From Dysosmobacter acutus (lineage in GTDB: Bacteria; Bacillota; Clostridia; Oscillospirales; Oscillospiraceae): a stretch of DNA of 64,000 nucleotides. Position numbers and translations under genes: made by a program. The notes under the pieces were generated by a model, which saw only the letters and a list, made by a program, of their open reading frames with translations, searched no databases and had not been told where the DNA came from. Where the stretch lies: contig NZ_JAHLQN010000001.1 in NCBI RefSeq assembly GCF_018919205.1, positions 2,976,001 through 3,040,000 on the forward strand, given 5' to 3'. Shown here one piece after another: positions 1 to 64,000 of this stretch. Position 1 is the first letter of the stretch. The number at the start of each line of letters is the position of its first letter.

Positions 1-224
1 AAATTCGGATTCAGCGTTTTCAGTTTTTCACCCAGTTCCAAACCCGACATCTGCGGCATCGACAGGTCAAGAAAAGCCAGCTCCACAAAGTTTCTCCGCG
101 CATACTCCAGTGCCTCCAGCGGAGAGGTGAATACCTTCATACTCTCCACTCCCGGCAAATTCGCACAGGCCGCTTCGAAAAACCGGACCATCAAGGGCTG
201 ATCATCCACCATAATCGCCTTCAT
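1..224 (-). CDS. response regulator, receiver domain (partial, C-terminal end off window)
   Basis: Reading leftward from ATG at 224 the protein begins MKAIMVDDQPLMVRFFEAA and continues through LAFLDLSMPQMSGLEL, a CheY-like receiver domain: the acidic pair DD near residue 7-8 and the phospho-acceptor Asp in FLDLSMPQ are both visible. The reading frame is open to the window edge, so the output domain is not seen. The start is set by a near-perfect AGGAGG about 7 bases upstream. A consensus sigma-A promoter lies at 305-334. This gene lies outside the integrase-bounded element and is probably host chromosome. Partner kinase is not in the window. Confidence 0.85.
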   Translation of the reverse strand, partial: MKAIMVDDQPLMVRFFEAACANLPGVESMKVFTSPLEALEYARRNFVELAFLDLSMPQMSGLELGEKLKTLNPN

Positions 225-304
225 GCTCTCTCCTCCTTTGCTTCATCCTTGGGCGCTCTCGCTCCGACAGGCAGCAAAGCCTTGCGCTATGTGCATTTTC
301 TCGT

Positions 305-334
305 ATCATACTCTATTTGTTTAAATTCTGTCAA
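305..334 (-). promoter_or_regulatory. sigma-A promoter of the response regulator
   Basis: On the minus strand TTGACA (329-334) is followed after 18 bases by TATGAT (305-310), about 80 bases before the response-regulator start. The -35 is a perfect match and the -10 matches five of six. Confidence 0.75.
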
Positions 335-512
335 CCTTGTCGCATCTCTGTATTTTCCTGCCTGAACCGATGATTTTCCTTGAAATGACAAGCTTTTTAT
401 GCTATAGTAACAAAGTATTCGATTGCTTTGTTGAAAACTGCGTCAAAATCCAAAAGGCGAAAAATTTTCCGCCCCTGGATTTTGCGTGCGTTTTCCAGGT
501 CTCCGGTTCCAT

Positions 513-552
513 GCGCCCGTAGCTCAGCTGGATAGAGCGACCGCCTCCTAAG
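513..552 (+). pseudogene. 5' half of a tRNA-Arg(CCT), truncated after the anticodon loop
   Basis: The sequence from 513 has a tRNA acceptor 5' strand, D arm and anticodon arm with the loop CTCCTAA, matching the complete tRNA at 596-672 in D-arm and anticodon region. After the anticodon loop the 3' stem strand and everything downstream no longer fit a tRNA (GTGTGAGG instead of GCGGT), so no variable loop, T arm or acceptor 3' strand follows. It could be the residue left when an element recombined inside the anticodon loop, or a decayed tandem copy. Confidence 0.6.
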
Positions 553-595
553 TGTGAGGTGGTCGCTCACCCTGCGAGCATAAAACTAAATACTG

Positions 596-672
<77 letters not shown>

Positions 673-877
673 AAAACGCTGTAATCTCAATGGATTTCAG
701 CGTTTTTGCTTTTCTTGGCTCACCCCGAAAAAGCAACTGCTTTGTGATTTGAAATGCAACTTATTTCCAGACTGTTCCCTGCTGGACTCGAACGATTTTC
801 GAGAAATCTGCTAATGAAATTCGGATTCTGCTAATGAACCCTGCCGTGGTGTTTTATAGTCGTTTCGAGTCCTCCCG

Positions 878-2266
878 TTACCCTGCGTGCAAAAGGGCTT
901 TCAGTTGGCGGGCAAGTTCGGGATTTTCCTGAAGCTGTGCAAGAAGCGACTGGAGGTTTAGGTCGGGAGCCGGTTCCGGTTTCGGCGGATTCAGTTCCTG
1001 CTCCACGCGCCGCATATCCGGGTTCGCATAGAATGCGACCTCAAACTTCTGCGCGTTGATTTTCCGCTCCTCATCCAGAATATGCGCATAAACTTCTGTA
1101 ACCATAGACGCCTGCGCATGGCCGGTATCCCCCTGCGTGGCCTTAATGTCACCATGATTGAGCTTCAGCTTATAGGTGGTGCTTGAGTGCCGCAAAGAAT
1201 GAAAGACTACATTCGGGAGGTTCGCTGACTTTTTCAGCCGTTCAAACTGATTCCCGATTACCCTGTCTTCGCAGGGCCGCCCGGTTTCCAAAGCTAAAAC
1301 AAGATTATAGTCGGCATACTCGTCACCCATAATTTCTTTGAGCTTGTCCTGCTTTTGATGCCAGTCCCGAAGAATATACGCAAGGGTCTTCGGCAGCCAT
1401 ACCTTCCGGATACTGGTTTCCGTCTTAGGTCGTTTGAGCACAAGCCGTGTTGTCGATTTGGCTTTCACGATCCGCGGGAACATAAAGATGATGTCTTTCT
1501 CTCCGAGCGCGTCAATCGCACGTTGATCGACACGCGCTAATTCCTTGTTGACAATGATATGGGCATCGTCTTTTGCAATGTCCGAATCGGAAATGTGAAC
1601 ACAATCCCATGTCAGCCCTGTGATCTCGCCCATGCGCAGTGAACAGGCGAACGAAAGGTTGATTGCAACATACAGTTTCCCCTCAGAGCAGTTATCCAGA
1701 GCCTGTCTGATAATGTCAGCCGTCCAGATAGCGCGAGGATTTTTCTCTTTCTTGGGAAGAAGAACATCGTCAAACGGATTCTTCGGAACCATATCCCATC
1801 GGACGGCCTGGCGGAAAGCGCAGTGCAGCACCTTGCACACTTTTTCAATCGTGTTGGGCGGCAAGAATTCCGAGCGTGCGTTTCGGTATGTTGTGCTGAC
1901 GGGTTTCATCTTTTGCAGTTGGGCGATGAAGCTGTCTACGGTACGCCTTGTCACATCCTGGACATTCATATCGCCAATGACTGGATTGATGTAATTGTTG
2001 ATGATCCCGGTGTTTCCAGAGTAGGCTGAAAGCCCCCACCGCTTTGAACCGTAGAGTTCAACAAAATCTGCCAGGAAGTCACGGACAGTTACGCTGGATG
2101 GCGGAATGAAGGTTCCGTTGTTCATTTCATTCTCTACCTGTGCTTTTCTGGCCGCAGCCTCCTTCTTTGTTCCATAGGTTTCCCACTTCTGCCTTTTGAC
2201 ATCGGCAGAATCCGTATAGGTATATACGACGGCATACTTTTTACCGCGTTTTTGAATTGATGCCAT
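878..2266 (-). CDS. tyrosine recombinase/integrase of Tn916 type
   Basis: A 462-residue site-specific recombinase that would integrate and excise the element. The N-terminal ~60 residues form the AP2-like arm-binding domain of Tn916 family integrases (KKYAVVYTYTDS, then a KKEAAARKAQVE helix). The catalytic domain shows Arg211 (SLRMGE), a beta-hairpin Lys near 281, HSLR (His356, Arg359), His383 in GDTGH and the nucleophile Tyr393 in EVYAHIL, so all expected residues are present. About 65 unusual Pro/Glu/Leu-rich residues extend past the tyrosine. It lies 15 bases downstream of the excisionase gene in one operon. Its 3' end faces the tRNA-Arg, suggesting that tRNA is the attachment site. Confidence 0.95.
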   Translation of the reverse strand: MASIQKRGKKYAVVYTYTDSADVKRQKWETYGTKKEAAARKAQVENEMNNGTFIPPSSVTVRDFLADFVELYGSKRWGLSAYSGNTGIINNYINPVIGDMNVQDVTRRTVDSFIAQLQKMKPVSTTYRNARSEFLPPNTIEKVCKVLHCAFRQAVRWDMVPKNPFDDVLLPKKEKNPRAIWTADIIRQALDNCSEGKLYVAINLSFACSLRMGEITGLTWDCVHISDSDIAKDDAHIIVNKELARVDQRAIDALGEKDIIFMFPRIVKAKSTTRLVLKRPKTETSIRKVWLPKTLAYILRDWHQKQDKLKEIMGDEYADYNLVLALETGRPCEDRVIGNQFERLKKSANLPNVVFHSLRHSSTTYKLKLNHGDIKATQGDTGHAQASMVTEVYAHILDEERKINAQKFEVAFYANPDMRRVEQELNPPKPEPAPDLNLQSLLAQLQENPELARQLKALLHAG

Positions 2267-2281
2267 AGCTCATGGCTCCTT

Positions 2282-2491
2282 TCAGGTATTGTCTCTGCCA
2301 TCAAGCCAATCATCGAAAGCCTTCTTTGATATTCTCAGCCTGGTTCCAATCCGTACACATTTGAAGGTGCCGTTAGCACACATGTTATAGACGGATTTTT
2401 TGCTGACACCGAGAATTTCCGCTACTTCCATAACGGAATAGCTTCTTTTTTCAGAGTTGGCTTTAAGGCCGTTTGTATTTATCTCAGCCAC
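2282..2491 (-). CDS. excisionase-like DNA-binding protein (MerR/Xis-type HTH)
   Basis: A 69-residue protein with the helix-turn-helix of the Xis/excisionase family: SYSVMEVAEILGVSKKSVYN followed by a beta-wing with RIGTRLRISKKAFDDWL. It would bind arm sites and steer the integrase to excision. The GTG start at 2491 has AAGGAGG seven bases upstream. It is the first gene of the leftward integrase operon, with a good promoter at 2550-2578. Confidence 0.88.
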   Translation of the reverse strand: MAEINTNGLKANSEKRSYSVMEVAEILGVSKKSVYNMCANGTFKCVRIGTRLRISKKAFDDWLDGRDNT

Positions 2492-2549
2492 AGAGGGCCT
2501 CCTTTCTTTGGTGGCTGGGGAAAAGAGCCTGTGATGTCCTCACAAATAT

Positions 2550-2578
2550 ATTATACGGATTTTCCCCACTATCACCAA
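2550..2578 (-). promoter_or_regulatory. promoter of the excisionase-integrase operon
   Basis: Minus strand TTGGTG (2573-2578), 17-base spacer, TATAAT (2550-2555), placed about 60 bases before the GTG start of the excisionase gene. The -10 is perfect. Confidence 0.65.
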
Positions 2579-2875
2579 CAAGTAAATTACATTAGGTTCT
2601 AATCCAAGTTCGATTCCCAATTCCAGGCCATTTCCTGCGCCCTCGCTTCAGGCCGCGTATTTGCAGGCTGCCGCTGTGCGGCACTTCCCCGGCAGGTACG
2701 CAAACGCATACTGTCAGCCGATCCTGTATAACTCCCGGACAAATCGATGCAGCCGCATTTGGGGGCGGCGTTTTCAAGGTTCAATAGGTGGTTTTTACCG
2801 TTCACAAAATAAATACGGGGCCATGTCCGTATTTTTTGCACGTACGCCAGAAAAACTAAATATAGTATTTTTATA
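2579..2875. other. non-coding stretch between divergent operons
   Basis: No convincing gene. It separates the leftward integrase promoter from the rightward promoter at 2876. The few open frames lack ribosome-binding sites and resemble nothing I recognise. Confidence 0.5.
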
Positions 2876-2904
2876 TTGACTTATACAATATATTGTGTTA
2901 CACT
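2876..2904 (+). promoter_or_regulatory. promoter of the rightward DNA-metabolism operon with an internal palindrome
   Basis: TTGACT (2876-2881), 17-base spacer, TACACT (2899-2904). The spacer contains the perfect 12-base palindrome ACAATATATTGT (2885-2896), a likely repressor site because it sits exactly between -35 and -10. The first gene is about 430 bases downstream. Confidence 0.6.
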
Positions 2905-3336
2905 TTGCCCGTAAATGAGTTTTGCGCAATTTCCCTTTGGGCATAGGTCAATGATCTGTGTGTGGAGCAATCCACCTGCGCACGTTGTCAGGTTTGTACG
3001 TTTTTGTCAGTAGTATTGCTGTGCCATGAAAGCCGGCTGCTGCTGGCTTTTTTGTTTTACGGGGCACCGTCCCATACTGCGGGAATGACGAGAGTTTGCT
3101 GTCAGGCAAACATACTGGATTTTACCAGAATCGTTGTTCCCGCTTTTTTGCGCCCAAATGCCGAAAGGCTTTGAGGATATATCATCAAGAAAGGTGGAAA
3201 CAAGAAATGAAATTCAGACGAAAATGGAAACCCGGAGGACATCATAGACGTTCCTTCCGACCGTACCACAGGTACAGAGAGAAGCGGCTTTTGAATAAGC
3301 CGCGTATCAAATATGAAACCGAGGAGGAATGCATCC
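2905..3336 (+). other. long leader of the rightward operon, containing an intrinsic terminator
   Basis: About 430 bases lie between the promoter at 2876 and the nuclease start at 3337. The stretch holds a terminator-like hairpin (3028-3055) and one weak small open frame (3207-3398). The arrangement could allow attenuation or antitermination. No known riboswitch class was recognised. Confidence 0.4.
3028..3055 (+). terminator. intrinsic terminator in the operon leader
   Basis: Hairpin AAGCCGGC-TGCT-GCTGGCTT (one G-T pair) followed by a run of six Ts. It lies inside the leader and would stop transcripts from the promoter at 2876 unless read through. Confidence 0.6.
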
Positions 3337-3398
3337 ATGGAAAACGCAAAGTGTTACGCTCCGCAAATTCTCGTCGGTACAGAAGGTCTGCCGCGTGA
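3207..3398 (+). CDS. possible small, very basic protein overlapping the nuclease start
   Basis: A 63-residue frame starting MKFRRKWKPGGHHRRS and rich in Arg, Lys and His. AAGGTGG lies about 10 bases before the ATG. It overlaps the first 62 bases of the YqaJ-type nuclease gene in another frame. It could be a leader or DNA-binding peptide, or chance. Codon pattern alone does not decide it. Confidence 0.25.
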   Translation: MKFRRKWKPGGHHRRSFRPYHRYREKRLLNKPRIKYETEEECIHGKRKVLRSANSRRYRRSAA

Positions 3399-4389
3399 AC
3401 AATGGCTGGAATACCGGCGCAAGGGCATCGGCGGAAGTGACGCCGCTGCCGTTCTCGGAATTTCACCATTCCGTACCGGGCGGGATCTCTACTATGACAA
3501 GCTGAATATCGTCACAGCGGATGATGCCGAAAACTGGGTCCAGTTGGAGGTTGGAACTCTGCTGGAGCCACTGGTTGCCAAGATCTTCGCTCATAAGACG
3601 GGCTATAAGATCTACCGCCGGCCTTTCATGTTCCGGCATCCCCAATATCCTTGGATGCTGGCGGATCTGGATTACATGGTGGAGCTGCCGGACGGTACAT
3701 CAGCCATCCTTGAGATCAAAACCACGAATTATAACGCCAAGGATAACTGGTGGTACAACGGCGAGGAAATCGTTCCTATCTACTACGAATCGCAGGGGCG
3801 GCACTACATGGCGGTCATGAACATTGACCGGGTCTACTTCTGCTGCCTTTACGGAAATTCGGAAGACGAGGCGATGATCCGCCGTATCGACCGTGACATG
3901 GCCTATGAAGAAGAACTGATTGCTTTGGAACGGGACTTCTGGGAGAATCATGTCCTCACAAAAACGCCGCCTCCCTATGTGGAAGCGGACGGTGACCTGA
4001 TCCTCGAAAGCCTGCGGCGAAAGATAGGACCGGCGGACAAGGACGCGCCGCCTGTGCTGTTGGGACAGACACAGTTTGGGCAGCTGTCCATGCTTCTTTC
4101 CCTGCAAGAGAAGAAAAAGACGTTGGCGGCTGAAGTGAACAAGCTGGAAAAGGACATTAAACGGCTGAAGGGTATGCTCATCGAGAAAATGGGCACAAGC
4201 TGCACCGCCGTGTATAACGGTTCTGCGGAGAGCTACACCATAACCTACAATCCGGTACGCTCCGCAGGCATATCGAAGGACGCCTTAGAGCGTTTGAAGG
4301 ACGAACACCCTGATATTTACGATCAGTATGTCACGGTGTCTGAATGGCGAAGATTCCATGTGAAAAAAGCTGCTTTGCAGGCAGCGTGA
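3337..4389 (+). CDS. YqaJ-family viral recombinase nuclease
   Basis: A 350-residue protein of the YqaJ/lambda-exonuclease PD-(D/E)XK fold, a 5'-3' exonuclease that makes single strands for recombination. Visible signatures: GIGGSDAAAVLGISPF near the N terminus, LEVGTLLEPLVAKIF (first acidic helix), and the catalytic core DLDYMVELPDG...AILEIKTT. A C-terminal coiled coil (KKKTLAAEVNKLEKDIKRLKG, in part) follows, as in phage members. The start at 3337 has GAGGAGG ten bases upstream. It precedes the helicase by 22 bases. Phage-type recombination normally pairs this nuclease with an annealing protein; the 6768 product is a candidate. Confidence 0.88.
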   Translation: MENAKCYAPQILVGTEGLPREQWLEYRRKGIGGSDAAAVLGISPFRTGRDLYYDKLNIVTADDAENWVQLEVGTLLEPLVAKIFAHKTGYKIYRRPFMFRHPQYPWMLADLDYMVELPDGTSAILEIKTTNYNAKDNWWYNGEEIVPIYYESQGRHYMAVMNIDRVYFCCLYGNSEDEAMIRRIDRDMAYEEELIALERDFWENHVLTKTPPPYVEADGDLILESLRRKIGPADKDAPPVLLGQTQFGQLSMLLSLQEKKKTLAAEVNKLEKDIKRLKGMLIEKMGTSCTAVYNGSAESYTITYNPVRSAGISKDALERLKDEHPDIYDQYVTVSEWRRFHVKKAALQAA

Positions 4390-4411
4390 AAAGAAACGGA
4401 GGTGATGTGCT

Positions 4412-6700
4412 GTGAGCATTGTTGCAGCACTGGACAAGGTACTGTTTTTCAATGCGTCCAGCAAATATTCTGTCCTTCGGATGAAAACGGAGGACAGCAG
4501 CGTACCCACAGAGGCCCGGAGTCCCTATCGCTATCACGACCACCTGATCCGCTTTACCGCCGTCGGCATCGAATTGCCGCAGACGGATACGGTGAAGATC
4601 GAGATGGATGGAGAGTGGAAGGACGGAAAATACGGGCTTCAGCTTCAGGTCGATCATTGGCAGGAGATCGTGCCGCCCACATTGGAGGGCGTCCGCAATT
4701 ATCTTGCCTCCGGTCTGCTGAAGGGCATCGGAGAAAAGACCGCCGACGCGATCATTGAAAAGTTTGGCATCAATGCTCTGGAGATTCTGGAACATCAGCC
4801 AGACCGGCTTCTTGAGATTCGCGGCATTACGAAGGAACGGCTTGCAGAGATCAAGGACGCCTATGCGGAAACCAGCCGGATGCGTGTCCTGATGACCCTG
4901 CTGGCCCCGTTCAAGGTCACGCCGACGACCGCGCAGAAGATTTATCAGCATTTCGGCCCTTCCTGTGCGGACATCGTGAGACAGAGTCCCTTCAATCTCT
5001 GCCAGGTGCCGGGATTCGGTTTTAAGCGTATTGACGCCATCGTGCAAAAATCCGGTGGAGATCTGCGTGATCCGAAGCGCGTCCACGGTGCGCTCTTTTA
5101 TGCGCTGGAGGACGCACGGACAAAGGACGGGCATCTCTATCTGGAGGCGGAGGCTTTGCTGAAAGCGGCTATGCAGCTGCTCAATGAGCGGATACCCCTC
5201 CCGCAGATGCGCGTCCCCATGAGCCAGGTCGAACAGGAGCTGTCTGCCATGATCCGGCAGGATGAGGTGGTATCGAACCACGGCAATGTGTATCTGCCCA
5301 AGCAATTCCTGCAGGAGAGCGAAACCGCACAGAAAGCGGTAGAGCTGTTTCTGGCAAAGCCGACGGTGGTGGACATTACGCAGCCGTTGGAGCGAGTAAA
5401 GAATAGCTTAGGGCTCAACCTGTCCAAACGCCAGTCAGAAGGCGTGGAGATGGTGTTCCGGCATAACCTGTCCATCATCACAGGCGGCCCCGGCACCGGC
5501 AAGACCACTGTTCTGAAAACGGTGATCGAGGTGTACCGTCAGCTCTATCCACGGCAGAAGATCGTACTCGGAGCGCCCACAGGTAAGGCGAGCCGGCGTA
5601 TGGCGGAGGCAACGGGGATCGATGAAGCACAGACGCTCCACAGCATCCTGGGGCTTCACGGTGATTCGGAATCCAAGAAAGACCGGGAACGGAAACCGCT
5701 GGAGGCAGGGCTCCTGATCGTGGATGAGACTTCCATGGTCGATATGTGGCTGATCCACCAGCTCTTTTCGCGTTTGCGTCCCGGAACCAAAGTCCTTTTG
5801 GTCGGTGACGCGGACCAGTTAGAGAGTGTGGGCGCCGGTGACGTATTTCACGAGCTGATCGGCTCCGGCGTTGTGCCAGTCACGGTGCTGGATGAGATCT
5901 TCCGTCAGGCACAGGACAGCCTGATCGCCCACAATGCCCGGTTTATCAACGAGGGTAAAACGACGCTCTACTATGGTGAGGACTTTGCCTTTCATAAGGC
6001 AGAGAGCCAGGAGGAGACTGCCGGCATCATCCGTGAGCTGTATCAGGAGCAGATCGCCGCAAAAGGGATCGAGCAGGTGGAGATTTTATCGCCGTTCCGC
6101 TCTGAGGGCGAGGCATCGGTCAACAGCCTGAATGAAGCTATCCGCGAGGAGATCAACCCCGCATCGCCGGACACACCGGAGATCGTGTACGCCGGAAAGA
6201 TATTCCGCCTCAATGACCGCGTGATGCAGATGCGGAATAATTACGACATCAAGCTGTATGACCGCTCCGGCAAGCAGGTCGGCGAGGGTGTTTTCAACGG
6301 TGACATCGGCACGATCCGCAAGATCAGCGGTACCAATGTCGTGATCGAGTTTGACGGCCGCTATATGGATTGCCCGCAGGTGCTTCTGGATGATTTGGAG
6401 TTGTCCTATGCCATTACGATCCACAAATCTATGGGCTCAGAGTATGATACGGTCATTATTCCACTGCTGGCTGCCCATAATGTGCTCCTGACGCGGAATC
6501 TTCTCTATACGGCCATCACCCGTGCCAAGCGGCGGGTGCTGCTGGTGGGTGAAAAAAGGGCGCTGTATATGGCGATCCATCGGAGCCGAAAAGGAAAACG
6601 CAATACCATGCTGGGCGAACGCATCGCCCTCTACTATAAGGCGGTCACGCGCAAGGCCCTCCGCAGCGAAGAGGGCGAGGAATGGCAGCGTGCCAGTTAA
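4412..6700 (+). CDS. RecD2-like ATP-dependent DNA helicase
   Basis: A 762-residue superfamily 1B helicase of the RecD2/RecD-TraA group. An N-terminal OB-like region is followed by helix-hairpin-helix repeats (GLLKGIGEKTADAIIEKFG, then ALEILEHQPDRLLEIRGI), as in RecD2. The motor has Walker A GGPGTGKT near residue 360, Walker B LLIVDETSMVD, motif III VGDADQLESVGAG, and the C-terminal UvrD-like motifs AITIHKSMGSEYDTVI and LLYTAITRAKRRVLLVG. Start is GTG with GGAGGTGATG upstream. It probably unwinds DNA 5'-3' during element replication or recombination, together with the YqaJ nuclease upstream. Confidence 0.92.
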   Translation: MSIVAALDKVLFFNASSKYSVLRMKTEDSSVPTEARSPYRYHDHLIRFTAVGIELPQTDTVKIEMDGEWKDGKYGLQLQVDHWQEIVPPTLEGVRNYLASGLLKGIGEKTADAIIEKFGINALEILEHQPDRLLEIRGITKERLAEIKDAYAETSRMRVLMTLLAPFKVTPTTAQKIYQHFGPSCADIVRQSPFNLCQVPGFGFKRIDAIVQKSGGDLRDPKRVHGALFYALEDARTKDGHLYLEAEALLKAAMQLLNERIPLPQMRVPMSQVEQELSAMIRQDEVVSNHGNVYLPKQFLQESETAQKAVELFLAKPTVVDITQPLERVKNSLGLNLSKRQSEGVEMVFRHNLSIITGGPGTGKTTVLKTVIEVYRQLYPRQKIVLGAPTGKASRRMAEATGIDEAQTLHSILGLHGDSESKKDRERKPLEAGLLIVDETSMVDMWLIHQLFSRLRPGTKVLLVGDADQLESVGAGDVFHELIGSGVVPVTVLDEIFRQAQDSLIAHNARFINEGKTTLYYGEDFAFHKAESQEETAGIIRELYQEQIAAKGIEQVEILSPFRSEGEASVNSLNEAIREEINPASPDTPEIVYAGKIFRLNDRVMQMRNNYDIKLYDRSGKQVGEGVFNGDIGTIRKISGTNVVIEFDGRYMDCPQVLLDDLELSYAITIHKSMGSEYDTVIIPLLAAHNVLLTRNLLYTAITRAKRRVLLVGEKRALYMAIHRSRKGKRNTMLGERIALYYKAVTRKALRSEEGEEWQRAS

Positions 6701-6767
6701 TGTGAGATGAATGTGCAAAAAAACGCACAGTCATCTCTTATTTATTTTATGAAGGGAGTATCAAACC

Positions 6768-7829
6768 ATGTCCAGAGAAAGAATCATGCTGACCCAGGCA
6801 ATCCCCGCCGTACAGCAGCTTCGCAGGGTGCAGGGCTTTGACCCGCTGCGCTTTCTGAAAAGAAATGCCAGTGGCGGAATCGAACTGGAGCCGCGCTATC
6901 AGCGGCTCTGGTTCCGATTGGCCTGCCCCGATGGAAAAATGCTGCTGAACCGGCTGCGGATCACAGACCAAATCGCCGTTTATGAGGCGCAGGTATTTCT
7001 GTCCAGAGAGGATAACCAGCCAATCGCCAATTTCACCGCGGCGGTGGAAAAGGCGCAGGCTCCCGCCGGACGCTATGTGCAGGCCGCGCAGGACGCGGCG
7101 CTGAAAACGGCACTGGACAATGCGGGCTTCGGCATCCAGCTTTGTGAGATCAACCCCTCTGCGGCGGTAGATGCACAGGTCGATGGAAAACAGGAAGTCG
7201 CAACGGGCGCTGTAAATCGTCAGGAGACTGCTCCGGCGGCAAATAGAGCCGCAGCGCCGCAGCGAGAAGATGCTATCGGCGAAAGTCATCCGGTACAGGC
7301 AGTGCCTACACCGCAGAAGGTTCAACCGCAGGAGGCGGCAAAGACGCCCAGCGTAAAGCCGCAGGTGGTTCCCCCCACCCAGCAGACGGAAAGCGTTTCA
7401 GACGCCATGAGTCTGCTGCAGGCGTTAAGCGGCGGAACTGCGGCTTCTGAGCCTGATCCGGTTATGCCCCAAAAGGCGCAGGAGGTTCCTTCGGAAACAG
7501 CGGAGCCTGCTGTCATGGAGCGGGCTGAAACAGCGCGGACGTTGAAGCCTGTCGTGGTCGATATGCCGGCAGCGGCATCGACAGCGGCTGCACCGAAATA
7601 TTCGGACGATATGACGGTGGACGAGATCCTTTCGCTGATGACGGAAGAGGAAGCTGCGGAGCTGGTCGTGACTACCGGCGTCAATAAGGGCTGGACGATG
7701 GCACAGGTTTCTGAGCAGCGTCCCTCCAGTCTGAAATATTACGCCTATCTCTGTGAGGACTGCGGCAATATTGTGAAAGCCGCCGCCATGCTTCTGATGG
7801 GCGGTTCGCAGCAGTTAAAGGCAAGCTGA
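6768..7829 (+). CDS. unknown protein; possible single-strand annealing-type N-terminal domain
   Basis: 353 residues in three parts. Residues 1-125 are a folded domain with AVYEAQVFLSREDNQPIANF and GRYVQAAQDAALKTALDNAG, which resembles the 'GYVE-AETSAIGRAL-AGFG' pattern of Rad52/Erf-like annealing proteins; this resemblance is by eye and weak. Residues 130-270 are low-complexity Ala/Pro/Gln/Glu. Residues 275-353 (MTVDEILSLMTEEEAAELVV) form a separate helical domain with two cysteines (CEDCG). RBS AAGGGAG precedes ATG 6768. Position between nuclease/helicase and primase suggests DNA replication or recombination. Confidence 0.55.
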   Translation: MSRERIMLTQAIPAVQQLRRVQGFDPLRFLKRNASGGIELEPRYQRLWFRLACPDGKMLLNRLRITDQIAVYEAQVFLSREDNQPIANFTAAVEKAQAPAGRYVQAAQDAALKTALDNAGFGIQLCEINPSAAVDAQVDGKQEVATGAVNRQETAPAANRAAAPQREDAIGESHPVQAVPTPQKVQPQEAAKTPSVKPQVVPPTQQTESVSDAMSLLQALSGGTAASEPDPVMPQKAQEVPSETAEPAVMERAETARTLKPVVVDMPAAASTAAAPKYSDDMTVDEILSLMTEEEAAELVVTTGVNKGWTMAQVSEQRPSSLKYYAYLCEDCGNIVKAAAMLLMGGSQQLKAS

Positions 7830-7873
7830 CCGCTTTCCTTCCGTAAATTTCGCGTCTTGGGAGGGATGCTGGT

Positions 7874-9565
7874 TTGCATTACGGGAAAAAGCATGATCTC
7901 CCCTTTGGTATTATGGATGTGGCCGGGCTCCTCCGCCTGAATATCAGGCGGAGGGCTCCCGGTCAGGTGTACGTGGATTGCCCCATCTGCGGTGACCGCC
8001 GGGGGAAAATGAATCTGAACACGGGAAAAGACCTGTGGCGCTGTAACTACTGCGGTGAAGGCGGCGGAATGCTGTCCCTTTACGCAAAGGTGTATGGCGT
8101 CAGCAATTCTGACGCTTATCGGGAGATCTGCGACGCTTTGGCGGTAAACGGTTTTTCACCGGACTATACCGTTCCAGAGAAGACGACGCCTGCGGAGGCC
8201 GAGCAGTCTGACGCGGCCTCTGTTCAGGAAGTGCATCAGACTCTCTCCATGCTGTTGTCCATGCTGACCCTCATTCCGGCGCACCGCACACACCTTCAGT
8301 CTGTGCGGGGGCTGTCCGACGATGAGATTACGCGCTTTGGCTTCAAGAGCACGCCGCCCCCTTTCCTGTGCCGCTCCCTGACCAATCGGTTGGTCAAGGC
8401 GGGCTGCAGGGTGCAGGGTGTTCCCGGCTTCTATGTGGATGATAACGGCTGCTGGACGGTCAAATTCCACCAGCGGACATCAGGCATCATCATTCCCATC
8501 TTCGGTGTAGACGGTCTGATCCACGGCGCACAGATCCGATTGGATCATCCGCTCAAGGATAAAGACGATCCACCGGAGAAAACGGGCGTGAAATACCTGA
8601 CGCTGTCCTCCACGGGAAAGCGCATGGGAACGACCTCGGGGAGCCCCATTCATTTTGTGGGCGACCCCTGCTCCCGCGTTGTATATGTGACGGAAGGCTG
8701 CCTCAAGGCGGATGTCGCTCACGCGCTGATGCACAGGACTTTTGTTGCCACACTGGGCGTTAACAATACCGCCAAGCTGGATGGACTGTTTGCGTTCCTG
8801 CACCGAAACGGAACGGAGGAGATCATCGAGGCGGAGGACATGGATAAATACAGCAATGAAATGGTGGAGAAAGGCGCATCGAAGATTTATGCGCTGGCGG
8901 CCAGGCACGGGATGCGCTGCCGCAGGCTCACGTGGAATCCTAATTACAAGGGCATTGATGACTGGCAGCTTGCGCTGCGCCGCAAAGAACAGAAAATGAA
9001 GGAGGATCCAGGAATGACATTTAAGGAGCAATATCTTAATGGCCTATGCGGGCTGGAAATGCTGGAAACCTGTACGGAAAAATGGCATGCGATGAAGGTG
9101 GACAGTATTTCCTTACGGGACTATCTGGGGCTGACAGAGCAGGAATACGATGCGTACTTACAGACTACCCCCGGCGTTTCTTTTCAGGAGCTGCTGGACA
9201 GTCAGCGCAAAACGCAGCGCTTTCGTGTTTATCAGTTGGATCTGGAGCATGGCGAGACGCGCGCATTCGCCTTTGGCGGCATTGACGCGCTGCACAAGGC
9301 TGGCTTTCAGCAGCCGCCGGCGGCGGAATACACACTCGTTTACGACGGTGAACTGATCTGCCCCGTCGGGCAAGATGAACGTGATATTCTGGAGCGCATT
9401 TTTGCACGCTATAATCAGGCGCTTCCCCCGGACTATCACGGCCGCAGCATCGCGCCCTCTGATGTGCTGGAATTGTATGATGAAAGCGAGCGCAGATATT
9501 TTTACTGTGATATGGCCGGATTTGTGCAGGTGAAATTTTCACCCGCGCTGGCAAAGAAGGCATGA
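7874..9565 (+). CDS. primase-like protein: CHC2-type zinc finger, TOPRIM-like core and C-terminal YodL domain
   Basis: 563 residues. A DnaG-type zinc-binding domain (residues 30-70) has CPICG and CNYCG separated by the expected loop. The centre contains VVYVTEGCLKADVAHALM and EAEDMDKYS, matching the Glu and Asp-x-Asp signatures of TOPRIM/DUF3854 primase-like domains. Residues ~445-560 (RFRVYQLDLEHGETRAF through RRYFYCDMAGFVQVKF) are a YodL domain, otherwise found in mobile-element proteins. Start is TTG at 7874 with GGGAGGG upstream; a later ATG at 7915 is an alternative. No separate RNA-polymerase core domain was seen, so priming activity is not certain. Confidence 0.8.
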   Translation: MHYGKKHDLPFGIMDVAGLLRLNIRRRAPGQVYVDCPICGDRRGKMNLNTGKDLWRCNYCGEGGGMLSLYAKVYGVSNSDAYREICDALAVNGFSPDYTVPEKTTPAEAEQSDAASVQEVHQTLSMLLSMLTLIPAHRTHLQSVRGLSDDEITRFGFKSTPPPFLCRSLTNRLVKAGCRVQGVPGFYVDDNGCWTVKFHQRTSGIIIPIFGVDGLIHGAQIRLDHPLKDKDDPPEKTGVKYLTLSSTGKRMGTTSGSPIHFVGDPCSRVVYVTEGCLKADVAHALMHRTFVATLGVNNTAKLDGLFAFLHRNGTEEIIEAEDMDKYSNEMVEKGASKIYALAARHGMRCRRLTWNPNYKGIDDWQLALRRKEQKMKEDPGMTFKEQYLNGLCGLEMLETCTEKWHAMKVDSISLRDYLGLTEQEYDAYLQTTPGVSFQELLDSQRKTQRFRVYQLDLEHGETRAFAFGGIDALHKAGFQQPPAAEYTLVYDGELICPVGQDERDILERIFARYNQALPPDYHGRSIAPSDVLELYDESERRYFYCDMAGFVQVKFSPALAKKA

Positions 9566-9575
9566 GTATGCTGCG

Positions 9576-9821
9576 ATGGAGAAACAAAGAAAGGAATCTC
9601 TTGAAGCGGTATTACAGCTTTGCGGGAATTTAGGCGCAGAGATACGGTATCATCCGGAACACCGTTATTTCACAGCTATGGTCTGGACTGGCTGGGATAC
9701 GCCCTGCGGAATGGGTGAGGCCCTTGCCATTCAACAGGAAATTCAAAGAACGGCTGCTCAGTATCCGACTGTTGTGTGCTACTGCTTCGACCCATTCAGC
9801 ACACTGGTCTACACGGTCTGA
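9576..9821 (+). CDS. small protein of unknown function
   Basis: 81 residues beginning MEKQRKESLEAVLQLCGNLG, with an aromatic, cysteine-containing C-terminal half (VVCYCFDPFSTLVYTV). It starts 10 bases after the primase-like gene and ends just before a strong terminator, so it is the last gene of that transcript. No family recognised. Confidence 0.6.
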   Translation: MEKQRKESLEAVLQLCGNLGAEIRYHPEHRYFTAMVWTGWDTPCGMGEALAIQQEIQRTAAQYPTVVCYCFDPFSTLVYTV

Positions 9822-9833
9822 GCCAAGTATGTA

Positions 9834-9874
9834 AAAAGGACGCCTTGTGCCATTGGCACAGGAGCGTCCTTTTC
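9834..9874 (+). terminator. intrinsic terminator
   Basis: Long hairpin with arms AAAAGGACGCC and GGAGCGTCCTTTT and an inner stem TGTGCC/GGCACA, ending in a T run. It sits between the 9576 gene and the PcfK-like gene, so the downstream genes may have another promoter or be attenuated. Confidence 0.75.
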
Positions 9875-9901
9875 AAAATTTTATTTAGGAGGAATGTACG
9901 A

Positions 9902-10741
9902 ATGGGCGCTTTTTCAAATGTGGATTACGAGCTTCAAAATAATGAGGCTGCCGTTTCCAACGCCTTTATGGAAGATGATGATATGGATATGCCGCAGACG
10001 GTCCCCGCGGAGCCAGCAACAGGCAGTTTCCCGCCGGACACAGAACTGGCTCCGGCCACAGCGGTCAGCGAACCGTCGGCCGTCTCCGACACCCAAAGTG
10101 AGGACGAGGCCCGCCGTGCGCACGAAGCGGCTGAAGCCAAGCGCAAGGCAGAATGGGACGCCAGGCAGGCAGAAAAGCAGCGGGCGGAACAGGCTGCATT
10201 GGAAAAGTTGGATGCCATGAGCCCGGCTGAACTGCTCAAGGCTGCCGCAAAGCGCGTGTCCGCAGATACGGAAAAGCTGACACGGCGCAACATGAAAGAA
10301 AGCGTTTCCGAGTTTATCCAGACCAAGTGCATTGATGACCTCGATTTTGCACGGCTTACCATGCACCCACGCAAAAGCATGATCCACTGTTTCCAATACA
10401 TCAGCCGGAAGGCATGGGATTATGTGCAGGACGAGCTGAAGGCAAACGGCGTTCAGCCGGGCCCCGGTCAGCAGGCATACGGCTGCGATATTCCCGACGA
10501 TCTCTGCTATCAGTGGGCGGAGGACTATTTCCGTGACCCCGATGCCAAGGAGGATCAGGGGGATGAAGAGAAGTTTGTCCCGCAGCCCTATCGTGGGAAA
10601 ACATCTTCCAAGTCCGTTTCCAAGAAGAAAAAGGAAGAAAAGAAGAACAAGCCGGAGAAGAAGGAACCGCCGAAAAAAGCGGAAGCCGACGATGGGCAGA
10701 TCTCGCTGGGAGACCTCTCCTCTTTTGGGGAGGCAGCCTGA
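9902..10741 (+). CDS. PcfK-like protein
   Basis: 279 residues. The N-terminal ~110 residues are acidic and Ala/Glu/Lys-rich coiled coil (RRAHEAAEAKRKAEWDARQA). The middle (residues ~115-235) carries SPAELLKAAAKRVSAD, FIQTKCIDDLDFARLTMHPR and AWDYVQDELKANGVQPG, features I associate with PcfK-like proteins of conjugative elements. The C terminus is a Lys/Glu-rich tail. Start at 9902 is fixed by TAGGAGGA. It lies two genes before a PcfJ-like gene, the expected partner. Molecular role of the family is not established. Confidence 0.65.
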   Translation: MGAFSNVDYELQNNEAAVSNAFMEDDDMDMPQTVPAEPATGSFPPDTELAPATAVSEPSAVSDTQSEDEARRAHEAAEAKRKAEWDARQAEKQRAEQAALEKLDAMSPAELLKAAAKRVSADTEKLTRRNMKESVSEFIQTKCIDDLDFARLTMHPRKSMIHCFQYISRKAWDYVQDELKANGVQPGPGQQAYGCDIPDDLCYQWAEDYFRDPDAKEDQGDEEKFVPQPYRGKTSSKSVSKKKKEEKKNKPEKKEPPKKAEADDGQISLGDLSSFGEAA

Positions 10742-11289
10742 TGTACGCTTATAAAGGCTTTGAGCCGGATCTCTCCTGCCGTGGCTATCGGTTCGTCATG
10801 GGAAAGAATGTCACCCCGGAGGCAAACTGCGCCAGCAACGGTTTTCACTGTGCGGAGAATCCGCTGGATTGTCTCACCTATTACAGCGATATGGATCGCT
10901 CCATTTACTGCTTGGTGCAGCCCGGCGGGGATATTGACGAGGACGATCGTGACTCCAAAATTGCCTGCACAGAGCTGACGATCCTGCGGCAGCTGACGAG
11001 GAAAGAATTCTTTCTTCATGCACTTGCCTACATGGTGGATCACCCATGCCGCAAGGTAAGCGGCAAGGTACAGCGTGAGCACAGCACCAGCCGCAACGGC
11101 TATGCCATCGTTCGAGGCAAGGAACCCGCTGCGTGTGGAAAGCTGGGCGATATTCTCGCATTTGCCAGAGAGCGGCGTGAAACCGAAGTAATCTGTCAGA
11201 TTGCTGTTGCCGAAGTAGATGGAGAAAAAATCCAGCCCGGAGTATGGTATGACATTGATTTTGTGAAAAGAGAGGCGGTGCAGAAATGA
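10741..11289 (+). CDS. unknown protein between PcfK-like and PcfJ-like genes (DUF7666-like)
   Basis: 182 residues, start overlapping the previous stop by one base and its stop overlapping the next start (ATGA), so translation is coupled. It begins MYAYKGFEPDLSCRGYRFVM and includes GFHCAENPLDCLTYY, a pattern seen in phage and element proteins annotated DUF7666; assigned from memory. It contains several Cys and His residues but no clear metal site. Likely acts with its PcfK/PcfJ-like neighbours. Confidence 0.55.
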   Translation: MYAYKGFEPDLSCRGYRFVMGKNVTPEANCASNGFHCAENPLDCLTYYSDMDRSIYCLVQPGGDIDEDDRDSKIACTELTILRQLTRKEFFLHALAYMVDHPCRKVSGKVQREHSTSRNGYAIVRGKEPAACGKLGDILAFARERRETEVICQIAVAEVDGEKIQPGVWYDIDFVKREAVQK

Positions 11290-13463
11290 AAAAAAGCAGT
11301 TTGCTGAAAATGAAGAATTTGCCTGCGACTGAAGAAATGCTTGCGGTGGCCCGCGAGGATGTCCCGGTCAAGGTCGGTTCGGGCTGGAACACTTCCTATC
11401 GATGCCGATACAGCGGTTTTGCACGAAGCGCGGTAGAGGGCGGCATTTTGAAGGTCACCCTGTATGACCCGGATGCAATGCGCCTTGGTGGGACGCTGCC
11501 GGTCTATGAGATTTTCATGGAGAAAGAAAAGCAGCAGTTTCTCACCTATGACCGTGCCCATGACAAATGGAGGACGGCAAAGATCGACTACTTGGAATGG
11601 CAGGCGAAGGGATCCAATAACGTATGGATCAGCGCCGTGGATGATGCGCAGATCCGGCAATATCTGGTGTCGGATGAAAAAAACGTATATCGGGCTATTC
11701 TGAAATTTCAGCGCGCCGTTCGTGATGCTGAACTGGAACGTCGGCATAGAAAGGAAACCGATCCGTGGGACGCGGAGCTCTCTCAGACGCCGCCGCTGCC
11801 GAAAGACTGGGAACGGTGGGTCAATAAGGTGGGTATTCAGGAAAACTACATCTTCTATGATTACCGCAAGGGCGGGGCAAGGTACGGCTACTGCACCTAT
11901 TGTGAAAAGGAAGTCGCACTGAAACAGCGGCCCTATCATAACGCGGTGGGAAAGTGCCCGAGATGCCGTCATAAGATCACGTTCAAGGCGAAAGGGAAAA
12001 TAACGGACTATCTGCACTCCCCAACAGAATGCGCATACCTGGCGCAGAAGTGCGGAGACGGGTTTGTGATTCGCCAATTTCAGGTGAGCAGGCAGTACCG
12101 GAAAGAAGAGAACACCATCACATCGAAAACCTCCAGCTTTGAGAAGCAGCGTATTTTCTACCGTGCGGATCTGTCTTCACATTCGTATTACTGGGGCTGG
12201 TACAAACAGCGCCGCACCCGATGGGTGGAGGGCATCGATGAGTTCGTCTACACGGGTATGGGCTATTCCTACAACGAGTATTGTTATCAGCCGGGGAGCA
12301 TCTATGGAAAAACGTTTTCCAGCATTGCCCCACTTCTTGCAAGAACCGGATTGAGGGAGTATGTAAGACTTTGCCGGGGCTGTGTAAGCCCCAACTGGTA
12401 CCTGTTTGCGTGGGGGTGGTTTCCACGCGTTGAGCAGATCTGCAAAGCCAATCTTCCGCGGCTGACCACGGAGTGCTTGGAAGATTTCGGAGCCGTAAAA
12501 AGCTGTATTCGGCAGGAGTCCGAAACCAGTCTTGTCAAGGCATTGGCGCTTGATACGAACCGGCTTTCGCGGCTCCGGACACTCAACGGCGGCACCATTA
12601 TGCTCGACTGGCTGCAGCGTGAGAAATGCAGCGGCAGAATCATCCCGGATCATGTGCTGCGCTGGCTGGAGCAGGAGAAGATCCATGTTTCCGATATCGA
12701 CTTCATTTTGAATCGAATGTCGGAGCAGCAGGTCTGCAACTACCTTCAGCGTCAGAAAAGCGGCACGCGGGATACCCTGCGGCAGATTATTTCCACGTGG
12801 CGGGATTACCTTTCCATGGCGGACAAGCTGGGAATCAACACCAACGATGAGATCGTATACCGTGTCAAGCTGCTGCGCCAGCGTCACGATGAACTGGTGG
12901 AACAGCTGCGGAAAAGAGAACGGGACATGGAAGCTGCCGCAACAGCAAGAAAGTATCGGAAAATTGCAGGCATCTGCCGCTTGATCAAACCGAAATACGA
13001 ATACACCGGCGAGGTGTATTCCATCGTTGTTCCGTCAGGTGTACGCGATATTATGCGCGAGGGCGATGCGCTTTCCCACTGTGTCGGCAAGTCAGACCGC
13101 TATTGGGAGCGCATCGAGCAGCAGGAGGCATATATCCTGTTCCTACGCAAGACCGCAGAGATCGACAAGCCGTACTACACCCTTGAGGTGGAGCCAAACG
13201 GCACAATACGGCAGAAACGGACCTACTTTGACCGACAGAACGATGACCTCAAGGACGCAGAGATGTTCCTGAAGGAATGGCAGAAGGTTGTCTCCGAGCG
13301 CTTGACAGAGAGCGACCGGGAAAAAGCGGAAAAGAGCAAGGTCCTTCGCCTGCAGGAATTCGAGCAGCTGCGGCAGGATGACATTCGTATCCATACCGGC
13401 GACCTTGCCGGTCAGCGGCTGGTGGATGTTCTGGTGTCGGATCTCATGGAAACCGCGGCCTAA
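11286..13463 (+). CDS. PcfJ-like protein
   Basis: 725 residues. Residues ~198-240 contain a four-cysteine zinc-finger-like cluster (CTYCEKE...CPRCRHK). The PcfJ signature is at residues ~580-655: PSGVRDIMREGDALSHCVG, then YWERIEQQEAYILFLRKT and PYYTLEVEPNGTIRQKRT. Charged helices surround it. PcfJ genes are common in conjugative plasmids and integrative elements next to PcfK; biochemical function is unknown. Translation is coupled to the upstream gene by an ATGA overlap. Confidence 0.8.
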   Translation: MKKSSLLKMKNLPATEEMLAVAREDVPVKVGSGWNTSYRCRYSGFARSAVEGGILKVTLYDPDAMRLGGTLPVYEIFMEKEKQQFLTYDRAHDKWRTAKIDYLEWQAKGSNNVWISAVDDAQIRQYLVSDEKNVYRAILKFQRAVRDAELERRHRKETDPWDAELSQTPPLPKDWERWVNKVGIQENYIFYDYRKGGARYGYCTYCEKEVALKQRPYHNAVGKCPRCRHKITFKAKGKITDYLHSPTECAYLAQKCGDGFVIRQFQVSRQYRKEENTITSKTSSFEKQRIFYRADLSSHSYYWGWYKQRRTRWVEGIDEFVYTGMGYSYNEYCYQPGSIYGKTFSSIAPLLARTGLREYVRLCRGCVSPNWYLFAWGWFPRVEQICKANLPRLTTECLEDFGAVKSCIRQESETSLVKALALDTNRLSRLRTLNGGTIMLDWLQREKCSGRIIPDHVLRWLEQEKIHVSDIDFILNRMSEQQVCNYLQRQKSGTRDTLRQIISTWRDYLSMADKLGINTNDEIVYRVKLLRQRHDELVEQLRKRERDMEAAATARKYRKIAGICRLIKPKYEYTGEVYSIVVPSGVRDIMREGDALSHCVGKSDRYWERIEQQEAYILFLRKTAEIDKPYYTLEVEPNGTIRQKRTYFDRQNDDLKDAEMFLKEWQKVVSERLTESDREKAEKSKVLRLQEFEQLRQDDIRIHTGDLAGQRLVDVLVSDLMETAA

Positions 13464-13510
13464 GCCGCAATACAACATATTTGAACGAAAGAAAGGAAAC
13501 TATACAGAAA

Positions 13511-13867
13511 ATGAAAAACGGATTTACGATCACGCAGCGCAACGCTGTGGTGGAACAGCATCTTTGGTGCATTGACACGGTCGTGGCGCAGTACGCCGCG
13601 TTTATGCAGACAGAACCCGTAGACCCCGATGATGTGTACCAGTCTTTGGCGGTACGCCTGATCCGGGCAGTCAACAGCTACGATCCCCGTAAAGGGTATC
13701 TGAAGGAGTACATCCTCTCTCAGCTCAAGCGAGAGATGGTTCGTATCCGGAGTACGCAGGCTGTCTATGGACTGACGCAGGCGCCGGCCAATATCGGCAG
13801 CACCATTGTTCCGCTCACGATTGCGGCACAGCGGGAATCGTACTGGGAAACCTATATTGCTGTATAA
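13511..13867 (+). CDS. sigma-70 region-2-like protein
   Basis: 118 residues. The segment DDVYQSLAVRLIRAVNSYDP followed by KGYLKEYILSQLKREMVR resembles sigma region 2 (the 'DLxQxGxxGLxxAxxxFDPxKGxxFxTY' pattern), preceded by a helix with HLWCIDTVVAQYAAF. There is no region 4, so it is either a truncated sigma factor or an element-borne regulatory relative. ATG at 13511 has GAAAGGAAA about 12 bases upstream. Confidence 0.55.
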   Translation: MKNGFTITQRNAVVEQHLWCIDTVVAQYAAFMQTEPVDPDDVYQSLAVRLIRAVNSYDPRKGYLKEYILSQLKREMVRIRSTQAVYGLTQAPANIGSTIVPLTIAAQRESYWETYIAV

Positions 13868-13883
13868 AAGGAGTCATGTGAAA

Positions 13884-14078
13884 ATGAAACAGTTGGGAAA
13901 CCTCGCGGTTATTTGTGCCCAACGCCCGGAGCTGCTGATGCAGCTCCGGAGCGGTCTGGTCTTGGTACAGGCAAAAAACCGTGCGGCGATGGAGGCCGCA
14001 TGGAACGATGATACGCGGATCGAAAAGATGATCTATGAACTGAACTTCGGAGCATTCTCCAAGGAAAGGCTGGTGTAA
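13884..14078 (+). CDS. small protein of unknown function
   Basis: 64 residues, MKQLGNLAVICAQRPELLMQ through NFGAFSKERLV, mostly helical. AAGGAGT sits about 10 bases before the ATG, and the gene ends three bases before the ligA start, so it belongs to the same transcript. No family recognised. Confidence 0.55.
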   Translation: MKQLGNLAVICAQRPELLMQLRSGLVLVQAKNRAAMEAAWNDDTRIEKMIYELNFGAFSKERLV

Positions 14079-14081
14079 GGA

Positions 14082-16103
14082 ATGGAGCAGAGCATGCAGC
14101 AGAGAATACGGGAATTGACCGACCGGCTGAACCGCTGCCGGTATGAATAGTACAATCTCAACGCACCGTCTCTGACAGACGCCGAATATGACGCGCTTTT
14201 TGATGAACTGAGTACGTTGGAAAAGCAAACCGGCTTCAGCATGACGAACTCGCCCACGCAGACGGTAGGCTGCTATCCCGCTGTCAGCGCCTTGGTGAAA
14301 ACAGTGCATCCGATTCCGCTGCTGTCGTTGGATAAAACGAAGAGCAGTGCGGAGCTTCTGCGCTTTGCGGGAGAGCAGATGGTCATGCTGATGCTCAAGC
14401 TGGACGGCCTGACGGTAAAGCTGACCTATGAAAATGGCCTTTTGATGGAGGCCGCTACCCGCGGCGATGGAGATACAGGTGAGAACATTACTCATAATGT
14501 GCTGGGGATCTCCGGCATCCCGGATAAGATCCCGTACAAGGAACGGCTGGTCGTTACCGGCGAAGCATTTATCCGTCCCAGCGATTTTGAGGCGTTAAAG
14601 GATAAGCTGCGGGACGGAAATGGCGAACCGTATAAAAACGGGCGCAATCTGGCTGCCGGCTCTGTCCGACTGCTGGACTGCGGCGCCTGCAAGGATCGCC
14701 GTGTGACCTTTATGGCTTTCAATGTGCTGGAGGGCTTTGAGGAATATCCCTGGAAGTCGCAGCGGCTTCGAGCCATCGAACAGCTCGGCTTTCCCATCTG
14801 CAAGTATCTGGCGAGCAAGCAGGCGTTGACGCAGTTCGATATGGACGCCGGTATCCGGCACCTGCGGAAATACGCGCAGGAAACCGACATACCTATCGAT
14901 GGCATCGTGGTCACCTACAACGATGCATCCTACGCAAAGTCCTGCGGACGGACCGGGCATCACTATAAGGACGGGTTGGCGTTCAAGTTTGAGGACGACA
15001 CCTATGAAACCGTCCTACGTTCGATTGAATGGACGCCCAGCCGCACAGGGGAAATTGCTCCGGTAGCCATCTTTGACACGGTGGAGATCGACGGCTGCGC
15101 GGTATCCAGAGCGAGCCTTCACAACCTCTCTTTCATTGAGAATCTGGAGCTGGCGCCGGGGTGCCGCATCAAGGTGAGCAAGCGCAATCAGATCATTCCC
15201 CATGTGGAGGAAAATCTGGACAGAGACTGCTACGCCAGAGAGAAGGTCGTTCCTGCCAGATGCCCATGCTGTGGGCATCCTACCCGTATCCATACGACCA
15301 GAAACACTGTGAACGGGGAGGAAAAGGTCACGGCGGCGCTGTTCTGCGATAATGAGCAGTGCGAAACGCGGAAGCTGCGCAAGTTCGTCCACTTTGCAAG
15401 CCAGAAGGCGATGAATATCGTGGGATTGTCTGAAGCAATTCTGGAAAAATTCATTGGAAAGGGCTGGCTCCACTCCTATATGGACATCTTCTTTTTGGAC
15501 AAACACAGGTCGGAGATCGTTCAGATGGAGGGCTTTGGGGTGAGATCCTGGCAAAATCTTTGGGACGCCATCCAGCACAGCCGCATTACCACCTTTGAGC
15601 AGTATCTGACCGCTATGGATATTCCCATGGTGGGCAGCACAGCCAGCAAAGCTATCTGCCAAAGGTTCCGCGGAAACCTTGCGGAATTTGAAACGGCCGT
15701 GTGCCAGAGCTTTGATTTTACACAGCTCCCGGACTTCGGAGAAACGCTGCACAGGAATATCCATCAATGGTTCCACAGCGAGGAAAACTGGACGATCTGG
15801 ACGGAGCTGCGGAGGTTGGTTTGCATTAAGACCTATCAGCCGCCTGCGGCCAGCACCGATATGGGCAATCCCTTTGTCGGAAAGACCCTTGTGGTGACCG
15901 GCAAAGTTGAGCCATACACCCGCGATGGGATCAACGGAAAAATTGAATCTCTGGGCGCTCATGCCGGCAGCTCGGTGAGCAGCAAGACAGATTATCTGAT
16001 CTGCGGCGAGAACGCCGGAAGCAAGCTGGCAAAGGCACAGGAGCTTGGAATCAAGATTCTGTCGCCAGATGAGTTCTTCCGCATGGCAGGAGAAAGTGCA
16101 TAA
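14082..16103 (+). pseudogene. ligA: NAD-dependent DNA ligase, interrupted by an in-frame TAG at codon 23
   Basis: The frame from ATG 14082 to 16103 encodes a 673-codon LigA, full family length. Codon 23 (14148-14150) is TAG in the Ia domain, just where family members read 'YEYYxLDxPSxxDAEYD'. The rest is intact: catalytic lysine in LKLDGLTVKL, TRGDGDTGENIT, OB fold, Cys4 zinc finger (CPCCG...CDNEQCETR), helix-hairpin-helix repeats and a C-terminal BRCT domain (GKTLVVTGKVEPYTR). Restart after the TAG (TTG 14217 or ATG 14238) would lose the NMN-binding Ia motif. It may be inactive, or produce a nick-binding, ligation-deficient protein. Neighbouring genes use TAG as a real stop, so recoding is unlikely. 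Confidence 0.85.
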
Positions 16104-16110
16104 GGATATA

Positions 16111-16137
16111 GCGGGAGACTGGCATACAGTCTCCCGC
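16111..16137 (+). terminator. hairpin just after ligA (weak terminator candidate)
   Basis: Perfect 11-base arms GCGGGAGACTG/CAGTCTCCCGC around a five-base loop, eight bases past the ligA stop. No T run follows, so it may stabilise the transcript end rather than terminate. Confidence 0.4.
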
Positions 16138-16240
16138 AACTATACAGAGAACTTGGGGTACTGCGGTGAAAAGCAAAATATAAGGCTGTGGTAAAAGAAA
16201 GAGCGTATCCAGAGAATATTTGACGGTAATTATAGTGCAA

Positions 16241-16277
16241 AAGCTGGGCAGCGAGTTTCCTCGCCGCCCAGCTTTTT
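16241..16277 (+). terminator. intrinsic terminator of the rightward operon
   Basis: Arms AAGCTGGGCAGCGA and TCGCCGCCCAGCTT (one mismatch) followed by TTTT. It lies between the convergent ligA and 16316 genes; the A-rich upstream side means it could also act leftward. Confidence 0.75.
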
Positions 16278-16315
16278 TAGGTAATGAACTGCGGTTGCCC
16301 CCCATTTGGGGCAGC

Positions 16316-16498
16316 TTAGAGCTTGAACATCCTGATACAATGAATCAGCGTTGCACTAAGCTCCTGGAAGAGATCCTCGTCAAAGATGCCGTTCACGCAG
16401 GACTCCTTGAACAGCAGCGGACGATACATCAAAAATATCTCTTCCTTCGCCTGTTGGTCACCATCTTTTGCACGGAGCAATAGATCCTTGAAGTTCAC
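16316..16498 (-). CDS. small helix-turn-helix protein of conjugative transposons (Tn916 ORF8-like)
   Basis: 60 residues, MNFKDLLLRAKDGDQQAKEE then EEIFLMYRPLLFKESCVNGI, similar to the helix-turn-helix 'HTH_16' proteins that accompany sigma-like regulators in Tn916-family elements. GTG start overlaps the stop of the upstream sigma gene (GTGA), so the two are translationally coupled. Likely a regulator of transfer or excision genes. Confidence 0.65.
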   Translation of the reverse strand: MNFKDLLLRAKDGDQQAKEEIFLMYRPLLFKESCVNGIFDEDLFQELSATLIHCIRMFKL

Positions 16499-16899
16499 TT
16501 TACATCCCTCCCTGTAGCCTCCTTGACTTTTTTGCAGACACGATGATATGCAGCCGCAACTCCCTGATACCCAAGGTCAAGCTCTAAAGCGAGTTCATGG
16601 AAGCTGCGCCCATGCAAAACACGGGAAAAGAAGATATAGCGGTCTCTCTCGCTGATGCGATTCAAAGCCTCATCAAGCGCAGCGTTTTCAATGCAGCAAA
16701 GCAAATCGGTCGGATCAGAAATGCCGGGAGACTCCTCAGTTGACAGATCATCCGGATCTGTCAGTACCTCTCTCGCCTGTCGGCGCTGTTTGGCGTGAAG
16801 ATAGTCTGCCTTCCTGCGCGCGACCGCCGAGAGCAAATAGGCGGTAAATCCATTCTGGGTGATGTTGCTTTCCCCTTTTCCATCGTTTCTATAATACAT
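16495..16899 (-). CDS. sigma-70 family RNA polymerase sigma factor of element type
   Basis: 134 residues with N-terminal GFTAYLLSAVARRKADYL (region 2-like) and a C-terminal region-4 helix-turn-helix (ALNRISERDRYIFFSRVLHG, then FHELALELDLGYQGVAAAYH). Similar proteins pair with the small HTH protein in Tn916-like elements and control conjugation or excision genes. ATG at 16899 has GGAGG nine bases upstream, and that GGAGG lies in the 3' arm of a perfect 16-base hairpin (16907-16944), so translation may be limited by structure. Confidence 0.8.
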   Translation of the reverse strand: MYYRNDGKGESNITQNGFTAYLLSAVARRKADYLHAKQRRQAREVLTDPDDLSTEESPGISDPTDLLCCIENAALDEALNRISERDRYIFFSRVLHGRSFHELALELDLGYQGVAAAYHRVCKKVKEATGRDVK

Positions 16900-16906
16900 T
16901 TTCGTT

Positions 16907-16944
16907 CCTCCGTTATCTGTTTTTGGGGAAACAGATAACGGAGG
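16907..16944 (-). promoter_or_regulatory. perfect hairpin sequestering the sigma gene ribosome-binding site
   Basis: Arms at 16907-16922 and 16929-16944 are exact reverse complements over 16 bases with a six-base loop. On the minus strand the 3' arm ends in the GGAGG that serves the sigma gene, paired with CCTCC in the 5' arm. A folded leader would hide the ribosome-binding site. Confidence 0.65.
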
Positions 16945-16984
16945 CGGGCCACGGCAGCGAGCAGGCCATCTTGTTGCTCGCGTG

Positions 16985-17033
16985 CAAGCAAAAGCGCACA
17001 GACGCATACACGGCGTCTGTGCGCTTTTGCTTG
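16985..17033. terminator. bidirectional terminator-like hairpin
   Basis: Perfect 20-base arms (16985-17004 and 17014-17033) around a nine-base loop. The GC stem GCGCACAGACG is flanked by AAAA before and TTTT after, giving a terminator shape on either strand. It separates the element's sigma gene from the surface-gene island. Confidence 0.6.
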
Positions 17034-17039
17034 GTAAGC

Positions 17040-17406
17040 GGCAAGGATTTGGAACCAAAACATCTCATCCCCAATATGGTCCCTTGCCAGAGGTAGAAAG
17101 AAGTTTTCGGCCTCTCGTAAACACTTCCGTGCCCCTGAGCGCCTATCTTACTTTGACGTACTCAAACTGAGCGGCATTCTTTTTCTCACGGAACGCATGA
17201 GTCCTCCTTCCCGACTGGAAAGGAGGACTCTGCTTCATGTACGGTAAATCTCCCACCATGCCAGCCGTTTTTACATGGCTGAAGAGCCGGGATGTTTGGT
17301 ACTACGCATTCTAAGCTATGACTGCGATACGAGCATTTTTGTTTCAGCGTCTCTCGATAGAATAGATGTGGGGCAAACTGCGAGTGTTCAGAAAAATGAA
17401 AGGGGC
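17040..17406. other. non-coding stretch at the left edge of the surface island
   Basis: No supported gene. It contains an 11-base inverted repeat GAGTCCTCCTT/AAGGAGGACTC (17199-17209 and 17220-17230). This may be a junction between element backbone and island, but no insertion sequence or target duplication was recognised. Confidence 0.4.
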
Positions 17407-18510
17407 TTAGCCATAGCTCCGTGTCAGATCAATGGAGTCCATATCATCCGGCAGGAAGGGGACCCCTTCGCCGCTGCGCGAACGCTGGAAATGCATCTCC
17501 TCGCCGGAGGGGGAGATGAGGATCGGGAAACTGCCGCTGAGGGAGCTGCCGACGCCGGCGGAGAGATCCAGCCGCAGGCAGTCATCCTCCATGCGCCACA
17601 CGCCGGAAAAGACCCGTGTCAGCTCTGTATTGTCTTCAAAGCGGTGGTAGAGCTCGGCGATCCCGGCATAGTCAGGGTCGCAGTCGCCGTAGTGCAGGCT
17701 CATCAGCCAGTCATCACAGACCCAGGTGGTGTCTGCCAGACCCATATCCGTAGGCGGCAGCCACCAGTCGTCGCCCGCCGGCTCCCAATCCTCGGGATAG
17801 TCAAGACCTGTGATAGCGCCAAAAATTCCAAAATCCATCAGCATGGGGGCGTAGTTCACACCGGTGGGCACGACGGGGCAGCCGGACTCATCGGTCAGCG
17901 GATACCATTTCACCTCCAGGCCGTTGTTGGTCACAAGGTTGACCTCCGTGTCCGGCTCATCTGGCCACTCCTCATAATTCACGAATACCAGCACAGGCTG
18001 CGCGTATTCTTCCCGATAGAGGACCTCGTCCGCCACTGGCCACACTCCGTTGCCCTGTGACTCCCAGGTCACATGATTTACAGCGAGGCTGGTGCTCTCG
18101 TCCCGGGGGACGATGCAGTAGAGCTTGCCGCTCTCTCCGCCGAGTACGCGCTCCGCCGGGATCTCCAGCAGGAACGGCAGCTCGGAAACAAGATCGCCGC
18201 TGTTTTCGAGCAGCCACTCCGTCATCGACGATCTGTCGTTTGGCTCGCGCTGACCGAGGTAGGCCACTGCGCCGGCCAACTGGTCATCCTCTGCCATACA
18301 CGCCCGCAGCAGGACAAGTCCCGCCTCCGCTTTCTCTGGATCGCCCTTTGGTTCAGACACATTGCCCTTGCCGCCGGAAAGCGCCCCTGTCATGCCGCTG
18401 CCGCCTTCTGTCTCGGGCGGCTCGGTCCCTCCGCCGCAGGCAGTCAGGCTCAGCGCAAATACCAGGCAGAGAAGCGCCGGAAGGAACCTGCGCAGGAACA
18501 AATGCTTCAT
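17407..18510 (-). CDS. secreted lipoprotein of unknown function
   Basis: 367 residues with a lipoprotein signal peptide: Lys/Arg N terminus, hydrophobic core and lipobox LSLTACGGG (Cys near 25). The mature part starts with a Gly/Ser/Pro/Glu-rich linker and continues as a mixed acidic domain (VNYEEWPDEPDTEVNLVTNN). It is last in the leftward operon, 14 bases after the TPM-domain gene, with AAGGAGG before the ATG. It shares overall style with the lipoproteins at 21132 and 27336 (Gly-rich linker and beta-rich domains ending near 'RSYG' or similar), but I see no named domain. Confidence 0.7.
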   Translation of the reverse strand: MKHLFLRRFLPALLCLVFALSLTACGGGTEPPETEGGSGMTGALSGGKGNVSEPKGDPEKAEAGLVLLRACMAEDDQLAGAVAYLGQREPNDRSSMTEWLLENSGDLVSELPFLLEIPAERVLGGESGKLYCIVPRDESTSLAVNHVTWESQGNGVWPVADEVLYREEYAQPVLVFVNYEEWPDEPDTEVNLVTNNGLEVKWYPLTDESGCPVVPTGVNYAPMLMDFGIFGAITGLDYPEDWEPAGDDWWLPPTDMGLADTTWVCDDWLMSLHYGDCDPDYAGIAELYHRFEDNTELTRVFSGVWRMEDDCLRLDLSAGVGSSLSGSFPILISPSGEEMHFQRSRSGEGVPFLPDDMDSIDLTRSYG

Positions 18511-18524
18511 CGTCCGCCTCCTTC

Positions 18525-19877
18525 TTAAAACTTTCCGCTGCGGCCACTGCCGCCGCCTCCGCTGCAGCTGCTGGTACCAGAGCTGCTGCTGTCATCGCTG
18601 CTGGAAATCTTGCTGCGAACCTCGGTGGTGTGGGTATAGCGGTCATACTGCTTGCTCAGCTGCAAGCCGCCCGGTGCAACATACTCGTTTGCCTCGACTT
18701 TCTGATGTACGGTTTTCATGCTGCGCTTTAAGAACAGACAAATCGCGCCGGACAAGAGGCAGGAGGCTACAACGGCAATCGCAATCAGCAGTGCCGGACT
18801 TTCCCGCACGGGTTTTCCTGCGTCAGCCCGGGTCAAGTACTCGTCGCAAGTGCTCAGATAATTGGAAACGCCGCCATACCAGTCATCTTCCTTGAAGTTG
18901 CCCAGGAATGCCTTTTCCAATTTTTCCTGACCGTAGCTGTTAAAGGCGGTTTCCGCATACGTACCGTAAACAAACATGGCGTAATCCCGCTCCGCCATGC
19001 TCAGCAGAATGATAATGCCGTCCCGGTCATCGCCCACACCCAGTTGATCTCCGTGGTAGAGCTGATACGTGGTTTTGTAAACACCGCCGCCGTCGCTGTA
19101 CACGGTGTAATCATCTACAAACGCAACGTAGACGCCGCAATGATGGCGCAGGGAAATTTCCTTTGCCTGTGCCTCCAGCTCCGCCCGCTGGGTATCGGTG
19201 AGCATGTGGCTGTGGTCGAACACATAGCTCATGCTCTCGCTTTTCAAGGTCCGGGGCACATTTGGCACCGCCGTGGTGGGCGTTGCCGCCGGCTCCGGGT
19301 CCGGTTCCGTCTCGCTGGGCGGGCAATTCGCGTTGATATACTCCGTCACGGCATTCATCATGGCATCGGTGGCTTGAATCAGTGCCGTTCCGCTCATGGT
19401 CACGTCTTCCCCGTTCCATGCCCGCTCCGCCATGTAAGGTGCCACCGCATCATATACGGTATCCGCCAAATCCTGCGCGCTGCCCCGGGTCTGGCTCAAA
19501 AAGGTATAAATGCTCCAATCGTCTTCTGCCAGTGCATAGGTTCCGTCCGGCTGCGCCCGCATCAGCAGCGTCAGGGAAACGCCGTCCCGGTTCTCGCCCC
19601 AACCATAGCCGCTGTTTTCATAGACGTATTCCGCAATGTCCATGACGTCGGTATCTGCGGATACGTCCTCATCGGTAAATACGTCAATCCGCAGGTCCAT
19701 CTGCAATTTTTCCGAAAGCTCCGGCAGGGCATGCTCGCCCATGTAATCCAGCTCCACGGAGCCAAGGGAATCGGTCTCGTCATAAATCACACCGTATTCC
19801 GACACCGCCATGGCAGGAACACACAGTGTCAGCGCCAACAGGAGCGCCATCAGCAAAGCTGTGAATTTCTTGTTCAT
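18525..19877 (-). CDS. TPM-domain membrane protein (YdjH-like)
   Basis: 450 residues: signal peptide (MNKKFTALLMALLLALTLCV), then two TPM/TLP18.3-type domains (about 25-165 and 210-350, the second with SYVFDHSHMLTDTQRAELEA and DDRDGIIILLSMAERDYAMF), one membrane helix near 365-388 (ALLIAIAVVASCLLSGAICL), and a cytosolic tail ending in a Ser/Gly-rich GGGGSGRSGKF. This matches the architecture of Bacillus YdjH, part of a membrane-stress module with YdjG and YdjI. Encoded 12 bases after the zinc-ribbon YdjG-like gene, supporting that comparison. The duplicated TPM domain is unusual. Confidence 0.8.
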   Translation of the reverse strand: MNKKFTALLMALLLALTLCVPAMAVSEYGVIYDETDSLGSVELDYMGEHALPELSEKLQMDLRIDVFTDEDVSADTDVMDIAEYVYENSGYGWGENRDGVSLTLLMRAQPDGTYALAEDDWSIYTFLSQTRGSAQDLADTVYDAVAPYMAERAWNGEDVTMSGTALIQATDAMMNAVTEYINANCPPSETEPDPEPAATPTTAVPNVPRTLKSESMSYVFDHSHMLTDTQRAELEAQAKEISLRHHCGVYVAFVDDYTVYSDGGGVYKTTYQLYHGDQLGVGDDRDGIIILLSMAERDYAMFVYGTYAETAFNSYGQEKLEKAFLGNFKEDDWYGGVSNYLSTCDEYLTRADAGKPVRESPALLIAIAVVASCLLSGAICLFLKRSMKTVHQKVEANEYVAPGGLQLSKQYDRYTHTTEVRSKISSSDDSSSSGTSSCSGGGGSGRSGKF

Positions 19878-19889
19878 GTCCGCCCCTCC

Positions 19890-21029
19890 TTATCGCAGCA
19901 TCAGCACTGAGACAATCGTTCCCAAAATCGACAGCGGTGCGGCAATGGCGGCAAACAGCCCCCAAAACCGTCCCCAACTCATGGGAAGGTCGCCCACCAG
20001 TTTTCCGGTCTGTCCGTTCATGGCAAAGGTAAAGTCCTTGCCGTGCCACTTCGTGTTCAGCATCCACACCGGCATCAAGGCATAATGCACCTTGCCGCGC
20101 TGTAGACTGGAGCTGCCGCCGGTTTGAATGCAGGTATCATAACCTCTCACGCTGCTCCGCAGCGCTGCGTCCAAGGTTCCCTGACAGCGCTGATCCGCCC
20201 GCTCCCGGCTCTGCTCCACGGTGACGTCGAATTTATCCGCCAAATACCCGGGAAGATAGGCCGTGGAGAAGGGTTTCAGCTTTTTGTAGTCATAGGGTTC
20301 GATAGAATCCATGTGGTCATCCGGCATTTTACTGGACGCATCCACCGGAACCTTTTCAAAAGTCACTCTGCCGGCGCGGTAAACGTCAAAATGTCTTGTC
20401 TCCGTGATTTCATAATCCCCGGAGGTGTAGGTGCGGGAGCGGGTTGCCTGATAATGGGCATCGCCCTCCGCCTCGCCGTCAAACATCCAGAACGGAACAT
20501 AAATGCCCTGAATTTTCTGAATATGGTTTTCGTTGGTGAAACTCTTGGGCAGGAAAATTTTTCCCGCGCAGTGCTCTTTCAGCGCCTTGACGGCGTCCTC
20601 TTTGCTGTACTTGAAGGGGATAATGAAATCCGGTTTCAGCTGACCGGCAAACTGCCCCGGCACCACCGTGGGGTTGCCGCAATAGGGGCAGGATGTTGCC
20701 GCCGTGCTCTCATCGCAGATGAGCTCCGCGCCGCAGCTGGGGCAGCTGTACGCTTTCATGTGCGCGCCCTCCTCGCCCCAGTCGTCACTGAAGCCGGAGG
20801 TATCCCAATCGCCGCCGTCGGCGGACGCTTTCTTCTGCTCCGCGGCCTTTTCTTCAGCCGCCTGCTGCGCCGCCGCGGCCTTCTCTTCTTTCTCCGCGTA
20901 GAGCGCCTCGATCTCCGCAACGTCGTAACTCGCACCGCAGTATTCGCACTCCAGCTTACCGGAAGCGCCTACGAAGTGCAGCGGACCGGTGCAGCCGGGG
21001 CATTGATAGTTGGTTACCTGTGTTGGCAT
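19890..21029 (-). CDS. zinc-ribbon membrane protein (YdjG-like)
   Basis: 379 residues from ATG 21029 (GAGGTGG upstream). Two zinc ribbons: CPGC...CEYCG near the start (9-41) and CPSC...CPYCG near 94-120, separated by an Ala/Glu/Lys coiled coil (EKEEKAAAAQQAAEEKAAEQ). A conserved domain then follows (DFIIPFKYSKEDAVKALKEH, GIYVPFWMFDGEAEGDAHYQ) and a C-terminal hydrophobic segment (GLFAAIAAPLSILGTIVSVLML). The layout matches 'TFIIB-type zinc ribbon' proteins such as B. subtilis YdjG, which recruit PspA to the membrane. No PspA gene is in the window. Confidence 0.82.
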   Translation of the reverse strand: MPTQVTNYQCPGCTGPLHFVGASGKLECEYCGASYDVAEIEALYAEKEEKAAAAQQAAEEKAAEQKKASADGGDWDTSGFSDDWGEEGAHMKAYSCPSCGAELICDESTAATSCPYCGNPTVVPGQFAGQLKPDFIIPFKYSKEDAVKALKEHCAGKIFLPKSFTNENHIQKIQGIYVPFWMFDGEAEGDAHYQATRSRTYTSGDYEITETRHFDVYRAGRVTFEKVPVDASSKMPDDHMDSIEPYDYKKLKPFSTAYLPGYLADKFDVTVEQSRERADQRCQGTLDAALRSSVRGYDTCIQTGGSSSLQRGKVHYALMPVWMLNTKWHGKDFTFAMNGQTGKLVGDLPMSWGRFWGLFAAIAAPLSILGTIVSVLMLR

Positions 21030-21064
21030 AGATGGTTCCACCTCTTTCTTTTTCTCACAAGAAA

Positions 21065-21091
21065 GCGCCCGCCCGCGCTGCGGGCGGGCGC
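21065..21091 (-). terminator. GC-rich terminator after the 21132 gene
   Basis: Perfect 12-base arms GCGCCCGCCCGC/GCGGGCGGGCGC with a three-base loop, then TTTC on the minus strand. Probably reduces, rather than ends, transcription into the YdjG/YdjH-like genes. Confidence 0.65.
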
Positions 21092-21131
21092 CGTTTGATA
21101 CGCTGTGGTCAGGCAAAATATACCGATGACC

Positions 21132-22877
21132 TTACTTGATCGTCATGCCGCTGAGGATAACGTCGGGCATCGTACCCGGAACGCAGTCAATATCTGTCAG
21201 TCCGATGGACAGCGCACGCCCATCGTCGATCTGCGCGACGTACTCGATCCAGTCGTAGCCGATGCGCTTGTAGGTGCGGCCCTTGAAGGTGATACCGCCG
21301 ATCACGCGATCATCGATATCCTGATAGTTTTCAAAGCTGTCCTTGTAGTAGTCGAAGTCCTCCACATTGGCTCTTACCTCGAATCTGATGGCACCCGCGC
21401 CGAAGGCTGTGGGATCGTCGTTTTCCACAAGGCACTTCTTTCCCTCGTCATACGACCAGCCGGACTCAGGGATCTTCGTCGTGATCTTGACCGCGACATC
21501 ATCGTGCGCGAACTGCGTGACGGTTACGGAGAAGTCCTTCATCTTGGTGTTTGCGGTGGCGGCCTTATTCACCTCAGCCGCCTCAGCCTTCACGGTGTCA
21601 AGATACTTTTCAATCGCCTCCTTGCCGGAGAAGCCGCTGGTGTTGAAGGCGCTGACCTTATAAACGCCCGGTTCCTCCTCGGCGAAGTTGACGTAGACGT
21701 AGTGGCTGGGATCGTCCTTCGAGACCCACTTGTAGTAGCGTTGGTTCCTCTTCATGTGGTCGCTGTACTCTTCCTTGACGAACTCACCCTCCACGCCGAA
21801 GTAATCGACGAGGTCTTCGTAGGTGCTGTCAAAAATATTGTTATTGACCTCGTTCATCCACACGTAGCCCTTCTGCACCGCTTCCTCGCTCACAAGGCCG
21901 GTACCGCTGGGCGCATTTGAATTGCCGCTCGGCGCTGTGGACTTCGTATCGCCGCTGCTTGCCGGGGCGTCCGCGCCGATGGCGTCCGGCATGGACTTGC
22001 CCGCCTTGATGAGGGGCAGATACCAGTCGTCGTAGGACTTGGGGCGAGAATCCTCATCCGCGTCGTCCCAGTAGGTTCCCCACGGGCGCAGATAGATTTC
22101 GTAGTAGAACTCATCGTCGCCGTTTTCGTAGTAGCCGTCGATGCAGATGAGATCATCCCGATCCGCCAGGCCGGGGTCAACGATCCAGTCCGCGTGCTCG
22201 ATAGCGATATCCGTGAACTGGCCGTCCTCAGAGGTCATCGTGCCGTGCTCGCCGGTACCGGCGCTGCTCAGGGTGACATTCACCTTCGCCATGAGGCTGT
22301 CTCTTGAGTAGTCCTCATCCCAGAGGCGGACGACGCCGGTCTTATCTGCGCCGATGTCAATATTGCCGCAGATATCCCACCAGTCGCCCTCCATGTCCTC
22401 GTAATAGCCCGAGCAGCCGGTCATCTTCCACCAGCCGTACCAGTCGCCGTTCCACCAGTCCAGCAGCGTATCACCGGTCTTTTCCGGCGAGGAGTCGGCA
22501 TCTTCCTTCTCGTAGAGGGTGTAAACCTCGTTGCCCCAGAGATCGTCGAGCATGATGCAGCCGTCCTGTAAAAGGCCATTGCTTTCCAAACCGTCGCGCT
22601 TGAGCGTCAAAGCGCCGTCGCTTTCGAGCGACCACTTGATGTCGGTCGCCTCGCCGCCCAGACAGAACACGCCCTTGCCGCCGCTCTTGAGCTCGATATA
22701 GGACTCGCCGTCATAGAGGTCGGCTAAGGAATACCAACTGTCGCCGTCGCTGGAGAACTCTGTGCCGATGTATTTGCCGAGGTTGGGGTCGGCGGATTTC
22801 CCGCCATCCTTACCGCCGCAGGCGGTAAGGGAGAGCACCAGCACCAATGCCAGTGCAAGAGAAACGATTTTTTTCAT
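21132..22877 (-). CDS. large secreted lipoprotein of unknown function
   Basis: 581 residues with lipobox LSLTACGGKDGG (Cys20). Residues ~25-130 form a beta-rich domain (IELKSGGKGVFCLGGEATDI). A Trp/Asp/Gly-rich segment follows (LDWWNGDWYGWWKMTGCSGY), then a second module ending RPKSYDDWYLPLIKAG, a Ser/Ala/Pro linker, and a C-terminal ~250-residue domain. The 'DWWNGDWYGWW' motif recurs in Clostridia lipoproteins near SPFH proteins, to my recollection. RBS AAGGAG precedes the ATG; 57 bases separate it from the TM2 gene upstream. Outer-face partner of the envelope module by context. Confidence 0.72.
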   Translation of the reverse strand: MKKIVSLALALVLVLSLTACGGKDGGKSADPNLGKYIGTEFSSDGDSWYSLADLYDGESYIELKSGGKGVFCLGGEATDIKWSLESDGALTLKRDGLESNGLLQDGCIMLDDLWGNEVYTLYEKEDADSSPEKTGDTLLDWWNGDWYGWWKMTGCSGYYEDMEGDWWDICGNIDIGADKTGVVRLWDEDYSRDSLMAKVNVTLSSAGTGEHGTMTSEDGQFTDIAIEHADWIVDPGLADRDDLICIDGYYENGDDEFYYEIYLRPWGTYWDDADEDSRPKSYDDWYLPLIKAGKSMPDAIGADAPASSGDTKSTAPSGNSNAPSGTGLVSEEAVQKGYVWMNEVNNNIFDSTYEDLVDYFGVEGEFVKEEYSDHMKRNQRYYKWVSKDDPSHYVYVNFAEEEPGVYKVSAFNTSGFSGKEAIEKYLDTVKAEAAEVNKAATANTKMKDFSVTVTQFAHDDVAVKITTKIPESGWSYDEGKKCLVENDDPTAFGAGAIRFEVRANVEDFDYYKDSFENYQDIDDRVIGGITFKGRTYKRIGYDWIEYVAQIDDGRALSIGLTDIDCVPGTMPDVILSGMTIK

Positions 22878-22934
22878 AGTGAACTCCTTATCATCGATCC
22901 TGTGGTTCCGCGATCTGCGCTTGCAGCGGCGGTA

Positions 22935-23591
22935 TTATGCCTTTTGAACGACATTGCCATTCTTATCCGTGAATTTCCCGGTGGCGATCTTGACGAGGTC
23001 GATGAGCCAGCCGATCCCGAACAGGCCGCCGGTAAACAGGTAGAGAATACCCGTGCCGATCTTGCCCGCATAGAAGCGGTGGATGCCCGCGCCGCCGACG
23101 AAGATGCACAGCAGCAGGAGCGTCAGCCAGTTTAGAGGCTTATCCGCGCCGGGCATTACCGCAGGCGCCACATAATCGGGAACCGTCTCGTCGGCAAGGA
23201 TCTTCTTGATGGTGTCGGTCACACCGTCGATGTACTGGCCCTGCAGCAGCGGTCTGCTGGCAACGCCCTTGACGCCCTTGCGCATCACGCTGTTTTTGCC
23301 GACGTCAATGCCGTTGATCTTGGCGCTGCTATCCTGCGTGACCGGCGTGATCTTGATGTGCGTGCCGTTCTTGACATGGAGCCAGATGATAACATCAAGG
23401 TTTGGTTCCTTCTCAAAGACGACGCGCTCGCCGGGAATACCGCCCTTGACGGAAAACGGCATCTGGAACGCCGCAGCGCGGGCGTTCAGCTTGTCATAGA
23501 TTTCCTGGATCGTCATTGCGTTGGGGATATCGAATTCGCGGGGGAAGGTCGCGGTCATAGAGTCCTTCAAATTTCCGGTCAGGTTCGCCAT
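22935..23591 (-). CDS. TM2-domain membrane protein
   Basis: 218 residues. A soluble N-terminal domain (residues 1-150, with HVKNGTHIKITPVTQDSSAK) is followed by a TM2 domain: LNWLTLLLLCIFVGGAGIHR, then FYAGKIGTGILYLFTGGLFG and IGWLIDLVKIATGKF, two helices joined by the hallmark G-x-HRFY turn. The soluble N-terminal part is a fusion not found in minimal TM2 proteins. ATG 23591 follows AGGAGG. Lies within the tight leftward operon of SPFH, AIM24-like and lipoprotein genes. Confidence 0.88.
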   Translation of the reverse strand: MANLTGNLKDSMTATFPREFDIPNAMTIQEIYDKLNARAAAFQMPFSVKGGIPGERVVFEKEPNLDVIIWLHVKNGTHIKITPVTQDSSAKINGIDVGKNSVMRKGVKGVASRPLLQGQYIDGVTDTIKKILADETVPDYVAPAVMPGADKPLNWLTLLLLCIFVGGAGIHRFYAGKIGTGILYLFTGGLFGIGWLIDLVKIATGKFTDKNGNVVQKA

Positions 23592-23663
23592 AATCGTTTC
23601 CTCCTAAAACTTTTATATTTTATATATTGTTGATCCCTTGCAGGTTCCTCCCATGTATTCGGT

Positions 23664-24344
23664 TTACTTCTTGCCAAAGGTCAAAAACGGCTGGATCGCC
23701 GCGGCCACACCGGAGATGGGCATGGTCTGGAGCCAGATCTTGCCGGGGCCGGTAAGAACGGTGTTGAACAGTCCCTCGCCGCCAAGCACCATGTTTTTGA
23801 GTCCCTTGACCTGCTGAATGTCCATGGATACGCTCAATTCAAAGCCCATCACATAGCCGGTATCGACCACCATCTGCTCGCCGGGGGCGAGGGTGTATTC
23901 CACCAGTTCGCCGTCCACCTCTGCAAAGGCGATGCCGTTGCCGGTAAGCTTCTGCATGATGAAGCCTTCGCCGCCGAAAAAGCCCGCGCCCAGCTTTTGG
24001 TTGACGTGCATCGATAGCTGCACCCCCGCCTCCGAGGCAAGGAACGCGCTCTTTTGCAGGATAAAGCTCTTTCCCGGCGTGACCTCCATCGGAAGGATCT
24101 GGCCGGGGAAGCTCGAGCCGAAGGTGATCATTCCTTCGCCCCGCGCCGTGTAAATGTTCTGGAACATGCTCTCGCCGGTAAGGGCTTTGGAAAACATCTT
24201 TCCGATGCCGCCGCCACCGGTGGTGGTCATCTCCATGTTCGGCGTCATCCACACCATGGATCCCTTTTCGGTAATCATGCTCTCGCCGCTGTTGAGTCTG
24301 CACACTACAACGGGGAATGCGCCTCCTTTGAGTTCGTATTGCAT
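23664..24344 (-). CDS. AIM24/TIGR00266-family protein
   Basis: 226 residues from ATG 24344 (GAGAGGT upstream). Signatures of the AIM24 beta-rich family: GESMITEKGSMVWMTPNMEM, GEGMITFGSSFPGQILPMEV, then GAGFFGGEGFIMQKLTGNG and the C-terminal VLGGEGLFNTVLTGPGKIWL. Family members are predicted membrane-surface proteins; their mechanism is poorly understood. They often co-occur with SPFH and TM2 proteins, as here. Confidence 0.88.
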   Translation of the reverse strand: MQYELKGGAFPVVVCRLNSGESMITEKGSMVWMTPNMEMTTTGGGGIGKMFSKALTGESMFQNIYTARGEGMITFGSSFPGQILPMEVTPGKSFILQKSAFLASEAGVQLSMHVNQKLGAGFFGGEGFIMQKLTGNGIAFAEVDGELVEYTLAPGEQMVVDTGYVMGFELSVSMDIQQVKGLKNMVLGGEGLFNTVLTGPGKIWLQTMPISGVAAAIQPFLTFGKK

Positions 24345-24432
24345 AGGGGTACCTCTCTTTCTCGCTTTTGCGGGTCTCATTTATGCTTTCTCCGGCGTTC
24401 CGCCCGAGAGCGGCGCGCCGTTCGTCCCCTCA

Positions 24433-25281
24433 TCAGGGCCGGGGGGATCCGCAGTATTCGCAGAATTTGCCCTGATTGTTACCGCCGCAGGCGGGACAGG
24501 TCCAAGGGCCTGCCGCAGGAATGTCCTGCGCAGCTTCGCGCATGATGATGTTCTCTTCCGGTGCAGCGCCGGTAGGCTGCTTGCCGCCGCTGCGCGCCTG
24601 CTCGAGCGCTTGGCAGATCTCGTCGCCCATCTGACAATACTTGCGGTACTCCGCGCAGTCCTCCGGATCGACACGGCTCGCATTGATCATCTTGGGGCGT
24701 CCCGAGGGCCGATCCATCGGCGCGTGACTCATCGGAACGCGCTGCGGCAGTTTCTGCGGTTCATAGTACACAGAGCTGCTGTTGAGCGAAAAACGCATCT
24801 CGTCAAAGTAGGGGTGGCGGACGGAGATGACAAGGAAAAAGTCGTAGGAATACTCGTAGCGGGGCGGAACGTAGCTCACGTCCTTGCCGTCTGCATCCTC
24901 GCGTGTCAGCTCCGTGCGGCTCTCATCGATGTCCATTCGGCAGCCGGTGATAGCGTCAAAGTCCAGAATATCGGGATTGGCCTCCGCCAGATCCCGTGCG
25001 CGGGTGACGGTGAACCAACGGTGATCCTCGTCCAGCAGCACCTTCCAATCCTCGCCGAATGAGCGGGTGGTGCGGAACTGCGCCGCCTTTTCCCGGTTTT
25101 CCTCGCGGTAGGCAAGCTGCCCTTTGATGTCCTCCACCGTGGAGCGGCGGCGGTCGCTGAACCACGGCGAAAGCTTTTTCGCGCAGTCCTTGCAGAGATT
25201 GCCGTCCTCTAACTTGCGGTTGCCGAGAAGGCCGATCTTCTCGCCGCAGATGTCGCAGTACTTCTTATCAAATAAGCCCAT
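24433..25281 (-). CDS. DUF4428-type zinc-ribbon protein
   Basis: 282 residues. The N terminus is a DUF4428-like treble clef: KKYCDICGEKIGLLGNRKLE followed by GNLCKDCAKKLSPW. A central domain has DEDHRWFTVTRARDLAEANP and a beta-rich section (YEYSYDFFLVISVRHPYFDE). The C terminus ends in a second ribbon, CPACGGNNQGKFCEYCGSPRP minus the last residue or two as commonly drawn. The start codon is in the same reading frame as the upstream gene, separated only by TAG ATT. Probably a cytosolic partner of the SPFH protein, which carries similar ribbons. Confidence 0.8.
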   Translation of the reverse strand: MGLFDKKYCDICGEKIGLLGNRKLEDGNLCKDCAKKLSPWFSDRRRSTVEDIKGQLAYREENREKAAQFRTTRSFGEDWKVLLDEDHRWFTVTRARDLAEANPDILDFDAITGCRMDIDESRTELTREDADGKDVSYVPPRYEYSYDFFLVISVRHPYFDEMRFSLNSSSVYYEPQKLPQRVPMSHAPMDRPSGRPKMINASRVDPEDCAEYRKYCQMGDEICQALEQARSGGKQPTGAAPEENIIMREAAQDIPAAGPWTCPACGGNNQGKFCEYCGSPRP

Positions 25282-25284
25282 AAT

Positions 25285-25800
25285 CTATTGCTCCTGTTCC
25301 TGTGTTTTTTGGAATGTCACCGTTTCTTCGCTCTCGTCCGGCCGTTCCAGCTTCAGCTCCAGCGTTCCGCCGCCCTCGCCGTCCGCTGCCTCGTGGCCAA
25401 ATTCCCTGATCCTGCCAAGCGAGACACCGTCCGGCGTCACAAGCTCGTGTTTCTCCACTTCCAGCTCCGTCCAGACGACCTTGCCCGGCCGGAGATAGGT
25501 AAAATCGAGGGGGGACGCCAAGACGGTTTCGCCGTCCGCGCTGAGAACGATGCCGCTCTTTTCGCCGATGTCGGCCTGCCAGCGGCCGTCTTCACTTTCC
25601 CATGTACCCTCCAGCACGGGCCAGAGTGCGTCGTTGTCCACATAGGTGTGGTCGCCGTCCAGCAGGAACGCGGCATCCGGATTTTCCATGCCGTTGCCCC
25701 CATCCATGATCCGGTCTGTGACAAAGTGCTTATAGAGCCCGGAAAGGGCTAAACCCACGAGTATCCCCGCCAGAAGGATCCAGATCATCCGGCGCTTCAT
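25285..25800 (-). CDS. small membrane-anchored protein of unknown function
   Basis: 171 residues: one N-terminal membrane helix (MIWILLAGILVGLALSGLYK) then a beta-rich extracellular domain (LEGTWESEDGRWQADIGEKS, with VLASPLDFTYLRPGKVVWTE) that resembles the lipocalin-like folds of small secreted regulatory proteins. ATG overlaps the SPFH stop (ATGA) so it is translationally coupled. It ends in TAG, and the next gene begins two codons later in the same frame, so stop readthrough would give a fusion. Confidence 0.7.
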   Translation of the reverse strand: MKRRMIWILLAGILVGLALSGLYKHFVTDRIMDGGNGMENPDAAFLLDGDHTYVDNDALWPVLEGTWESEDGRWQADIGEKSGIVLSADGETVLASPLDFTYLRPGKVVWTELEVEKHELVTPDGVSLGRIREFGHEAADGEGGGTLELKLERPDESEETVTFQKTQEQEQ

Positions 25801-27251
25801 CCAACGATGTCCCCATCGTCAAAGGGATCGCCGCACTCGGGGCAGAACTTGGGGGGATGCTTGGGGTCGGCAGGCTCCCAGCCGCACTTGTCACATTTAT
25901 ACTGGGGGACGCCGGCGGGCTTTTTCGCGCCGCACTCAGAGCAGAACTTGCCCTTGTTCACCGCGCCGCAGGCACACGTCCAGCCGTTGTCCGTGACAGC
26001 GGGCTTGGGGCTGCCGCACTCGGGGCAGAACTTGCCGGTGGCGGTGGCACCGCAGGCGCACTTCCAGCTATCACCCGCGGGCTTGGGCTCAGGCTTCTTG
26101 CTGCCGCAGTTGGGGCAGAAGTTGCCGGTAATGCCGCTCTGGCCGCAGCTGCAAGTCCAGCCCTGTACGGCGGGGGCCGGAGCGGGAGCGGGCTGCGCCG
26201 CCTGCTGCTGCATCTGCATCTGTTGCTGCTGCATCTGTTGCTGCTGACCCATCTGGAAGAGGTTCTGTGCGTTCATGCCGCCCGCCTGACCTGCCATGCC
26301 CATGCCCATAAAGGCCATGGCGGGGCCTGCCCCTGTGTTGGCGGCTGCCGCTTTCATCGCGTCGCCCTGCGAGCCGACAAGGTGCGCCGCCGCGCGGGTG
26401 GGATCCATGAAGGCCGCGTTGCGCTGCAGCTCCTTGATCATCTGCTCGTCTTCCTCGTTGGCCTTCACACTGGAAACGCCGAAGGAAACGATCTCCATGC
26501 CGCGGAGGTCACGCCACTTTCCGGAAAGCTGCTCATTGAGGGCGTCCGCCAGCTCCAGGGTATGGCCGGGCAGGGCGGAGTAGCGGATCCCCATTTCGCT
26601 GATCTTTGCAAACGCGGGCTGAAGCGCGGTCAGCAGCTCGGTTTTCATCTGGCCCGCGATATTTTCGGTCTTATAGTCCTCGCTGACGTTGCCGCAGACA
26701 TTGGTGTAGAACAGCAGCGGGTTTTTCAGCCGGATGCTGTACTCGCCGAAGCAGCGGATGCCGATATCCAGATCGATGCCCGCGCGCTGGTCCACCACGC
26801 GGAAGGGTACGGGACTGGGCGTGCCGTACTTGTTGCCTGTCAGCTCCTTGGTGTTGAAGTAGTAGATGCGCTGATCCTTGGGGGCTTCGCCGCCAAAGGT
26901 GAAGCGCTTGCCGATGTTGGCGAACACGTCCTTGACGCCATCGCCCAGATCACCGGAGAAGATGCTCGGCTCGGTGGACATATCGTAGGTGTATTCGCCG
27001 GGCTCTGCGCACACATCGACCACCTTGCCCTGCTCCACGATGAGCATGCACTGGCCGTCCGCAATGGCGATCACGCTGCCGTTGGTGATGATGTTGTCGT
27101 CGCCCTTGGTGTTGCTGGAGCGGCCTGTGACCTTTTTCCTGCCCTTGACCGCCAGTACATCCGAGGGGATGGCTTCGCAATAGAAGTATTCTTTCCACTG
27201 GTCGGCCAGCACGCCGCCGGCTGCGCCCAATGCCGCTTTAATGAGTCCCAT
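25797..27251 (-). CDS. SPFH/band-7 protein with four C-terminal zinc ribbons (YdjI-like)
   Basis: 484 residues from ATG 27251. The SPFH core spans ~20-330 (AIPSDVLAVKGRKKVTGRSS, DIGIRCFGEYSIRLKNPLLF, GMEIVSFGVSSVKANEEDE). A Met/Gln-rich linker follows. Four zinc ribbons end the protein (WTCSCGQ...CPNCGSKKP, WKCACGA...CPECGSPKP, WTCACGA...CSECGAKKP and YKCDKCG...CPECGDPF). This is the 'virion core/YdjI' family, which scaffolds membrane domains and works with YdjG and PspA in B. subtilis. Family members usually carry one or two ribbons, so four is more than usual. Confidence 0.9.
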   Translation of the reverse strand: MGLIKAALGAAGGVLADQWKEYFYCEAIPSDVLAVKGRKKVTGRSSNTKGDDNIITNGSVIAIADGQCMLIVEQGKVVDVCAEPGEYTYDMSTEPSIFSGDLGDGVKDVFANIGKRFTFGGEAPKDQRIYYFNTKELTGNKYGTPSPVPFRVVDQRAGIDLDIGIRCFGEYSIRLKNPLLFYTNVCGNVSEDYKTENIAGQMKTELLTALQPAFAKISEMGIRYSALPGHTLELADALNEQLSGKWRDLRGMEIVSFGVSSVKANEEDEQMIKELQRNAAFMDPTRAAAHLVGSQGDAMKAAAANTGAGPAMAFMGMGMAGQAGGMNAQNLFQMGQQQQMQQQQMQMQQQAAQPAPAPAPAVQGWTCSCGQSGITGNFCPNCGSKKPEPKPAGDSWKCACGATATGKFCPECGSPKPAVTDNGWTCACGAVNKGKFCSECGAKKPAGVPQYKCDKCGWEPADPKHPPKFCPECGDPFDDGDIVG

Positions 27252-27335
27252 AGTTCCTGTCTCCTTTTCTGTTTGGTTTTGTTTGAAATGGTTTTCTTGC
27301 AATGACTGCCGCTTCGCCGTCAGGGCGGCGGGACA

Positions 27336-28661
27336 CTATTCTGCCTCCGTCAGGAAGGTGTCTCCGCTGACAAAAAACGGATCCTGATCCGTAATGGGCC
27401 AGGTAAACCAGCTCTCGTCCCAGGGCCGCTTCATGAACAGACACAGCTTTGCCGTTTCCTCCGGAATCGTAAGAGAGAACCACTGGGGTTCGTTGATTCG
27501 GATCGTTCCCTCATACAGTACCGTATCCGTGATCCACTCACCCAGTGTGCCGTCCTCATTCTGCTCGGCTCTGCCCGTGCAGAACTGGATATCCGTCTCA
27601 TACCAGCGTCCCACCAGCAGCAGCTTGTTCTGCCCGCCTTTCTCCAGCGCGGTCATGGGGATCGCCGCAAGCGGCTGCGCCACCTCCGCAGGCGGGTCGC
27701 GCCAGTAAAACATCAGAGACTTATCGGGTTCGTCCGCCAGGGCCAGCGTCAGCGTCTCCGGCAGGAGGCTCTCTTCGCGGGTATAGATAGCGGTGCGGGC
27801 TGCCGGCGCGTTGTCCAGCTCATAGTATTGCCGGAGGTACAGGGTGTTCCGGTCCGTCAGGGTGACATAGTACTCCGTCTCAGAGTCTTCGGCGTAGAGC
27901 CGAGCGGACCAAAGCTCGTTGGGAAGGCCGTACATCAGCGGCTCATCCAGCTTTTCCGTCAGCAGGTTCTTCTCTGTCTCGTATTCCGGAGCGTCCGTAT
28001 CCAAAAGCCGGGCGTTGTGGTAGTCTGCATGCAGGGTATAGCCGCCCTCATCGTCGGACCACCAGCGCTCAATGTCCAGCAAAGAGGCCATGTGCATCTC
28101 CTCCGGGCTGAACTCGTCGCCCTCCACTTCACCGGCGCTCATCCGCCAGGTTCCCTCCAGATCCGCCATACAGAGCTCCCCGCCGGAAGCCGGCCGTTCC
28201 GCCGGCTCAAAATAGAAGCGGTTCCCGTAAGGGGTTTCCAGCATCACGGAGCCATCCTTCTCCTTGCGTCCGTCCATGGAGATAAAGCTTCCGTCAAGGT
28301 CTTCTCCGGTCAGCCGCAGGGCATTGTCCGCCCCCAGCCACCATTCGGCGTTTATCAGGTAGGAGGCGTAGCCAAAGCCCAACACCTCCCGGAACAGCGC
28401 GGTTCCGTCCTCATTGAGATAGAGGTCCGCCCACCATTTCTCAGTGGGCATGGCGCTGACCTCCGTGCGGCCGAAGGAGGGGTTGTAGGACTCGTGCCGC
28501 ACGGCGGTCCAATAAGTGGTGTCAAGCGGCGCAGGTATCGGCGGCGAGCTGCTGCCTCCCCCACTGGAGGTGGGATCGGTGGGGTCCGGCCGGCTGCCGC
28601 AGGCGCTCAGGCTGAGTGCCAGCAGCAGCGCCAGCACCAGCGTCAAACATCTCTTTCCCAT
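27336..28661 (-). CDS. secreted lipoprotein of unknown function
   Basis: 441 residues with signal peptide and lipobox LSLSACGSRPDP (Cys21), then a Gly/Ser/Pro linker (SSGGGSSSPPIPAPLDTTYW). The mature protein has repeating beta-rich units (GADNALRLTGEDLDGSFISM; ADLEGTWRMSAGEVEGDEFS) and resembles the lipoprotein at 17407 in style. No catalytic signature. Four bases separate it from the gene upstream, so translation may be coupled as no strong RBS is evident. Stop codon is TAG. Confidence 0.7.
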   Translation of the reverse strand: MGKRCLTLVLALLLALSLSACGSRPDPTDPTSSGGGSSSPPIPAPLDTTYWTAVRHESYNPSFGRTEVSAMPTEKWWADLYLNEDGTALFREVLGFGYASYLINAEWWLGADNALRLTGEDLDGSFISMDGRKEKDGSVMLETPYGNRFYFEPAERPASGGELCMADLEGTWRMSAGEVEGDEFSPEEMHMASLLDIERWWSDDEGGYTLHADYHNARLLDTDAPEYETEKNLLTEKLDEPLMYGLPNELWSARLYAEDSETEYYVTLTDRNTLYLRQYYELDNAPAARTAIYTREESLLPETLTLALADEPDKSLMFYWRDPPAEVAQPLAAIPMTALEKGGQNKLLLVGRWYETDIQFCTGRAEQNEDGTLGEWITDTVLYEGTIRINEPQWFSLTIPEETAKLCLFMKRPWDESWFTWPITDQDPFFVSGDTFLTEAE

Positions 28662-28665
28662 CGCG

Positions 28666-29151
28666 TCATGCCCACGGGTCCTGCGCGGCGGGGATGCGGA
28701 TGCCGCTCAAGGGGCTGGAATACTCCCACAAAAACCATTCCCCGGTAGAGGGCTTCTGCCGCAGCTTGATGGGACGGGGAGAATCCGCGCCTGCCGTCCT
28801 GAGAAATAGCCGGAGATAGCCCGGCTCCATGTCCTGGGGGCGGGGATCCGGCAGGACGTTCAGCACATAGGGCTGCGCGGGGGTATAGCTGTTTTCCGGC
28901 GCTGCGCCCTCAAAGTAGGCCAGAGGCAGATACTCCTTGCCCCGCAGACGGTCCCGCAGGAATTGGGTGTCGTAGGGCGTCATGGGGCGCGGTCCGCGCA
29001 GAATGTCCATGGCGGCCACACCCGCGTCCTTGTCCTTTATGTATAGGTTCAATGCGCACAGGAAGCATGCGCAGACCTGCTCGGGCGTCTGCCGGGGCAG
29101 GGCCTCAAATTCCGCCGCCGTATCCGGCAGATGGGTGAGTGTTACTTGCAT
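28666..29151 (-). CDS. unknown protein, first gene of the SPFH operon (DUF6935-like)
   Basis: 161 residues from ATG 29151 with AAAGGAAA upstream. MQVTLTHLPDTAAEFEALPR and the centre (VCACFLCALNLYIKDKDAGV, DILRGPRPMTPYDTQFLRDR) resemble cytosolic proteins I remember as DUF6935, found in Clostridia beside SPFH-type genes. It begins the long leftward operon and is separated from the SLH protein upstream by a hairpin. Confidence 0.6.
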   Translation of the reverse strand: MQVTLTHLPDTAAEFEALPRQTPEQVCACFLCALNLYIKDKDAGVAAMDILRGPRPMTPYDTQFLRDRLRGKEYLPLAYFEGAAPENSYTPAQPYVLNVLPDPRPQDMEPGYLRLFLRTAGADSPRPIKLRQKPSTGEWFLWEYSSPLSGIRIPAAQDPWA

Positions 29152-29199
29152 GATACTTTTCCTTTCTCCCATAATTTGCGTTTGCTTTGCGGGAAGAGT

Positions 29200-29228
29200 A
29201 TCCCCCGACCCATTTGGGGCCGGGGGAT
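29200..29228 (-). terminator. hairpin between the SLH protein gene and the SPFH operon
   Basis: Arms ATCCCCCGACC/GGCCGGGGGAT with one mismatch around a seven-base loop, just past the stop at 29240. Only a short T-poor tail follows, so termination is likely partial. Confidence 0.5.
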
Positions 29229-29239
29229 CCGGTGATCCG

Positions 29240-31612
29240 TTACCGATAGGTGCGGCTCCAGTTTTCGCTGCCGCCGGACTTGGTGTAGTCATGGCCGTTG
29301 GCGGCTTCCATGGCGTACCAGTATGCCCAGTGGCTCTCAGTCACGTCCGAGAAAGTGCGAAGCTCTTTGAGATGGCTGCGGATATAGCTCTGATCCGCGC
29401 TGCGTTCCAGCAGGCGGCAGGTGACCGCCGCCACCTCGGCGCGGGTGATGGGATTCTCCGGCTTGAAGGTCCCGTCGGAATAACCGGTGACCCAGCCGCG
29501 GGTGGCCGCGAAATTGATGTACCGGGCTGCCCAGTAGGTATCCGGCACATCGGTGAAGCTCTTGCTGCCCTGAGTCAGCTTTTCAAAGCGGCTGGCAATG
29601 GCGGCGAACTCGGCGCGGGTCACAGGGGCGTCGGGGCGGAAGCTGCCGTCCGAATAGCCGGTGATGATGCCGAACTGCCGCATATAGCCGATGTAGTTGG
29701 CCGCCCAGTAGCCCTTCGGCACATCGGAAAAGGTGTTGGAATCGGTCTTATCCGCCTCGATCCGCTCGGTGAGCAGGCGGGCGAACATGGTGGTCACTTC
29801 GGCGCGGGTCATGTCGCGCTCCGGTCCGAAGGTGCCGTCGGTGTAGCCCACCAGGAAGATGAAATGGTCGGTGCGGTTCAACTCCGCGGCCTTGCGGTTG
29901 ACGAAGGTCACAGGAGAATAGGCCTTGTCGTTCATCGTGACGCGGGAACCGCTGACGGTGAGGGTGTAGGTTTCATTGGAGAGCACATAGCCCTCCGGGG
30001 CTTTCTTTTCCAGCAGGGTATAGGTACCGCTGGAAACATCCGTAAAGCGCACAGTGCCGCTGGTGTTGGAGGTGGCCTGATAGGCCTCCCGGCCCCGGCT
30101 GTCCTCCAGCACAAAGGTGGCCCCGGCAAGGGCCTTGCCCTGAGCGTCGGTCTTGTTGGCCGTGATGGCCGCGCCGGTGGGAATGACGCTGGTATGGTAG
30201 GTATAGGTGTTGGTGAAGGTCATTTTCTCTCTCTGATCTTCCCTGTTATAGTCATAAAAGATGCCATTATCACTGACCTCTGCCGTGGCGGGGTAGAACT
30301 TAAAGGTATACTCCCGCTCGGGATCAGTCGGCGTTATATTGCCGGGGAAACCGCCCGGGAGAATAACGGTTCCGTCACCCGGCACGGAAGGGACCTGCTC
30401 GCGAGAGACAAACCAAACCTCGTCGGAGTAGCTCCAGTTGGCGGTACCGGCGTTCTTTTCCCGGACATAGAAGCCCTCGCAGACCAGCTCCCGCACCTGA
30501 TCCGCCGGGCCGGAAATGACCAGTTTGCCATCGTAATCGCCCACGCCGTTGGTGGTGACGTCGGCGGTGTAGAGATTGCCGTAATTTGTCAGATTACTGT
30601 TGCCTACATTAAAGATCTCCAGCTCGAAGGTCTCCCGGCCGGGAGCGGTGTTGCCGCCCAGCTTTACCGTCTTGGTGAAGGGGAGCTTATAGCTCGTGCC
30701 GTTGTAGATGTTGGTGAAGGGGGCTTTTTCCAGATAGTTTCCCGTTGTGGGATCTACGCCATGAAAGATATAACTGTGGGAGTCGTCATTGTTCATCATG
30801 TAGCTCACACGATACAGCGCGTCGTCATACGTCCAGCCGGCGGCGCTGCCCGCCCGTTCACGCAGATAAATGTCGTTCCGCCCGAAGCCGTCCTGGCTGT
30901 TGAGGTCCTCCGGAATTTTGAATTTCAGCGTATGCTCCGTAGTCCCTGCGCCGTTGGTGGAGATCTCCGCAGTGTCAAGAAGCCGATAGAGGGGAGTTGT
31001 TGTATCCTGATCCTCACCGTCGCCCATCAGCAGCTCAAAGGTAAAGGTCTCGCTGCCTGGGGCGACATTGCCGCCCTGGACGACGGTCTTTTCAATGGAA
31101 AGGGAGATTTCTACCTTCTCCACTGGCTTGTTGAAGAAGGTGGCGATGGTCGCGCCGTTCTTGTGGGGCGTTGCCACAATGTTCCACACAGAATTGGGAA
31201 TGATCGGCTTGACACTGAGAACATTTCCTTCGGCATCCGGCGTCCCGTACACCTCCACAGTGTATCGGTCCGCGGCTGCGACATAGCCGAAAGGAGCCTC
31301 TGTCTCGGCAAGCGTGTATGTACCGGGGGTGATGTTGGTATCAAAGGTGGCAATGCCGTTTTCGTCGGAGTAGGCGAATTTGCCCTCGCCGTTAGTACCC
31401 GGCATCGGGATCAGCTCAAAATGTGCCCCTTTCAGCGGGCTGCCGTTGTCATCTTTCTTCATCACGATCACGGAGAAGGAAATGGACTCCGGTATCGGAT
31501 CCCCCTCCAGTTGCGGCTCATCCGCCAGCGCTGTCGTGGGAAGCGTTCCCAGCACCATCACAAGACAGAGCAGGATGCTCAGGAGCCTCCCAGTGTTTTT
31601 CCGTTTTCTCAT
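29240..31612 (-). CDS. SLH-anchored surface protein with SpaA/Cna-B and pilin-type isopeptide domains
   Basis: 790 residues. Signal peptide (to ~31, ALADEPQ), an N-terminal SpaA-like prealbumin domain (VIVMKKDDNGSPLKGAHFEL), two Spy0128-type 'pilin isopeptide' domains introduced by TVVQGGNVAPGSETFTFELL and TVKLGGNTAPGRETFELEIF, a second SpaA/Cna-B domain (TANKTDAQGKALAGATFVLE), and three SLH repeats in the last ~190 residues (PERDMTRAEVTTMFARLL; PDAPVTRAEFAAIASRF; PENPITRAEVAAVTCRLL). It thus combines a stalk built on self-made isopeptide bonds with non-covalent anchoring to pyruvylated cell-wall polymer, not sortase. ATG overlaps the stop of the zinc-ribbon gene upstream. Confidence 0.88.
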   Translation of the reverse strand: MRKRKNTGRLLSILLCLVMVLGTLPTTALADEPQLEGDPIPESISFSVIVMKKDDNGSPLKGAHFELIPMPGTNGEGKFAYSDENGIATFDTNITPGTYTLAETEAPFGYVAAADRYTVEVYGTPDAEGNVLSVKPIIPNSVWNIVATPHKNGATIATFFNKPVEKVEISLSIEKTVVQGGNVAPGSETFTFELLMGDGEDQDTTTPLYRLLDTAEISTNGAGTTEHTLKFKIPEDLNSQDGFGRNDIYLRERAGSAAGWTYDDALYRVSYMMNNDDSHSYIFHGVDPTTGNYLEKAPFTNIYNGTSYKLPFTKTVKLGGNTAPGRETFELEIFNVGNSNLTNYGNLYTADVTTNGVGDYDGKLVISGPADQVRELVCEGFYVREKNAGTANWSYSDEVWFVSREQVPSVPGDGTVILPGGFPGNITPTDPEREYTFKFYPATAEVSDNGIFYDYNREDQREKMTFTNTYTYHTSVIPTGAAITANKTDAQGKALAGATFVLEDSRGREAYQATSNTSGTVRFTDVSSGTYTLLEKKAPEGYVLSNETYTLTVSGSRVTMNDKAYSPVTFVNRKAAELNRTDHFIFLVGYTDGTFGPERDMTRAEVTTMFARLLTERIEADKTDSNTFSDVPKGYWAANYIGYMRQFGIITGYSDGSFRPDAPVTRAEFAAIASRFEKLTQGSKSFTDVPDTYWAARYINFAATRGWVTGYSDGTFKPENPITRAEVAAVTCRLLERSADQSYIRSHLKELRTFSDVTESHWAYWYAMEAANGHDYTKSGGSENWSRTYR

Positions 31613-32034
31613 GTCGTTTCATCTCCTTCTGTTGAAATTCTTCCGGCTGCTTCGGCAGGAAACTCCCGCGGAGAGGAAGCTTCTCCTGCCACAACATCGC
31701 CGCGCACCTGCAATGCTTCCGCGCAGGCAGTGCATAGATCCAGATCCTCGCAGATCAGGAAGCAGCGGTCGCACACCAGTCTGCCGCAGACAGGGCATTG
31801 GCTGAAGATCTCTGAGGCTTCCGCCGCGGCCTTTTCCCGTGCAGCCGCCCGTTCCCGCTCGTAGAGCGTCCGGAACACCGCGCGCATCCCCTCTGTCTCC
31901 GGCTTTGTGCCGGCCTTGGAAAAGCGGACGGGGCTGCTGTGCCATGTTCTGCCGCACTCCTGACAGTGAAGGAGAAAGCGAAACTCCCCTATGGTAGAGC
32001 AGTCTCCCATCGCCTCCTTTATGACCTGCTTCAT
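31609..32034 (-). CDS. zinc-ribbon/treble-clef protein encoded with the SLH stalk protein
   Basis: 141 residues, ATG 32034 after GGAGGGA. N-terminal CQECGRTW and a central cluster CPVCGRLVCDRCFLICEDLD followed by CTACAEAL form at least two zinc-binding knuckles. It has no signal peptide and would be cytosolic. It resembles the zinc-ribbon proteins at 45511 and 45822 which also sit just upstream of an SLH gene, suggesting a small helper (perhaps assembly or regulation) associated with each surface protein. Coupled to the SLH gene by a four-base overlap. Confidence 0.65.
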   Translation of the reverse strand: MKQVIKEAMGDCSTIGEFRFLLHCQECGRTWHSSPVRFSKAGTKPETEGMRAVFRTLYERERAAAREKAAAEASEIFSQCPVCGRLVCDRCFLICEDLDLCTACAEALQVRGDVVAGEASSPREFPAEAAGRISTEGDETT

Positions 32035-32112
32035 GTGTAGTCCCTCCTCTCCGGCAGTTCTCCCGATTGCGGCTCTGTTGACTCTATCTCTACCAGTTTT
32101 CGCAGAAAAAAA

Positions 32113-32163
32113 ATATAGGCCTAAGTCCTGTTTTTCGGGCGGAACCGCAAAAACAGGACTTAG
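32113..32163 (-). promoter_or_regulatory. promoter module, copy 1 (hairpin plus TAGGCCTATAT)
   Basis: Perfect 15-base inverted repeat (32121-32135 and 32149-32163, arm CTAAGTCCTGTTTTT) overlapping a TAGGCCTATAT box (113-123) on the minus strand, before the 32034 gene. The same arrangement occurs at 37095-37141 before the next SLH gene, so it is probably a shared operator/promoter. TATATT is -10-like but no strong -35 is visible, fitting an activated promoter. Confidence 0.55.
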
Positions 32164-32217
32164 TCATAGACGGAACATACAAAAACCATCGGCATCTGCT
32201 GGGCGTTTTCAACAAGC

Positions 32218-32254
32218 AAAAGACGGAGGACGGTTTTTCCGTCCTCCGTCTTTT
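32218..32254 (-). terminator. intrinsic terminator of the Cys-rich SLH gene
   Basis: Perfect 16-base arms ending in TTTT either side of a five-T loop, 9 bases after the stop at 32263. Its core (GGAGGACGG/CCGTCCTCC) is identical to the hairpin at 37207-37229. Confidence 0.85.
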
Positions 32255-32262
32255 GATGAAGC

Positions 32263-35200
32263 TTACTTCACGCTGCGATAGATGAAGGTGACGATCTGTG
32301 CGCGGGTGCAGGTGGCGTCAGGGCTGAACGTGGTGTTGGTGGTGCCCTTGGTGACGTCCTCCTTGACGGCCCACAGCACCGCGTCAGCGTAGTAGGCGCT
32401 TGCCTTCACATCGGTGAAGGGATTGGCCGTGCCCGCTGCCGGAGACTTCTGAGAGCGCCACAGGAAGGTGACAATCTGCGCGCGGGAGCAGGTGGCGTCG
32501 GGGCTGAACATGGTATCGCTGGTGCCCTTGGTGATGCCCTGCTCCACGGCCCACAGCACCGCGTCATAGCAGTAGCTGCCAGCCTTCACATCGGTAAAGG
32601 GCATGACTGCGGACTTGGCGGCGGGGCTGCCTGCTGCGCGCCACAGGAAGGTGACGGCCTGCGCGCGGGTGCAGATGCCATCGGGGGAGAAGTGGGTCGC
32701 ATCAGTGCCGGTGGTGATGCCCTTTTCCACGGCCCAAATCACGGCGTCCTCATAGTAGGAGCCTGCGGGAACATCGGTGAACACGCCGCTCTGGGTGCTG
32801 CCGTCCATCTTCACGAAGACGGACTCGATGCTGTGGGGCCCCTTCACATTCTGGAATGTATAGGACGTCACCGCGCCCACGTCCTTGCCATCGACCAGCA
32901 CTCTGGCAATGGCGTAACCCTTGTCTGGGGTGATGGTGAAGGTCTGATCCTTGCCCTCACGGACACTGACACTGCCGGCGGGAGAGATGGAGCCGTTCAC
33001 GCCTGCGGTGGCCTTGATGGTGTAGTAGCTGTAGCCGCCTCCGCCGGAGCCACCGCCGATATACGTCCACTTGGCCGTCACGGTGACAGCGTGCGCCGGC
33101 ATCACAAAGCTGGCGGTCTCTTTCGAGGGATCGCTGATGGTCACATCCTCAGAAACCCAGCCGTTGAAAAGGGCATCGGTGCGGCTGTCAGCGGTAATGT
33201 TTACGCTCTCGCCCTGCTTGGCAGAAACCTTGTCAGCCTTACCGTCCTTGACAGTGATACTGTAAGTCTTTACGCCCACGTTCTGCGTCTGCACGTAGCC
33301 ACAGCCGGCAACCGTGCAGCTGCGTGTGCGGATACCTTCCACCGTTTCGGTAGGCTCAGTCACCCAAGTCCAATCCGTGTAGGTGTGGCCCTTGGTGTTC
33401 AGCTTTTCTGCACATTCTGCTTTGGTGCAGGCATTCCAGTGCTGGGTCTTGTCATGCTGCATCTCGCCTGCCTTGTGCTCATGCGGCAGAGCGGAGACCA
33501 CCTTGGCTTCGTAGAAATCCTCGCATTGGTCATAGCGGTACATAATAGCGCCGTGTTCTTCGGTAGGTTCAATTTCCTTGTAATATTTCCAACCGTCGCC
33601 CTTGTCAAACTCGTGCGGGCCGGGCTTGACACCGCTGAGATTGCCGGTCAGATCCGTTGCGCCGCAGTAACCGCACTGAGCGGCGTGCTGACTGGACGTG
33701 CCCACAGGATAGGTGTTGTCGATGACGGTCTCGCCGCCATACAGAGCCTGCAGCTCCTCGGGGATGGTGAACATAGCCGCGCCCTTCGGTAAGAGGGGAC
33801 AATAGTCTATCCATCTGTGTTTTCCGTCAGGGCTTGCCATGCCGTCCACACCGCCGGTGCCGGTGCACTCGGGCAGGATGTCGCCCACCTCGTATTCCTC
33901 GCTCGCCCAGCCGCAGATGGAGCAGACGTCCTTCACAACAGCCTTGGAGCTGGTGGTGGCGGCCGTGACGATCAGCGGCACCTTGCTGTGCTCGGTCTTT
34001 TCAAAGACGTTGATATCGTCGTCAAAAATCAGGGAGTGGGCGCTGCCGATACAGACGCGCCAGTGGTAGGTGTCATTATAAAGGGGGATCTCATTGGCAG
34101 GGGTGCCGTCCGGATGATAGGTCTGCACCGTATAGCCCTTGGCCAGCGTGTGCAGCACCTCGCCGGCAGCGGTGTTGGAGGTTTTGGTGTTGCCCTGGGA
34201 GTCGGTGACCACGCAGTACACCTTGTAATGCGGCTCCTCGGCGCAGGCGTTGGACCAAATCTCAATGGAGATAGAGGAGGTTTTTCCGCCCTCCTCATCA
34301 GAAACCGTCCGATAGAAGTTCTGGATGGATTCGGGGTCGCCGTCCTTGTAGGCGGCGTAATACCACTGATAGGTCAGGCCATCGCCCATGGCGGTGACGC
34401 TGAAGCTCATCTTGATGGGACCGAGCTCGTCGTCCCGCACCTTCACAGAGGTCTTATAGGGGTGGCTCTTGATGACGGGGGGCCTGACGTGGCCGCAGTC
34501 GGCGCACTTATGGGTGCCGTTGTAGCGGTGCGGAATAATATCACCCTCGGTTTTGTCGCAGGTGCGGCAGGTGAGCAGATGGCCGTTGTTGGTGTCCGTG
34601 CCCTCGTCCATATCCTGCCAATACAGATCGACGCACTCGAAGTTCACGTCGATGGTAACAGGAACTTCACCGGCGGGGTTTTTCACCACGCAGACAAAAC
34701 GGCTTAATGTCTTGTTGTCGTCCTTGCAGGTGGTAAGGTCATTGCCGAAGTAGTCCTGCACCTTGATACGCAGGCGGGCGTTGGTCTGACCGGTGAGCAG
34801 AACACCGCCGTCGCCTTCTTCGATGGCTTCTTCATACCACTGATATTCCAGGTTTTCGCCCGCCGCCGTAACATAAAGGTTCATGTAGACAGGGGCTGTG
34901 GAATCGGTCGGATGAACCTTGGGATTACGGCTGTAATCCAGAATTTCAGGTGCATCAACATCACAGAAGCCGCAGTCTGCGCAGTAGTGGTTGTTGATGT
35001 CATGCATAGCAATATTTATTTTTTTGCCGCAGGTATCGCAGTATCTGAAATGATAGCGGTCATCGTCATAGAAAAACGGGCCTGTGCCTGCACAGGTGTG
35101 CGAGGAAACCACGGGAATAGGTTCCGTTTTCATGGGGTACTTACAGGAATCACAGTAGAGTGTGCGTTCCCCTGTGGCTGTGGTTGTGGCAGGCTTGGTA

Positions 35201-36957
35201 ACAGTCCAGTACTGGCCCTGATGTGCCTGCTTGGGGAAGTTGTAGAGTCTCGCATCGCAGAGGGCGCACTGACGCCAGTGTCCCTTGTTGTCGGACTTCC
35301 AGTCGCTTATGGTCTCATGCTGGCAAGGCCCGTGATTGCAATCTTCAATGCACTGGCCGTGCTGATAGCAATAGTGATCCTGCCATTCAGGGCTGCCGAT
35401 GCAGATCTCGTGCTCACAGCCCATCTCTTCGGCCGCCGCCGCGCAGCACACCACGCACAGGCCGCATTCGGAACAGCGCTCAAAATCATCGTAGCACTCG
35501 CCGCACTCCTCGCAGAAGTGGTCGTCCCAGCCGCCGTCGTTGGGACAGGTAAAGTCGTGGTCGCAGTCGCCGCGCTCCTCGTCGCAGCACGCCTTGCAGC
35601 CGCCGCAGACGTCGCAGTATTCCTCGATGCAGTGGTCGCCGTCCGCGCACCAGTGATCCTCCCAGTCGGGGCCGTTCATACAGACCTCGTGCTCGCAGCC
35701 CTCGCTCTCGCTGAGGCTGTGGCAGCAGTCATAGCAGCGGACCGCGTCGGTGTCGCAGCAGTCGGGGCACAGCTCGCTTTCATCGAAGCACTCACTGCAC
35801 TCCACGCAGGTATGGGCTTCCATTTCTTCCTCGTTGTCGAAGCAGACGCCGTGCTCACACTGGTTGTCGGACTCGCAGCATTCGGTGCACATAAGGCAGT
35901 ATTCGCACTGCTCGCGGGTGCAGAAGGCAAGCTCGCACGATGAGCAGATGTGATCGGCGTCAATGCTGTCGTGGCAGCCGCTTTCGCCCTCGCATTCGCA
36001 CTCGTACTGGGCGCGTAGATAGCCGGAGCAGCAATCGGCGCACATGCCGCAGTCCTCGCACTGACCGTCGTCGTCGCACAGAGCGCACTCGCCGCACTCG
36101 GGGCAGAGGTAATCCTCGGCGCATTCGGCGCAGTGGGTGCCATCGCCGCCGGTGGGGCACCAGCGGTCGCCGGTGATATGCTCCTCGCACTCCTCACAGT
36201 GCCAGCCGTAGGACTTGCAGCAGGTCAGGCAGACATTGAATGTGAACTCATCCATGGAGGCATCGCATTCGTACTCCTCCGATTCAAAGCACTCGCCGCA
36301 CTCCATGCAGTGGCTCTGGCCCTTGGCGCACTCTATGCACTTCTGACAGTCTTCGCAGTAGAGATCTTCGTCATCATAATAGCACCCGTCGCACTCCTCG
36401 CACACAAGGCTCTCGCCGGTGCAGTGAGGGCCGGGATCCGCGGAGTGCTCCATCTCGCATTGGGCCGTGCCGCCCAGAAGGAAGCAATCCCCACACTCGA
36501 CGCAGTGACCATCCAGGTCGGACGCGCAACTCTCACACAGTCTGCATTCGGAGCAGTATACGTCCTCCGCCAAGCAGATCTGGCAGTGCTCGCCGCTGTC
36601 CTCGTTGCTGTCGACGCAGTGGAAGCAGGTGCCGCAGCTGTCACAGAAAAAGTCGTCGCCGTAGTCCAGGATACAGCGGTCGCAATAAGGACAGGGGTGG
36701 TTTTCCAGCCAACAGTCTGTCTGGGTACAGTTTTCGCTGCACGCGCCGCAGATGCCGCACATATAGTCGTCCCAATGGTAGTGGCCGCAGGCGGGACACT
36801 CGGCGCCGTCCTCGTAGCCGGCGTGGACATGAAGCTCCATGCCCGGCAGCAGCGAGAGCAGCATCACGATGCTCAGCAGCCACGACAGGAGCCTCTTTCC
36901 ACGAGGAGAACTCCTCGTGGAAGAAGTGTACACTTCTTCGTGATTTCGTTGTTTCAT
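32263..36957 (-). CDS. giant cysteine-rich SLH surface protein
   Basis: 1564 residues from ATG 36957 (AGGAGG upstream). A membrane/signal segment (LLSWLLSIVMLLSLLPGMEL) precedes a ~500-residue region with about 100 cysteines by my count, mostly in CxxC pairs, with a recurring unit like GCEHEVC...WEDHWC (four copies). Then come His/Cys-containing segments (HYCADCGFCD), beta-rich Ig-like regions, InlB-like repeats (KAGDGSITPAG-type, here ATAGVNGSISPAGSVSV) and three SLH repeats (PDGICTRAQAVTFLWRAA; PDATCSRAQIVTFLWRSQ; PDATCTRAQIVTFIYRSV). The SLH motifs themselves contain a cysteine. A cell-surface metal-binding or redox-sensitive role is inference. No named domain was recognised in the Cys-rich part. 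Confidence 0.8.
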   Translation of the reverse strand: MKQRNHEEVYTSSTRSSPRGKRLLSWLLSIVMLLSLLPGMELHVHAGYEDGAECPACGHYHWDDYMCGICGACSENCTQTDCWLENHPCPYCDRCILDYGDDFFCDSCGTCFHCVDSNEDSGEHCQICLAEDVYCSECRLCESCASDLDGHCVECGDCFLLGGTAQCEMEHSADPGPHCTGESLVCEECDGCYYDDEDLYCEDCQKCIECAKGQSHCMECGECFESEEYECDASMDEFTFNVCLTCCKSYGWHCEECEEHITGDRWCPTGGDGTHCAECAEDYLCPECGECALCDDDGQCEDCGMCADCCSGYLRAQYECECEGESGCHDSIDADHICSSCELAFCTREQCEYCLMCTECCESDNQCEHGVCFDNEEEMEAHTCVECSECFDESELCPDCCDTDAVRCYDCCHSLSESEGCEHEVCMNGPDWEDHWCADGDHCIEEYCDVCGGCKACCDEERGDCDHDFTCPNDGGWDDHFCEECGECYDDFERCSECGLCVVCCAAAAEEMGCEHEICIGSPEWQDHYCYQHGQCIEDCNHGPCQHETISDWKSDNKGHWRQCALCDARLYNFPKQAHQGQYWTVTKPATTTATGERTLYCDSCKYPMKTEPIPVVSSHTCAGTGPFFYDDDRYHFRYCDTCGKKINIAMHDINNHYCADCGFCDVDAPEILDYSRNPKVHPTDSTAPVYMNLYVTAAGENLEYQWYEEAIEEGDGGVLLTGQTNARLRIKVQDYFGNDLTTCKDDNKTLSRFVCVVKNPAGEVPVTIDVNFECVDLYWQDMDEGTDTNNGHLLTCRTCDKTEGDIIPHRYNGTHKCADCGHVRPPVIKSHPYKTSVKVRDDELGPIKMSFSVTAMGDGLTYQWYYAAYKDGDPESIQNFYRTVSDEEGGKTSSISIEIWSNACAEEPHYKVYCVVTDSQGNTKTSNTAAGEVLHTLAKGYTVQTYHPDGTPANEIPLYNDTYHWRVCIGSAHSLIFDDDINVFEKTEHSKVPLIVTAATTSSKAVVKDVCSICGWASEEYEVGDILPECTGTGGVDGMASPDGKHRWIDYCPLLPKGAAMFTIPEELQALYGGETVIDNTYPVGTSSQHAAQCGYCGATDLTGNLSGVKPGPHEFDKGDGWKYYKEIEPTEEHGAIMYRYDQCEDFYEAKVVSALPHEHKAGEMQHDKTQHWNACTKAECAEKLNTKGHTYTDWTWVTEPTETVEGIRTRSCTVAGCGYVQTQNVGVKTYSITVKDGKADKVSAKQGESVNITADSRTDALFNGWVSEDVTISDPSKETASFVMPAHAVTVTAKWTYIGGGSGGGGYSYYTIKATAGVNGSISPAGSVSVREGKDQTFTITPDKGYAIARVLVDGKDVGAVTSYTFQNVKGPHSIESVFVKMDGSTQSGVFTDVPAGSYYEDAVIWAVEKGITTGTDATHFSPDGICTRAQAVTFLWRAAGSPAAKSAVMPFTDVKAGSYCYDAVLWAVEQGITKGTSDTMFSPDATCSRAQIVTFLWRSQKSPAAGTANPFTDVKASAYYADAVLWAVKEDVTKGTTNTTFSPDATCTRAQIVTFIYRSVK

Positions 36958-37094
36958 CTTGTTTTTCTCCTCCTTTTCCGGTTCCTGCGGAACCATGAAA
37001 AAAATTGCTTTTCCCGCCGTCGGGAATGGGGGACGGCCTGACGGCGGGAATGCCGATGTCTCAGCTTATTTCTACCATAGCTTTCCGTAAAATG

Positions 37095-37141
37095 ATATAG
37101 GCCTACGTCCTGTTTTGGGGCAAAACCCGCAAAAACAGGAC
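37095..37141 (-). promoter_or_regulatory. promoter module, copy 2 (hairpin plus TAGGCCTATAT)
   Basis: Inverted repeat GTCCTGTTTT (107-116)/AAAACAGGAC (132-141) next to TAGGCCTATATC on the minus strand, 140 bases before the Cys-rich SLH gene. It matches the module at 32113-32163 in order and spacing, including a shared TCATAGACG flanking motif. Confidence 0.55.
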
Positions 37142-37200
37142 TCAGTCATAGACGAAACGCACAAAAGCAAGCGGTATATGTTGGATATTTTCGACAACCC

Positions 37201-37231
37201 AAAAATGGAGGACGGTTTTTCCGTCCTCCGT
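37201..37231 (-). terminator. second terminator downstream of the LuxR gene
   Basis: GGAGGACGG/CCGTCCTCC arms around five Ts, then TTTTT on the minus strand. Its core is identical to the terminator at 32218-32254, which suggests the whole intergenic stretch was duplicated. Confidence 0.75.
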
Positions 37232-37308
37232 CCAGAGATGGGGATGTTCGCCCTTTGGGCAGGTACTGCGGCACGGGAAAAACACCCCTGTGTCCGTTAT
37301 CGATATGA

Positions 37309-37336
37309 AAAAAGGCTGCCAACCGGCAGCCTTTTT
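37309..37336. terminator. intrinsic terminator of the LuxR-type gene
   Basis: Arms AAAAAGGCTGCC/GGCAGCCTTTTT around a four-base loop, 12 bases after the stop at 37348; symmetric A and T runs permit either direction. Confidence 0.85.
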
Positions 37337-37347
37337 CATCGGTACGA

Positions 37348-38931
37348 TCATTTACCGCCGCCCTGCAGCAGGTCCTCCAGCCGATCACAGCGCCGGAGTA
37401 CATCCAGGTAAGCTTTCAGGCTGTCGTAGGAATCCACTCCCAGCTTGCTGTAGATGTGGCTGTTGTGTCCCTTCACCGTCCCCACGCTGATGAACAGCAG
37501 GCCGGAGATGTCCTTGACAGCATAGCCCTCGGCATAGTAGCGCAGGATCACGCGCTCTGTACCGGTCAGTCCCTTTGCCCGGTCGATCAGCTCGGACACA
37601 AGGCTTTCCACCTGCCGGGGCAGGGCGGCCTCGGGCTGGCTTTCCCGCAGGCGGCTGTGGAAGTAGGCCGTCAGCTCGTCGATCTCCCGGATCCCCGTGG
37701 GCTGCCAGTCCTGCGCCTGGCTTCTGGCCGCCGCAAAGCCCTGGGCAATGGGCGTGGCAAAGCGGCGGGAAAGGGCGGCGGCCAGCACCAGCATCCCCGC
37801 AAGGAAGCCCAGGGAACCAAGGATCCAGCTGATGCGGGCGGTCTGGGCACGGTGGCGGTAGCCGCTCTCCGGTATCAGCGTTACCGCCGCCAGCGGATAG
37901 CCATCCGCCAGCCGTCCGGGGATGACCTGGTACTTTCCAAGATAGGTCGTATCGTTCCAGATAAAGGTATCGTAGTCCCGGCCGCTTCGGATTCTCATCT
38001 CGCCGGAGGCCGACAGGTCCGTCCCCTCCGTGCTGCCCAGCATGGCCTTATCCAGAAGGAGGGTATCCCCGTTCATAGGGGCCAGCAGCATCAGAAAGCT
38101 GCCGTAGGAGCTGGGGACCGTGCTGTGGGAGAGGCCAAAGTAGAGCTCGCTGAGCTCCATGCCGCAGACCCCCCGCACCGTTCCACTCCCATCCCGCACG
38201 GGAACGCACAGCAGCGTCACGCTCTCCCAGGTATCCAGCAGCGGCACCCGCCCCGTCCAGAGGCAGCCGCCGGAGAGCCGCTCACCCTCCCACGCCATGA
38301 CCTGCCGGTAGCCGGGGATCAGGGACGTGTCCAGCTCCGGATTCCAGCGGTTATGAAGCTGCAGGCCGTTTTCCCGCGCGGCATCCACCGCTCCCCGGAA
38401 ATAGGCTGTGATGCCGCTGGGATGGGCAGAGCGCAGACCGGAATAGCGGAGATACACCCCCATGCGGGAGGTTTTGGATTCCGGCAGCGTTGTATTGGCT
38501 GTGGCATCCAGACAGAAATATACGCCGCTGCAGGTGCTGCCCGCCATGGTGGTTTCCAGAGCGGGGATCATCAGGGATTCCAGCTCTGCGATAAGCGCCG
38601 GATCGTCATTCAGCGCGTCAAAGGAGAGACCGCGGCGGGCAAGAAAGCGCTCCAGCTCTCCGCCGACCGTTTCGGAAAGCTCAATGCCCTGCGCGGCGAG
38701 GGCATCCATCTGGGCAGTAAAAAGTGCGGCGGTGTTGCTCTGCTGCAAAGCCGCCGTCTCCCCGAATTGGCGTGCTGTGCGGGAGAGGACCCCCGTCACG
38801 CTCAGCAGTAGCAGCGCGGCAGCCAGCATCGCCAGCACCATACACAGCCAGTACAGCACCAGACTGCCGCCGATGCTGCGGTTGCCCGCTGAACTGTCAG
38901 TTTTGGACAGACGCCTGCTCAAAAGCAACAC
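37348..38931 (-). CDS. membrane-tethered LuxR-type regulator with extracellular sensor domain (pair 1)
   Basis: 527 residues. Two membrane helices (LYWLCMVLAMLAAALLLLS near 25-45 and SWILGSLGFLAGMLVLAAA near 375) flank a ~320-residue extracellular domain with Cache-like features (TVPSSYGSFLMLLAPMNGDT). The cytosolic C terminus is a LuxR/GerE helix-turn-helix (LTGTERVILRYYAEGYAVKD, GTVKGHNSHIYSKLGVDS). It would sense outside and bind DNA directly. I prefer GTG 38931, since GGGAGGG precedes it by a few bases; an ATG at 38967 overlaps the upstream solute-binding gene. Its homologue at 47933 has the same order and the same kind of partner. Confidence 0.82.
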   Translation of the reverse strand: MLLLSRRLSKTDSSAGNRSIGGSLVLYWLCMVLAMLAAALLLLSVTGVLSRTARQFGETAALQQSNTAALFTAQMDALAAQGIELSETVGGELERFLARRGLSFDALNDDPALIAELESLMIPALETTMAGSTCSGVYFCLDATANTTLPESKTSRMGVYLRYSGLRSAHPSGITAYFRGAVDAARENGLQLHNRWNPELDTSLIPGYRQVMAWEGERLSGGCLWTGRVPLLDTWESVTLLCVPVRDGSGTVRGVCGMELSELYFGLSHSTVPSSYGSFLMLLAPMNGDTLLLDKAMLGSTEGTDLSASGEMRIRSGRDYDTFIWNDTTYLGKYQVIPGRLADGYPLAAVTLIPESGYRHRAQTARISWILGSLGFLAGMLVLAAALSRRFATPIAQGFAAARSQAQDWQPTGIREIDELTAYFHSRLRESQPEAALPRQVESLVSELIDRAKGLTGTERVILRYYAEGYAVKDISGLLFISVGTVKGHNSHIYSKLGVDSYDSLKAYLDVLRRCDRLEDLLQGGGK

Positions 38932-38956
38932 GGAGATCCCTCCCTTCCCGTTTTTG

Positions 38957-40291
38957 TCACTTGCCATAGCTTTTTTGGAGCTCTTCCCGCACGGTACGAA
39001 GCAGCGGCTCCAGTGCGTCCGCGCCCTGCTCCAGGTACTGGGCTCGCCCGGCCGCCAGGCGCAGACGCACCGCCTTTTCAAAGTGGGTCTCAAGATTGAG
39101 ATAATCCTCCCGCTGGGGCGGCACATAGAACGTGTAGTCCTGCCGCGTTTTCAGAAAGGCTTCATAGAGCGAAACATACATGGGATCGCTCAGCGTCTCG
39201 ATGGCGGCAGGCAGGTAGCGGTCAAAGCCCTCCTTCGTCACCGGCATGTATCCAAGGGATGTAACGAAGTCCGCATTCCGCTCCGGCTCGGTCAGCCACT
39301 TCAGGAAGGTCATGCAGGCCTTTTCCCGCTCCGGCGTGGACTTTACCGTGCAGACTCCCACGCCCCGCTGCATGACCAGCTTTTCTCCGTCCTCGAAGAT
39401 GGGACAGGGCAGCGAGACGATCTCCACCTGCTCGGTACGGTTGTCCTCATAGGTCACAACGTCGGAATAGTACAGCACGCTGGCGGATGAGGCGACGGAC
39501 GCGATCACGTCGCCGGTGCGCAGCGGCTCGGTGGCATAGCCGCTGCCCAGCCACAGCCCGCCGGTCAGCGCAGCTCTGGCGTAAGGCTCCCATGCGTAGG
39601 CGAATTTGGGGCCGAAGGCAATGCCGTTCTTGTCGAAAAAGTCCTCGCCCAGCGACTCCACCCCCACCTGGAAATAGTTGAAGTGGTAGTCGTGAACGAA
39701 GAAGCACTTGCCGCCCGACCAGTCCGCATACCGCTCCGCCATGGCGTACAGCCCCTCCCAGGTGGCCAGTTCGCCCAGGCTTGCGCCGGTTTCGGCGGCG
39801 AAACGGTCAAAGGCCGTTTTGTTCACAAAGAGGATCTCCGTGGATTTTGCCAGCGGCAGAATGACCAGCCGGTCATGGATCGTTCCTTCCTCAACAAATT
39901 CAGGGAGGTAGCCCTCCAGCTCTTCGTCGGTGAAATAGTCCCGGTAGTCCGCCAGAATGTTCTCATCCGGCAGCGCCAGCACGGTCTTTGGGTAAGACAC
40001 GAACAGGTCCGGCAGCTCGGGCGCTCCGGGGTCCTTGTAGGCAGCGGCCAGCACGCTCTCGTGGATAACGCCGCTGTTGCTGACGCTGTCCACCCGCACC
40101 CGGATGCCCTGCTCCTGCCCGACGGTGCGGTTGAACTCTTCCACCAGCGCGTTCATGGGCGAGTTTACCTCACCTCCGTAAACATGCCAGAGGGTGACGG
40201 TGATGGGGTCTCCGTTGGTTTCCCCGCAAGCGGCGAGGCACAGCACAAGACCGGCGGCCAGCGCCGCCAGCAGGAAGATTCGTTTTTTCAT
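38957..40291 (-). CDS. orphan extracellular solute-binding lipoprotein (pair 1)
   Basis: 444 residues with lipobox LCLAACGETNG. The fold is a type-1 periplasmic binding protein as used by ABC sugar importers: ITVTLWHVYGGEVNSPMNAL, FNRTVGQEQGI, PLAKSTEILFVNKTAFDRFA, FLKWLTEPERNADFVTSLGY. There is no permease or ATPase gene beside it. It is co-transcribed and directly followed by the LuxR-type membrane regulator, so it may act as ligand receptor for signalling and not for import. Sequence is clearly related to the 46562 product. Confidence 0.88.
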   Translation of the reverse strand: MKKRIFLLAALAAGLVLCLAACGETNGDPITVTLWHVYGGEVNSPMNALVEEFNRTVGQEQGIRVRVDSVSNSGVIHESVLAAAYKDPGAPELPDLFVSYPKTVLALPDENILADYRDYFTDEELEGYLPEFVEEGTIHDRLVILPLAKSTEILFVNKTAFDRFAAETGASLGELATWEGLYAMAERYADWSGGKCFFVHDYHFNYFQVGVESLGEDFFDKNGIAFGPKFAYAWEPYARAALTGGLWLGSGYATEPLRTGDVIASVASSASVLYYSDVVTYEDNRTEQVEIVSLPCPIFEDGEKLVMQRGVGVCTVKSTPEREKACMTFLKWLTEPERNADFVTSLGYMPVTKEGFDRYLPAAIETLSDPMYVSLYEAFLKTRQDYTFYVPPQREDYLNLETHFEKAVRLRLAAGRAQYLEQGADALEPLLRTVREELQKSYGK

Positions 40292-40346
40292 GGATATGCC
40301 TCCTCGCTCGGTGGGAAAGGGTCCCGCCCGTTTTCGATTTTTGGGA

Positions 40347-40377
40347 AAAGGCGCGGCGGCATGGCCGCCGCGCCTTT
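40347..40377 (-). terminator. intrinsic terminator of the 40410 SLH gene
   Basis: Perfect 14-base arms with ATG loop (AAAGGCGCGGCGGC and complement) then TTTT on the minus strand, about 30 bases past the stop. It separates the SLH gene from the solute-binding/LuxR genes. Confidence 0.85.
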
Positions 40378-40409
40378 CGGTGCTTTGCTTGCGCGTTATG
40401 CCCGGAGGA

Positions 40410-43400
40410 TCACTTCACACTGCGATAGAGGAAGGTGACGATCTGGGCTCTTGTGCAGTTGTTGTTGGAGCCGAACAGTCCGCCGCCGATACCGCCGGTG
40501 ACGCCGTTCTTCTCCGCCCAGGTGACTGCCGCCGCGTAGTAAGCGTCAGCCGCCACATCGGTGAAGGCAGAATTGCCGCTGACAGCGGGGCTGCCGTTGG
40601 CACGCCACAGGAAGGTGACGATCTGAGCGCGGGTGCAGGAAGCATTGGGGCTGAAAGCGGTGTCGCTGGTGCCCTTGGTAATGCCCTGCTCCATCGCCCA
40701 CAGGACAGCGTCATAGTAGTAGCTGCCGGAGGGAACGTCAGTAAAGGGCATGACCTTGGTCTTGGGGGCGGGGGAACCGGCAGCACGCCACAGGAAGGTG
40801 ACTGCCTGCGCTCTCGTGCAGTTGCCGTTGGGGTCGAAGGTCACAGCGCTGGTGCCGCTGGTGATGCCCTTCTCAACCGCCCAGACAACAGCGTCCTCAT
40901 AGTAGGAGCCAGCGGGCACGTCGATGAAGGGATTCTTGCCGGTGGGGGCAGAAGCCTTAAACGTGGCCGCCACGGTGACCTTGCTGGCGGGCATGGTGAA
41001 GGTATACTTGCCGTTCTTCTCGGTCAGCTTGATCTCCTTGTCCTTGCCGTCCAGAACGGTGAGGGTATCGAGCACATAGCCCTTGTCGGGATCGACCGTC
41101 AGGGTGACGGCAGTGCCCTTGGAGGCGGACTTGTGGCTCGCGGTCACATCGCCGTTCTTGGCGCTCTTCACAGTGATGGGATAGGTGGTGACACCGCCGC
41201 CGCCACCGCCACCGGTGGAGCCGCTGGAGGTTGCGGGGAACTCAAGGGTAATCTTGGTGCTATCCGCACCAGCGGCAGTGGGCTTTGTACCGACGACCGC
41301 AGCCGTTTTGCCGTTGATCTGGAAGGTGGTAGCATTGGTGAAACGGTTGTTGCCGATGGCCTCCAGAGAAACCGTCACGGTGTACTTAGTGCCGCCTGCG
41401 AAGGTGCCGCTGACAGTGGGGTCCCAAGCGGTATTAGCGACGCTGTAGGTGGCATCAGCCGTCGTTGCATCTTTCGGAGTTTCACCCTTGACGGGAGCGG
41501 TGACGGTCACGTTGACCGCAGAAATGGCAGTCAGCGCGGGGAACGTGCCGGTATTCATCGGCTTGCCGCAGTCAACGCATTCTGTCTTCCATGTGCCCTC
41601 TTTGCCGATGCCAGCAGGGATAACGGTGATCTTGCTGCTCTCCACATGGGGGGCTTCAACCTTGCCCTTGCAGACATCGCACTCCTTGTAGTGCTTGGTG
41701 TTGTCAGCCGTGTCGAGCTTCCAGTTGCCGACTAAGGTGTGGTCTTCGAACTTAGTGGGTTCATCGCAACCGGCAACGGAGCAGGTCTGATAGTGGCAGT
41801 TGTCGTCCAGCTTTGCCCACGCACTATAGTTATGCGTATGGGTGCCACCCTCAACGATGCTGTAGACCGCCTTGGAGTTGGGAAGGACGGTCTGTTCAAT
41901 GGCAGTGCCGGTGCCGGTATAACGCAGCGCGCTCTTCGGCATTTCAACGCTGATGGCCGCGGCGGAGGTCGCCGTAGGCGTGCCGCTGATGGTGATGACC
42001 AAGGTCTTTGTATAGTTGGTTCGATCCTTGACCTTGGCGGTCAGACCTGCGGGCAGATTGGTAAACCAGCTGGAAACATCCACGCCTGCCGTAAGATCTT
42101 CCGCGAATACGTCACCACTCAGCGTAATGCTTACGTTGACAGGGTTGATTTCTTCATTTACCTTGCCGACTACGCTTGCGTCGGCAATAGTGGCATAGGA
42201 AATGCGAGGATATAAATATTCCTGCTTATCGCTATGCACCCAATATGTATAACCATCGGGATGCTCCATACGGATACCGGTGAGTGCGTCGAATCCGTGC
42301 ATACCATAACTACCGCTAAGAGTGATGCTCTCCTTCTCCGGTTCATATTCCTTCCACTGGTTGGGATCGCTGAGATCATCTACATCACCATCATTATAAG
42401 ACAACATGATCTTTGCATTGACAATATCAGTGGACAGGGAGACGTTCAGGCTATCATAGAAGCTGGTGCCGGAAGGAGGGTCGGCAACAGGTGGCGTGAG
42501 TTCAACCTTAGTGAAGTCACAGGTTGCGATGTCGCCAAATTTCTCCATATTGCTGTAACCCTCAGAGTTATAAAGGCAAGCCTTGATGGTGGTGTCCTTG
42601 CTAATCTTTACTTGTGTACTATCGTTTGATACTGTGGCGGCTGGATTCTTTGTCCAGGTCGTTCCACTCTTGTCATACGGGTCAGAACCGTCCGTGGTAT
42701 AGAGAATCTCCCAATAGGTATTCGGCGTTTCCAGGTTTACATCAAGCGTCTCAACGAACTTGCCGCCTTCTGGATATACCGTTACATCCGGTGCGCCCGG
42801 GACGTTATACCATTTCAAAGTAAACTCATTGCTTGTAAAGTTCTGACCATTGGCGGTAACGATAACCCGGCAGGTCATCTCTGTTTTATCAGGCTTTGGA
42901 CCCAGAGTTGCCGCGACAAGAGCATTCGCACTTTCAGCGTTGCCGCTGGCAAGCGTTGTATTATCTTCATTCACCAGCTTCCAGCTTGTGATGGGCTGGC
43001 TGAATGCAAAGTAAACCTTGCTGTCATCAACCGAAGAAAGCCAGCTGCCGGTAGGCTGATTGGTGAACGAAACCCCATGGTAGCCGGGGTTCACTTCCAC
43101 ATCGCAGTCCGGCATAACAAAGGTTGTTTCCTGCTTGGTCGCATCCGCAAAAGTCACACCGGCAGTTTCCGTATACCACTGGGTAAACATCATGTTGTCG
43201 GCGGTGCGATCCTTCGCCTTCACGGTGACGGTTTCTCCGGCCATTGCCGTGGAGGGGGTTGCCGTACCGTGGGTGTTTCCAATCTTGATGCTATGCGCCA
43301 CGGGTGCGGGGGGTTCCTTTTCCGCCGTCAGCTTCCAAAGACCAACGAGGTATTCACCGATCTGCGCCTCCGAGCCGCGGAGGTAGGCATAGAGACCGAG

Positions 43401-44957
43401 GCGGAAGGTATATACGCCTTCCTCAAACTTGAAGTTCGGCAGCTGCACGCTGACAGAAATCTCGTCACCCACGGCGGCATAGGTCTGGCTAATAACCCCC
43501 GTGTAGTCTACTCTCTCGCCGTCCTTGAAGATATTCAGCCTGTAGCCGAAGTCGATCTTGCTGGGTTTGCTGTAATACATTTCCTTCAGCTGCTGATTGC
43601 CGCGGGCGGTGATATAGACATCCTTTGTCAGATTGCCGTCGCTGCCAAGCGTCACATCGCCGGAAACGGTGGAGGTGCCTTTGGCGGGAAGCGGCGTGCC
43701 ATCCGAGCCAACGGTCAGCTTCATGTCCTTCAGCGCGTCCTCGGGCAGCGTTGTGACCGTGATGGTCTTATAGTGGCTGTTTACCAGATGCGCAAGGTCT
43801 AAGGCACTGCTGGAGCCGGTAAACGCAGCATCGTTAACGACGATGTGCATCGGCTCATCTTCCCTCACGTCATAGTAATCATACTTCTGCCCCGCGGCAG
43901 TGATGATCGCGTTCTTGGGGAACATGGAGGCAAATGCTTTCACATCGTAATTGGAACCATTGAAACCCGAACTTTCGCCGGGAAATGCAGGATAAACAGC
44001 GCCGTCATGAGGTACATCCTTCTCTGTAAAATCCCCCGTAGCGAATTGGAATAGTTCAGAGGGGTCACTTTCTTTCTTTCCCGGAAAGTACGGGGCATTG
44101 GCGGGGCGGGTGAAATACCCGGGTGTATAGTAGTAGGTGCCGCCCTGAATGGATACGTTCAGAGGCACATCCCCCGTCACGTCTTTATCCTTATGGATAT
44201 AGATCGACTTCTTGAAGTCGCCGCCGGTGATCACATTGTCCGCAACGCCGGAGGCCTTGGCAACGACGGCGAGCAAAACGCGGCCATCAAGGGTGCCGCC
44301 GTTGATCACGGCCTTGCCGGACGAACTCAGTGCGTAGTCCTGATTATAAAGATTACTTCCTCGTTCATCCCAAGTGTTAGGGCACGAAATGGCAACAGTG
44401 CCGCCGTTGATCTCCACCGTTCCCGTGGACCAGATTGTTGTGTTGTCCAAATCGGCATCGGCATTGAATTTCAAATGCAGCTTGCCGCTGTTCAGTGTCA
44501 GCTTGGCACCATCCCCGACATCGATCAAACGCATATAGCGCCTCGTCACGTTGTTCACGCCGACGATCTCGCCGCCGCTCTGGGAATCCTTAATGATCAG
44601 TTCGCCCGCAGTAACTCGGATAAACTGGATTTCGCCATCGGATTCGATGATCGATTTCTTGAGGGTCAGTTTTTTGCCGTTCAGGTCAAGATAGTTTCTG
44701 CCAATCGCACTGACAAAGTCAGTCGATCCCAATCCATAACCGCCGTACATCGTGGAGGTGTCGATGTCATCGCCCAGCTGGATGTATTTATCGCCGGTTA
44801 GCTCCATCTTTTCCTTCAAGTCCTCATAGGTGGTAACCACGAAGGGATTTCCTTCGGTGCCGTCGCCGCCTGCTGCCAGCGCCGTCACGCCCATGGCGGG
44901 TACGAGGGAGAGCAGCATCACCAGCGTCAGAAGCAGACTGGTTATTCGTTTTCTCAT
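40410..44957 (-). CDS. giant SLH surface protein with beta-solenoid-like and Ig-like modules
   Basis: 1515 residues from ATG 44957 (AGGAGG upstream). Signal peptide (LLLTLVMLLSLVPAMGVTAL), a beta-helical/pectate-lyase-like N-terminal part (RVTAGELIIKDSQSGGEIVG), a chitobiase-like C-terminal module (TPNTYWEILYTTDGSDPYDK), an InlB-like repeat (YPITVKSAKNGDVTASHKSA), and three SLH motifs (PNGNCTRAQAVTFLWRAA; PNASCTRAQIVTFLWRAN; SNNNCTRAQIVTFLYRSV). No cysteine-rich domain. A small domain around HYQTCSVAGCDEP recurs in the Cys-rich SLH protein, so these proteins share modules. It ends before a strong terminator. Confidence 0.85.
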   Translation of the reverse strand: MRKRITSLLLTLVMLLSLVPAMGVTALAAGGDGTEGNPFVVTTYEDLKEKMELTGDKYIQLGDDIDTSTMYGGYGLGSTDFVSAIGRNYLDLNGKKLTLKKSIIESDGEIQFIRVTAGELIIKDSQSGGEIVGVNNVTRRYMRLIDVGDGAKLTLNSGKLHLKFNADADLDNTTIWSTGTVEINGGTVAISCPNTWDERGSNLYNQDYALSSSGKAVINGGTLDGRVLLAVVAKASGVADNVITGGDFKKSIYIHKDKDVTGDVPLNVSIQGGTYYYTPGYFTRPANAPYFPGKKESDPSELFQFATGDFTEKDVPHDGAVYPAFPGESSGFNGSNYDVKAFASMFPKNAIITAAGQKYDYYDVREDEPMHIVVNDAAFTGSSSALDLAHLVNSHYKTITVTTLPEDALKDMKLTVGSDGTPLPAKGTSTVSGDVTLGSDGNLTKDVYITARGNQQLKEMYYSKPSKIDFGYRLNIFKDGERVDYTGVISQTYAAVGDEISVSVQLPNFKFEEGVYTFRLGLYAYLRGSEAQIGEYLVGLWKLTAEKEPPAPVAHSIKIGNTHGTATPSTAMAGETVTVKAKDRTADNMMFTQWYTETAGVTFADATKQETTFVMPDCDVEVNPGYHGVSFTNQPTGSWLSSVDDSKVYFAFSQPITSWKLVNEDNTTLASGNAESANALVAATLGPKPDKTEMTCRVIVTANGQNFTSNEFTLKWYNVPGAPDVTVYPEGGKFVETLDVNLETPNTYWEILYTTDGSDPYDKSGTTWTKNPAATVSNDSTQVKISKDTTIKACLYNSEGYSNMEKFGDIATCDFTKVELTPPVADPPSGTSFYDSLNVSLSTDIVNAKIMLSYNDGDVDDLSDPNQWKEYEPEKESITLSGSYGMHGFDALTGIRMEHPDGYTYWVHSDKQEYLYPRISYATIADASVVGKVNEEINPVNVSITLSGDVFAEDLTAGVDVSSWFTNLPAGLTAKVKDRTNYTKTLVITISGTPTATSAAAISVEMPKSALRYTGTGTAIEQTVLPNSKAVYSIVEGGTHTHNYSAWAKLDDNCHYQTCSVAGCDEPTKFEDHTLVGNWKLDTADNTKHYKECDVCKGKVEAPHVESSKITVIPAGIGKEGTWKTECVDCGKPMNTGTFPALTAISAVNVTVTAPVKGETPKDATTADATYSVANTAWDPTVSGTFAGGTKYTVTVSLEAIGNNRFTNATTFQINGKTAAVVGTKPTAAGADSTKITLEFPATSSGSTGGGGGGGVTTYPITVKSAKNGDVTASHKSASKGTAVTLTVDPDKGYVLDTLTVLDGKDKEIKLTEKNGKYTFTMPASKVTVAATFKASAPTGKNPFIDVPAGSYYEDAVVWAVEKGITSGTSAVTFDPNGNCTRAQAVTFLWRAAGSPAPKTKVMPFTDVPSGSYYYDAVLWAMEQGITKGTSDTAFSPNASCTRAQIVTFLWRANGSPAVSGNSAFTDVAADAYYAAAVTWAEKNGVTGGIGGGLFGSNNNCTRAQIVTFLYRSVK

Positions 44958-45034
44958 GTTTTTTCTTCCTCCTTCATAGAAAGAATTTGTTGTGCGCCGC
45001 GTTTTTGTCCCCGGCTCGCGGCCGCCGGTCCATT

Positions 45035-45514
45035 TTATCGGGCGCTCCGCCCGCTGATGGTTTCTGCCGTTTCGCTGAGCCACGTTCGCATCTGCTCTGC
45101 GGCGAGGTCTCCGATGCAGTAGCCGTCGATGAGCTTCAGTTCCACCGCCTTTTCCAGCGCGGCCAGCTTTTCCGGGTGTCCGTCCTCGCAGATGAGGTAG
45201 ACCCGGCAATCCGGCAGCTTCCGCCGTACCTCGACGGCGATGTCGCAGCGAGAGGAAACGTCCTTATCCTCCACTCCGTTTGAAAAGTCCAGCTCCAGCA
45301 GCAGAAGATCCGCCCTCTCCGCCGTACACTGCCAGACCACATCGTCGTAGTCGTCGGATAGAATACCCAGCGGACGGCAGCCGCCCAAATTACCCAGCCA
45401 GTCCGCCGCGCGGCGGGTCATGGCGGGAGTGATGAAGCAGGCTACTGCTCTGGGCAGGACCTGTTCTGCTCCGGGACCGCTGGCCGGTGGCTCCCGCTTT
45501 CGGAAAAAGCTCAT
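45035..45514 (-). CDS. receiver-like protein lacking clear phosphorylation site
   Basis: 159 residues, ATG 45514 with AAAGGAGA. The C-terminal 120 residues have the alternating hydrophobic strands of a receiver fold (ADLLLLELDFSNGVEDKDVS, RVYLICEDGHPEKLAALEKA) but not the usual DD...D...K set, so a pseudo-receiver is possible. N-terminal MSFFRKREPP is a short basic tail. It lies between two zinc-ribbon genes and the SLH gene in one operon. Function not determined. Confidence 0.5.
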   Translation of the reverse strand: MSFFRKREPPASGPGAEQVLPRAVACFITPAMTRRAADWLGNLGGCRPLGILSDDYDDVVWQCTAERADLLLLELDFSNGVEDKDVSSRCDIAVEVRRKLPDCRVYLICEDGHPEKLAALEKAVELKLIDGYCIGDLAAEQMRTWLSETAETISGRSAR

Positions 45515-45825
45515 ACCGCGGTCTCCTTTCTCCGTGTCACGCCTGCCTTCGGCAAGCGCGTCCCGCACTCCGGGCAGTACACCGCGTAGTCGGTGACAGC
45601 CACACCGCAGCCGGGGCAGCAGCGGTGGCGGGAGAGGTAGAAGTCATAGAGGGTCTTTTCCGGCAGCGCCGCGCCGCAGTCGGCGCAGTGCGTGTCCTGC
45701 GCGGGGTTTGCCCTGCCGCACTCCGGGCAGAGCTTACATCGCCGCATGGTTTCCGGTCCGAAGCCGAATTCCAGCAGCGTCACCTGCCGCAGGGCTCTTC
45801 TTGTCCGCAGATCGTATTCGGTCAT
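45511..45825 (-). CDS. zinc-ribbon protein of the surface operon
   Basis: 104 residues, ATG 45825 after AAAGGAGGGG. Two Cys4 ribbons: CKLCPECGRANP...CADCGAALP and CCPGCGVAVTDY...CPECGTRLP. No transmembrane segment. The start overlaps the previous gene's stop (ATGA) and its stop overlaps the next gene's start, so three genes are translated as a chain. Confidence 0.75.
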   Translation of the reverse strand: MTEYDLRTRRALRQVTLLEFGFGPETMRRCKLCPECGRANPAQDTHCADCGAALPEKTLYDFYLSRHRCCPGCGVAVTDYAVYCPECGTRLPKAGVTRRKETAV

Positions 45826-46214
45826 GGCGTCCCCTCCTTTCTGTCCATACCGTCCGCTATCAGCTTCGCTCCGCAGGTGGGGCAGAAGCAGGCGTCCGGT
45901 TCCCGGAGCCGCGCACCACAGTGATGACAGAACGAGGGGTACTCGTCCTCCCACGGGGCGCAGTCCAGACACAGCCCCGCGTTGACATTGAACATAGCGG
46001 AGGATACATACTTCCCGCATTGGGGGCAATGGTTGAACTCCCACCTGCCCTCCGTCTCCCACGCGATCTCCAGCGCGGCTTCCTCCGTGTCCGCCCGGAT
46101 GGGCTTGGTCACGCAGCACAGCTCGCCGGAGATGTCGCAGTAAAAACGGAAGACCCTGCTGCCTCCCGAGTCGGCAACGACCCGATAGGCTGCCGTTTTC
46201 TTCGCCTGCTCCAT
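45822..46214 (-). CDS. zinc-ribbon protein, first gene of the SLH operon
   Basis: 130 residues from ATG 46214, with GAGGAGGA about 7 bases upstream. N-terminal beta domain (FRFYCDISGELCCVTKPIRA), then CPQCGKYVSSAMFNVNAGLC and CHHCGARLREPDACFCPTCG ribbons. Similar in style to the protein at 31609 that precedes the SLH stalk gene. It lies divergently from the 46562 solute-binding gene. Confidence 0.72.
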   Translation of the reverse strand: MEQAKKTAAYRVVADSGGSRVFRFYCDISGELCCVTKPIRADTEEAALEIAWETEGRWEFNHCPQCGKYVSSAMFNVNAGLCLDCAPWEDEYPSFCHHCGARLREPDACFCPTCGAKLIADGMDRKEGTP

Positions 46215-46297
46215 CCGCATTCCTCCTCTCTTTTCCAATTTCGTCTTGTAAAGCTGTCGTGGAATATGCTACAATGGAAAGGCTAAAGAGGCGGTCG

Positions 46298-46531
46298 GCT
46301 CGACAGGATATAGAGCGTCGAGCGATCTTTAGGTTGGAGCTTCGCTCCAACCTAAAGGGGTACCCCTTTAACGATTCTCTGTCCACCTGACGGTCGCCGG
46401 ACGGTGCGTCCGGCTCCGTACACTATTCTTGTACCATATTTTCATTCTTTTGTCTGTCCCCTAAATCCCTCATTTAGGGGACAAAGCGAAAAAATATTTT
46501 TGAAAAATCCGAAAATCAGCCCGATTTTTCA
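46298..46531. promoter_or_regulatory. divergent regulatory region rich in hairpins
   Basis: Between the leftward SLH operon and the rightward sensor pair lie five inverted repeats: GCTCGAC/GTCGAGC (46298-46323); TTTAGGTTGGAGC with its exact complement (46328-46356) running into palindrome AAAGGGGTACCCCTTT (46354-46369); GCCGGAC/GTCCGGC (46396-46414) just before a TACACT -10-like box (46419-46424); TGTCCCCTAAAT/ATTTAGGGGACA (46455-46483); and TGAAAAATC/GATTTTTCA (46501-46531). The third looks like an operator and the last two could fold in the leader of the 46562 gene. Confidence 0.55.
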
Positions 46532-46561
46532 AACACCCGTTCTGTTTTGGAGGTCTGTTTC

Positions 46562-47896
46562 ATGAAAAAGCGTATGCTGGCGGCTCTGCTGCTATCCGCC
46601 CTTCTTTTCACCATCTCCGGCTGCGGAGAGAAGTCCCTGCTGAATAAAAAGGAGCCGGTCTCTCTGACCATCTGGCATGTCTACGGCGAACAGGCAGGCT
46701 CGCCCATGGATCTTTTGGTGCAGGAGTTCAACCGCACCGTGGGACAGGAGCGCGGCGTGCAGGTGAAGGTCACCGGCACCAGCAGCGCATCCAAGATCGG
46801 CGGCTACCTGAAGGAGGCGCAGAGCGGTGGGCAGGAGGTGCAGGAGATGCCCGACCTCTTTACCTGCCACATTTCCGATGCCACCGCCTTGGGTGAGGAG
46901 AACCTTGTCGATTGGCACGACTGGTTTACGGAGGAGGAACTCTCCGACTTCGTTCCCGGCTTTCTCTCCGACGGTATGGCGGACGGTCGGCTGCTGATCT
47001 TCCCCGTTTCCAAGTCCACGCAGCTTCTGATGTGCAACGGCAGCGGCTTCGCCCGCTTTTCCGATGCCACCGGCGTCGGCTACGATGACCTCGCCACATG
47101 GGAGGGCTTTTACGACGCTGCCGGCAAGTTCTATGACTGGTCGGGCAAGCCCTTCTGCGCGCTGGATTATCCCATCCGTGCCGTGGAGCTCTGCGCCATG
47201 GAGCGCGGCAGCGGGGATTTCTACACGGAAAACGGCTGGTACGATACTGACAACGCCGTATTTAAGGAGAGCTGGATGCAGTTCGCCCGATCTCTCGCGC
47301 AGGGCCATGTGGTGGTCTCTGACCTCTACTCCAACACCCAGGTGATGACCGGCGATGTGGTGTGCGGCCTCGGCTCCTCCGCGGCGATTCTATATTATAA
47401 TGATACCGTCACCTACCCGGACAACACGCAGGAGCCCATGGATCTCCATGTGCTGCCTATGCCGAAAACGGCGGGAGCGGACGCTCTGATGACACAGGCA
47501 GGCGTGGGGCTTTGCGCCTACAAGACCACCGAGCAGAAGGCGGAGGCCGCCGCGCTGTTCGTCCGCTGGCTGACGGAGGCAGAGCGCAACCTCGACTTCG
47601 TGGCGCAGACCGGCTATATGCCGGTGCGGAACGGTGCCTTTGACGCCATCTCGGATTACGACAATTTCCCGGCACCCGCGGCGGCTTATGAGAGTCTCTA
47701 TGCCGCACTCAAGACCATGCGTGAGGACTATGTCCCCGTGTCCGAGCCGCGCTTCGAGGGCTACTACGGCAAGGTCAGCGTCCTCTATGACGGTCTGCGC
47801 CAGCTCCAGCAGGAGTTGCCTGCGCGTGCCGCAGCCGGTGAGGACATTGACGCGCTGGCGGAGGAAACTTGGGCGTTGTTCTGCTCCATTCGCTGA
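46562..47896 (+). CDS. orphan extracellular solute-binding lipoprotein (pair 2)
   Basis: 444 residues from ATG 46562 (GGAGG eight bases upstream). Lipobox FTISGCGEK. Homologous to the 38957 product along its length: VSLTIWHVYGEQAGSPMDLL, FNRTVGQERGVQVKV, FPVSKSTQLLMCNGSGFARF, FVRWLTEAERNLDFVAQTGY. A periplasmic-binding-protein fold with no ABC permease or ATPase gene nearby. The LuxR-type membrane gene follows 36 bases on. The pair is divergent from, and so may control, the leftward SLH operon. Confidence 0.88.
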   Translation: MKKRMLAALLLSALLFTISGCGEKSLLNKKEPVSLTIWHVYGEQAGSPMDLLVQEFNRTVGQERGVQVKVTGTSSASKIGGYLKEAQSGGQEVQEMPDLFTCHISDATALGEENLVDWHDWFTEEELSDFVPGFLSDGMADGRLLIFPVSKSTQLLMCNGSGFARFSDATGVGYDDLATWEGFYDAAGKFYDWSGKPFCALDYPIRAVELCAMERGSGDFYTENGWYDTDNAVFKESWMQFARSLAQGHVVVSDLYSNTQVMTGDVVCGLGSSAAILYYNDTVTYPDNTQEPMDLHVLPMPKTAGADALMTQAGVGLCAYKTTEQKAEAAALFVRWLTEAERNLDFVAQTGYMPVRNGAFDAISDYDNFPAPAAAYESLYAALKTMREDYVPVSEPRFEGYYGKVSVLYDGLRQLQQELPARAAAGEDIDALAEETWALFCSIR

Positions 47897-47932
47897 AAAA
47901 AACGACTACATCGGAAGGGGGGGTGAAGGTCC

Positions 47933-49606
47933 ATGCCCAGCTTTTTGCTCGCAAAACTGAAACAGGCGCAGCCCTCCATGCGACGTCGGCTGTTTCTATA
48001 CATGGGCGCATTGGCGGCTCTGCTGCTGGCGGTGCTGTTGGTCGCCCTGCTTCTGCTTGGGCAACTCAAAAGCCCACGGGCTGAAACGGAAAAGGCTCTG
48101 ACCTTCCAGATGGGAGCCTTTCGCTCGGATATGGCCTCCCTGTGGCGGAACGTCTCCGTCATGGGCATACATCTCTCGGAGGATATGACAGCCCTCATTG
48201 AGGAGCAGACCTCGGACTTTTCCTCCCTGAACGGGAATGTGGCCGCCGTGGAGGCCCTGCAGGAGGCCATGCTGGAGCCGCTGTGCCAGTATGTGCGGCA
48301 GACGGATTGCTCCGGCGCGTTTATCCTGCTGGCCGCCTCACTCAGCTCCGATCCCGCTGTGGATTCCCATGCCGGACTGTATGTGCAGCGCGGCAACGCC
48401 GAGCACACCACCGGCGAATTGCTGCTCTATCGCGGCATGGCGGACATCGGGCGGCGGCACAAGGTAATGCCTCACCGGAAGTGGGCGCAGGAATTTGACC
48501 TATCGAACTTCCCCGGCTTTGCGGAGCATCTGGAAAAAGCCTCCGCACCCATAGAGCATAGCTGCCGCACCACAAAGTTCATCACCCTGCCGGGTACCAC
48601 AGAGCAGGCGATCCTTCTGACCGTCCCCATGATCGGCGCGGATGGCACGGTATACGGTCTGTGCGGCTTTTCCGTCAATCAGACCTACTTCTTGGCGCAC
48701 CACGCGCAGCCGACCGGCATTGGCAGCCTTGCCTGTGTTCTGTCGGATGCCGCGGAGGGGCTGGATGTTCAAAGAGGGCTTCTGACCTATCCCACAGGCG
48801 ACTTCTGTTTTGTGCCGGATGAGCTGCTGGAAAAAAGGAGCCTGCGCGGTGGGCTGACCGCCTTTGTAGGGTCGGAGCTTTCCTTTGTCGGCATTTCAGA
48901 GCCGTTTACAGTGGCTGTCGGGGATGAGGTGCCTCACGATCTGACGGTGCTGATTTCAAAAGCCACCTATGACCGCGCCATGCTGAAAAGCGGGATAGAG
49001 ATCGCCGCCCTGCTGACGCTGCTGGTGTTTTTTGCCGTGGGCTGCTGCCTGTTCTATACCCGCCGCTATCTCAGACCCATTCTGGAGGACATTGATCATG
49101 TCACCGTGGCGGGCGGCGAGAAGGGAAAGCCCATCTTTGAGGAGCTGCTGCCCATCTCCGAGAAGATGCGATCCCATGAGGAGGCTGTGACCGCTCTGAA
49201 GGCGGAACGGCAGGATGCCCAGGACAGAGCCGAGCAGCTTTTAGGCGAAAAGCTGGGGCTTGAAGAGCAGGTAGAGGGTATGCAGGGGCAGCTGGACGAT
49301 TCCCTTGCGGAGATCCGTCGTTTGGCTCACCTCGGAAAGAAGGAGCTGAAACCGGCTGACTATGATAAATTCTTAAAGGGCTACGCCAAGCTGAGCACCA
49401 AGGAGCTCGAAATATGCGAGGCTCTTGTCAGCGGCCTGAGTACCCGCCAATGTGCGGAGCAGATCGGCTGTGCCTCCAGCACCGTAGATACATACCGCAA
49501 GAGGGTTTATGAAAAGACCGGCATCCACAGGGTGCGGCAGCTGCAGCTCTGCGTTGCGCTCATGCGGATGGAACAGCAGGAGTCGGAAACACAGAAAGAA
49601 TCATGA
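47933..49606 (+). CDS. membrane-tethered LuxR-type regulator with extracellular sensor domain (pair 2)
   Basis: 557 residues. Helix 1 (LALLLAVLLVALLLLGQL-like, near 28-48) and helix 2 (IEIAALLTLLVFFAVGCCLF near 355) bracket a ~300-residue extracellular domain. A HAMP-like and coiled-coil stretch (SLAEIRRLAHLGKKELKPAD preceded by EEQVEGMQGQLDDSL) connects to a LuxR helix-turn-helix (LSTKELEICEALVSGLSTRQ, STVDTYRKRVYEKTGIHRV). The long cytoplasmic coiled coil is not obvious in pair 1. Start ATG 47933 has a G-rich AAGGGGGGGTGAAGG leader. Predicted one-component sensor that binds DNA near the membrane. Confidence 0.82.
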   Translation: MPSFLLAKLKQAQPSMRRRLFLYMGALAALLLAVLLVALLLLGQLKSPRAETEKALTFQMGAFRSDMASLWRNVSVMGIHLSEDMTALIEEQTSDFSSLNGNVAAVEALQEAMLEPLCQYVRQTDCSGAFILLAASLSSDPAVDSHAGLYVQRGNAEHTTGELLLYRGMADIGRRHKVMPHRKWAQEFDLSNFPGFAEHLEKASAPIEHSCRTTKFITLPGTTEQAILLTVPMIGADGTVYGLCGFSVNQTYFLAHHAQPTGIGSLACVLSDAAEGLDVQRGLLTYPTGDFCFVPDELLEKRSLRGGLTAFVGSELSFVGISEPFTVAVGDEVPHDLTVLISKATYDRAMLKSGIEIAALLTLLVFFAVGCCLFYTRRYLRPILEDIDHVTVAGGEKGKPIFEELLPISEKMRSHEEAVTALKAERQDAQDRAEQLLGEKLGLEEQVEGMQGQLDDSLAEIRRLAHLGKKELKPADYDKFLKGYAKLSTKELEICEALVSGLSTRQCAEQIGCASSTVDTYRKRVYEKTGIHRVRQLQLCVALMRMEQQESETQKES

Positions 49607-49614
49607 CGGCAATG

Positions 49615-49659
49615 GCGGCGGCGCATCTCTCCCCCGAGACGATGTGCCGCCGCATACTT
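49615..49659 (+). terminator. terminator after the pair-2 LuxR gene
   Basis: Arms GCGGCGGCGCATC/GATGTGCCGCCGC (one wobble) around a 13-base loop followed by ATACTTTT, 9 bases after the stop. Confidence 0.7.
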
Positions 49660-49777
49660 TTCCCGCGCCCCACTTCTGCTCCTGTCCTTGTTCTTTCTCT
49701 GTCCTAATTCTCCGATAGAGTGGGCTGTTCCGGTGGGTCCATATTGAACCCCTCCTCGGTCCAGCAAACAGGTATAG

Positions 49778-49990
49778 TTGCCCCTTGGCGTGACGCCGAC
49801 GGAACGAGAGATTTTGGAGGCTCTGGCGGATGGCAGCAGTCCCCGGGAGCTTTCCGAACAAAGGAACTGCTCGGAGAGCACCATCGCCACACACCGCAAA
49901 AACATTTACAGAAAGCTGGGCATCCACAAAGTCTATCAGCTCAAGATCTGCATTGCACTTCTGCGTCAGGAGCGAGAAGCACAAAACTGA
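49778..49990 (+). pseudogene. LuxR-type helix-turn-helix fragment (third paralogue)
   Basis: 70 codons from TTG 49778, closely following the sequence of the LuxR domain of the 47933 protein: VTPTEREILEALADGSSPRE, then STIATHRKNIYRKLGIHKVY and CIALLRQE. No membrane or sensor part precedes it; a TAG stop lies immediately upstream and no good ribosome-binding site is visible. It looks like the C-terminal remnant of a third paralogue, though a free DNA-binding domain is possible. A strong terminator follows. Confidence 0.65.
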
Positions 49991-50292
49991 ACAAGAAACA
50001 ATCCGCCCCTGTCAAGCGTTGAGCCTGACAGGGGCTGCTTTTTCAAATGGCTCTGGTTCTTTGCCAGGATGGCAAGGATCAACTCCTCCAGCGCCGCCTG
50101 ATTTGGAACCGGAACAGACACCTCCGGCGTCTCCTTGCAGTTGATATAGTGCAGGACAGCGCTGATAAGAAACTGCGCTTTGCTGCGGCCTTGCCGGTTG
50201 AGCAGGTCGATCACCGCTTTATGCTGTGGGTCACAGATGTTGAAGCGGATCGTGAATTTCCCGGGGTCCTTCTTGTCGGTCATAGCACTCAC
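49966..50292 (-). pseudogene. truncated second copy of ParR-like protein
   Basis: Same start and first ~85 residues as the 51576 protein (MTDKKDPGKFTIRFNICDPQ; SKAQFLISAVLHYINCKETP), then after the repeat boundary at 50032 a foreign tail. The missing C-terminal ~45 residues normally include the region after the Pro/Gln linker. Likely a non-functional duplicate. Confidence 0.75.
50005..50040 (+). terminator. terminator after the LuxR fragment
   Basis: Perfect arms GCCCCTGTCA/TGACAGGGGC then TGCTTTTT. The T run is also the first bases of the 50032-50480 duplication. Confidence 0.8.
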
Positions 50293-50480
50293 CGCCCGCT
50301 GTGCTGAAGCCGGTAAAGATACTCATACCCCTTGGCATTGGCATTGATGTCCTCCACAAAAATCGCCTGCCCGATTTTTCCGGACGCTTCGATCTGCCGG
50401 CGCAGCAGAGTAGCGCCCCCGCCCAGGAAGATCACTTTGCCGGACTTGAGTTCCGGCATCCGCTCCCGCAGGCCGCTGAG
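50032..50480. repeat. direct repeat, copy A (449 bp, 1700 bp from copy B)
   Basis: Matches 51732-52180 at a constant offset of 1700 with roughly a dozen differences. Holds the 3' end of parM and most of parR. Left edge coincides with GGGCTGCTTTTTCA, present at both places, so a microhomology-mediated event is plausible. Confidence 0.85.
50289..50480 (-). pseudogene. truncated second copy of ParM-like protein
   Basis: Only the last ~64 residues of the ParM-like protein (LLSGLRERMPELKSGKVIFL through YLYRLQHSGR) are kept. Left of 50480 the sequence diverges into unrelated DNA. The overlap with the truncated parR copy retains the GTGA coupling of the intact pair. Confidence 0.75.
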
Positions 50481-50534
50481 TAAGAATAGCATACGCCCCC
50501 TGATCCGCAACAGAATTTACGCCTGCCAGTTCCA

Positions 50535-51071
50535 TTATTTCAGCACACACAGCTTCAGGGTGTGAGGGTCGATGTTCAGAACGGGCTTTCCGCAGTTCAT
50601 GGCATAGGTCATGGCTTGATCCTCGTCCCGCCCCGCGCGAAGCGCTGCTTCATCAAAGACCGTCAGCGCCAGATCCGCAAGGTCAATGATGTGCTGGTAC
50701 GCCAGCAGCTGTGCATGGTCTTGTCCCGGATTGGCGACGTGGTCGATGCAGGTGCATTTCGTGAGCATATCAAAATACCGTTCCCGGAGATAGGGCGCCC
50801 ATTTGGTAGCCTGCTCCTCGTGCGGAACGGTGCAAAGCAGCATCAGGTCGGGATCCGTTTCCCGCATCAGGTTGATCCCCTCGGCGGCATACAGCCCAAT
50901 GCCGCAGTCACACGCCACAAGGAACTGTGTTACGCCCTGCTGCCGCAGAACCATGATCTGCTGGAGCAGCTCGGTTTTCAGTTCCCGGCAGAAGCTGTCC
51001 TCCTCGTCAAAGCCCCACGGGAACCGCATGGGGGCCTGACCGAAGATCGCACAGCGATACGGTCTTTCCAT
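50535..51071 (-). CDS. SLOG-family protein (DUF1273/YpsA-like)
   Basis: 178 residues from ATG 51071. A Rossmann-like nucleotide-binding protein: N-terminal RCAIFGQAPMRFPWGFDEED, QFLVACDCGIGLYAAEGINL, then CKLD-free strands and TYAMNCGKPVLNIDPHTLKL. The pattern matches YpsA/DUF1273 proteins of the SLOG superfamily, common in mobile elements and suggested to sense nucleotide-like signals. Divergent from the XRE regulator at 51206 with a shared operator. Confidence 0.72.
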   Translation of the reverse strand: MERPYRCAIFGQAPMRFPWGFDEEDSFCRELKTELLQQIMVLRQQGVTQFLVACDCGIGLYAAEGINLMRETDPDLMLLCTVPHEEQATKWAPYLRERYFDMLTKCTCIDHVANPGQDHAQLLAYQHIIDLADLALTVFDEAALRAGRDEDQAMTYAMNCGKPVLNIDPHTLKLCVLK

Positions 51072-51089
51072 TCTTCTCTCACTTTCATT

Positions 51090-51168
51090 TGTAGTCCATT
51101 GGCTTACATTTTGTATTCTAAAAGCGGCTTTTGAGAAAGTCAACATGAATGTAAGCTAATAGAGTACA
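51090..51168. promoter_or_regulatory. paired 21-base inverted operator between SLOG and XRE genes
   Basis: Two half-sites, 51090-51110 and 51148-51168, are reverse complements at 18 of 21 positions (core ATTRGCTTACATT). They flank the divergent starts of the SLOG and XRE genes, so the XRE protein probably binds them and controls both. Confidence 0.65.
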
Positions 51169-51205
51169 AAAACTATGCCGCAGGCATACAAGCGGAGGCG
51201 AGAGC

Positions 51206-51532
51206 ATGGACAGAAAATCACTCGGAAAGCGCATCAATATGGCACGCAAGGAACGGAACTGGACGAGTGAGCGTCTGTCTGAGGCTTGCAGCATCAACGC
51301 GACTTATCTGCGTCAAATCGAATCCGGCGCGAAGATGCCAAGCCTGCCTGTGTTCGTCTCCATCTGCGAAGCGCTGGGCGTATCGCCCTCCTACCTGCTG
51401 GCGGATATGCTGCCGAACGCGGAATCACAGGACATCGCCGCGATCATGAACCTGTGCAGGCAGGCAACGCCGAAGCAGCTGAACATGATATACGCCATGC
51501 TCAGCAGTGCCCTGGAGCATTCGGAACCATAA
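51206..51532 (+). CDS. XRE-family transcriptional regulator
   Basis: 108 residues, ATG 51206 with GCGGAGGCGAG upstream. The first 65 residues form a Cro/C1 helix-turn-helix (LGKRINMARKERNWTSERLS; NATYLRQIESGAKMPSLPVF; SICEALGVSPSYLLADML). A C-terminal helical arm (ATPKQLNMIYAMLSSALEHS) could allow dimerisation. Divergent from the SLOG gene; likely autoregulator. Confidence 0.88.
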   Translation: MDRKSLGKRINMARKERNWTSERLSEACSINATYLRQIESGAKMPSLPVFVSICEALGVSPSYLLADMLPNAESQDIAAIMNLCRQATPKQLNMIYAMLSSALEHSEP

Positions 51533-51575
51533 GGACTGTGACCGGAGATGGGAAACCGTCTCCGGTCATTTGCTT

Positions 51576-51992
51576 TTAGTCCTGTTCGAACATTTTCAGA
51601 GAGTTCAGGATCGATGTCACACCATCCTGCCCGCCAAACCATTGTTCCAATTCTGCTCCGTCTGCGGGCGGCATAGGTTCAGACGCAGCGGAGATAGCCG
51701 CATCCTGCTGTGCGGGGGCCGGCTTCGGCTCGGGCTGCTTTTTCAGGTAGCTCTGGTTCTTTGTCAGGATGGCAAGGATCATCTCCTCCAGTGCCGCCTG
51801 ATTTGGAACCGGAACAGATACCTCCGGTGTCTCCTTGCAGTTGATATAGTGCAGGACAGCGCTGACAAGAAACTGCGCTTTGCTGCGGCCTTGCCGGTTG
51901 AGCAGGTCGATCACCGCTTTATGCTGTGGGTCACAGATGTTGAAGCGGATCGTGAATTTCCCGGGGTCCTTCTTGTCGGTCATAGCACTCAC
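51576..51992 (-). CDS. ParR-like partition adaptor protein
   Basis: 138 residues (GTG 51992, or ATG 51983). N-terminal ribbon-helix-helix-like segment (KFTIRFNICDPQHKAVIDLL; SKAQFLVSAVLHYINCKE), a middle linker, a Pro/Ala/Gln-rich region, and a C-terminal peptide VTSILNSLKMFEQD that could be the filament-binding tip, as in ParR. GTGA overlap with the upstream parM stop. Second part of a ParM-ParR-type segregation module. Confidence 0.7.
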   Translation of the reverse strand: MSAMTDKKDPGKFTIRFNICDPQHKAVIDLLNRQGRSKAQFLVSAVLHYINCKETPEVSVPVPNQAALEEMILAILTKNQSYLKKQPEPKPAPAQQDAAISAASEPMPPADGAELEQWFGGQDGVTSILNSLKMFEQD

Positions 51993-52180
51993 CGCCCGCT
52001 GTGCTGAAGCCGGTAAAGATACTCATACCCCTTGGCATTGGCATTGATGTCCTCCACAAAAATCGCCTGCCCGATTTTTCCGGACGCTTCGATCTGCCGG
52101 CGCAGCAGAGTAGCGCCCCCGCCCAGGAAGATCACTTTGCCGGACTTGAGTTCCAGCATCCGCTCCCGCAGGCCGCTGAG
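51732..52180. repeat. direct repeat, copy B (intact parM/parR)
   Basis: Partner of 50032-50480 at offset 1700. This copy belongs to the intact genes, so it is probably the source. Confidence 0.85.
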
Positions 52181-52903
52181 CAGGTCGTTGATAAATTCCT
52201 GTGCCTCCCGTTCTGCCAGAGCGATGACCTCCGGCGCCGCGTCCTGATCCTCGCCGCGCAGGATCCGGTCGATCTCGCTTTCCTCCAGCAGAATGTCCAG
52301 CTCGGCATTTGCTTTTGCGCAGATGCGGTTATAGAGCAGGATCACACCGTTTTCCAGAGAATCACAGGCTGCCATGTCCGGCACGCCGTTCCGCAAACGC
52401 ACATAATCTGCCGTAAAGCCGCCGATATCGACCACCAGCGCTCTGGGGAATGAGGCGAGGTTTTTTACCGTGGCAGCAGCGGCAGAAAAGGACTGCGGGA
52501 AACAGGCTGTGTTTTCAATGAAAATGGCATAGGGCTTTCCCTTAAACTGAAAAGCAACTGCACCCCGCCCGTTGAAATAGTTGATAAACCGCTTTGCCTG
52601 CACGCCAAAATGCGCGGGAGGAAGGCCGACCGCCAGCTGCACGCGCATGAGGCTGCCGCTGTACTGTCCCATCGCTTCGATCTCATGCGCGATGGCAAAA
52701 AGCGTCAGAATGAAGAAGCGTTCATCCTCTGTCTTATCTCTGCGGTAGGGGATCCGCTGATCGGTCAATGTGTAATACTTCCCCCGATAGGCCAATGCGT
52801 CCGTTCCGAAGCCGGGCGTGTCGCTCTGGATAAGCCCGGAGGTAAACGGCGGTGTATGGACGGTTTTGATTTGTTTGTTCCCGTGATCGACAGCAATTAA
52901 CAT
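51989..52903 (-). CDS. ParM-like actin-family ATPase
   Basis: 304 residues, ATG 52903 with GGAGG upstream. Actin-fold signatures: phosphate 1 (MLIAVDHGNKQIKTVH), phosphate 2 (ALVVDIGGFTADYVRLRNGV), adenosine-binding (KVIFLGGGATLLRRQIEAS). The protein should polymerise and, with the ParR adaptor, segregate or position an extrachromosomal form of the element. Clostridia integrative elements often carry such modules. No parC-like array is evident; only a 10-base inverted repeat (52925-52953) lies upstream. Confidence 0.85.
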   Translation of the reverse strand: MLIAVDHGNKQIKTVHTPPFTSGLIQSDTPGFGTDALAYRGKYYTLTDQRIPYRRDKTEDERFFILTLFAIAHEIEAMGQYSGSLMRVQLAVGLPPAHFGVQAKRFINYFNGRGAVAFQFKGKPYAIFIENTACFPQSFSAAAATVKNLASFPRALVVDIGGFTADYVRLRNGVPDMAACDSLENGVILLYNRICAKANAELDILLEESEIDRILRGEDQDAAPEVIALAEREAQEFINDLLSGLRERMLELKSGKVIFLGGGATLLRRQIEASGKIGQAIFVEDINANAKGYEYLYRLQHSGR

Positions 52904-52924
52904 GGCTATGTACCTCCTATACTT

Positions 52925-52953
52925 CTCTTATACGGATGTAATACGCATAAGAG
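52925..52953. promoter_or_regulatory. inverted repeat upstream of parM
   Basis: CTCTTATACG (52925-52934) and CGCATAAGAG (52944-52953), one mismatch over 10 bases, about 22 bases before the parM start. Possible operator or centromere-like site. Confidence 0.4.
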
Positions 52954-53000
52954 CAACAAAAATCGGATCGTTCCGGAAAAAATATGCCTGTACACAAAGA

Positions 53001-53034
53001 AAAAGCCGGAGGCCGCGATGCGGCCCCGGCTTTC
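53001..53034 (-). terminator. intrinsic terminator after the 53053 gene
   Basis: Arms of AAAGCCGG-GGCCGC type with one bulge around GAT, followed on the minus strand by TTTTTCTTTG. It separates the methylase-helicase operon from parM. Confidence 0.8.
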
Positions 53035-53052
53035 TGCGTCTGAACAACTGGG

Positions 53053-53727
53053 TTATTTTGCAAAGAAATATGTGTAGAGATTATAGTCCCGCTCCCGTGT
53101 AATCAAGCGGAGCCAGATTTGAAAATGCGCCGTTTCTGCGTACAGATTAAATTCCGTGGGCTCATTTGTCGGCTGGGCATACAGCCGGCACATCCGCTCC
53201 ATCGCCCACAGGTTTTTGAATTCCGGCAGGGCAAAAAGCTGTGACTGGAAGGCATCGATCTCCTGCCCAAGCTCCGGAGCTGGGCGTATTTCTTCATCCG
53301 GGAACCATGTTGTCCACCATCGCCACCCGTCATAGTCAGAGCGGGAATAGGCAACCAGCGAAGCAGGATACCGGGCGCTGCTCAACGGCAGCGTCTTCCG
53401 CACTCCGGAGAAGATCTCCATGAACGCACAGGCAGGCGTCAGCTTGACTGCCTGCGGGTCCTTATGCTCCGCAAAACGGTGCTGCTTCACGGCGTACCAC
53501 TCGCTTATGGGGAGTACCTTCCCCGCGGCATCCCGCAGGGCCTCATCCATGCCGCACGCAGGGCAGACATAGATGTTCAGCGCACGGCTCAGAGCGTTTT
53601 CGGCAAGAGATTTCCGCATGGGGCCGCCGCAGCGCATACAGGGCATGGCGCCGGGCGTGTGCTTGTTCTTTGCCCATTCGTTTTCCAAATCAGCTTTTGG
53701 ATAGAGCTCAATATAAAACTTATCCAT
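53053..53727 (-). CDS. unknown protein with N-terminal zinc knuckle
   Basis: 224 residues, ATG 53727 with AAAGGAA upstream. Residues ~29-60 hold CMRCGGPMRK and CPACGMDEA, a four-cysteine metal site. The remainder (KLTPACAFMEIFSGVRKTLP; WRWWTTWFPDEEIRPAPELG) is not recognised. 20 bases after the methylase-helicase gene, so in the same operon. Confidence 0.65.
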   Translation of the reverse strand: MDKFYIELYPKADLENEWAKNKHTPGAMPCMRCGGPMRKSLAENALSRALNIYVCPACGMDEALRDAAGKVLPISEWYAVKQHRFAEHKDPQAVKLTPACAFMEIFSGVRKTLPLSSARYPASLVAYSRSDYDGWRWWTTWFPDEEIRPAPELGQEIDAFQSQLFALPEFKNLWAMERMCRLYAQPTNEPTEFNLYAETAHFQIWLRLITRERDYNLYTYFFAK

Positions 53728-53747
53728 TTTTTGTTCCTTTCCTGAAA

Positions 53748-56700
53748 TCAGGCGATCTTCTGTTCGCCCCAGCGGATACGCAGGTGTCCCTCGTCATCCG
53801 TTTCACGGGTCATCAACGTGGAGAGCAGGTCATAATCCACACCAAATTTGGCATAGATCTCGTCCATATCCGCATCCTGCCCCTTCATAAACATGGTGAG
53901 CTTTTCCTTTGCCAGCACCATCTGCATGAGGTTGGATTCCAGACTTCCAATGTAGATGGGGAAATACAGATCCTTTTTTTCTGTGGAGGTGTAGCGGACG
54001 AAGCGCATATAAAACTGGCTCATGCCGGCGTTGTTGTAGTGCATCTCCGGAATGATGATCTTGTTGACAAACTCGAAGTTGACGCTGGATGGAAGACTCT
54101 GCTGCGTGCAGAGCAGGATGCCGTTCTGACTGTCCCGCAATACATCCCGCAGAGCGCGCCGCTTGGCGAAGGTGACGGTGGAGCCCGTCACCACAAAAAG
54201 GGGCCGGTCCGGAAGGTATTCACGGATGGCGGCGGCGTAACGGTCCAACACCGTTGTATGCCGCACGCCGATGGCTACAACTTCTTCCGGCCATCTGGCA
54301 AGGGCTTCCACAACGGCCATCTCCTTGAGCGGCGTCTCGCCTTCATATTCCTTCATGCAGTCCGGAGCGGCACTGATGCGCAGAAGCAGGGTGATCTGCT
54401 GAATGAGCCGCATCAGCGCGTCCTTTCTGCTGTTTCCGGTCGAGCTGTAATACTCGCGCTGGATGCGGTAAAACTCCTTCAGCACGATATTGTAGACCTC
54501 CCGCTCCTCCGGGAGAAACGGAATCGGCATCTGATGGATACGGCGGATGTCCTTTCCCGTGACCTCTTCAAAGGTGCGGGTGATGACCGTCTTTCCCAAC
54601 AGTCGATCCAATTCGTCGGCGTTGTAGATGTCCTGATTTCGCTGTCCCACGCCAAAGACGCTGATTTTCTCCGGCAGATGGGAGTTTGCGAACAGGCGGT
54701 AGCCCTTTTTATAAGCGGGGATCGGCATTCCATAATAGGGGTTTTCCTTGTGCTCCATATATTCAGACCGCTTATCGTAGCTGTAAAGCGTTCGACACCA
54801 TGAGATCATATTGATGGAATTGTTGTAGAGCAGCTCCAACTGCGGGGCAAATTCGGAGATGTTGTTCCGCGTGCTGGTGCCGGTAGTCAGGAGCTTATAT
54901 TTGCAGCGGCGAAAGCAGGACAGCACGGAAAGCGTCTGCTTGGAGCTGGGGTTGGAGATGTTGTCGCTCTCATCAAAAATAAACTGGATTTTATAGCCAA
55001 GCTGCTTGATATAGCGTCCGATCTGCTTTTTATACTGGCTGACCTTGTTCAGTGTCAGGATCACAAAATCTCCCCGTCGGATGCGCTGCAGATCAGCCAG
55101 CCGCTCCACAAACACATAGGAAAAGCCTGTGCCCTTCAAAATCACATCCCAGTTGTTGCGAATGGATATGGCGCTGGAAATGACCCAGATGCTGTGTACC
55201 AGTCCTGCGTCCCAACGATATTTCCCTGTGAAGATGGCGGCGGGGGTTTTGCCGCTGCCCTGCTCCCATTGCAGGAAGGCATACCGCTTTTGGAGAGTCA
55301 GGTTGACATCGTGGCTCTGGAGCGGGTTCAGGTGGATGTAAGCATGATTCTGGGCGTCCCAATATTGAAACCGGTCGATCCAGTCAGCAAGCTGCGCGTT
55401 TTCGGCCATCTCGGAAAAGGGCTGCTCCTGATTGTCATACTCCCGGCGTTTCCGGCGCAGCAGCCGCTCATAGCCCGGAAACCGTTCCGGCTCATCGTTC
55501 AGCACCGCCTGATGGATCGGCACCGGCGTGCGCATCTCGTCCGTCAGGAGTTTTGCCATCTTCCGGCTGTATGCCTTGTAGACAAAGCTGTATTTCTGCT
55601 TGACCAGACGAATTTCGTCCCGCTCCGGCTTGGCGTTTTGGCGGCATAGCGCCTGCTTCAGATACGCCAGCACCTTTGCTTCGGTAAGCTGCACGCGCTG
55701 CCACTCCTCATAGGGCATATCCGCCGGCTGCCGCTGGGTATAAAACCGATGGACATAGGCAAAGCAGGCGTCGTATTTTTCCCGCGTGGCCGGATGGCTT
55801 CGGATCTGATACAGGTACTTCTTCACCTGATAGAGAAAAGTGCTCTTGGTGGTTTTGAGCTGTGCCAGTTCCAGAAAGACTCTGTTCCGATTGCCTGCCA
55901 GATCCGCCTTTGCGACCATGACAAGCTTCTCGTAAAGCGCGGTCGCTGCCATGACCGGATACCCGGAGGGAATATAGATATCCGCGCAGTCCGTCGAGTA
56001 CCGTTTGGGTGCCCACTCCACCGCGGTGCTTTTCTTCTGCCAGAATTGCAGCTTGGTAGGAAAGTCGTCCACGCCGCTGTCTGAAAAGGCGTGCTCCGGC
56101 AGCATCACCTGCCCTAAGAAGCTGAATCGGCTCTCCATCATGCGGATGGCGCTTTTGTCGGAGAAGCTGTCAGCAAGAAAGGATGCCGGCACAATAACCG
56201 CCAGGATACCGAGGGGCTTGAGCAGCTTTGCCGCCTTCAGGCAGTAATACTGATGGGAAGTCATAACGGTGGCGTCCGGCATGATCCAGCGCAGGTGAAA
56301 GGGCGGATTGCCCAGAACAAAATCAAAATGCGTTTGGGGCTCATAGTCCCGAATGTCACCCTGTACGATGCGGGCCTGCGGGTAGAGCTTTTTGGCAACG
56401 GCGCAAGCATTGGGATCGACCTCACAGCCGTAGGCGTTGTTCTCGTTTGGCAGGAAGTTAAAAAAGTTTCCCATGCCGCAGGTGAGATCCGCCACCAGAT
56501 CCGTGTCGGAGAGGCGCAGAGCCGAAACAATCATTTCGCACAGAGGCGGCGGCGTGAAAAACTGGCCGTTTTCCAGTTCCTTTTTTGCCGCGCTGAATGC
56601 GTTGTAGTTTTCATAGTCACTGCGCTGCAGCCCATGCAGGCCGCCATCGCCGGTATAGCGATTGAAAATGTCCTCGTCGGTCACACCGGCCTGCTCACAG

Positions 56701-56789
56701 GCGCCGCTTTGCAGCAGACGGAGGATCTGCTTATTCAGATTCCTGCGCTCCTGCTCCGTCCGCCTTTGTGGGTGATACTCGTATTTCAT
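53748..56789 (-). CDS. N6-adenine DNA methylase fused to an SF2/SNF2-like helicase
   Basis: 1013 residues from ATG 56789. N-terminal methylase: motif X GQFFTP (75-80), motif I LVADLTCGMGNFF (98-110) and catalytic NPPF (161-164). A charged linker follows, then a helicase: WEQGSGKT Walker A (508-515), FIFDESDN (DEAD-like, 604-611), TTGTSTRNN (635-643) and a C-terminal domain ending with MSQFYMRFVRYTS (motif VI-like arginines). No nuclease domain is seen, so it is not a complete type I/II restriction enzyme. Such fusions occur in element-borne anti-restriction or DNA-modification systems. Confidence 0.85.
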   Translation of the reverse strand: MKYEYHPQRRTEQERRNLNKQILRLLQSGACEQAGVTDEDIFNRYTGDGGLHGLQRSDYENYNAFSAAKKELENGQFFTPPPLCEMIVSALRLSDTDLVADLTCGMGNFFNFLPNENNAYGCEVDPNACAVAKKLYPQARIVQGDIRDYEPQTHFDFVLGNPPFHLRWIMPDATVMTSHQYYCLKAAKLLKPLGILAVIVPASFLADSFSDKSAIRMMESRFSFLGQVMLPEHAFSDSGVDDFPTKLQFWQKKSTAVEWAPKRYSTDCADIYIPSGYPVMAATALYEKLVMVAKADLAGNRNRVFLELAQLKTTKSTFLYQVKKYLYQIRSHPATREKYDACFAYVHRFYTQRQPADMPYEEWQRVQLTEAKVLAYLKQALCRQNAKPERDEIRLVKQKYSFVYKAYSRKMAKLLTDEMRTPVPIHQAVLNDEPERFPGYERLLRRKRREYDNQEQPFSEMAENAQLADWIDRFQYWDAQNHAYIHLNPLQSHDVNLTLQKRYAFLQWEQGSGKTPAAIFTGKYRWDAGLVHSIWVISSAISIRNNWDVILKGTGFSYVFVERLADLQRIRRGDFVILTLNKVSQYKKQIGRYIKQLGYKIQFIFDESDNISNPSSKQTLSVLSCFRRCKYKLLTTGTSTRNNISEFAPQLELLYNNSINMISWCRTLYSYDKRSEYMEHKENPYYGMPIPAYKKGYRLFANSHLPEKISVFGVGQRNQDIYNADELDRLLGKTVITRTFEEVTGKDIRRIHQMPIPFLPEEREVYNIVLKEFYRIQREYYSSTGNSRKDALMRLIQQITLLLRISAAPDCMKEYEGETPLKEMAVVEALARWPEEVVAIGVRHTTVLDRYAAAIREYLPDRPLFVVTGSTVTFAKRRALRDVLRDSQNGILLCTQQSLPSSVNFEFVNKIIIPEMHYNNAGMSQFYMRFVRYTSTEKKDLYFPIYIGSLESNLMQMVLAKEKLTMFMKGQDADMDEIYAKFGVDYDLLSTLMTRETDDEGHLRIRWGEQKIA

Positions 56790-56869
56790 GTTCAAATCAC
56801 ATCCTTTGTGCAAATAGGAGGGAGGATGCCGAAAACCGGCATCCTCCCCTGAAATGTATAGAAAGCAGG

Positions 56870-57055
56870 TCAATGCAGCGCATGAAACGCCGCAATGATC
56901 CGCAGCCGCACCTCCGGGGTGCGGTCTGCGCTGGTGACATAGTGCCAGCCTTTCTCTGTGATGTAAGCGTCAATTTCCTCGACACGGCCGCTGTCCAGAC
57001 GGAGCCTCATAAAGATATGGGGCCCATTTGTCTGTTCAGTCAGTTTGACTGCCAT
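56870..57055 (-). CDS. small protein of unknown function
   Basis: 61 residues (MAVKLTEQTNGPHIFMRLRL). ATG 57055 preceded by GAGGAGG; it overlaps the end of the upstream gene by about 20 bases. A short beta/alpha protein without recognisable motif. Confidence 0.55.
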   Translation of the reverse strand: MAVKLTEQTNGPHIFMRLRLDSGRVEEIDAYITEKGWHYVTSADRTPEVRLRIIAAFHALH

Positions 57056-58145
57056 CGTTGAAATGATCCTCCTCTGTCAGTAATGTAAGTTGTTCCTCCT
57101 TGGGTGGAGCCGGAGAGCGCTGCTTATTCAGCCGCCGCTCCTTTTGCTCCCTGCGCCGCCGCCGGGATTCCCGCTTTTTAGCAGCCTGTTCCTTCTTGAG
57201 ATCGACTGCATGAATGACTTCCAAACCGTCCGCCACATCCCGCAGGTCTTGCAGCAGATCTCTTTGCTCACTTTTGGCAATGCGGATATTCTCCACATCG
57301 TAGTGAAATTCAAAGTAATCATACTCCCCGTACCGACGGTGCATTTTGCTGAAAAATGTCTGCCGCCGATCCTCTGGTGTCAGGTGCGGGGAGTCGATCA
57401 CAGAGCTGCCCCAAAGCGGGTTGAAGCGCGCCTTTTTCATTTCCAGCCAGATCTCCGCGTCCGTTCGGGCCACAGGATGGGGAAACACACGCTCGCCCTT
57501 GGTCACCTGTACTTTCTTTTCCTCCAGAAAGCCGATGCGGGTGATCCATGTGCGGCGCACATCATAAAAGATATTGGCACGGCTCAAGTCTCGCTCCTGC
57601 TTGCGAATGACGCAGACGGGATTCTGACAGCGGCAGCGAATGCACTGCTCCACATCGTATTTGACTTCGACACGGCCACCTTCATAGCCATTGCAGTCTA
57701 CCACGCAGGCGCAGTAGGCCCCGCCGGTGATCTCCATGTATTGCCGGTGCTGTCTCTCGCTTCTCTCCGTTTCCACCTTCTCGGCGCTTTGCTCGTAGGA
57801 ATATCGCTTACCGGTGGTGTGGCAGGGGCAGAGAGGGACAGGAAAGCAGCTGATGCTGTGTGGACAGTCCTTGCGTTCATAGGGACAGCGCAGCAGCGGG
57901 TTGTCATTTTCCGGGCAGTAATCGATGCCTTGGAACGAGGCGTCGCTGCAGGCAAGGCCACGCCCGAGAGAGCTTTCCCCCGCGACCAGAAGACCGCACG
58001 GTGTTTCCCATGTAAACTTCAATAGAGCCTCAAAGAGATAGCCGAAATTCTGCCAGTCACTCCAATACACGAAGGATGGGTGATTCTCCCGCGTATAGCC
58101 TGCGGCGTAGAGATCCCGGGTCAGTTGATTCTGTTCCATGCTCAT
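57036..58145 (-). CDS. cysteine-rich protein of unknown function
   Basis: 369 residues (ATG 58145 overlapping the upstream stop as ATGA; ATG 58139 is an alternative). Cysteine pairs include CPENDNPLLRCPYERKDCPH, CFPVPLCPCH, CACVVDCNG, CIRCRCQNPVC. The C-terminal half has SPHLTPEDRRQTFFSKMHRR and a Lys/Arg tail. It follows a small zinc-ribbon protein. Possibly a DNA- or RNA-binding metal protein; function unknown. Confidence 0.65.
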   Translation of the reverse strand: MSMEQNQLTRDLYAAGYTRENHPSFVYWSDWQNFGYLFEALLKFTWETPCGLLVAGESSLGRGLACSDASFQGIDYCPENDNPLLRCPYERKDCPHSISCFPVPLCPCHTTGKRYSYEQSAEKVETERSERQHRQYMEITGGAYCACVVDCNGYEGGRVEVKYDVEQCIRCRCQNPVCVIRKQERDLSRANIFYDVRRTWITRIGFLEEKKVQVTKGERVFPHPVARTDAEIWLEMKKARFNPLWGSSVIDSPHLTPEDRRQTFFSKMHRRYGEYDYFEFHYDVENIRIAKSEQRDLLQDLRDVADGLEVIHAVDLKKEQAAKKRESRRRRREQKERRLNKQRSPAPPKEEQLTLLTEEDHFNDGSQTD

Positions 58146-58369
58146 ATCCCCGGACACGGAACCAGCCCAAAGTGGTTTTCCATCACATAGCGCAGATTTT
58201 CCACCGTGACCTGGTACTCCTCCGAGATACAGCCCTCGCATACGATCTGCCGATAGCCCAGCGCACGGCTGCATCGCTTATCCCATGAGTTGACATCACC
58301 GCCGCAGACAGGGCAGGCGATGTCCGGATACCACGCCAGTTTCCCGACGTCTGAATAGGTGGGTTTCAT
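58142..58369 (-). CDS. small zinc-ribbon protein
   Basis: 75 residues, ATG 58369 with AGGAGGACGAT upstream. CPVCGGDVN and IVCEGCISEEYQVT form one treble clef. Translation is coupled to the next gene by ATGA. Confidence 0.65.
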   Translation of the reverse strand: MKPTYSDVGKLAWYPDIACPVCGGDVNSWDKRCSRALGYRQIVCEGCISEEYQVTVENLRYVMENHFGLVPCPGI

Positions 58370-58392
58370 ATCGTCCTCCTGAAAATGAAAAA

Positions 58393-58425
58393 GGACGCAC
58401 AGACTTTTTACAAGTCTGTACGTCC
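58393..58425 (-). terminator. intrinsic terminator
   Basis: Arms GGACGCACAGACTT/AAGTCTGTACGTCC (one mismatch) with TTTTTC after on the minus strand. Ends transcription from the 58525 small gene. Confidence 0.75.
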
Positions 58426-58524
58426 ATCGTAGTATGCTGCCATGCGGCAGCGATTCCTTTTTGCACGGGTCAGGCGACCCAAATGTTTGAAAGGAATGGC
58501 TTCCTTCCAAACGAGGCTGAGTTC

Positions 58525-58704
58525 TCAGAGCAAGGAGCCCCGCGCTACGGCACGATCCATGCTGGTTAGAACCTGTTCCGCCGTCAGATATTGCACACCG
58601 CGCTTCCGGTCATTCCGAGCCGCCAGCAATTTGGCGGAAAGGGACTGTTCAGGAGGCAGTGGGCGTAGTTCCTGTGCGGGCAGAACCGTATTTTCCTTGT
58701 TCAT
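58525..58704 (-). CDS. 59-residue protein of unknown function
   Basis: Reads MNKENTVLPAQELRPLPPEQ through QVLTSMDRAVARGSLL. Its ATG overlaps the ATPase stop (ATGA), so it is translated with that gene. The last 18 residues are repeated, diverged, just beyond the other end of the ATPase gene (59835-59890). No family recognised. Confidence 0.6.
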   Translation of the reverse strand: MNKENTVLPAQELRPLPPEQSLSAKLLAARNDRKRGVQYLTAEQVLTSMDRAVARGSLL

Positions 58705-59801
58705 TTCGTGAGTCTACCTCCCAAAACATTTTTCTTCCAAAGGTCACCCAGCGTGTAGTCACCATCCAGCCACAGCTTGAGCTGCTCCGGATCTAACCGT
58801 CTGAACTCAGAACCGGTATCACTCCGGTCAACGACAATGACATCTTCCACATCGAACTCGTTCAGCAACTCTACAGATTGCGTAGATATAATGATCTGCT
58901 TTTCATTGGAAAGCTGCCGCACGATCTCAGAGAAAATCGTGATTGCATAGGGATGCAGGCCGAGCTCCGGCTCATCTACAATGATGGTAGTCGGCTGCAG
59001 CTCATGGGGCTGCAGCAAAAGTGTTGTCAGACAGATAAAGCGAAGAGTACCATCCGAAAGCTGAGAAGCATTGAAAACATCTTCGCAGCCGACCTGACGC
59101 CACCGTAGGACGATCTGCTCTTCATTACCCTCCTGGGGCTCCAAAACGAAGTCATCAAAGTAAGGTGCGACCAGACGGATCGATTCCACAATTTCATCGT
59201 AGCTCGACTTGAAGAAGTTTTTTAACCGGTAAAGGAATGCAGCAAGGTTTGCCGCATCGTACAGCAGCATTTTATTATTGGAAATGTTATGCTCCTGCTT
59301 GACTCTGGCACCCTTACCTGTGTCATGGAAATGATACACCCGCCAATTTTGCTTGCGCAGGGTTTGGACAACGTAATCGTCAATTCCGCTATGGACGCTG
59401 TTTTCCCACTGGGATTCACTATGCCCGCATCCGATATTGCTCTCATTATCCAAGTCATCATGATAACCGAAGTATTCCTTTTGGAAGATCAACCGGTTAT
59501 CATCGGTTGGCACCAGAACGAAACCATAAGAGTTCTGTCCGAAAAATACCTCAAAGCCAATCTCATCGGTTACTTTCCGGCCATTATATAAAAGAGAACT
59601 CAAGCCGCTCTGTCCCACAGACACCTGAAGATTTTTAGACAGAATATTCTGGAGAAAGGAAAAGGCCGAAGTAAAGTTACTCTTTCCCGCGCCGTTAGAA
59701 CCAATGAGCACATTGATTTTCCCAAAAGAAATATCGCAGCTTTTGATGGATTTGAAGCCGCGAATCGTCATGCGGCTCAACTGGTCTCCCTGTAATGGCA
59801 T
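58701..59801 (-). CDS. AAA ATPase (RecF/OLD-like, AAA_21 type)
   Basis: 366 residues from ATG 59801 (GGAGG six bases upstream). Walker A IGSNGAGKSN (33-42), signature QLSDGTLRFICLTTLLLQ, Walker B TTIIVDEPELGLHPYAI and a C-terminal switch around KQIIISTQSVELLNEF. This matches OLD/RecF-like predicted ATPases that often pair with a nuclease, DUF4276 or toxin in defence modules. No nuclease gene is adjacent; the small 58525 protein follows immediately. Upstream are YafQ/DinJ genes. Confidence 0.85.
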   Translation of the reverse strand: MPLQGDQLSRMTIRGFKSIKSCDISFGKINVLIGSNGAGKSNFTSAFSFLQNILSKNLQVSVGQSGLSSLLYNGRKVTDEIGFEVFFGQNSYGFVLVPTDDNRLIFQKEYFGYHDDLDNESNIGCGHSESQWENSVHSGIDDYVVQTLRKQNWRVYHFHDTGKGARVKQEHNISNNKMLLYDAANLAAFLYRLKNFFKSSYDEIVESIRLVAPYFDDFVLEPQEGNEEQIVLRWRQVGCEDVFNASQLSDGTLRFICLTTLLLQPHELQPTTIIVDEPELGLHPYAITIFSEIVRQLSNEKQIIISTQSVELLNEFDVEDVIVVDRSDTGSEFRRLDPEQLKLWLDGDYTLGDLWKKNVLGGRLTK

Positions 59802-59834
59802 ACCAAGCCTCCAAAATAGGTCGCATTTTGCTTC

Positions 59835-59890
59835 TCCGTGCAAAGAGTCCCGCACTATGGCACGATCCATGTCGGATAGGATTTGCCTGC
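59835..59890 (-). pseudogene. fragment of the 59-residue gene
   Basis: The frame reads GRQILSDMDRAIVRDSL, aligning with AEQVLTSMDRAVARGSL at the end of the 58525 gene. It has no start or stop of its own. Located between the toxin gene and the ATPase start. Confidence 0.6.
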
Positions 59891-59891
59891 C

Positions 59892-60167
59892 TCAGAACAA
59901 ATCGCTGTGTGTCCCCGTCCTGGTTAGATATAAAATCAGACTCTCACCAGATATTTCGTAAATCAACAGCCAATCCGGAGCAATATGACATTCTCTGCAA
60001 CCAGCGTAGTCACCACCCAAGTTGTGATCCTTGTTTTTCTCAGGCAGAGTCTCTCCATTAGCCAGTTTTTTGATAATTTCAGTTAACAGAGAAATATCAT
60101 ACCCACGGCGTTGTATGCGCTTTACATCTTTCTGGAACTTTGTAGATGGCTTTACGGTATATTTCAT
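59892..60167 (-). CDS. YafQ/RelE-family toxin
   Basis: 91 residues: MKYTVKPSTKFQKDVKRIQR, HNLGGDYAGCRECHIAPDWL and LILYLTRTGTHSDLF. The conserved His residues and the C-terminal THSDLF of YafQ-type mRNA endoribonucleases are present. ATG overlaps the antitoxin stop (ATGA). Confidence 0.9.
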   Translation of the reverse strand: MKYTVKPSTKFQKDVKRIQRRGYDISLLTEIIKKLANGETLPEKNKDHNLGGDYAGCRECHIAPDWLLIYEISGESLILYLTRTGTHSDLF

Positions 60168-60439
60168 GCCAGAAGATCCTTCATCATCGCATCCACATCC
60201 GTATAGCTTTTGCCAAGCGTAGGATCGGCTTTCATTTCCTGCACTTCCCGAATCGCCTCTTTTGTTTCATCATTCGGGATTTCCGCACCGATTTCAAAGG
60301 GAATCCGATACTCCCGAACCGCTTTTTTCGCAAAGATATTGAAAGCGGTCGTCATTGTCATTCCCATATCAGCACAAAAAGCCTCAAACTGCTTTTTCAG
60401 ATCACTATCCATACGGATATTGATATTCGTACTTGCCAT
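60164..60439 (-). CDS. DinJ/RelB-family antitoxin
   Basis: 91 residues: ribbon-helix-helix start (NINIRMDSDLKKQFEAFCAD), GMTMTTAFNIFAKKAVRE, and a flexible C-terminal toxin-binding tail ending TDVDAMMKDLLA. First gene of the toxin-antitoxin pair. Confidence 0.9.
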   Translation of the reverse strand: MASTNINIRMDSDLKKQFEAFCADMGMTMTTAFNIFAKKAVREYRIPFEIGAEIPNDETKEAIREVQEMKADPTLGKSYTDVDAMMKDLLA

Positions 60440-60464
60440 AACGAACCCCCCTTTTTATTTTATG

Positions 60465-60498
60465 TTGACATTATATGCGTTTTTATTTACAATGTCAA
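60465..60498 (-). promoter_or_regulatory. perfect promoter of the toxin-antitoxin operon with flanking inverted repeat
   Basis: TTGACA (60493-60498), 17-base spacer, TATAAT (60470-60475). The -35 and -10 edges also form the inverted repeat TTGACATT/AATGTCAA (60465-60472 and 60491-60498), a likely operator for the antitoxin. Confidence 0.85.
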
Positions 60499-60530
60499 TA
60501 CTGTGCGTCGCCGTATCGTTCACTTTGCCG

Positions 60531-60821
60531 TTATGAGGATCCTTTCGTTACTGCGTGCTCGTAGAGGTACTCCGGAGCAATGTCAATATCGCCATCATTC
60601 CAGACGGTTACACCATAATCAATGTAGACACCGGCAAACGTGTGTTCATTTGCCAGCGGTGCAAATCCCGGCTCTTTTAGCAGCGGTGTGAAATCGAACA
60701 CTTTTGCCTCTCCGGTTGTGAAGCGAAGCCATAGCTTGTGACCTACTAATGGGCGGACACCACAAACCTTGATACCAGGTTTCAGTTTTCCTGCATACGC
60801 AATTCCATCGAGAACATACAT
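60531..60821 (-). CDS. DUF2442 protein
   Basis: 96 residues, ATG 60821 with AAGGAGA upstream. IKVCGVRPLVGHKLWLRFTT then EAKVFDFTPLLKEPGFAPLA and VTVWNDGDIDIAPEYLYEHA match DUF2442, a family often next to toxin-antitoxin genes (for example with DUF4160). Here no DUF4160 gene is adjacent. Confidence 0.8.
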   Translation of the reverse strand: MYVLDGIAYAGKLKPGIKVCGVRPLVGHKLWLRFTTGEAKVFDFTPLLKEPGFAPLANEHTFAGVYIDYGVTVWNDGDIDIAPEYLYEHAVTKGSS

Positions 60822-60937
60822 GATGCGATTCTCCTTACTTCAGTGGTTTCAAATCAAAGCTATTATCTGCTCATGTTAGTTCCTTTTAGTTCTGCCTAAT
60901 AGAAGAAAACCGTAAGAGATATACAGTATTTTCGGTT
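60822..60937. other. non-coding gap
   Basis: About 115 bases between the DUF2442 gene and the next small gene. No promoter motif or hairpin clear enough to call. Confidence 0.3.
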
Positions 60938-61114
60938 TTACAGGCCATATTTTTCCCGCAGCATACGCAGCTCTTCCATGGCATCGGACACCATTCCCGT
61001 TTGAATGTCGGTTTCCGCTTCTGCAAGCTTTGCATAGACATCTTCCATAGGCGGCTTTCCTGTATGGGCTTCTGTCAGCTTGCCAAAGCCGCAGTCAGAG
61101 ATAACATGTGGCAT
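60938..61114 (-). CDS. 58-residue protein of unknown function
   Basis: MPHVISDCGFGKLTEAHTGK through AMEELRMLREKYGL, with AAGGAGCTG before the ATG at 61114. Helical C-terminal half. Size and location near toxin-antitoxin genes recall small stability factors, but no motif supports that. Confidence 0.6.
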   Translation of the reverse strand: MPHVISDCGFGKLTEAHTGKPPMEDVYAKLAEAETDIQTGMVSDAMEELRMLREKYGL

Positions 61115-61199
61115 AAATGTCAGCTCCTTTCACGAAGCTACTGTACCACAATGATCACGCATCCGCAAACCCTTTATTGGTGAGGGCAGGAGTAAAGGA

Positions 61200-61868
61200 T
61201 TATGCCGAAGGCTCCAGCCGGCGGCGCATATCGAACTCTTGCCCATCCGCATAGCCCATGGCTGCGTATTGATGGTTCATACTGCTTTGGGGCGAGATCT
61301 TATAACTGCTCCGCTTCATTTTGGAAACGGCATCCTCGACCGCCTGCGGCACGACCATGACCAATCCCCATTCCTGGTGTTCGGCCTCCTGCTTTTGGAA
61401 AGCGGCAGACAGCCCGCGGCAGAAGCCCCAGCCATAGGAATTGCACATCTCCCGAAGCGTCTTTGCGGGATATTCCTTTTGGGTACGGATCTGCCTGCAT
61501 CGGCTTGCGATGCATTCGTAGGCATAGAGAAACGCCAGCTTGCAGAGCTTGAAGTCATCCTCCATGCCGATAAATCCGATCTCCGAAACCTTGCTGCCAT
61601 GTACGGAACTCCGATAGGGCCTGCAGCAGTAATGTGCGGCAATGAGCGTGGAGAGGTAAACCGTCCACGGCGAAGAGAGCTTCGTGCAGGTGACGCCCAC
61701 ACACTCCTGAATCACCTTCTTGTTCTCCTGCGGCTCAATATCCTCCGGCATGAGCTTATGCTCCGCCATCAGACGCCGGGCCTGCAGCAGCGCGGCTTTG
61801 GCTTCCTCCTCGTAGGGGCTTTCCGCCAACGCAAGGAGTTTGGCGATCTTTTCCGTAATCTTTGACAT
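61200..61868 (-). CDS. DUF2786-domain protein
   Basis: 222 residues, ATG 61868 (AGGTGG upstream). The DUF2786 helix signature is at the start: KITEKIAKLLALAESPYEEE then AKAALLQARRLMAEHKLM. The rest contains paired Cys/His residues (AHYCCRPYRSS) and GWGFCRGLSAAFQKQEAEHQ. Family function unknown; frequent in phages and mobile elements. Confidence 0.78.
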   Translation of the reverse strand: MSKITEKIAKLLALAESPYEEEAKAALLQARRLMAEHKLMPEDIEPQENKKVIQECVGVTCTKLSSPWTVYLSTLIAAHYCCRPYRSSVHGSKVSEIGFIGMEDDFKLCKLAFLYAYECIASRCRQIRTQKEYPAKTLREMCNSYGWGFCRGLSAAFQKQEAEHQEWGLVMVVPQAVEDAVSKMKRSSYKISPQSSMNHQYAAMGYADGQEFDMRRRLEPSA

Positions 61869-61881
61869 AAACAACCACCTC

Positions 61882-62310
61882 TTATCCGGCCATGCGCCGG
61901 GCTCTGCGCTCGGCGTGTTTCTGCTTGAGCCGCGTATAGTCCCCTTCGTAACGCTGGCAGCCGACTTTGTTCAGGCGGCGCAGCGCGGCGGAGTGGAACT
62001 GAAAAACGGCGGCAGTCCTGCGGTTTACTCCGGTAAATACATCGGCATCGTAACGCTTGTAGTCCACGATGTAGCCCAGATCATTTTCCTCCATATAGTC
62101 CATGAAGGCGGTGCTGTCCACCTCCAGCATCTCGTCACAGAGAAATGCCTGATAACGGGGCAGCGGCTGACCAAGGTTCTGCGTCATGGTGATGCGCTCT
62201 CCGGCGTTGACCGGAAGAAGCTGCACCTTGATCGCCGGGGTATTCGGGTAGCATTCCACCTTAATGCGGTAGGTGTTGCCTTTATAGGTGCCGGATAAAA
62301 TATCATTCAT
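61882..62310 (-). CDS. unknown element protein
   Basis: 142 residues: MNDILSGTYKGNTYRIKVEC, VNAGERITMTQNLGQPLPRY and a basic C-terminal tail. The start overlaps the end of the upstream gene by a few bases. Family not recognised with confidence. Confidence 0.55.
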   Translation of the reverse strand: MNDILSGTYKGNTYRIKVECYPNTPAIKVQLLPVNAGERITMTQNLGQPLPRYQAFLCDEMLEVDSTAFMDYMEENDLGYIVDYKRYDADVFTGVNRRTAAVFQFHSAALRRLNKVGCQRYEGDYTRLKQKHAERRARRMAG

Positions 62311-62800
62311 ATCGGTTCACTTCCTTATCATCATTCTGACCGGGTGAAGAAGGCTTGTTGGCTTTTGCCTGCGCCTGCTCAAAACCGCGCTTGACAGCAA
62401 GAACCATTGCCTCCTCTCCCACATCGGCGTTGCGAGACTTTTTCTCCCGCAGCTTTTGGCACTTCCTCACGGCAGCATCGTAATCATAGCCGATGCCGCG
62501 TTGAAACTTGTCCGCGATCTGGCGGAGCTTTTCTGCCTGATATTCATAGGTTGCCCGGTGAAATCCGCCGAGCTCCCACTCGTCGCACACCGTCTCTAAC
62601 AGCTTTGCGTAGTCCCGCAGAGCGTTGACGATTTTTACAATGTCACCGTAACAGGTTTTTACCTCGTGGGTGCCGCTGAGATCAAATACATGCAGCAGCA
62701 CCTCTCTGGAAAGGCACCGCTCCAGATCAATGGATGCGGACAACTGCGGCTCATAGGTCGCAGATGGCAGCTCCAACGGCTGCTTGGCGGGCTCATTCAT
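62303..62800 (-). CDS. unknown helical element protein
   Basis: 165 residues from ATG 62800, which overlaps the upstream stop (ATGA). Helical: VKIVNALRDYAKLLETVCDE, KLRQIADKFQRGIGYDYDAA and GFEQAQAKANKPSSPGQND. No motif of known function. Confidence 0.55.
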   Translation of the reverse strand: MNEPAKQPLELPSATYEPQLSASIDLERCLSREVLLHVFDLSGTHEVKTCYGDIVKIVNALRDYAKLLETVCDEWELGGFHRATYEYQAEKLRQIADKFQRGIGYDYDAAVRKCQKLREKKSRNADVGEEAMVLAVKRGFEQAQAKANKPSSPGQNDDKEVNRYE

Positions 62801-62982
62801 CTTCTGCGCACCGCTTTTCGGCGCTGCCGGATAATCTGCCGGCGAAACGGACACTCCAGGGGAATGGTATGGGGGACGCTCTGCCAGTTGTCCAACACCA
62901 GTTCATGGGAGATCTCGCAGATGCTGTCGCCCTCCCCAATATAGAGGCATTCTGAGCAGGTGTCCGGATTGCAGTATTTCAT
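62797..62982 (-). CDS. small cysteine-containing protein
   Basis: 61 residues: KYCNPDTCSECLYIGEGDSI then EISHELVLDNWQSVPHTIPL. Three close cysteines (C-x4-C-x2-C) plus a later pair may bind metal. AGGAGTG lies about 12 bases before the ATG. Coupled to the next gene by ATGA. Confidence 0.55.
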   Translation of the reverse strand: MKYCNPDTCSECLYIGEGDSICEISHELVLDNWQSVPHTIPLECPFRRQIIRQRRKAVRRR

Positions 62983-63008
62983 GTTGGGTAAACACTCCTT
63001 TCAAATCA

Positions 63009-63218
63009 CTATGCGGATTTTTGGCCGTACCGCATCAGCGGTACGCTTCTCCATTTTGCGCAGGCGGCCTGCACCGTTCCGGGAAGGCGCAGAATACGCC
63101 AGCGCGTCATATTCGGCTGCCCCCGGCGCACACGCTCAAGCGGAGCTTTCGTTTCACAGATCGCACAGCGCAGCCAAGTGTGATGTCGGTTGGCAGTCCG
63201 AAACTCTAACACATACAT
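63009..63218 (-). CDS. small protein of unknown function
   Basis: 69 residues from ATG 63218 with AGGAGG upstream: MYVLEFRTANRHHTWLRCAI, RVRRGQPNMTRWRILRLPGT. Ends in TAG followed at once by TGA. Confidence 0.5.
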   Translation of the reverse strand: MYVLEFRTANRHHTWLRCAICETKAPLERVRRGQPNMTRWRILRLPGTVQAACAKWRSVPLMRYGQKSA

Positions 63219-63248
63219 TTTTCGACCTCCTGTTCCTTGGATAAAGTG

Positions 63249-63283
63249 AAAAGGCACAGCACCGCAACGGTACTGTGCCTTTC
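63249..63283 (-). terminator. intrinsic terminator
   Basis: Arms AAGGCACAGCACCG/CGGTACTGTGCCTT (two G-T pairs or mismatches) around CAA, followed by TTTTC on the minus strand, just after the 63294 stop. Confidence 0.7.
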
Positions 63284-63293
63284 AACCAAAATG

Positions 63294-63527
63294 TTACGCC
63301 GCCTGCTCCACGACCGTCACCGGCACATCAGCCGCGACCGGCGAGGAGGGAGCCAGCAGGCAGTAATGGGAGTTCATCGTCTCAAAACGGATCTGCTGCG
63401 GCGTCACGCCATGAATGGCGATTACCTTAGAGGTGTGGAGATACCGCCCCTCTTCAAAGATGAGGGCGCGGCTGCCGACCTCCAGCGGATACATCAGGGT
63501 TCCGTGAACGATACGGATTTTTTTCAT
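63294..63527 (-). CDS. small beta-rich protein of unknown function
   Basis: 77 residues, MKKIRIVHGTLMYPLEVGSR through DVPVTVVEQAA, with AAGGAGT before the ATG. Only four bases after the sigma gene stop. Confidence 0.55.
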   Translation of the reverse strand: MKKIRIVHGTLMYPLEVGSRALIFEEGRYLHTSKVIAIHGVTPQQIRFETMNSHYCLLAPSSPVAADVPVTVVEQAA

Positions 63528-63530
63528 GGG

Positions 63531-64000
63531 TCACAACTCCTTCTGTTTGGTTTCTTTCTGCGCAAAATAGGCGCGGTACAACGCTTTCAGCCGATGCCGT
63601 ACCCGCTTGACGCTCATGCCTTCCACCCGCGCGGTTTCCGTCAGACTGCACCCGTGCAGACGGTGGCGGATCAAAAGAGCCTGCTCTTCATCCGCAAGGA
63701 GAAACAGATCGTGCAGCAGCAATCTTGCCCGAAGTGCATCAAAGGCGTCGTCAGGCGGCGGATGCGCAGCCTGATAGGAAAACTCATGGCTTTGCCGCCG
63801 CTGCTCCTGACGCCGGAAGGTATTCAGGCTGCTGTTCATGGAGCGCCACGCAATCGTGGAGAAGCGGTATCTGTGCAGACTCTTTTCGGTAAAATAGCGT
63901 TGGACAGCGTGAAGATAGCCGATTGCCGCAATATCGTAATACTCCCGGATCTCCAGCTTCTTTTCCAGAAGAAATCCATAGATCAGGGCGTGGTACTGAG
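63531..64000 (-). CDS. RNA polymerase sigma-70 family factor (5' end off window)
   Basis: The reading frame is open from the window edge to the stop at 63531. Region 2-like IREYYDIAAIGYLHAVQRYF then KSLHRYRFSTIAWRSMNSSL, followed by a region-4 helix-turn-helix (RHRLHGCSLTETARVEGMSV; KRVRHRLKALYRAYFA). A shorter start at 63839 would lose region 2. It is an element-borne sigma factor that may transcribe the leftward genes downstream. Confidence 0.75.
   Translation of the reverse strand, partial: QYHALIYGFLLEKKLEIREYYDIAAIGYLHAVQRYFTEKSLHRYRFSTIAWRSMNSSLNTFRRQEQRRQSHEFSYQAAHPPPDDAFDALRARLLLHDLFLLADEEQALLIRHRLHGCSLTETARVEGMSVKRVRHRLKALYRAYFAQKETKQKEL

Follow-up and report, generated by a model that had tools for sequence, protein, structure and literature searches.

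The accessory gene for an NAD+-type DNA ligase (ligA) on a mobile element of Dysosmobacter acutus is interrupted by an in-frame TAG, probably as the result of a recent nonsense mutation that cost the element a dispensable ligase. One base substituted in a tyrosine codon would have created the TAG and ended the protein after 22 residues. The stop is a real but ordinary finding and the TAG matters little by itself; the altered adenine pocket of the ligase lineage to which the gene belongs is the more interesting point. We refer to the whole stretch of DNA analysed (64,000 nucleotides, positions 2,976,001 to 3,040,000 of contig NZ_JAHLQN010000001.1) as the window. The features of the ligase gene in the window are as follows:

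14082..16103, + strand: accessory ligA frame, interrupted (translation; Pfam DNA_ligase_aden, OB and BRCT; TIGR00575)
14082..14147, + strand: 22-codon remnant 5' of the stop (translation; no Pfam match)
14148..14150, + strand: in-frame TAG at the tyrosine codon of the relatives, E. coli LigA position 22 (translation; tyrosine in 90/90 readable loci)
14217..16103, + strand: longest ORF downstream of the stop, TTG start, 628 aa, without most of domain Ia
14391..14405, + strand: MLKLD of motif I, residues 104-108, with Met at the Glu113 position and the catalytic Lys and Asp kept
14898..14915, + strand: DGIVVT, residues 273-278, with Thr (14913-14915) at the Lys290 position

Translation of the ligA frame yields 22 residues, the TAG (codon 23), 650 residues and a TAA, with no second internal stop between 14082 and 16103. 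This confirms the stop reported in the first-pass annotation, which had also claimed that the ligase domains are kept beyond it. The part after the stop does match the Pfam models DNA_ligase_aden, OB and BRCT above their cut-offs; the HhH model falls below its cut-off and the Pfam zinc-finger model gives no match, though four zinc-finger cysteines are present. The same part scores 489 bits against NCBIfam TIGR00575 (cut-off 444.45) and 505.2 against NF005932 (cut-off 369). Among solved structures the closest match is E. coli LigA 2owo (E 8.2e-97), and the equivalents of the NTase residues Lys115, Asp117, Gly118, Glu173, Arg200, Asp285 and Lys314 are all present. Extending the numbering of the 2owo alignment backwards places the stop in domain Ia at E. 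coli LigA position 22, which we take to be Tyr22, an NMN contact. The translated product of a LigA gene is expected to include domain Ia and the conserved tyrosine within it; the window copy has TAG at that codon. Judged by its sequence, the window ligA would count as a pseudogene, with an inactivating change in an otherwise homologous gene.

The comparison of codon 23 among homologs, which the first-pass annotation had proposed as a check, covered 110 loci with a LigA match, near-copies and some twice-fetched loci included; four partial loci were unreadable. Where the alignment includes residue 1 (90 loci, the 19 canonical LigAs included), the codon at this position always encodes tyrosine (63 TAT, 27 TAC) and is never TAG. 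The 16 loci in which the alignment starts at residue 8 all carry a YY pair, and codon 23 is TAT or TAC in 23/23 of the relatives listed from genome_contigs. Because a tyrosine codon occupies the site in 90/90 readable relatives, the TAG appears to be private to the window copy. The closest ligase relatives share ∼67-69% protein identity with the window ligase and no near-identical copies were found, so that a strain-level comparison is impossible. A search for close copies in viral contigs gave seven pattern matches, of which none was a relative.

Beyond the stop the gene has not decayed, as had been proposed at first pass: the stop is single, no frameshift is seen, and the window ligase deviates at 0 of 126 columns that are invariant in the other 24 relatives. 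Each of the other sequences shows between 0 and 15 deviations among its 126 to 141 columns in this test, which used 25 sequences that share at least ∼44% identity and were dereplicated at 85% (for their stops, L006 and L021 were excluded beforehand), and which would overlook a few recent changes. Because the window copy deviates at none of these columns, the change would be recent, or an error, or its product would still be in use. We infer that the mutation is real and recent from the single stop, the absence of a frameshift, the invariant columns and the tyrosine in the readable relatives. Against a recent loss stands the fact that decay is seen nowhere but at the stop, which would also fit an error or a product under selection. 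A sequence or assembly error, with a tyrosine codon as the true codon 23 and an intact ligase, is unlikely but deserves some weight: the ligase is undecayed elsewhere, tyrosine is invariant at codon 23 in the readable loci, and the window TAG is known from one assembly only. Such an error would, however, require one base to be substituted at a site that is not in a homopolymer, and the assembly has two contigs and 97.5% completeness, with stops in 0/82 of the ABC-ATPase domain matches of the genome, although these figures are still compatible with one wrong base.

Read-through or recoding of the TAG, yielding a full-length ligase, would also account for a frame that is intact past the stop, and 0/10 element ORFs on the + strand end in TAG. 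The use of TAG as a terminator thus lacks a direct instance within the element, which counts against a mutation; among the minus-strand ORFs of the window (ORFs, not proven genes), 2/18 end in TAG. Other results argue against recoding. The tRNA family RF00005 is matched 57 times in the host genome, and ARAGORN, run on the stretches around these matches only, read 57 tRNAs, none with a CTA anticodon and one for tyrosine, with the anticodon GTA; an odd tRNA unmatched by RF00005 would escape this search. The PylS model TIGR02367 is unmatched in the host genome at E 0.001; in 14 control genomes it gave a weak match in 13 and a match above the cut-off in one. The RNA around the stop (14120-14260) folds no better than shuffled sequences (z +1.21), which leaves no sign of a structured read-through signal. 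TAG stands at codon 23 in 0/90 readable loci and it terminates ligA in 7/26 relatives (L005, L007, L013, L014, L017, L018 and L024). Of the features expected of a recoded gene, neither a suppressor or pyrrolysine tRNA (among the 57 tRNAs read) nor PylS (at E 0.001) was found, and the TAG is not conserved at this site in homologs. We rejected recoding by a suppressor tRNA or by pyrrolysine as unlikely because no CTA tRNA, no PylS match and no RNA structure were found and TAG terminates the ligA of relatives. Low-level leakiness of the stop may occur, but a full-length ligase made by read-through or recoding is very improbable.

The first-pass annotation had offered recency and a role for the truncated product as alternatives, and only the first is favoured by our results. 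In-frame starts past the stop are TTG at 14217 (residue 46), ATG at 14241 (residue 54) and others from residue 71 onwards, so that even the first of these, as had been stated, removes most or all of domain Ia. Passages of PMC5052709 describe domain Ia as required for NAD+ binding and adenylation of LigA, and state that the preadenylylated enzyme acts on DNA with no essential need for it. The stop could accordingly divide a 22-residue leader from a domain-Ia-less ligase fragment with a role of its own, for example in sealing adenylylated nicks or in DNA binding, and the intact downstream frame and the dispensability of domain Ia to the preadenylylated enzyme (same passages of PMC5052709) are consistent with this. 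We nevertheless give such a fragment little credence, since all 26 relatives listed have a start codon upstream of the tyrosine, ribosome-binding sites at 14217 and 14241 are unconvincing by eye, and loss of domain Ia should leave a product unable to take AMP from NAD+ (passages of PMC5052709). The N-terminal ligase part is unrecognisable in L025 and L028, yet both are also damaged by frame changes. Ribosomes restarting downstream would make a product that lacks domain Ia and that should not be adenylylated by NAD+, because of which this copy of the element most likely encodes no functional ligase.

Two circumstances would make the recent loss of the ligase by mutation tolerable: the host retains a canonical LigA that is intact, and polarity would hit no downstream gene of the operon. 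The host LigA is encoded at C1:2050331-2052235, has no internal stop, and carries Glu at the 113 position and Lys at the 290 position. The accessory ligA is the last gene of the element operon, and the stop suggests that the element ligase is dispensable where the host has its own LigA. That the ligase is element-encoded, as read at first pass, is supported by an integrase and by a cassette whose gene order is common to several replicons; the borders of the element were not found. The features of the element and of the region 3' of ligA are as follows:

596..672, + strand: tRNA-Arg (CCT) adjoining the integrase, likely the element edge
878..2266, − strand: tyrosine integrase (Pfam Phage_integrase)
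3313..4389, + strand: YqaJ-like exonuclease (Pfam; syntenic)
4412..6700, + strand: RecD2-like helicase (Pfam; syntenic)
6768..7829, + strand: hypothetical protein (syntenic, mostly partial matches)
7874..9565, + strand: YodL-domain protein with a weak primase zinc-finger match
9776..10741, + strand: PcfK-domain protein (Pfam; syntenic)
10741..11289, + strand: DUF7666 protein
11286..13463, + strand: PcfJ-domain protein
13481..13867, + strand: sigma-70 region 2-like protein (matched in 1/7 syntenic loci, L174)
13806..14078, + strand: small conserved ORF 5' of ligA (syntenic in 6/7 loci)
16239..16278, + strand: intrinsic-terminator-like hairpin and T run 3' of ligA (fold of 16235-16285, −27.7 kcal/mol)

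The hairpin after ligA is absent from the sites of a consensus terminator scan. The gene order from the exonuclease to ligA is kept in seven loci (L048, L049, L050, L172, L173, L174 and L181), which include a Subdoligranulum plasmid record (L048), Vescimonas pMM35_02 (L049) and a gut record deposited as bacteriophage (L050). Among these seven, the DUF7666 gene is unmatched in L049 and L181, the small ORF is unmatched in L181, and the integrase is matched only in L174 and weakly in L181. The pMM35_02 counterpart of the PcfK-domain protein (9776-10741) is annotated as belonging to the Cas9 inhibitor AcrIIA9 family. Around those Lachnospiraceae ligase loci that were long enough to search the cassette is not apparent; there the exonuclease is matched only in L003 and L010 and the gene at 16495-17058 in L012 and L018; these loci count against one cassette for the whole ligase group. 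The 25-base 3' end of the tRNA-Arg occurs a single time in the genome, even when two mismatches are allowed, and so does not mark a far border of the element; within the window, no exact repeat of 590-880 exceeds 13 bases. Just upstream of the tRNA-Arg, at 517-552, lies a second copy of its 5' half (two mismatches in 36 bases), perhaps a relic of an earlier integration.

Damage to the ligase gene is also seen among the relatives. Among 51 loci of at least 43.5% identity aligned from residue 1, two (L006 and L021) contain a single premature stop, and the ligase of L026 and that of L028 change frame. The records of all four are draft or metagenome assemblies, and some of the damage may be error. 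In L026 (4117-4131) and L028 (5660-5674) the frame change coincides in position, at residue 357 of the L023 query protein, and in spacing, which suggests a shared event. We left L025 uncounted, since its genome has a canonical LigA that is likewise split between frames and its sequence is perhaps indel-prone. L167 was not counted either, its extra stretch staying in the same frame, and contig ends truncate L022 and L027. The genome of L025 is that of Eubacterium plexicaudatum ASF492, where the canonical LigA (L217, L230) is spread over two overlapping frames, through sequence error or a real frameshift.

The window ligase lacks two adenine contacts of LigA, having Met at the Glu113 position and Thr at the Lys290 position. 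According to passages of PMC5052709 on E. coli LigA, Glu113 bonds adenine N6 and Lys290 bonds N1, the Lys290 contact is called critical, and the adenine pocket is an inhibitor target. We compared these residues in 104 aligned relatives at least 600 residues long. The canonical LigAs among them number 19, all with <35.5% identity to the window ligase. Both residues are present in 19/19 canonical LigAs and both are missing in the window ligase and the 85 other relatives (85/85), which have Met, Ser or Gly at 113 and Thr, Ser, Arg, Glu and others at 290. The equivalents of Lys115, Asp117, Gly118, Glu173, Arg200, Asp285, Gly286 and Lys314 are kept in 104/104 relatives and that of Arg208 in 103/104. 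Window positions 85 and 87 are Lys in all 86 rows of the lineage, and the canonical 19 have Asp or Asn, and Phe, there; that these lysines replace Glu113 and Lys290 would be a guess from the alignment. In a quick tree with no bootstrap, the 85 relatives and the window ligase lie on the opposite side of one branch (SH-aLRT 100) from the 19 canonical LigAs, and which side is a clade depends on the root. Ligases of this lineage also occur in human gut records deposited as bacteriophage (L050, L051 and L052); a phage structural domain was found in 0/10 proteins checked in L050 and L052, one of which is an integrase.

A strong match to the window ligase was found in 66 other genomes; in 25 of 41 hand-picked from these, the lineage LigA (clade-2, assigned by position) is the only LigA-type match, with residues 113 and 290 read in 23 of the 25 (all but G193 and G257). 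A canonical LigA is also present in 13/41, with Glu and Lys in 13/13, and G299, G762 and G185 (3/41) have two LigA matches each, of which none is demonstrably canonical. In the 17 clade-2 loci that were read, position 113 is Ser in 15 and a gap in two, and position 290 is never Lys. Of ten named loci, nine had a searchable genome, of completeness not given, and a Glu/Lys LigA was not seen in 6/9, intact in two and split over two frames in one. Housekeeping neighbours such as germination protease, citrate synthase and homoserine O-succinyltransferase flank 3/4 of the lineage loci checked; at the remaining locus, L177, a single neighbour was checked, and it carries an RNA-ligase domain. Since it is the only LigA detected in 25/41 hand-picked genomes, the lineage without Glu113 and Lys290 is presumably functional, and we dropped the reading of their loss as the mark of an inactive or element-specific ligase. 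Together with the 6/9 loci, these genomes make the lack of both residues compatible with being the only detected LigA. We tentatively raise the possibility that a large LigA lineage, the sole LigA of many Clostridia, has rebuilt its nucleobase pocket, with Glu113 and Lys290 gone and Lys 85 and 87 nearby in the sequence; it may hold adenine differently or use another dinucleotide as cofactor, and LigA inhibitors that are adenosine analogues may be less effective against it. Bacteria whose sole detected LigA is without Lys290 offer a direct test of whether adenine recognition by LigA can be rewired, and the lineage predicts altered sensitivity to adenosine-type inhibitors.

The window ligase shares with LigA as defined by TIGR00575, NF005932 and E. 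coli 2owo the domain order, the catalytic Lys of KxDG, the four zinc-finger cysteines and the BRCT domain. It differs from the E. coli enzyme in the interruption of its frame at the position of residue 22, and in having Met at Glu113, Thr at Lys290 and Lys at residues 85 and 87. The element LigA of Vescimonas fastidiosa pMM35_02 (WP_228738176.1) is ∼61% identical and has a similar flanking gene order, but its gene is uninterrupted and its element has no match to the DUF7666 and sigma-like genes. The chromosomal LigAs of the lineage (in genomes such as G084 and G249, where no other LigA was detected) likewise lack Glu113 and Lys290 and have Lys at 85 and 87, whereas they share only ∼38% identity with the window ligase and lie beside housekeeping genes, such as that for germination protease, instead of in an element cassette.
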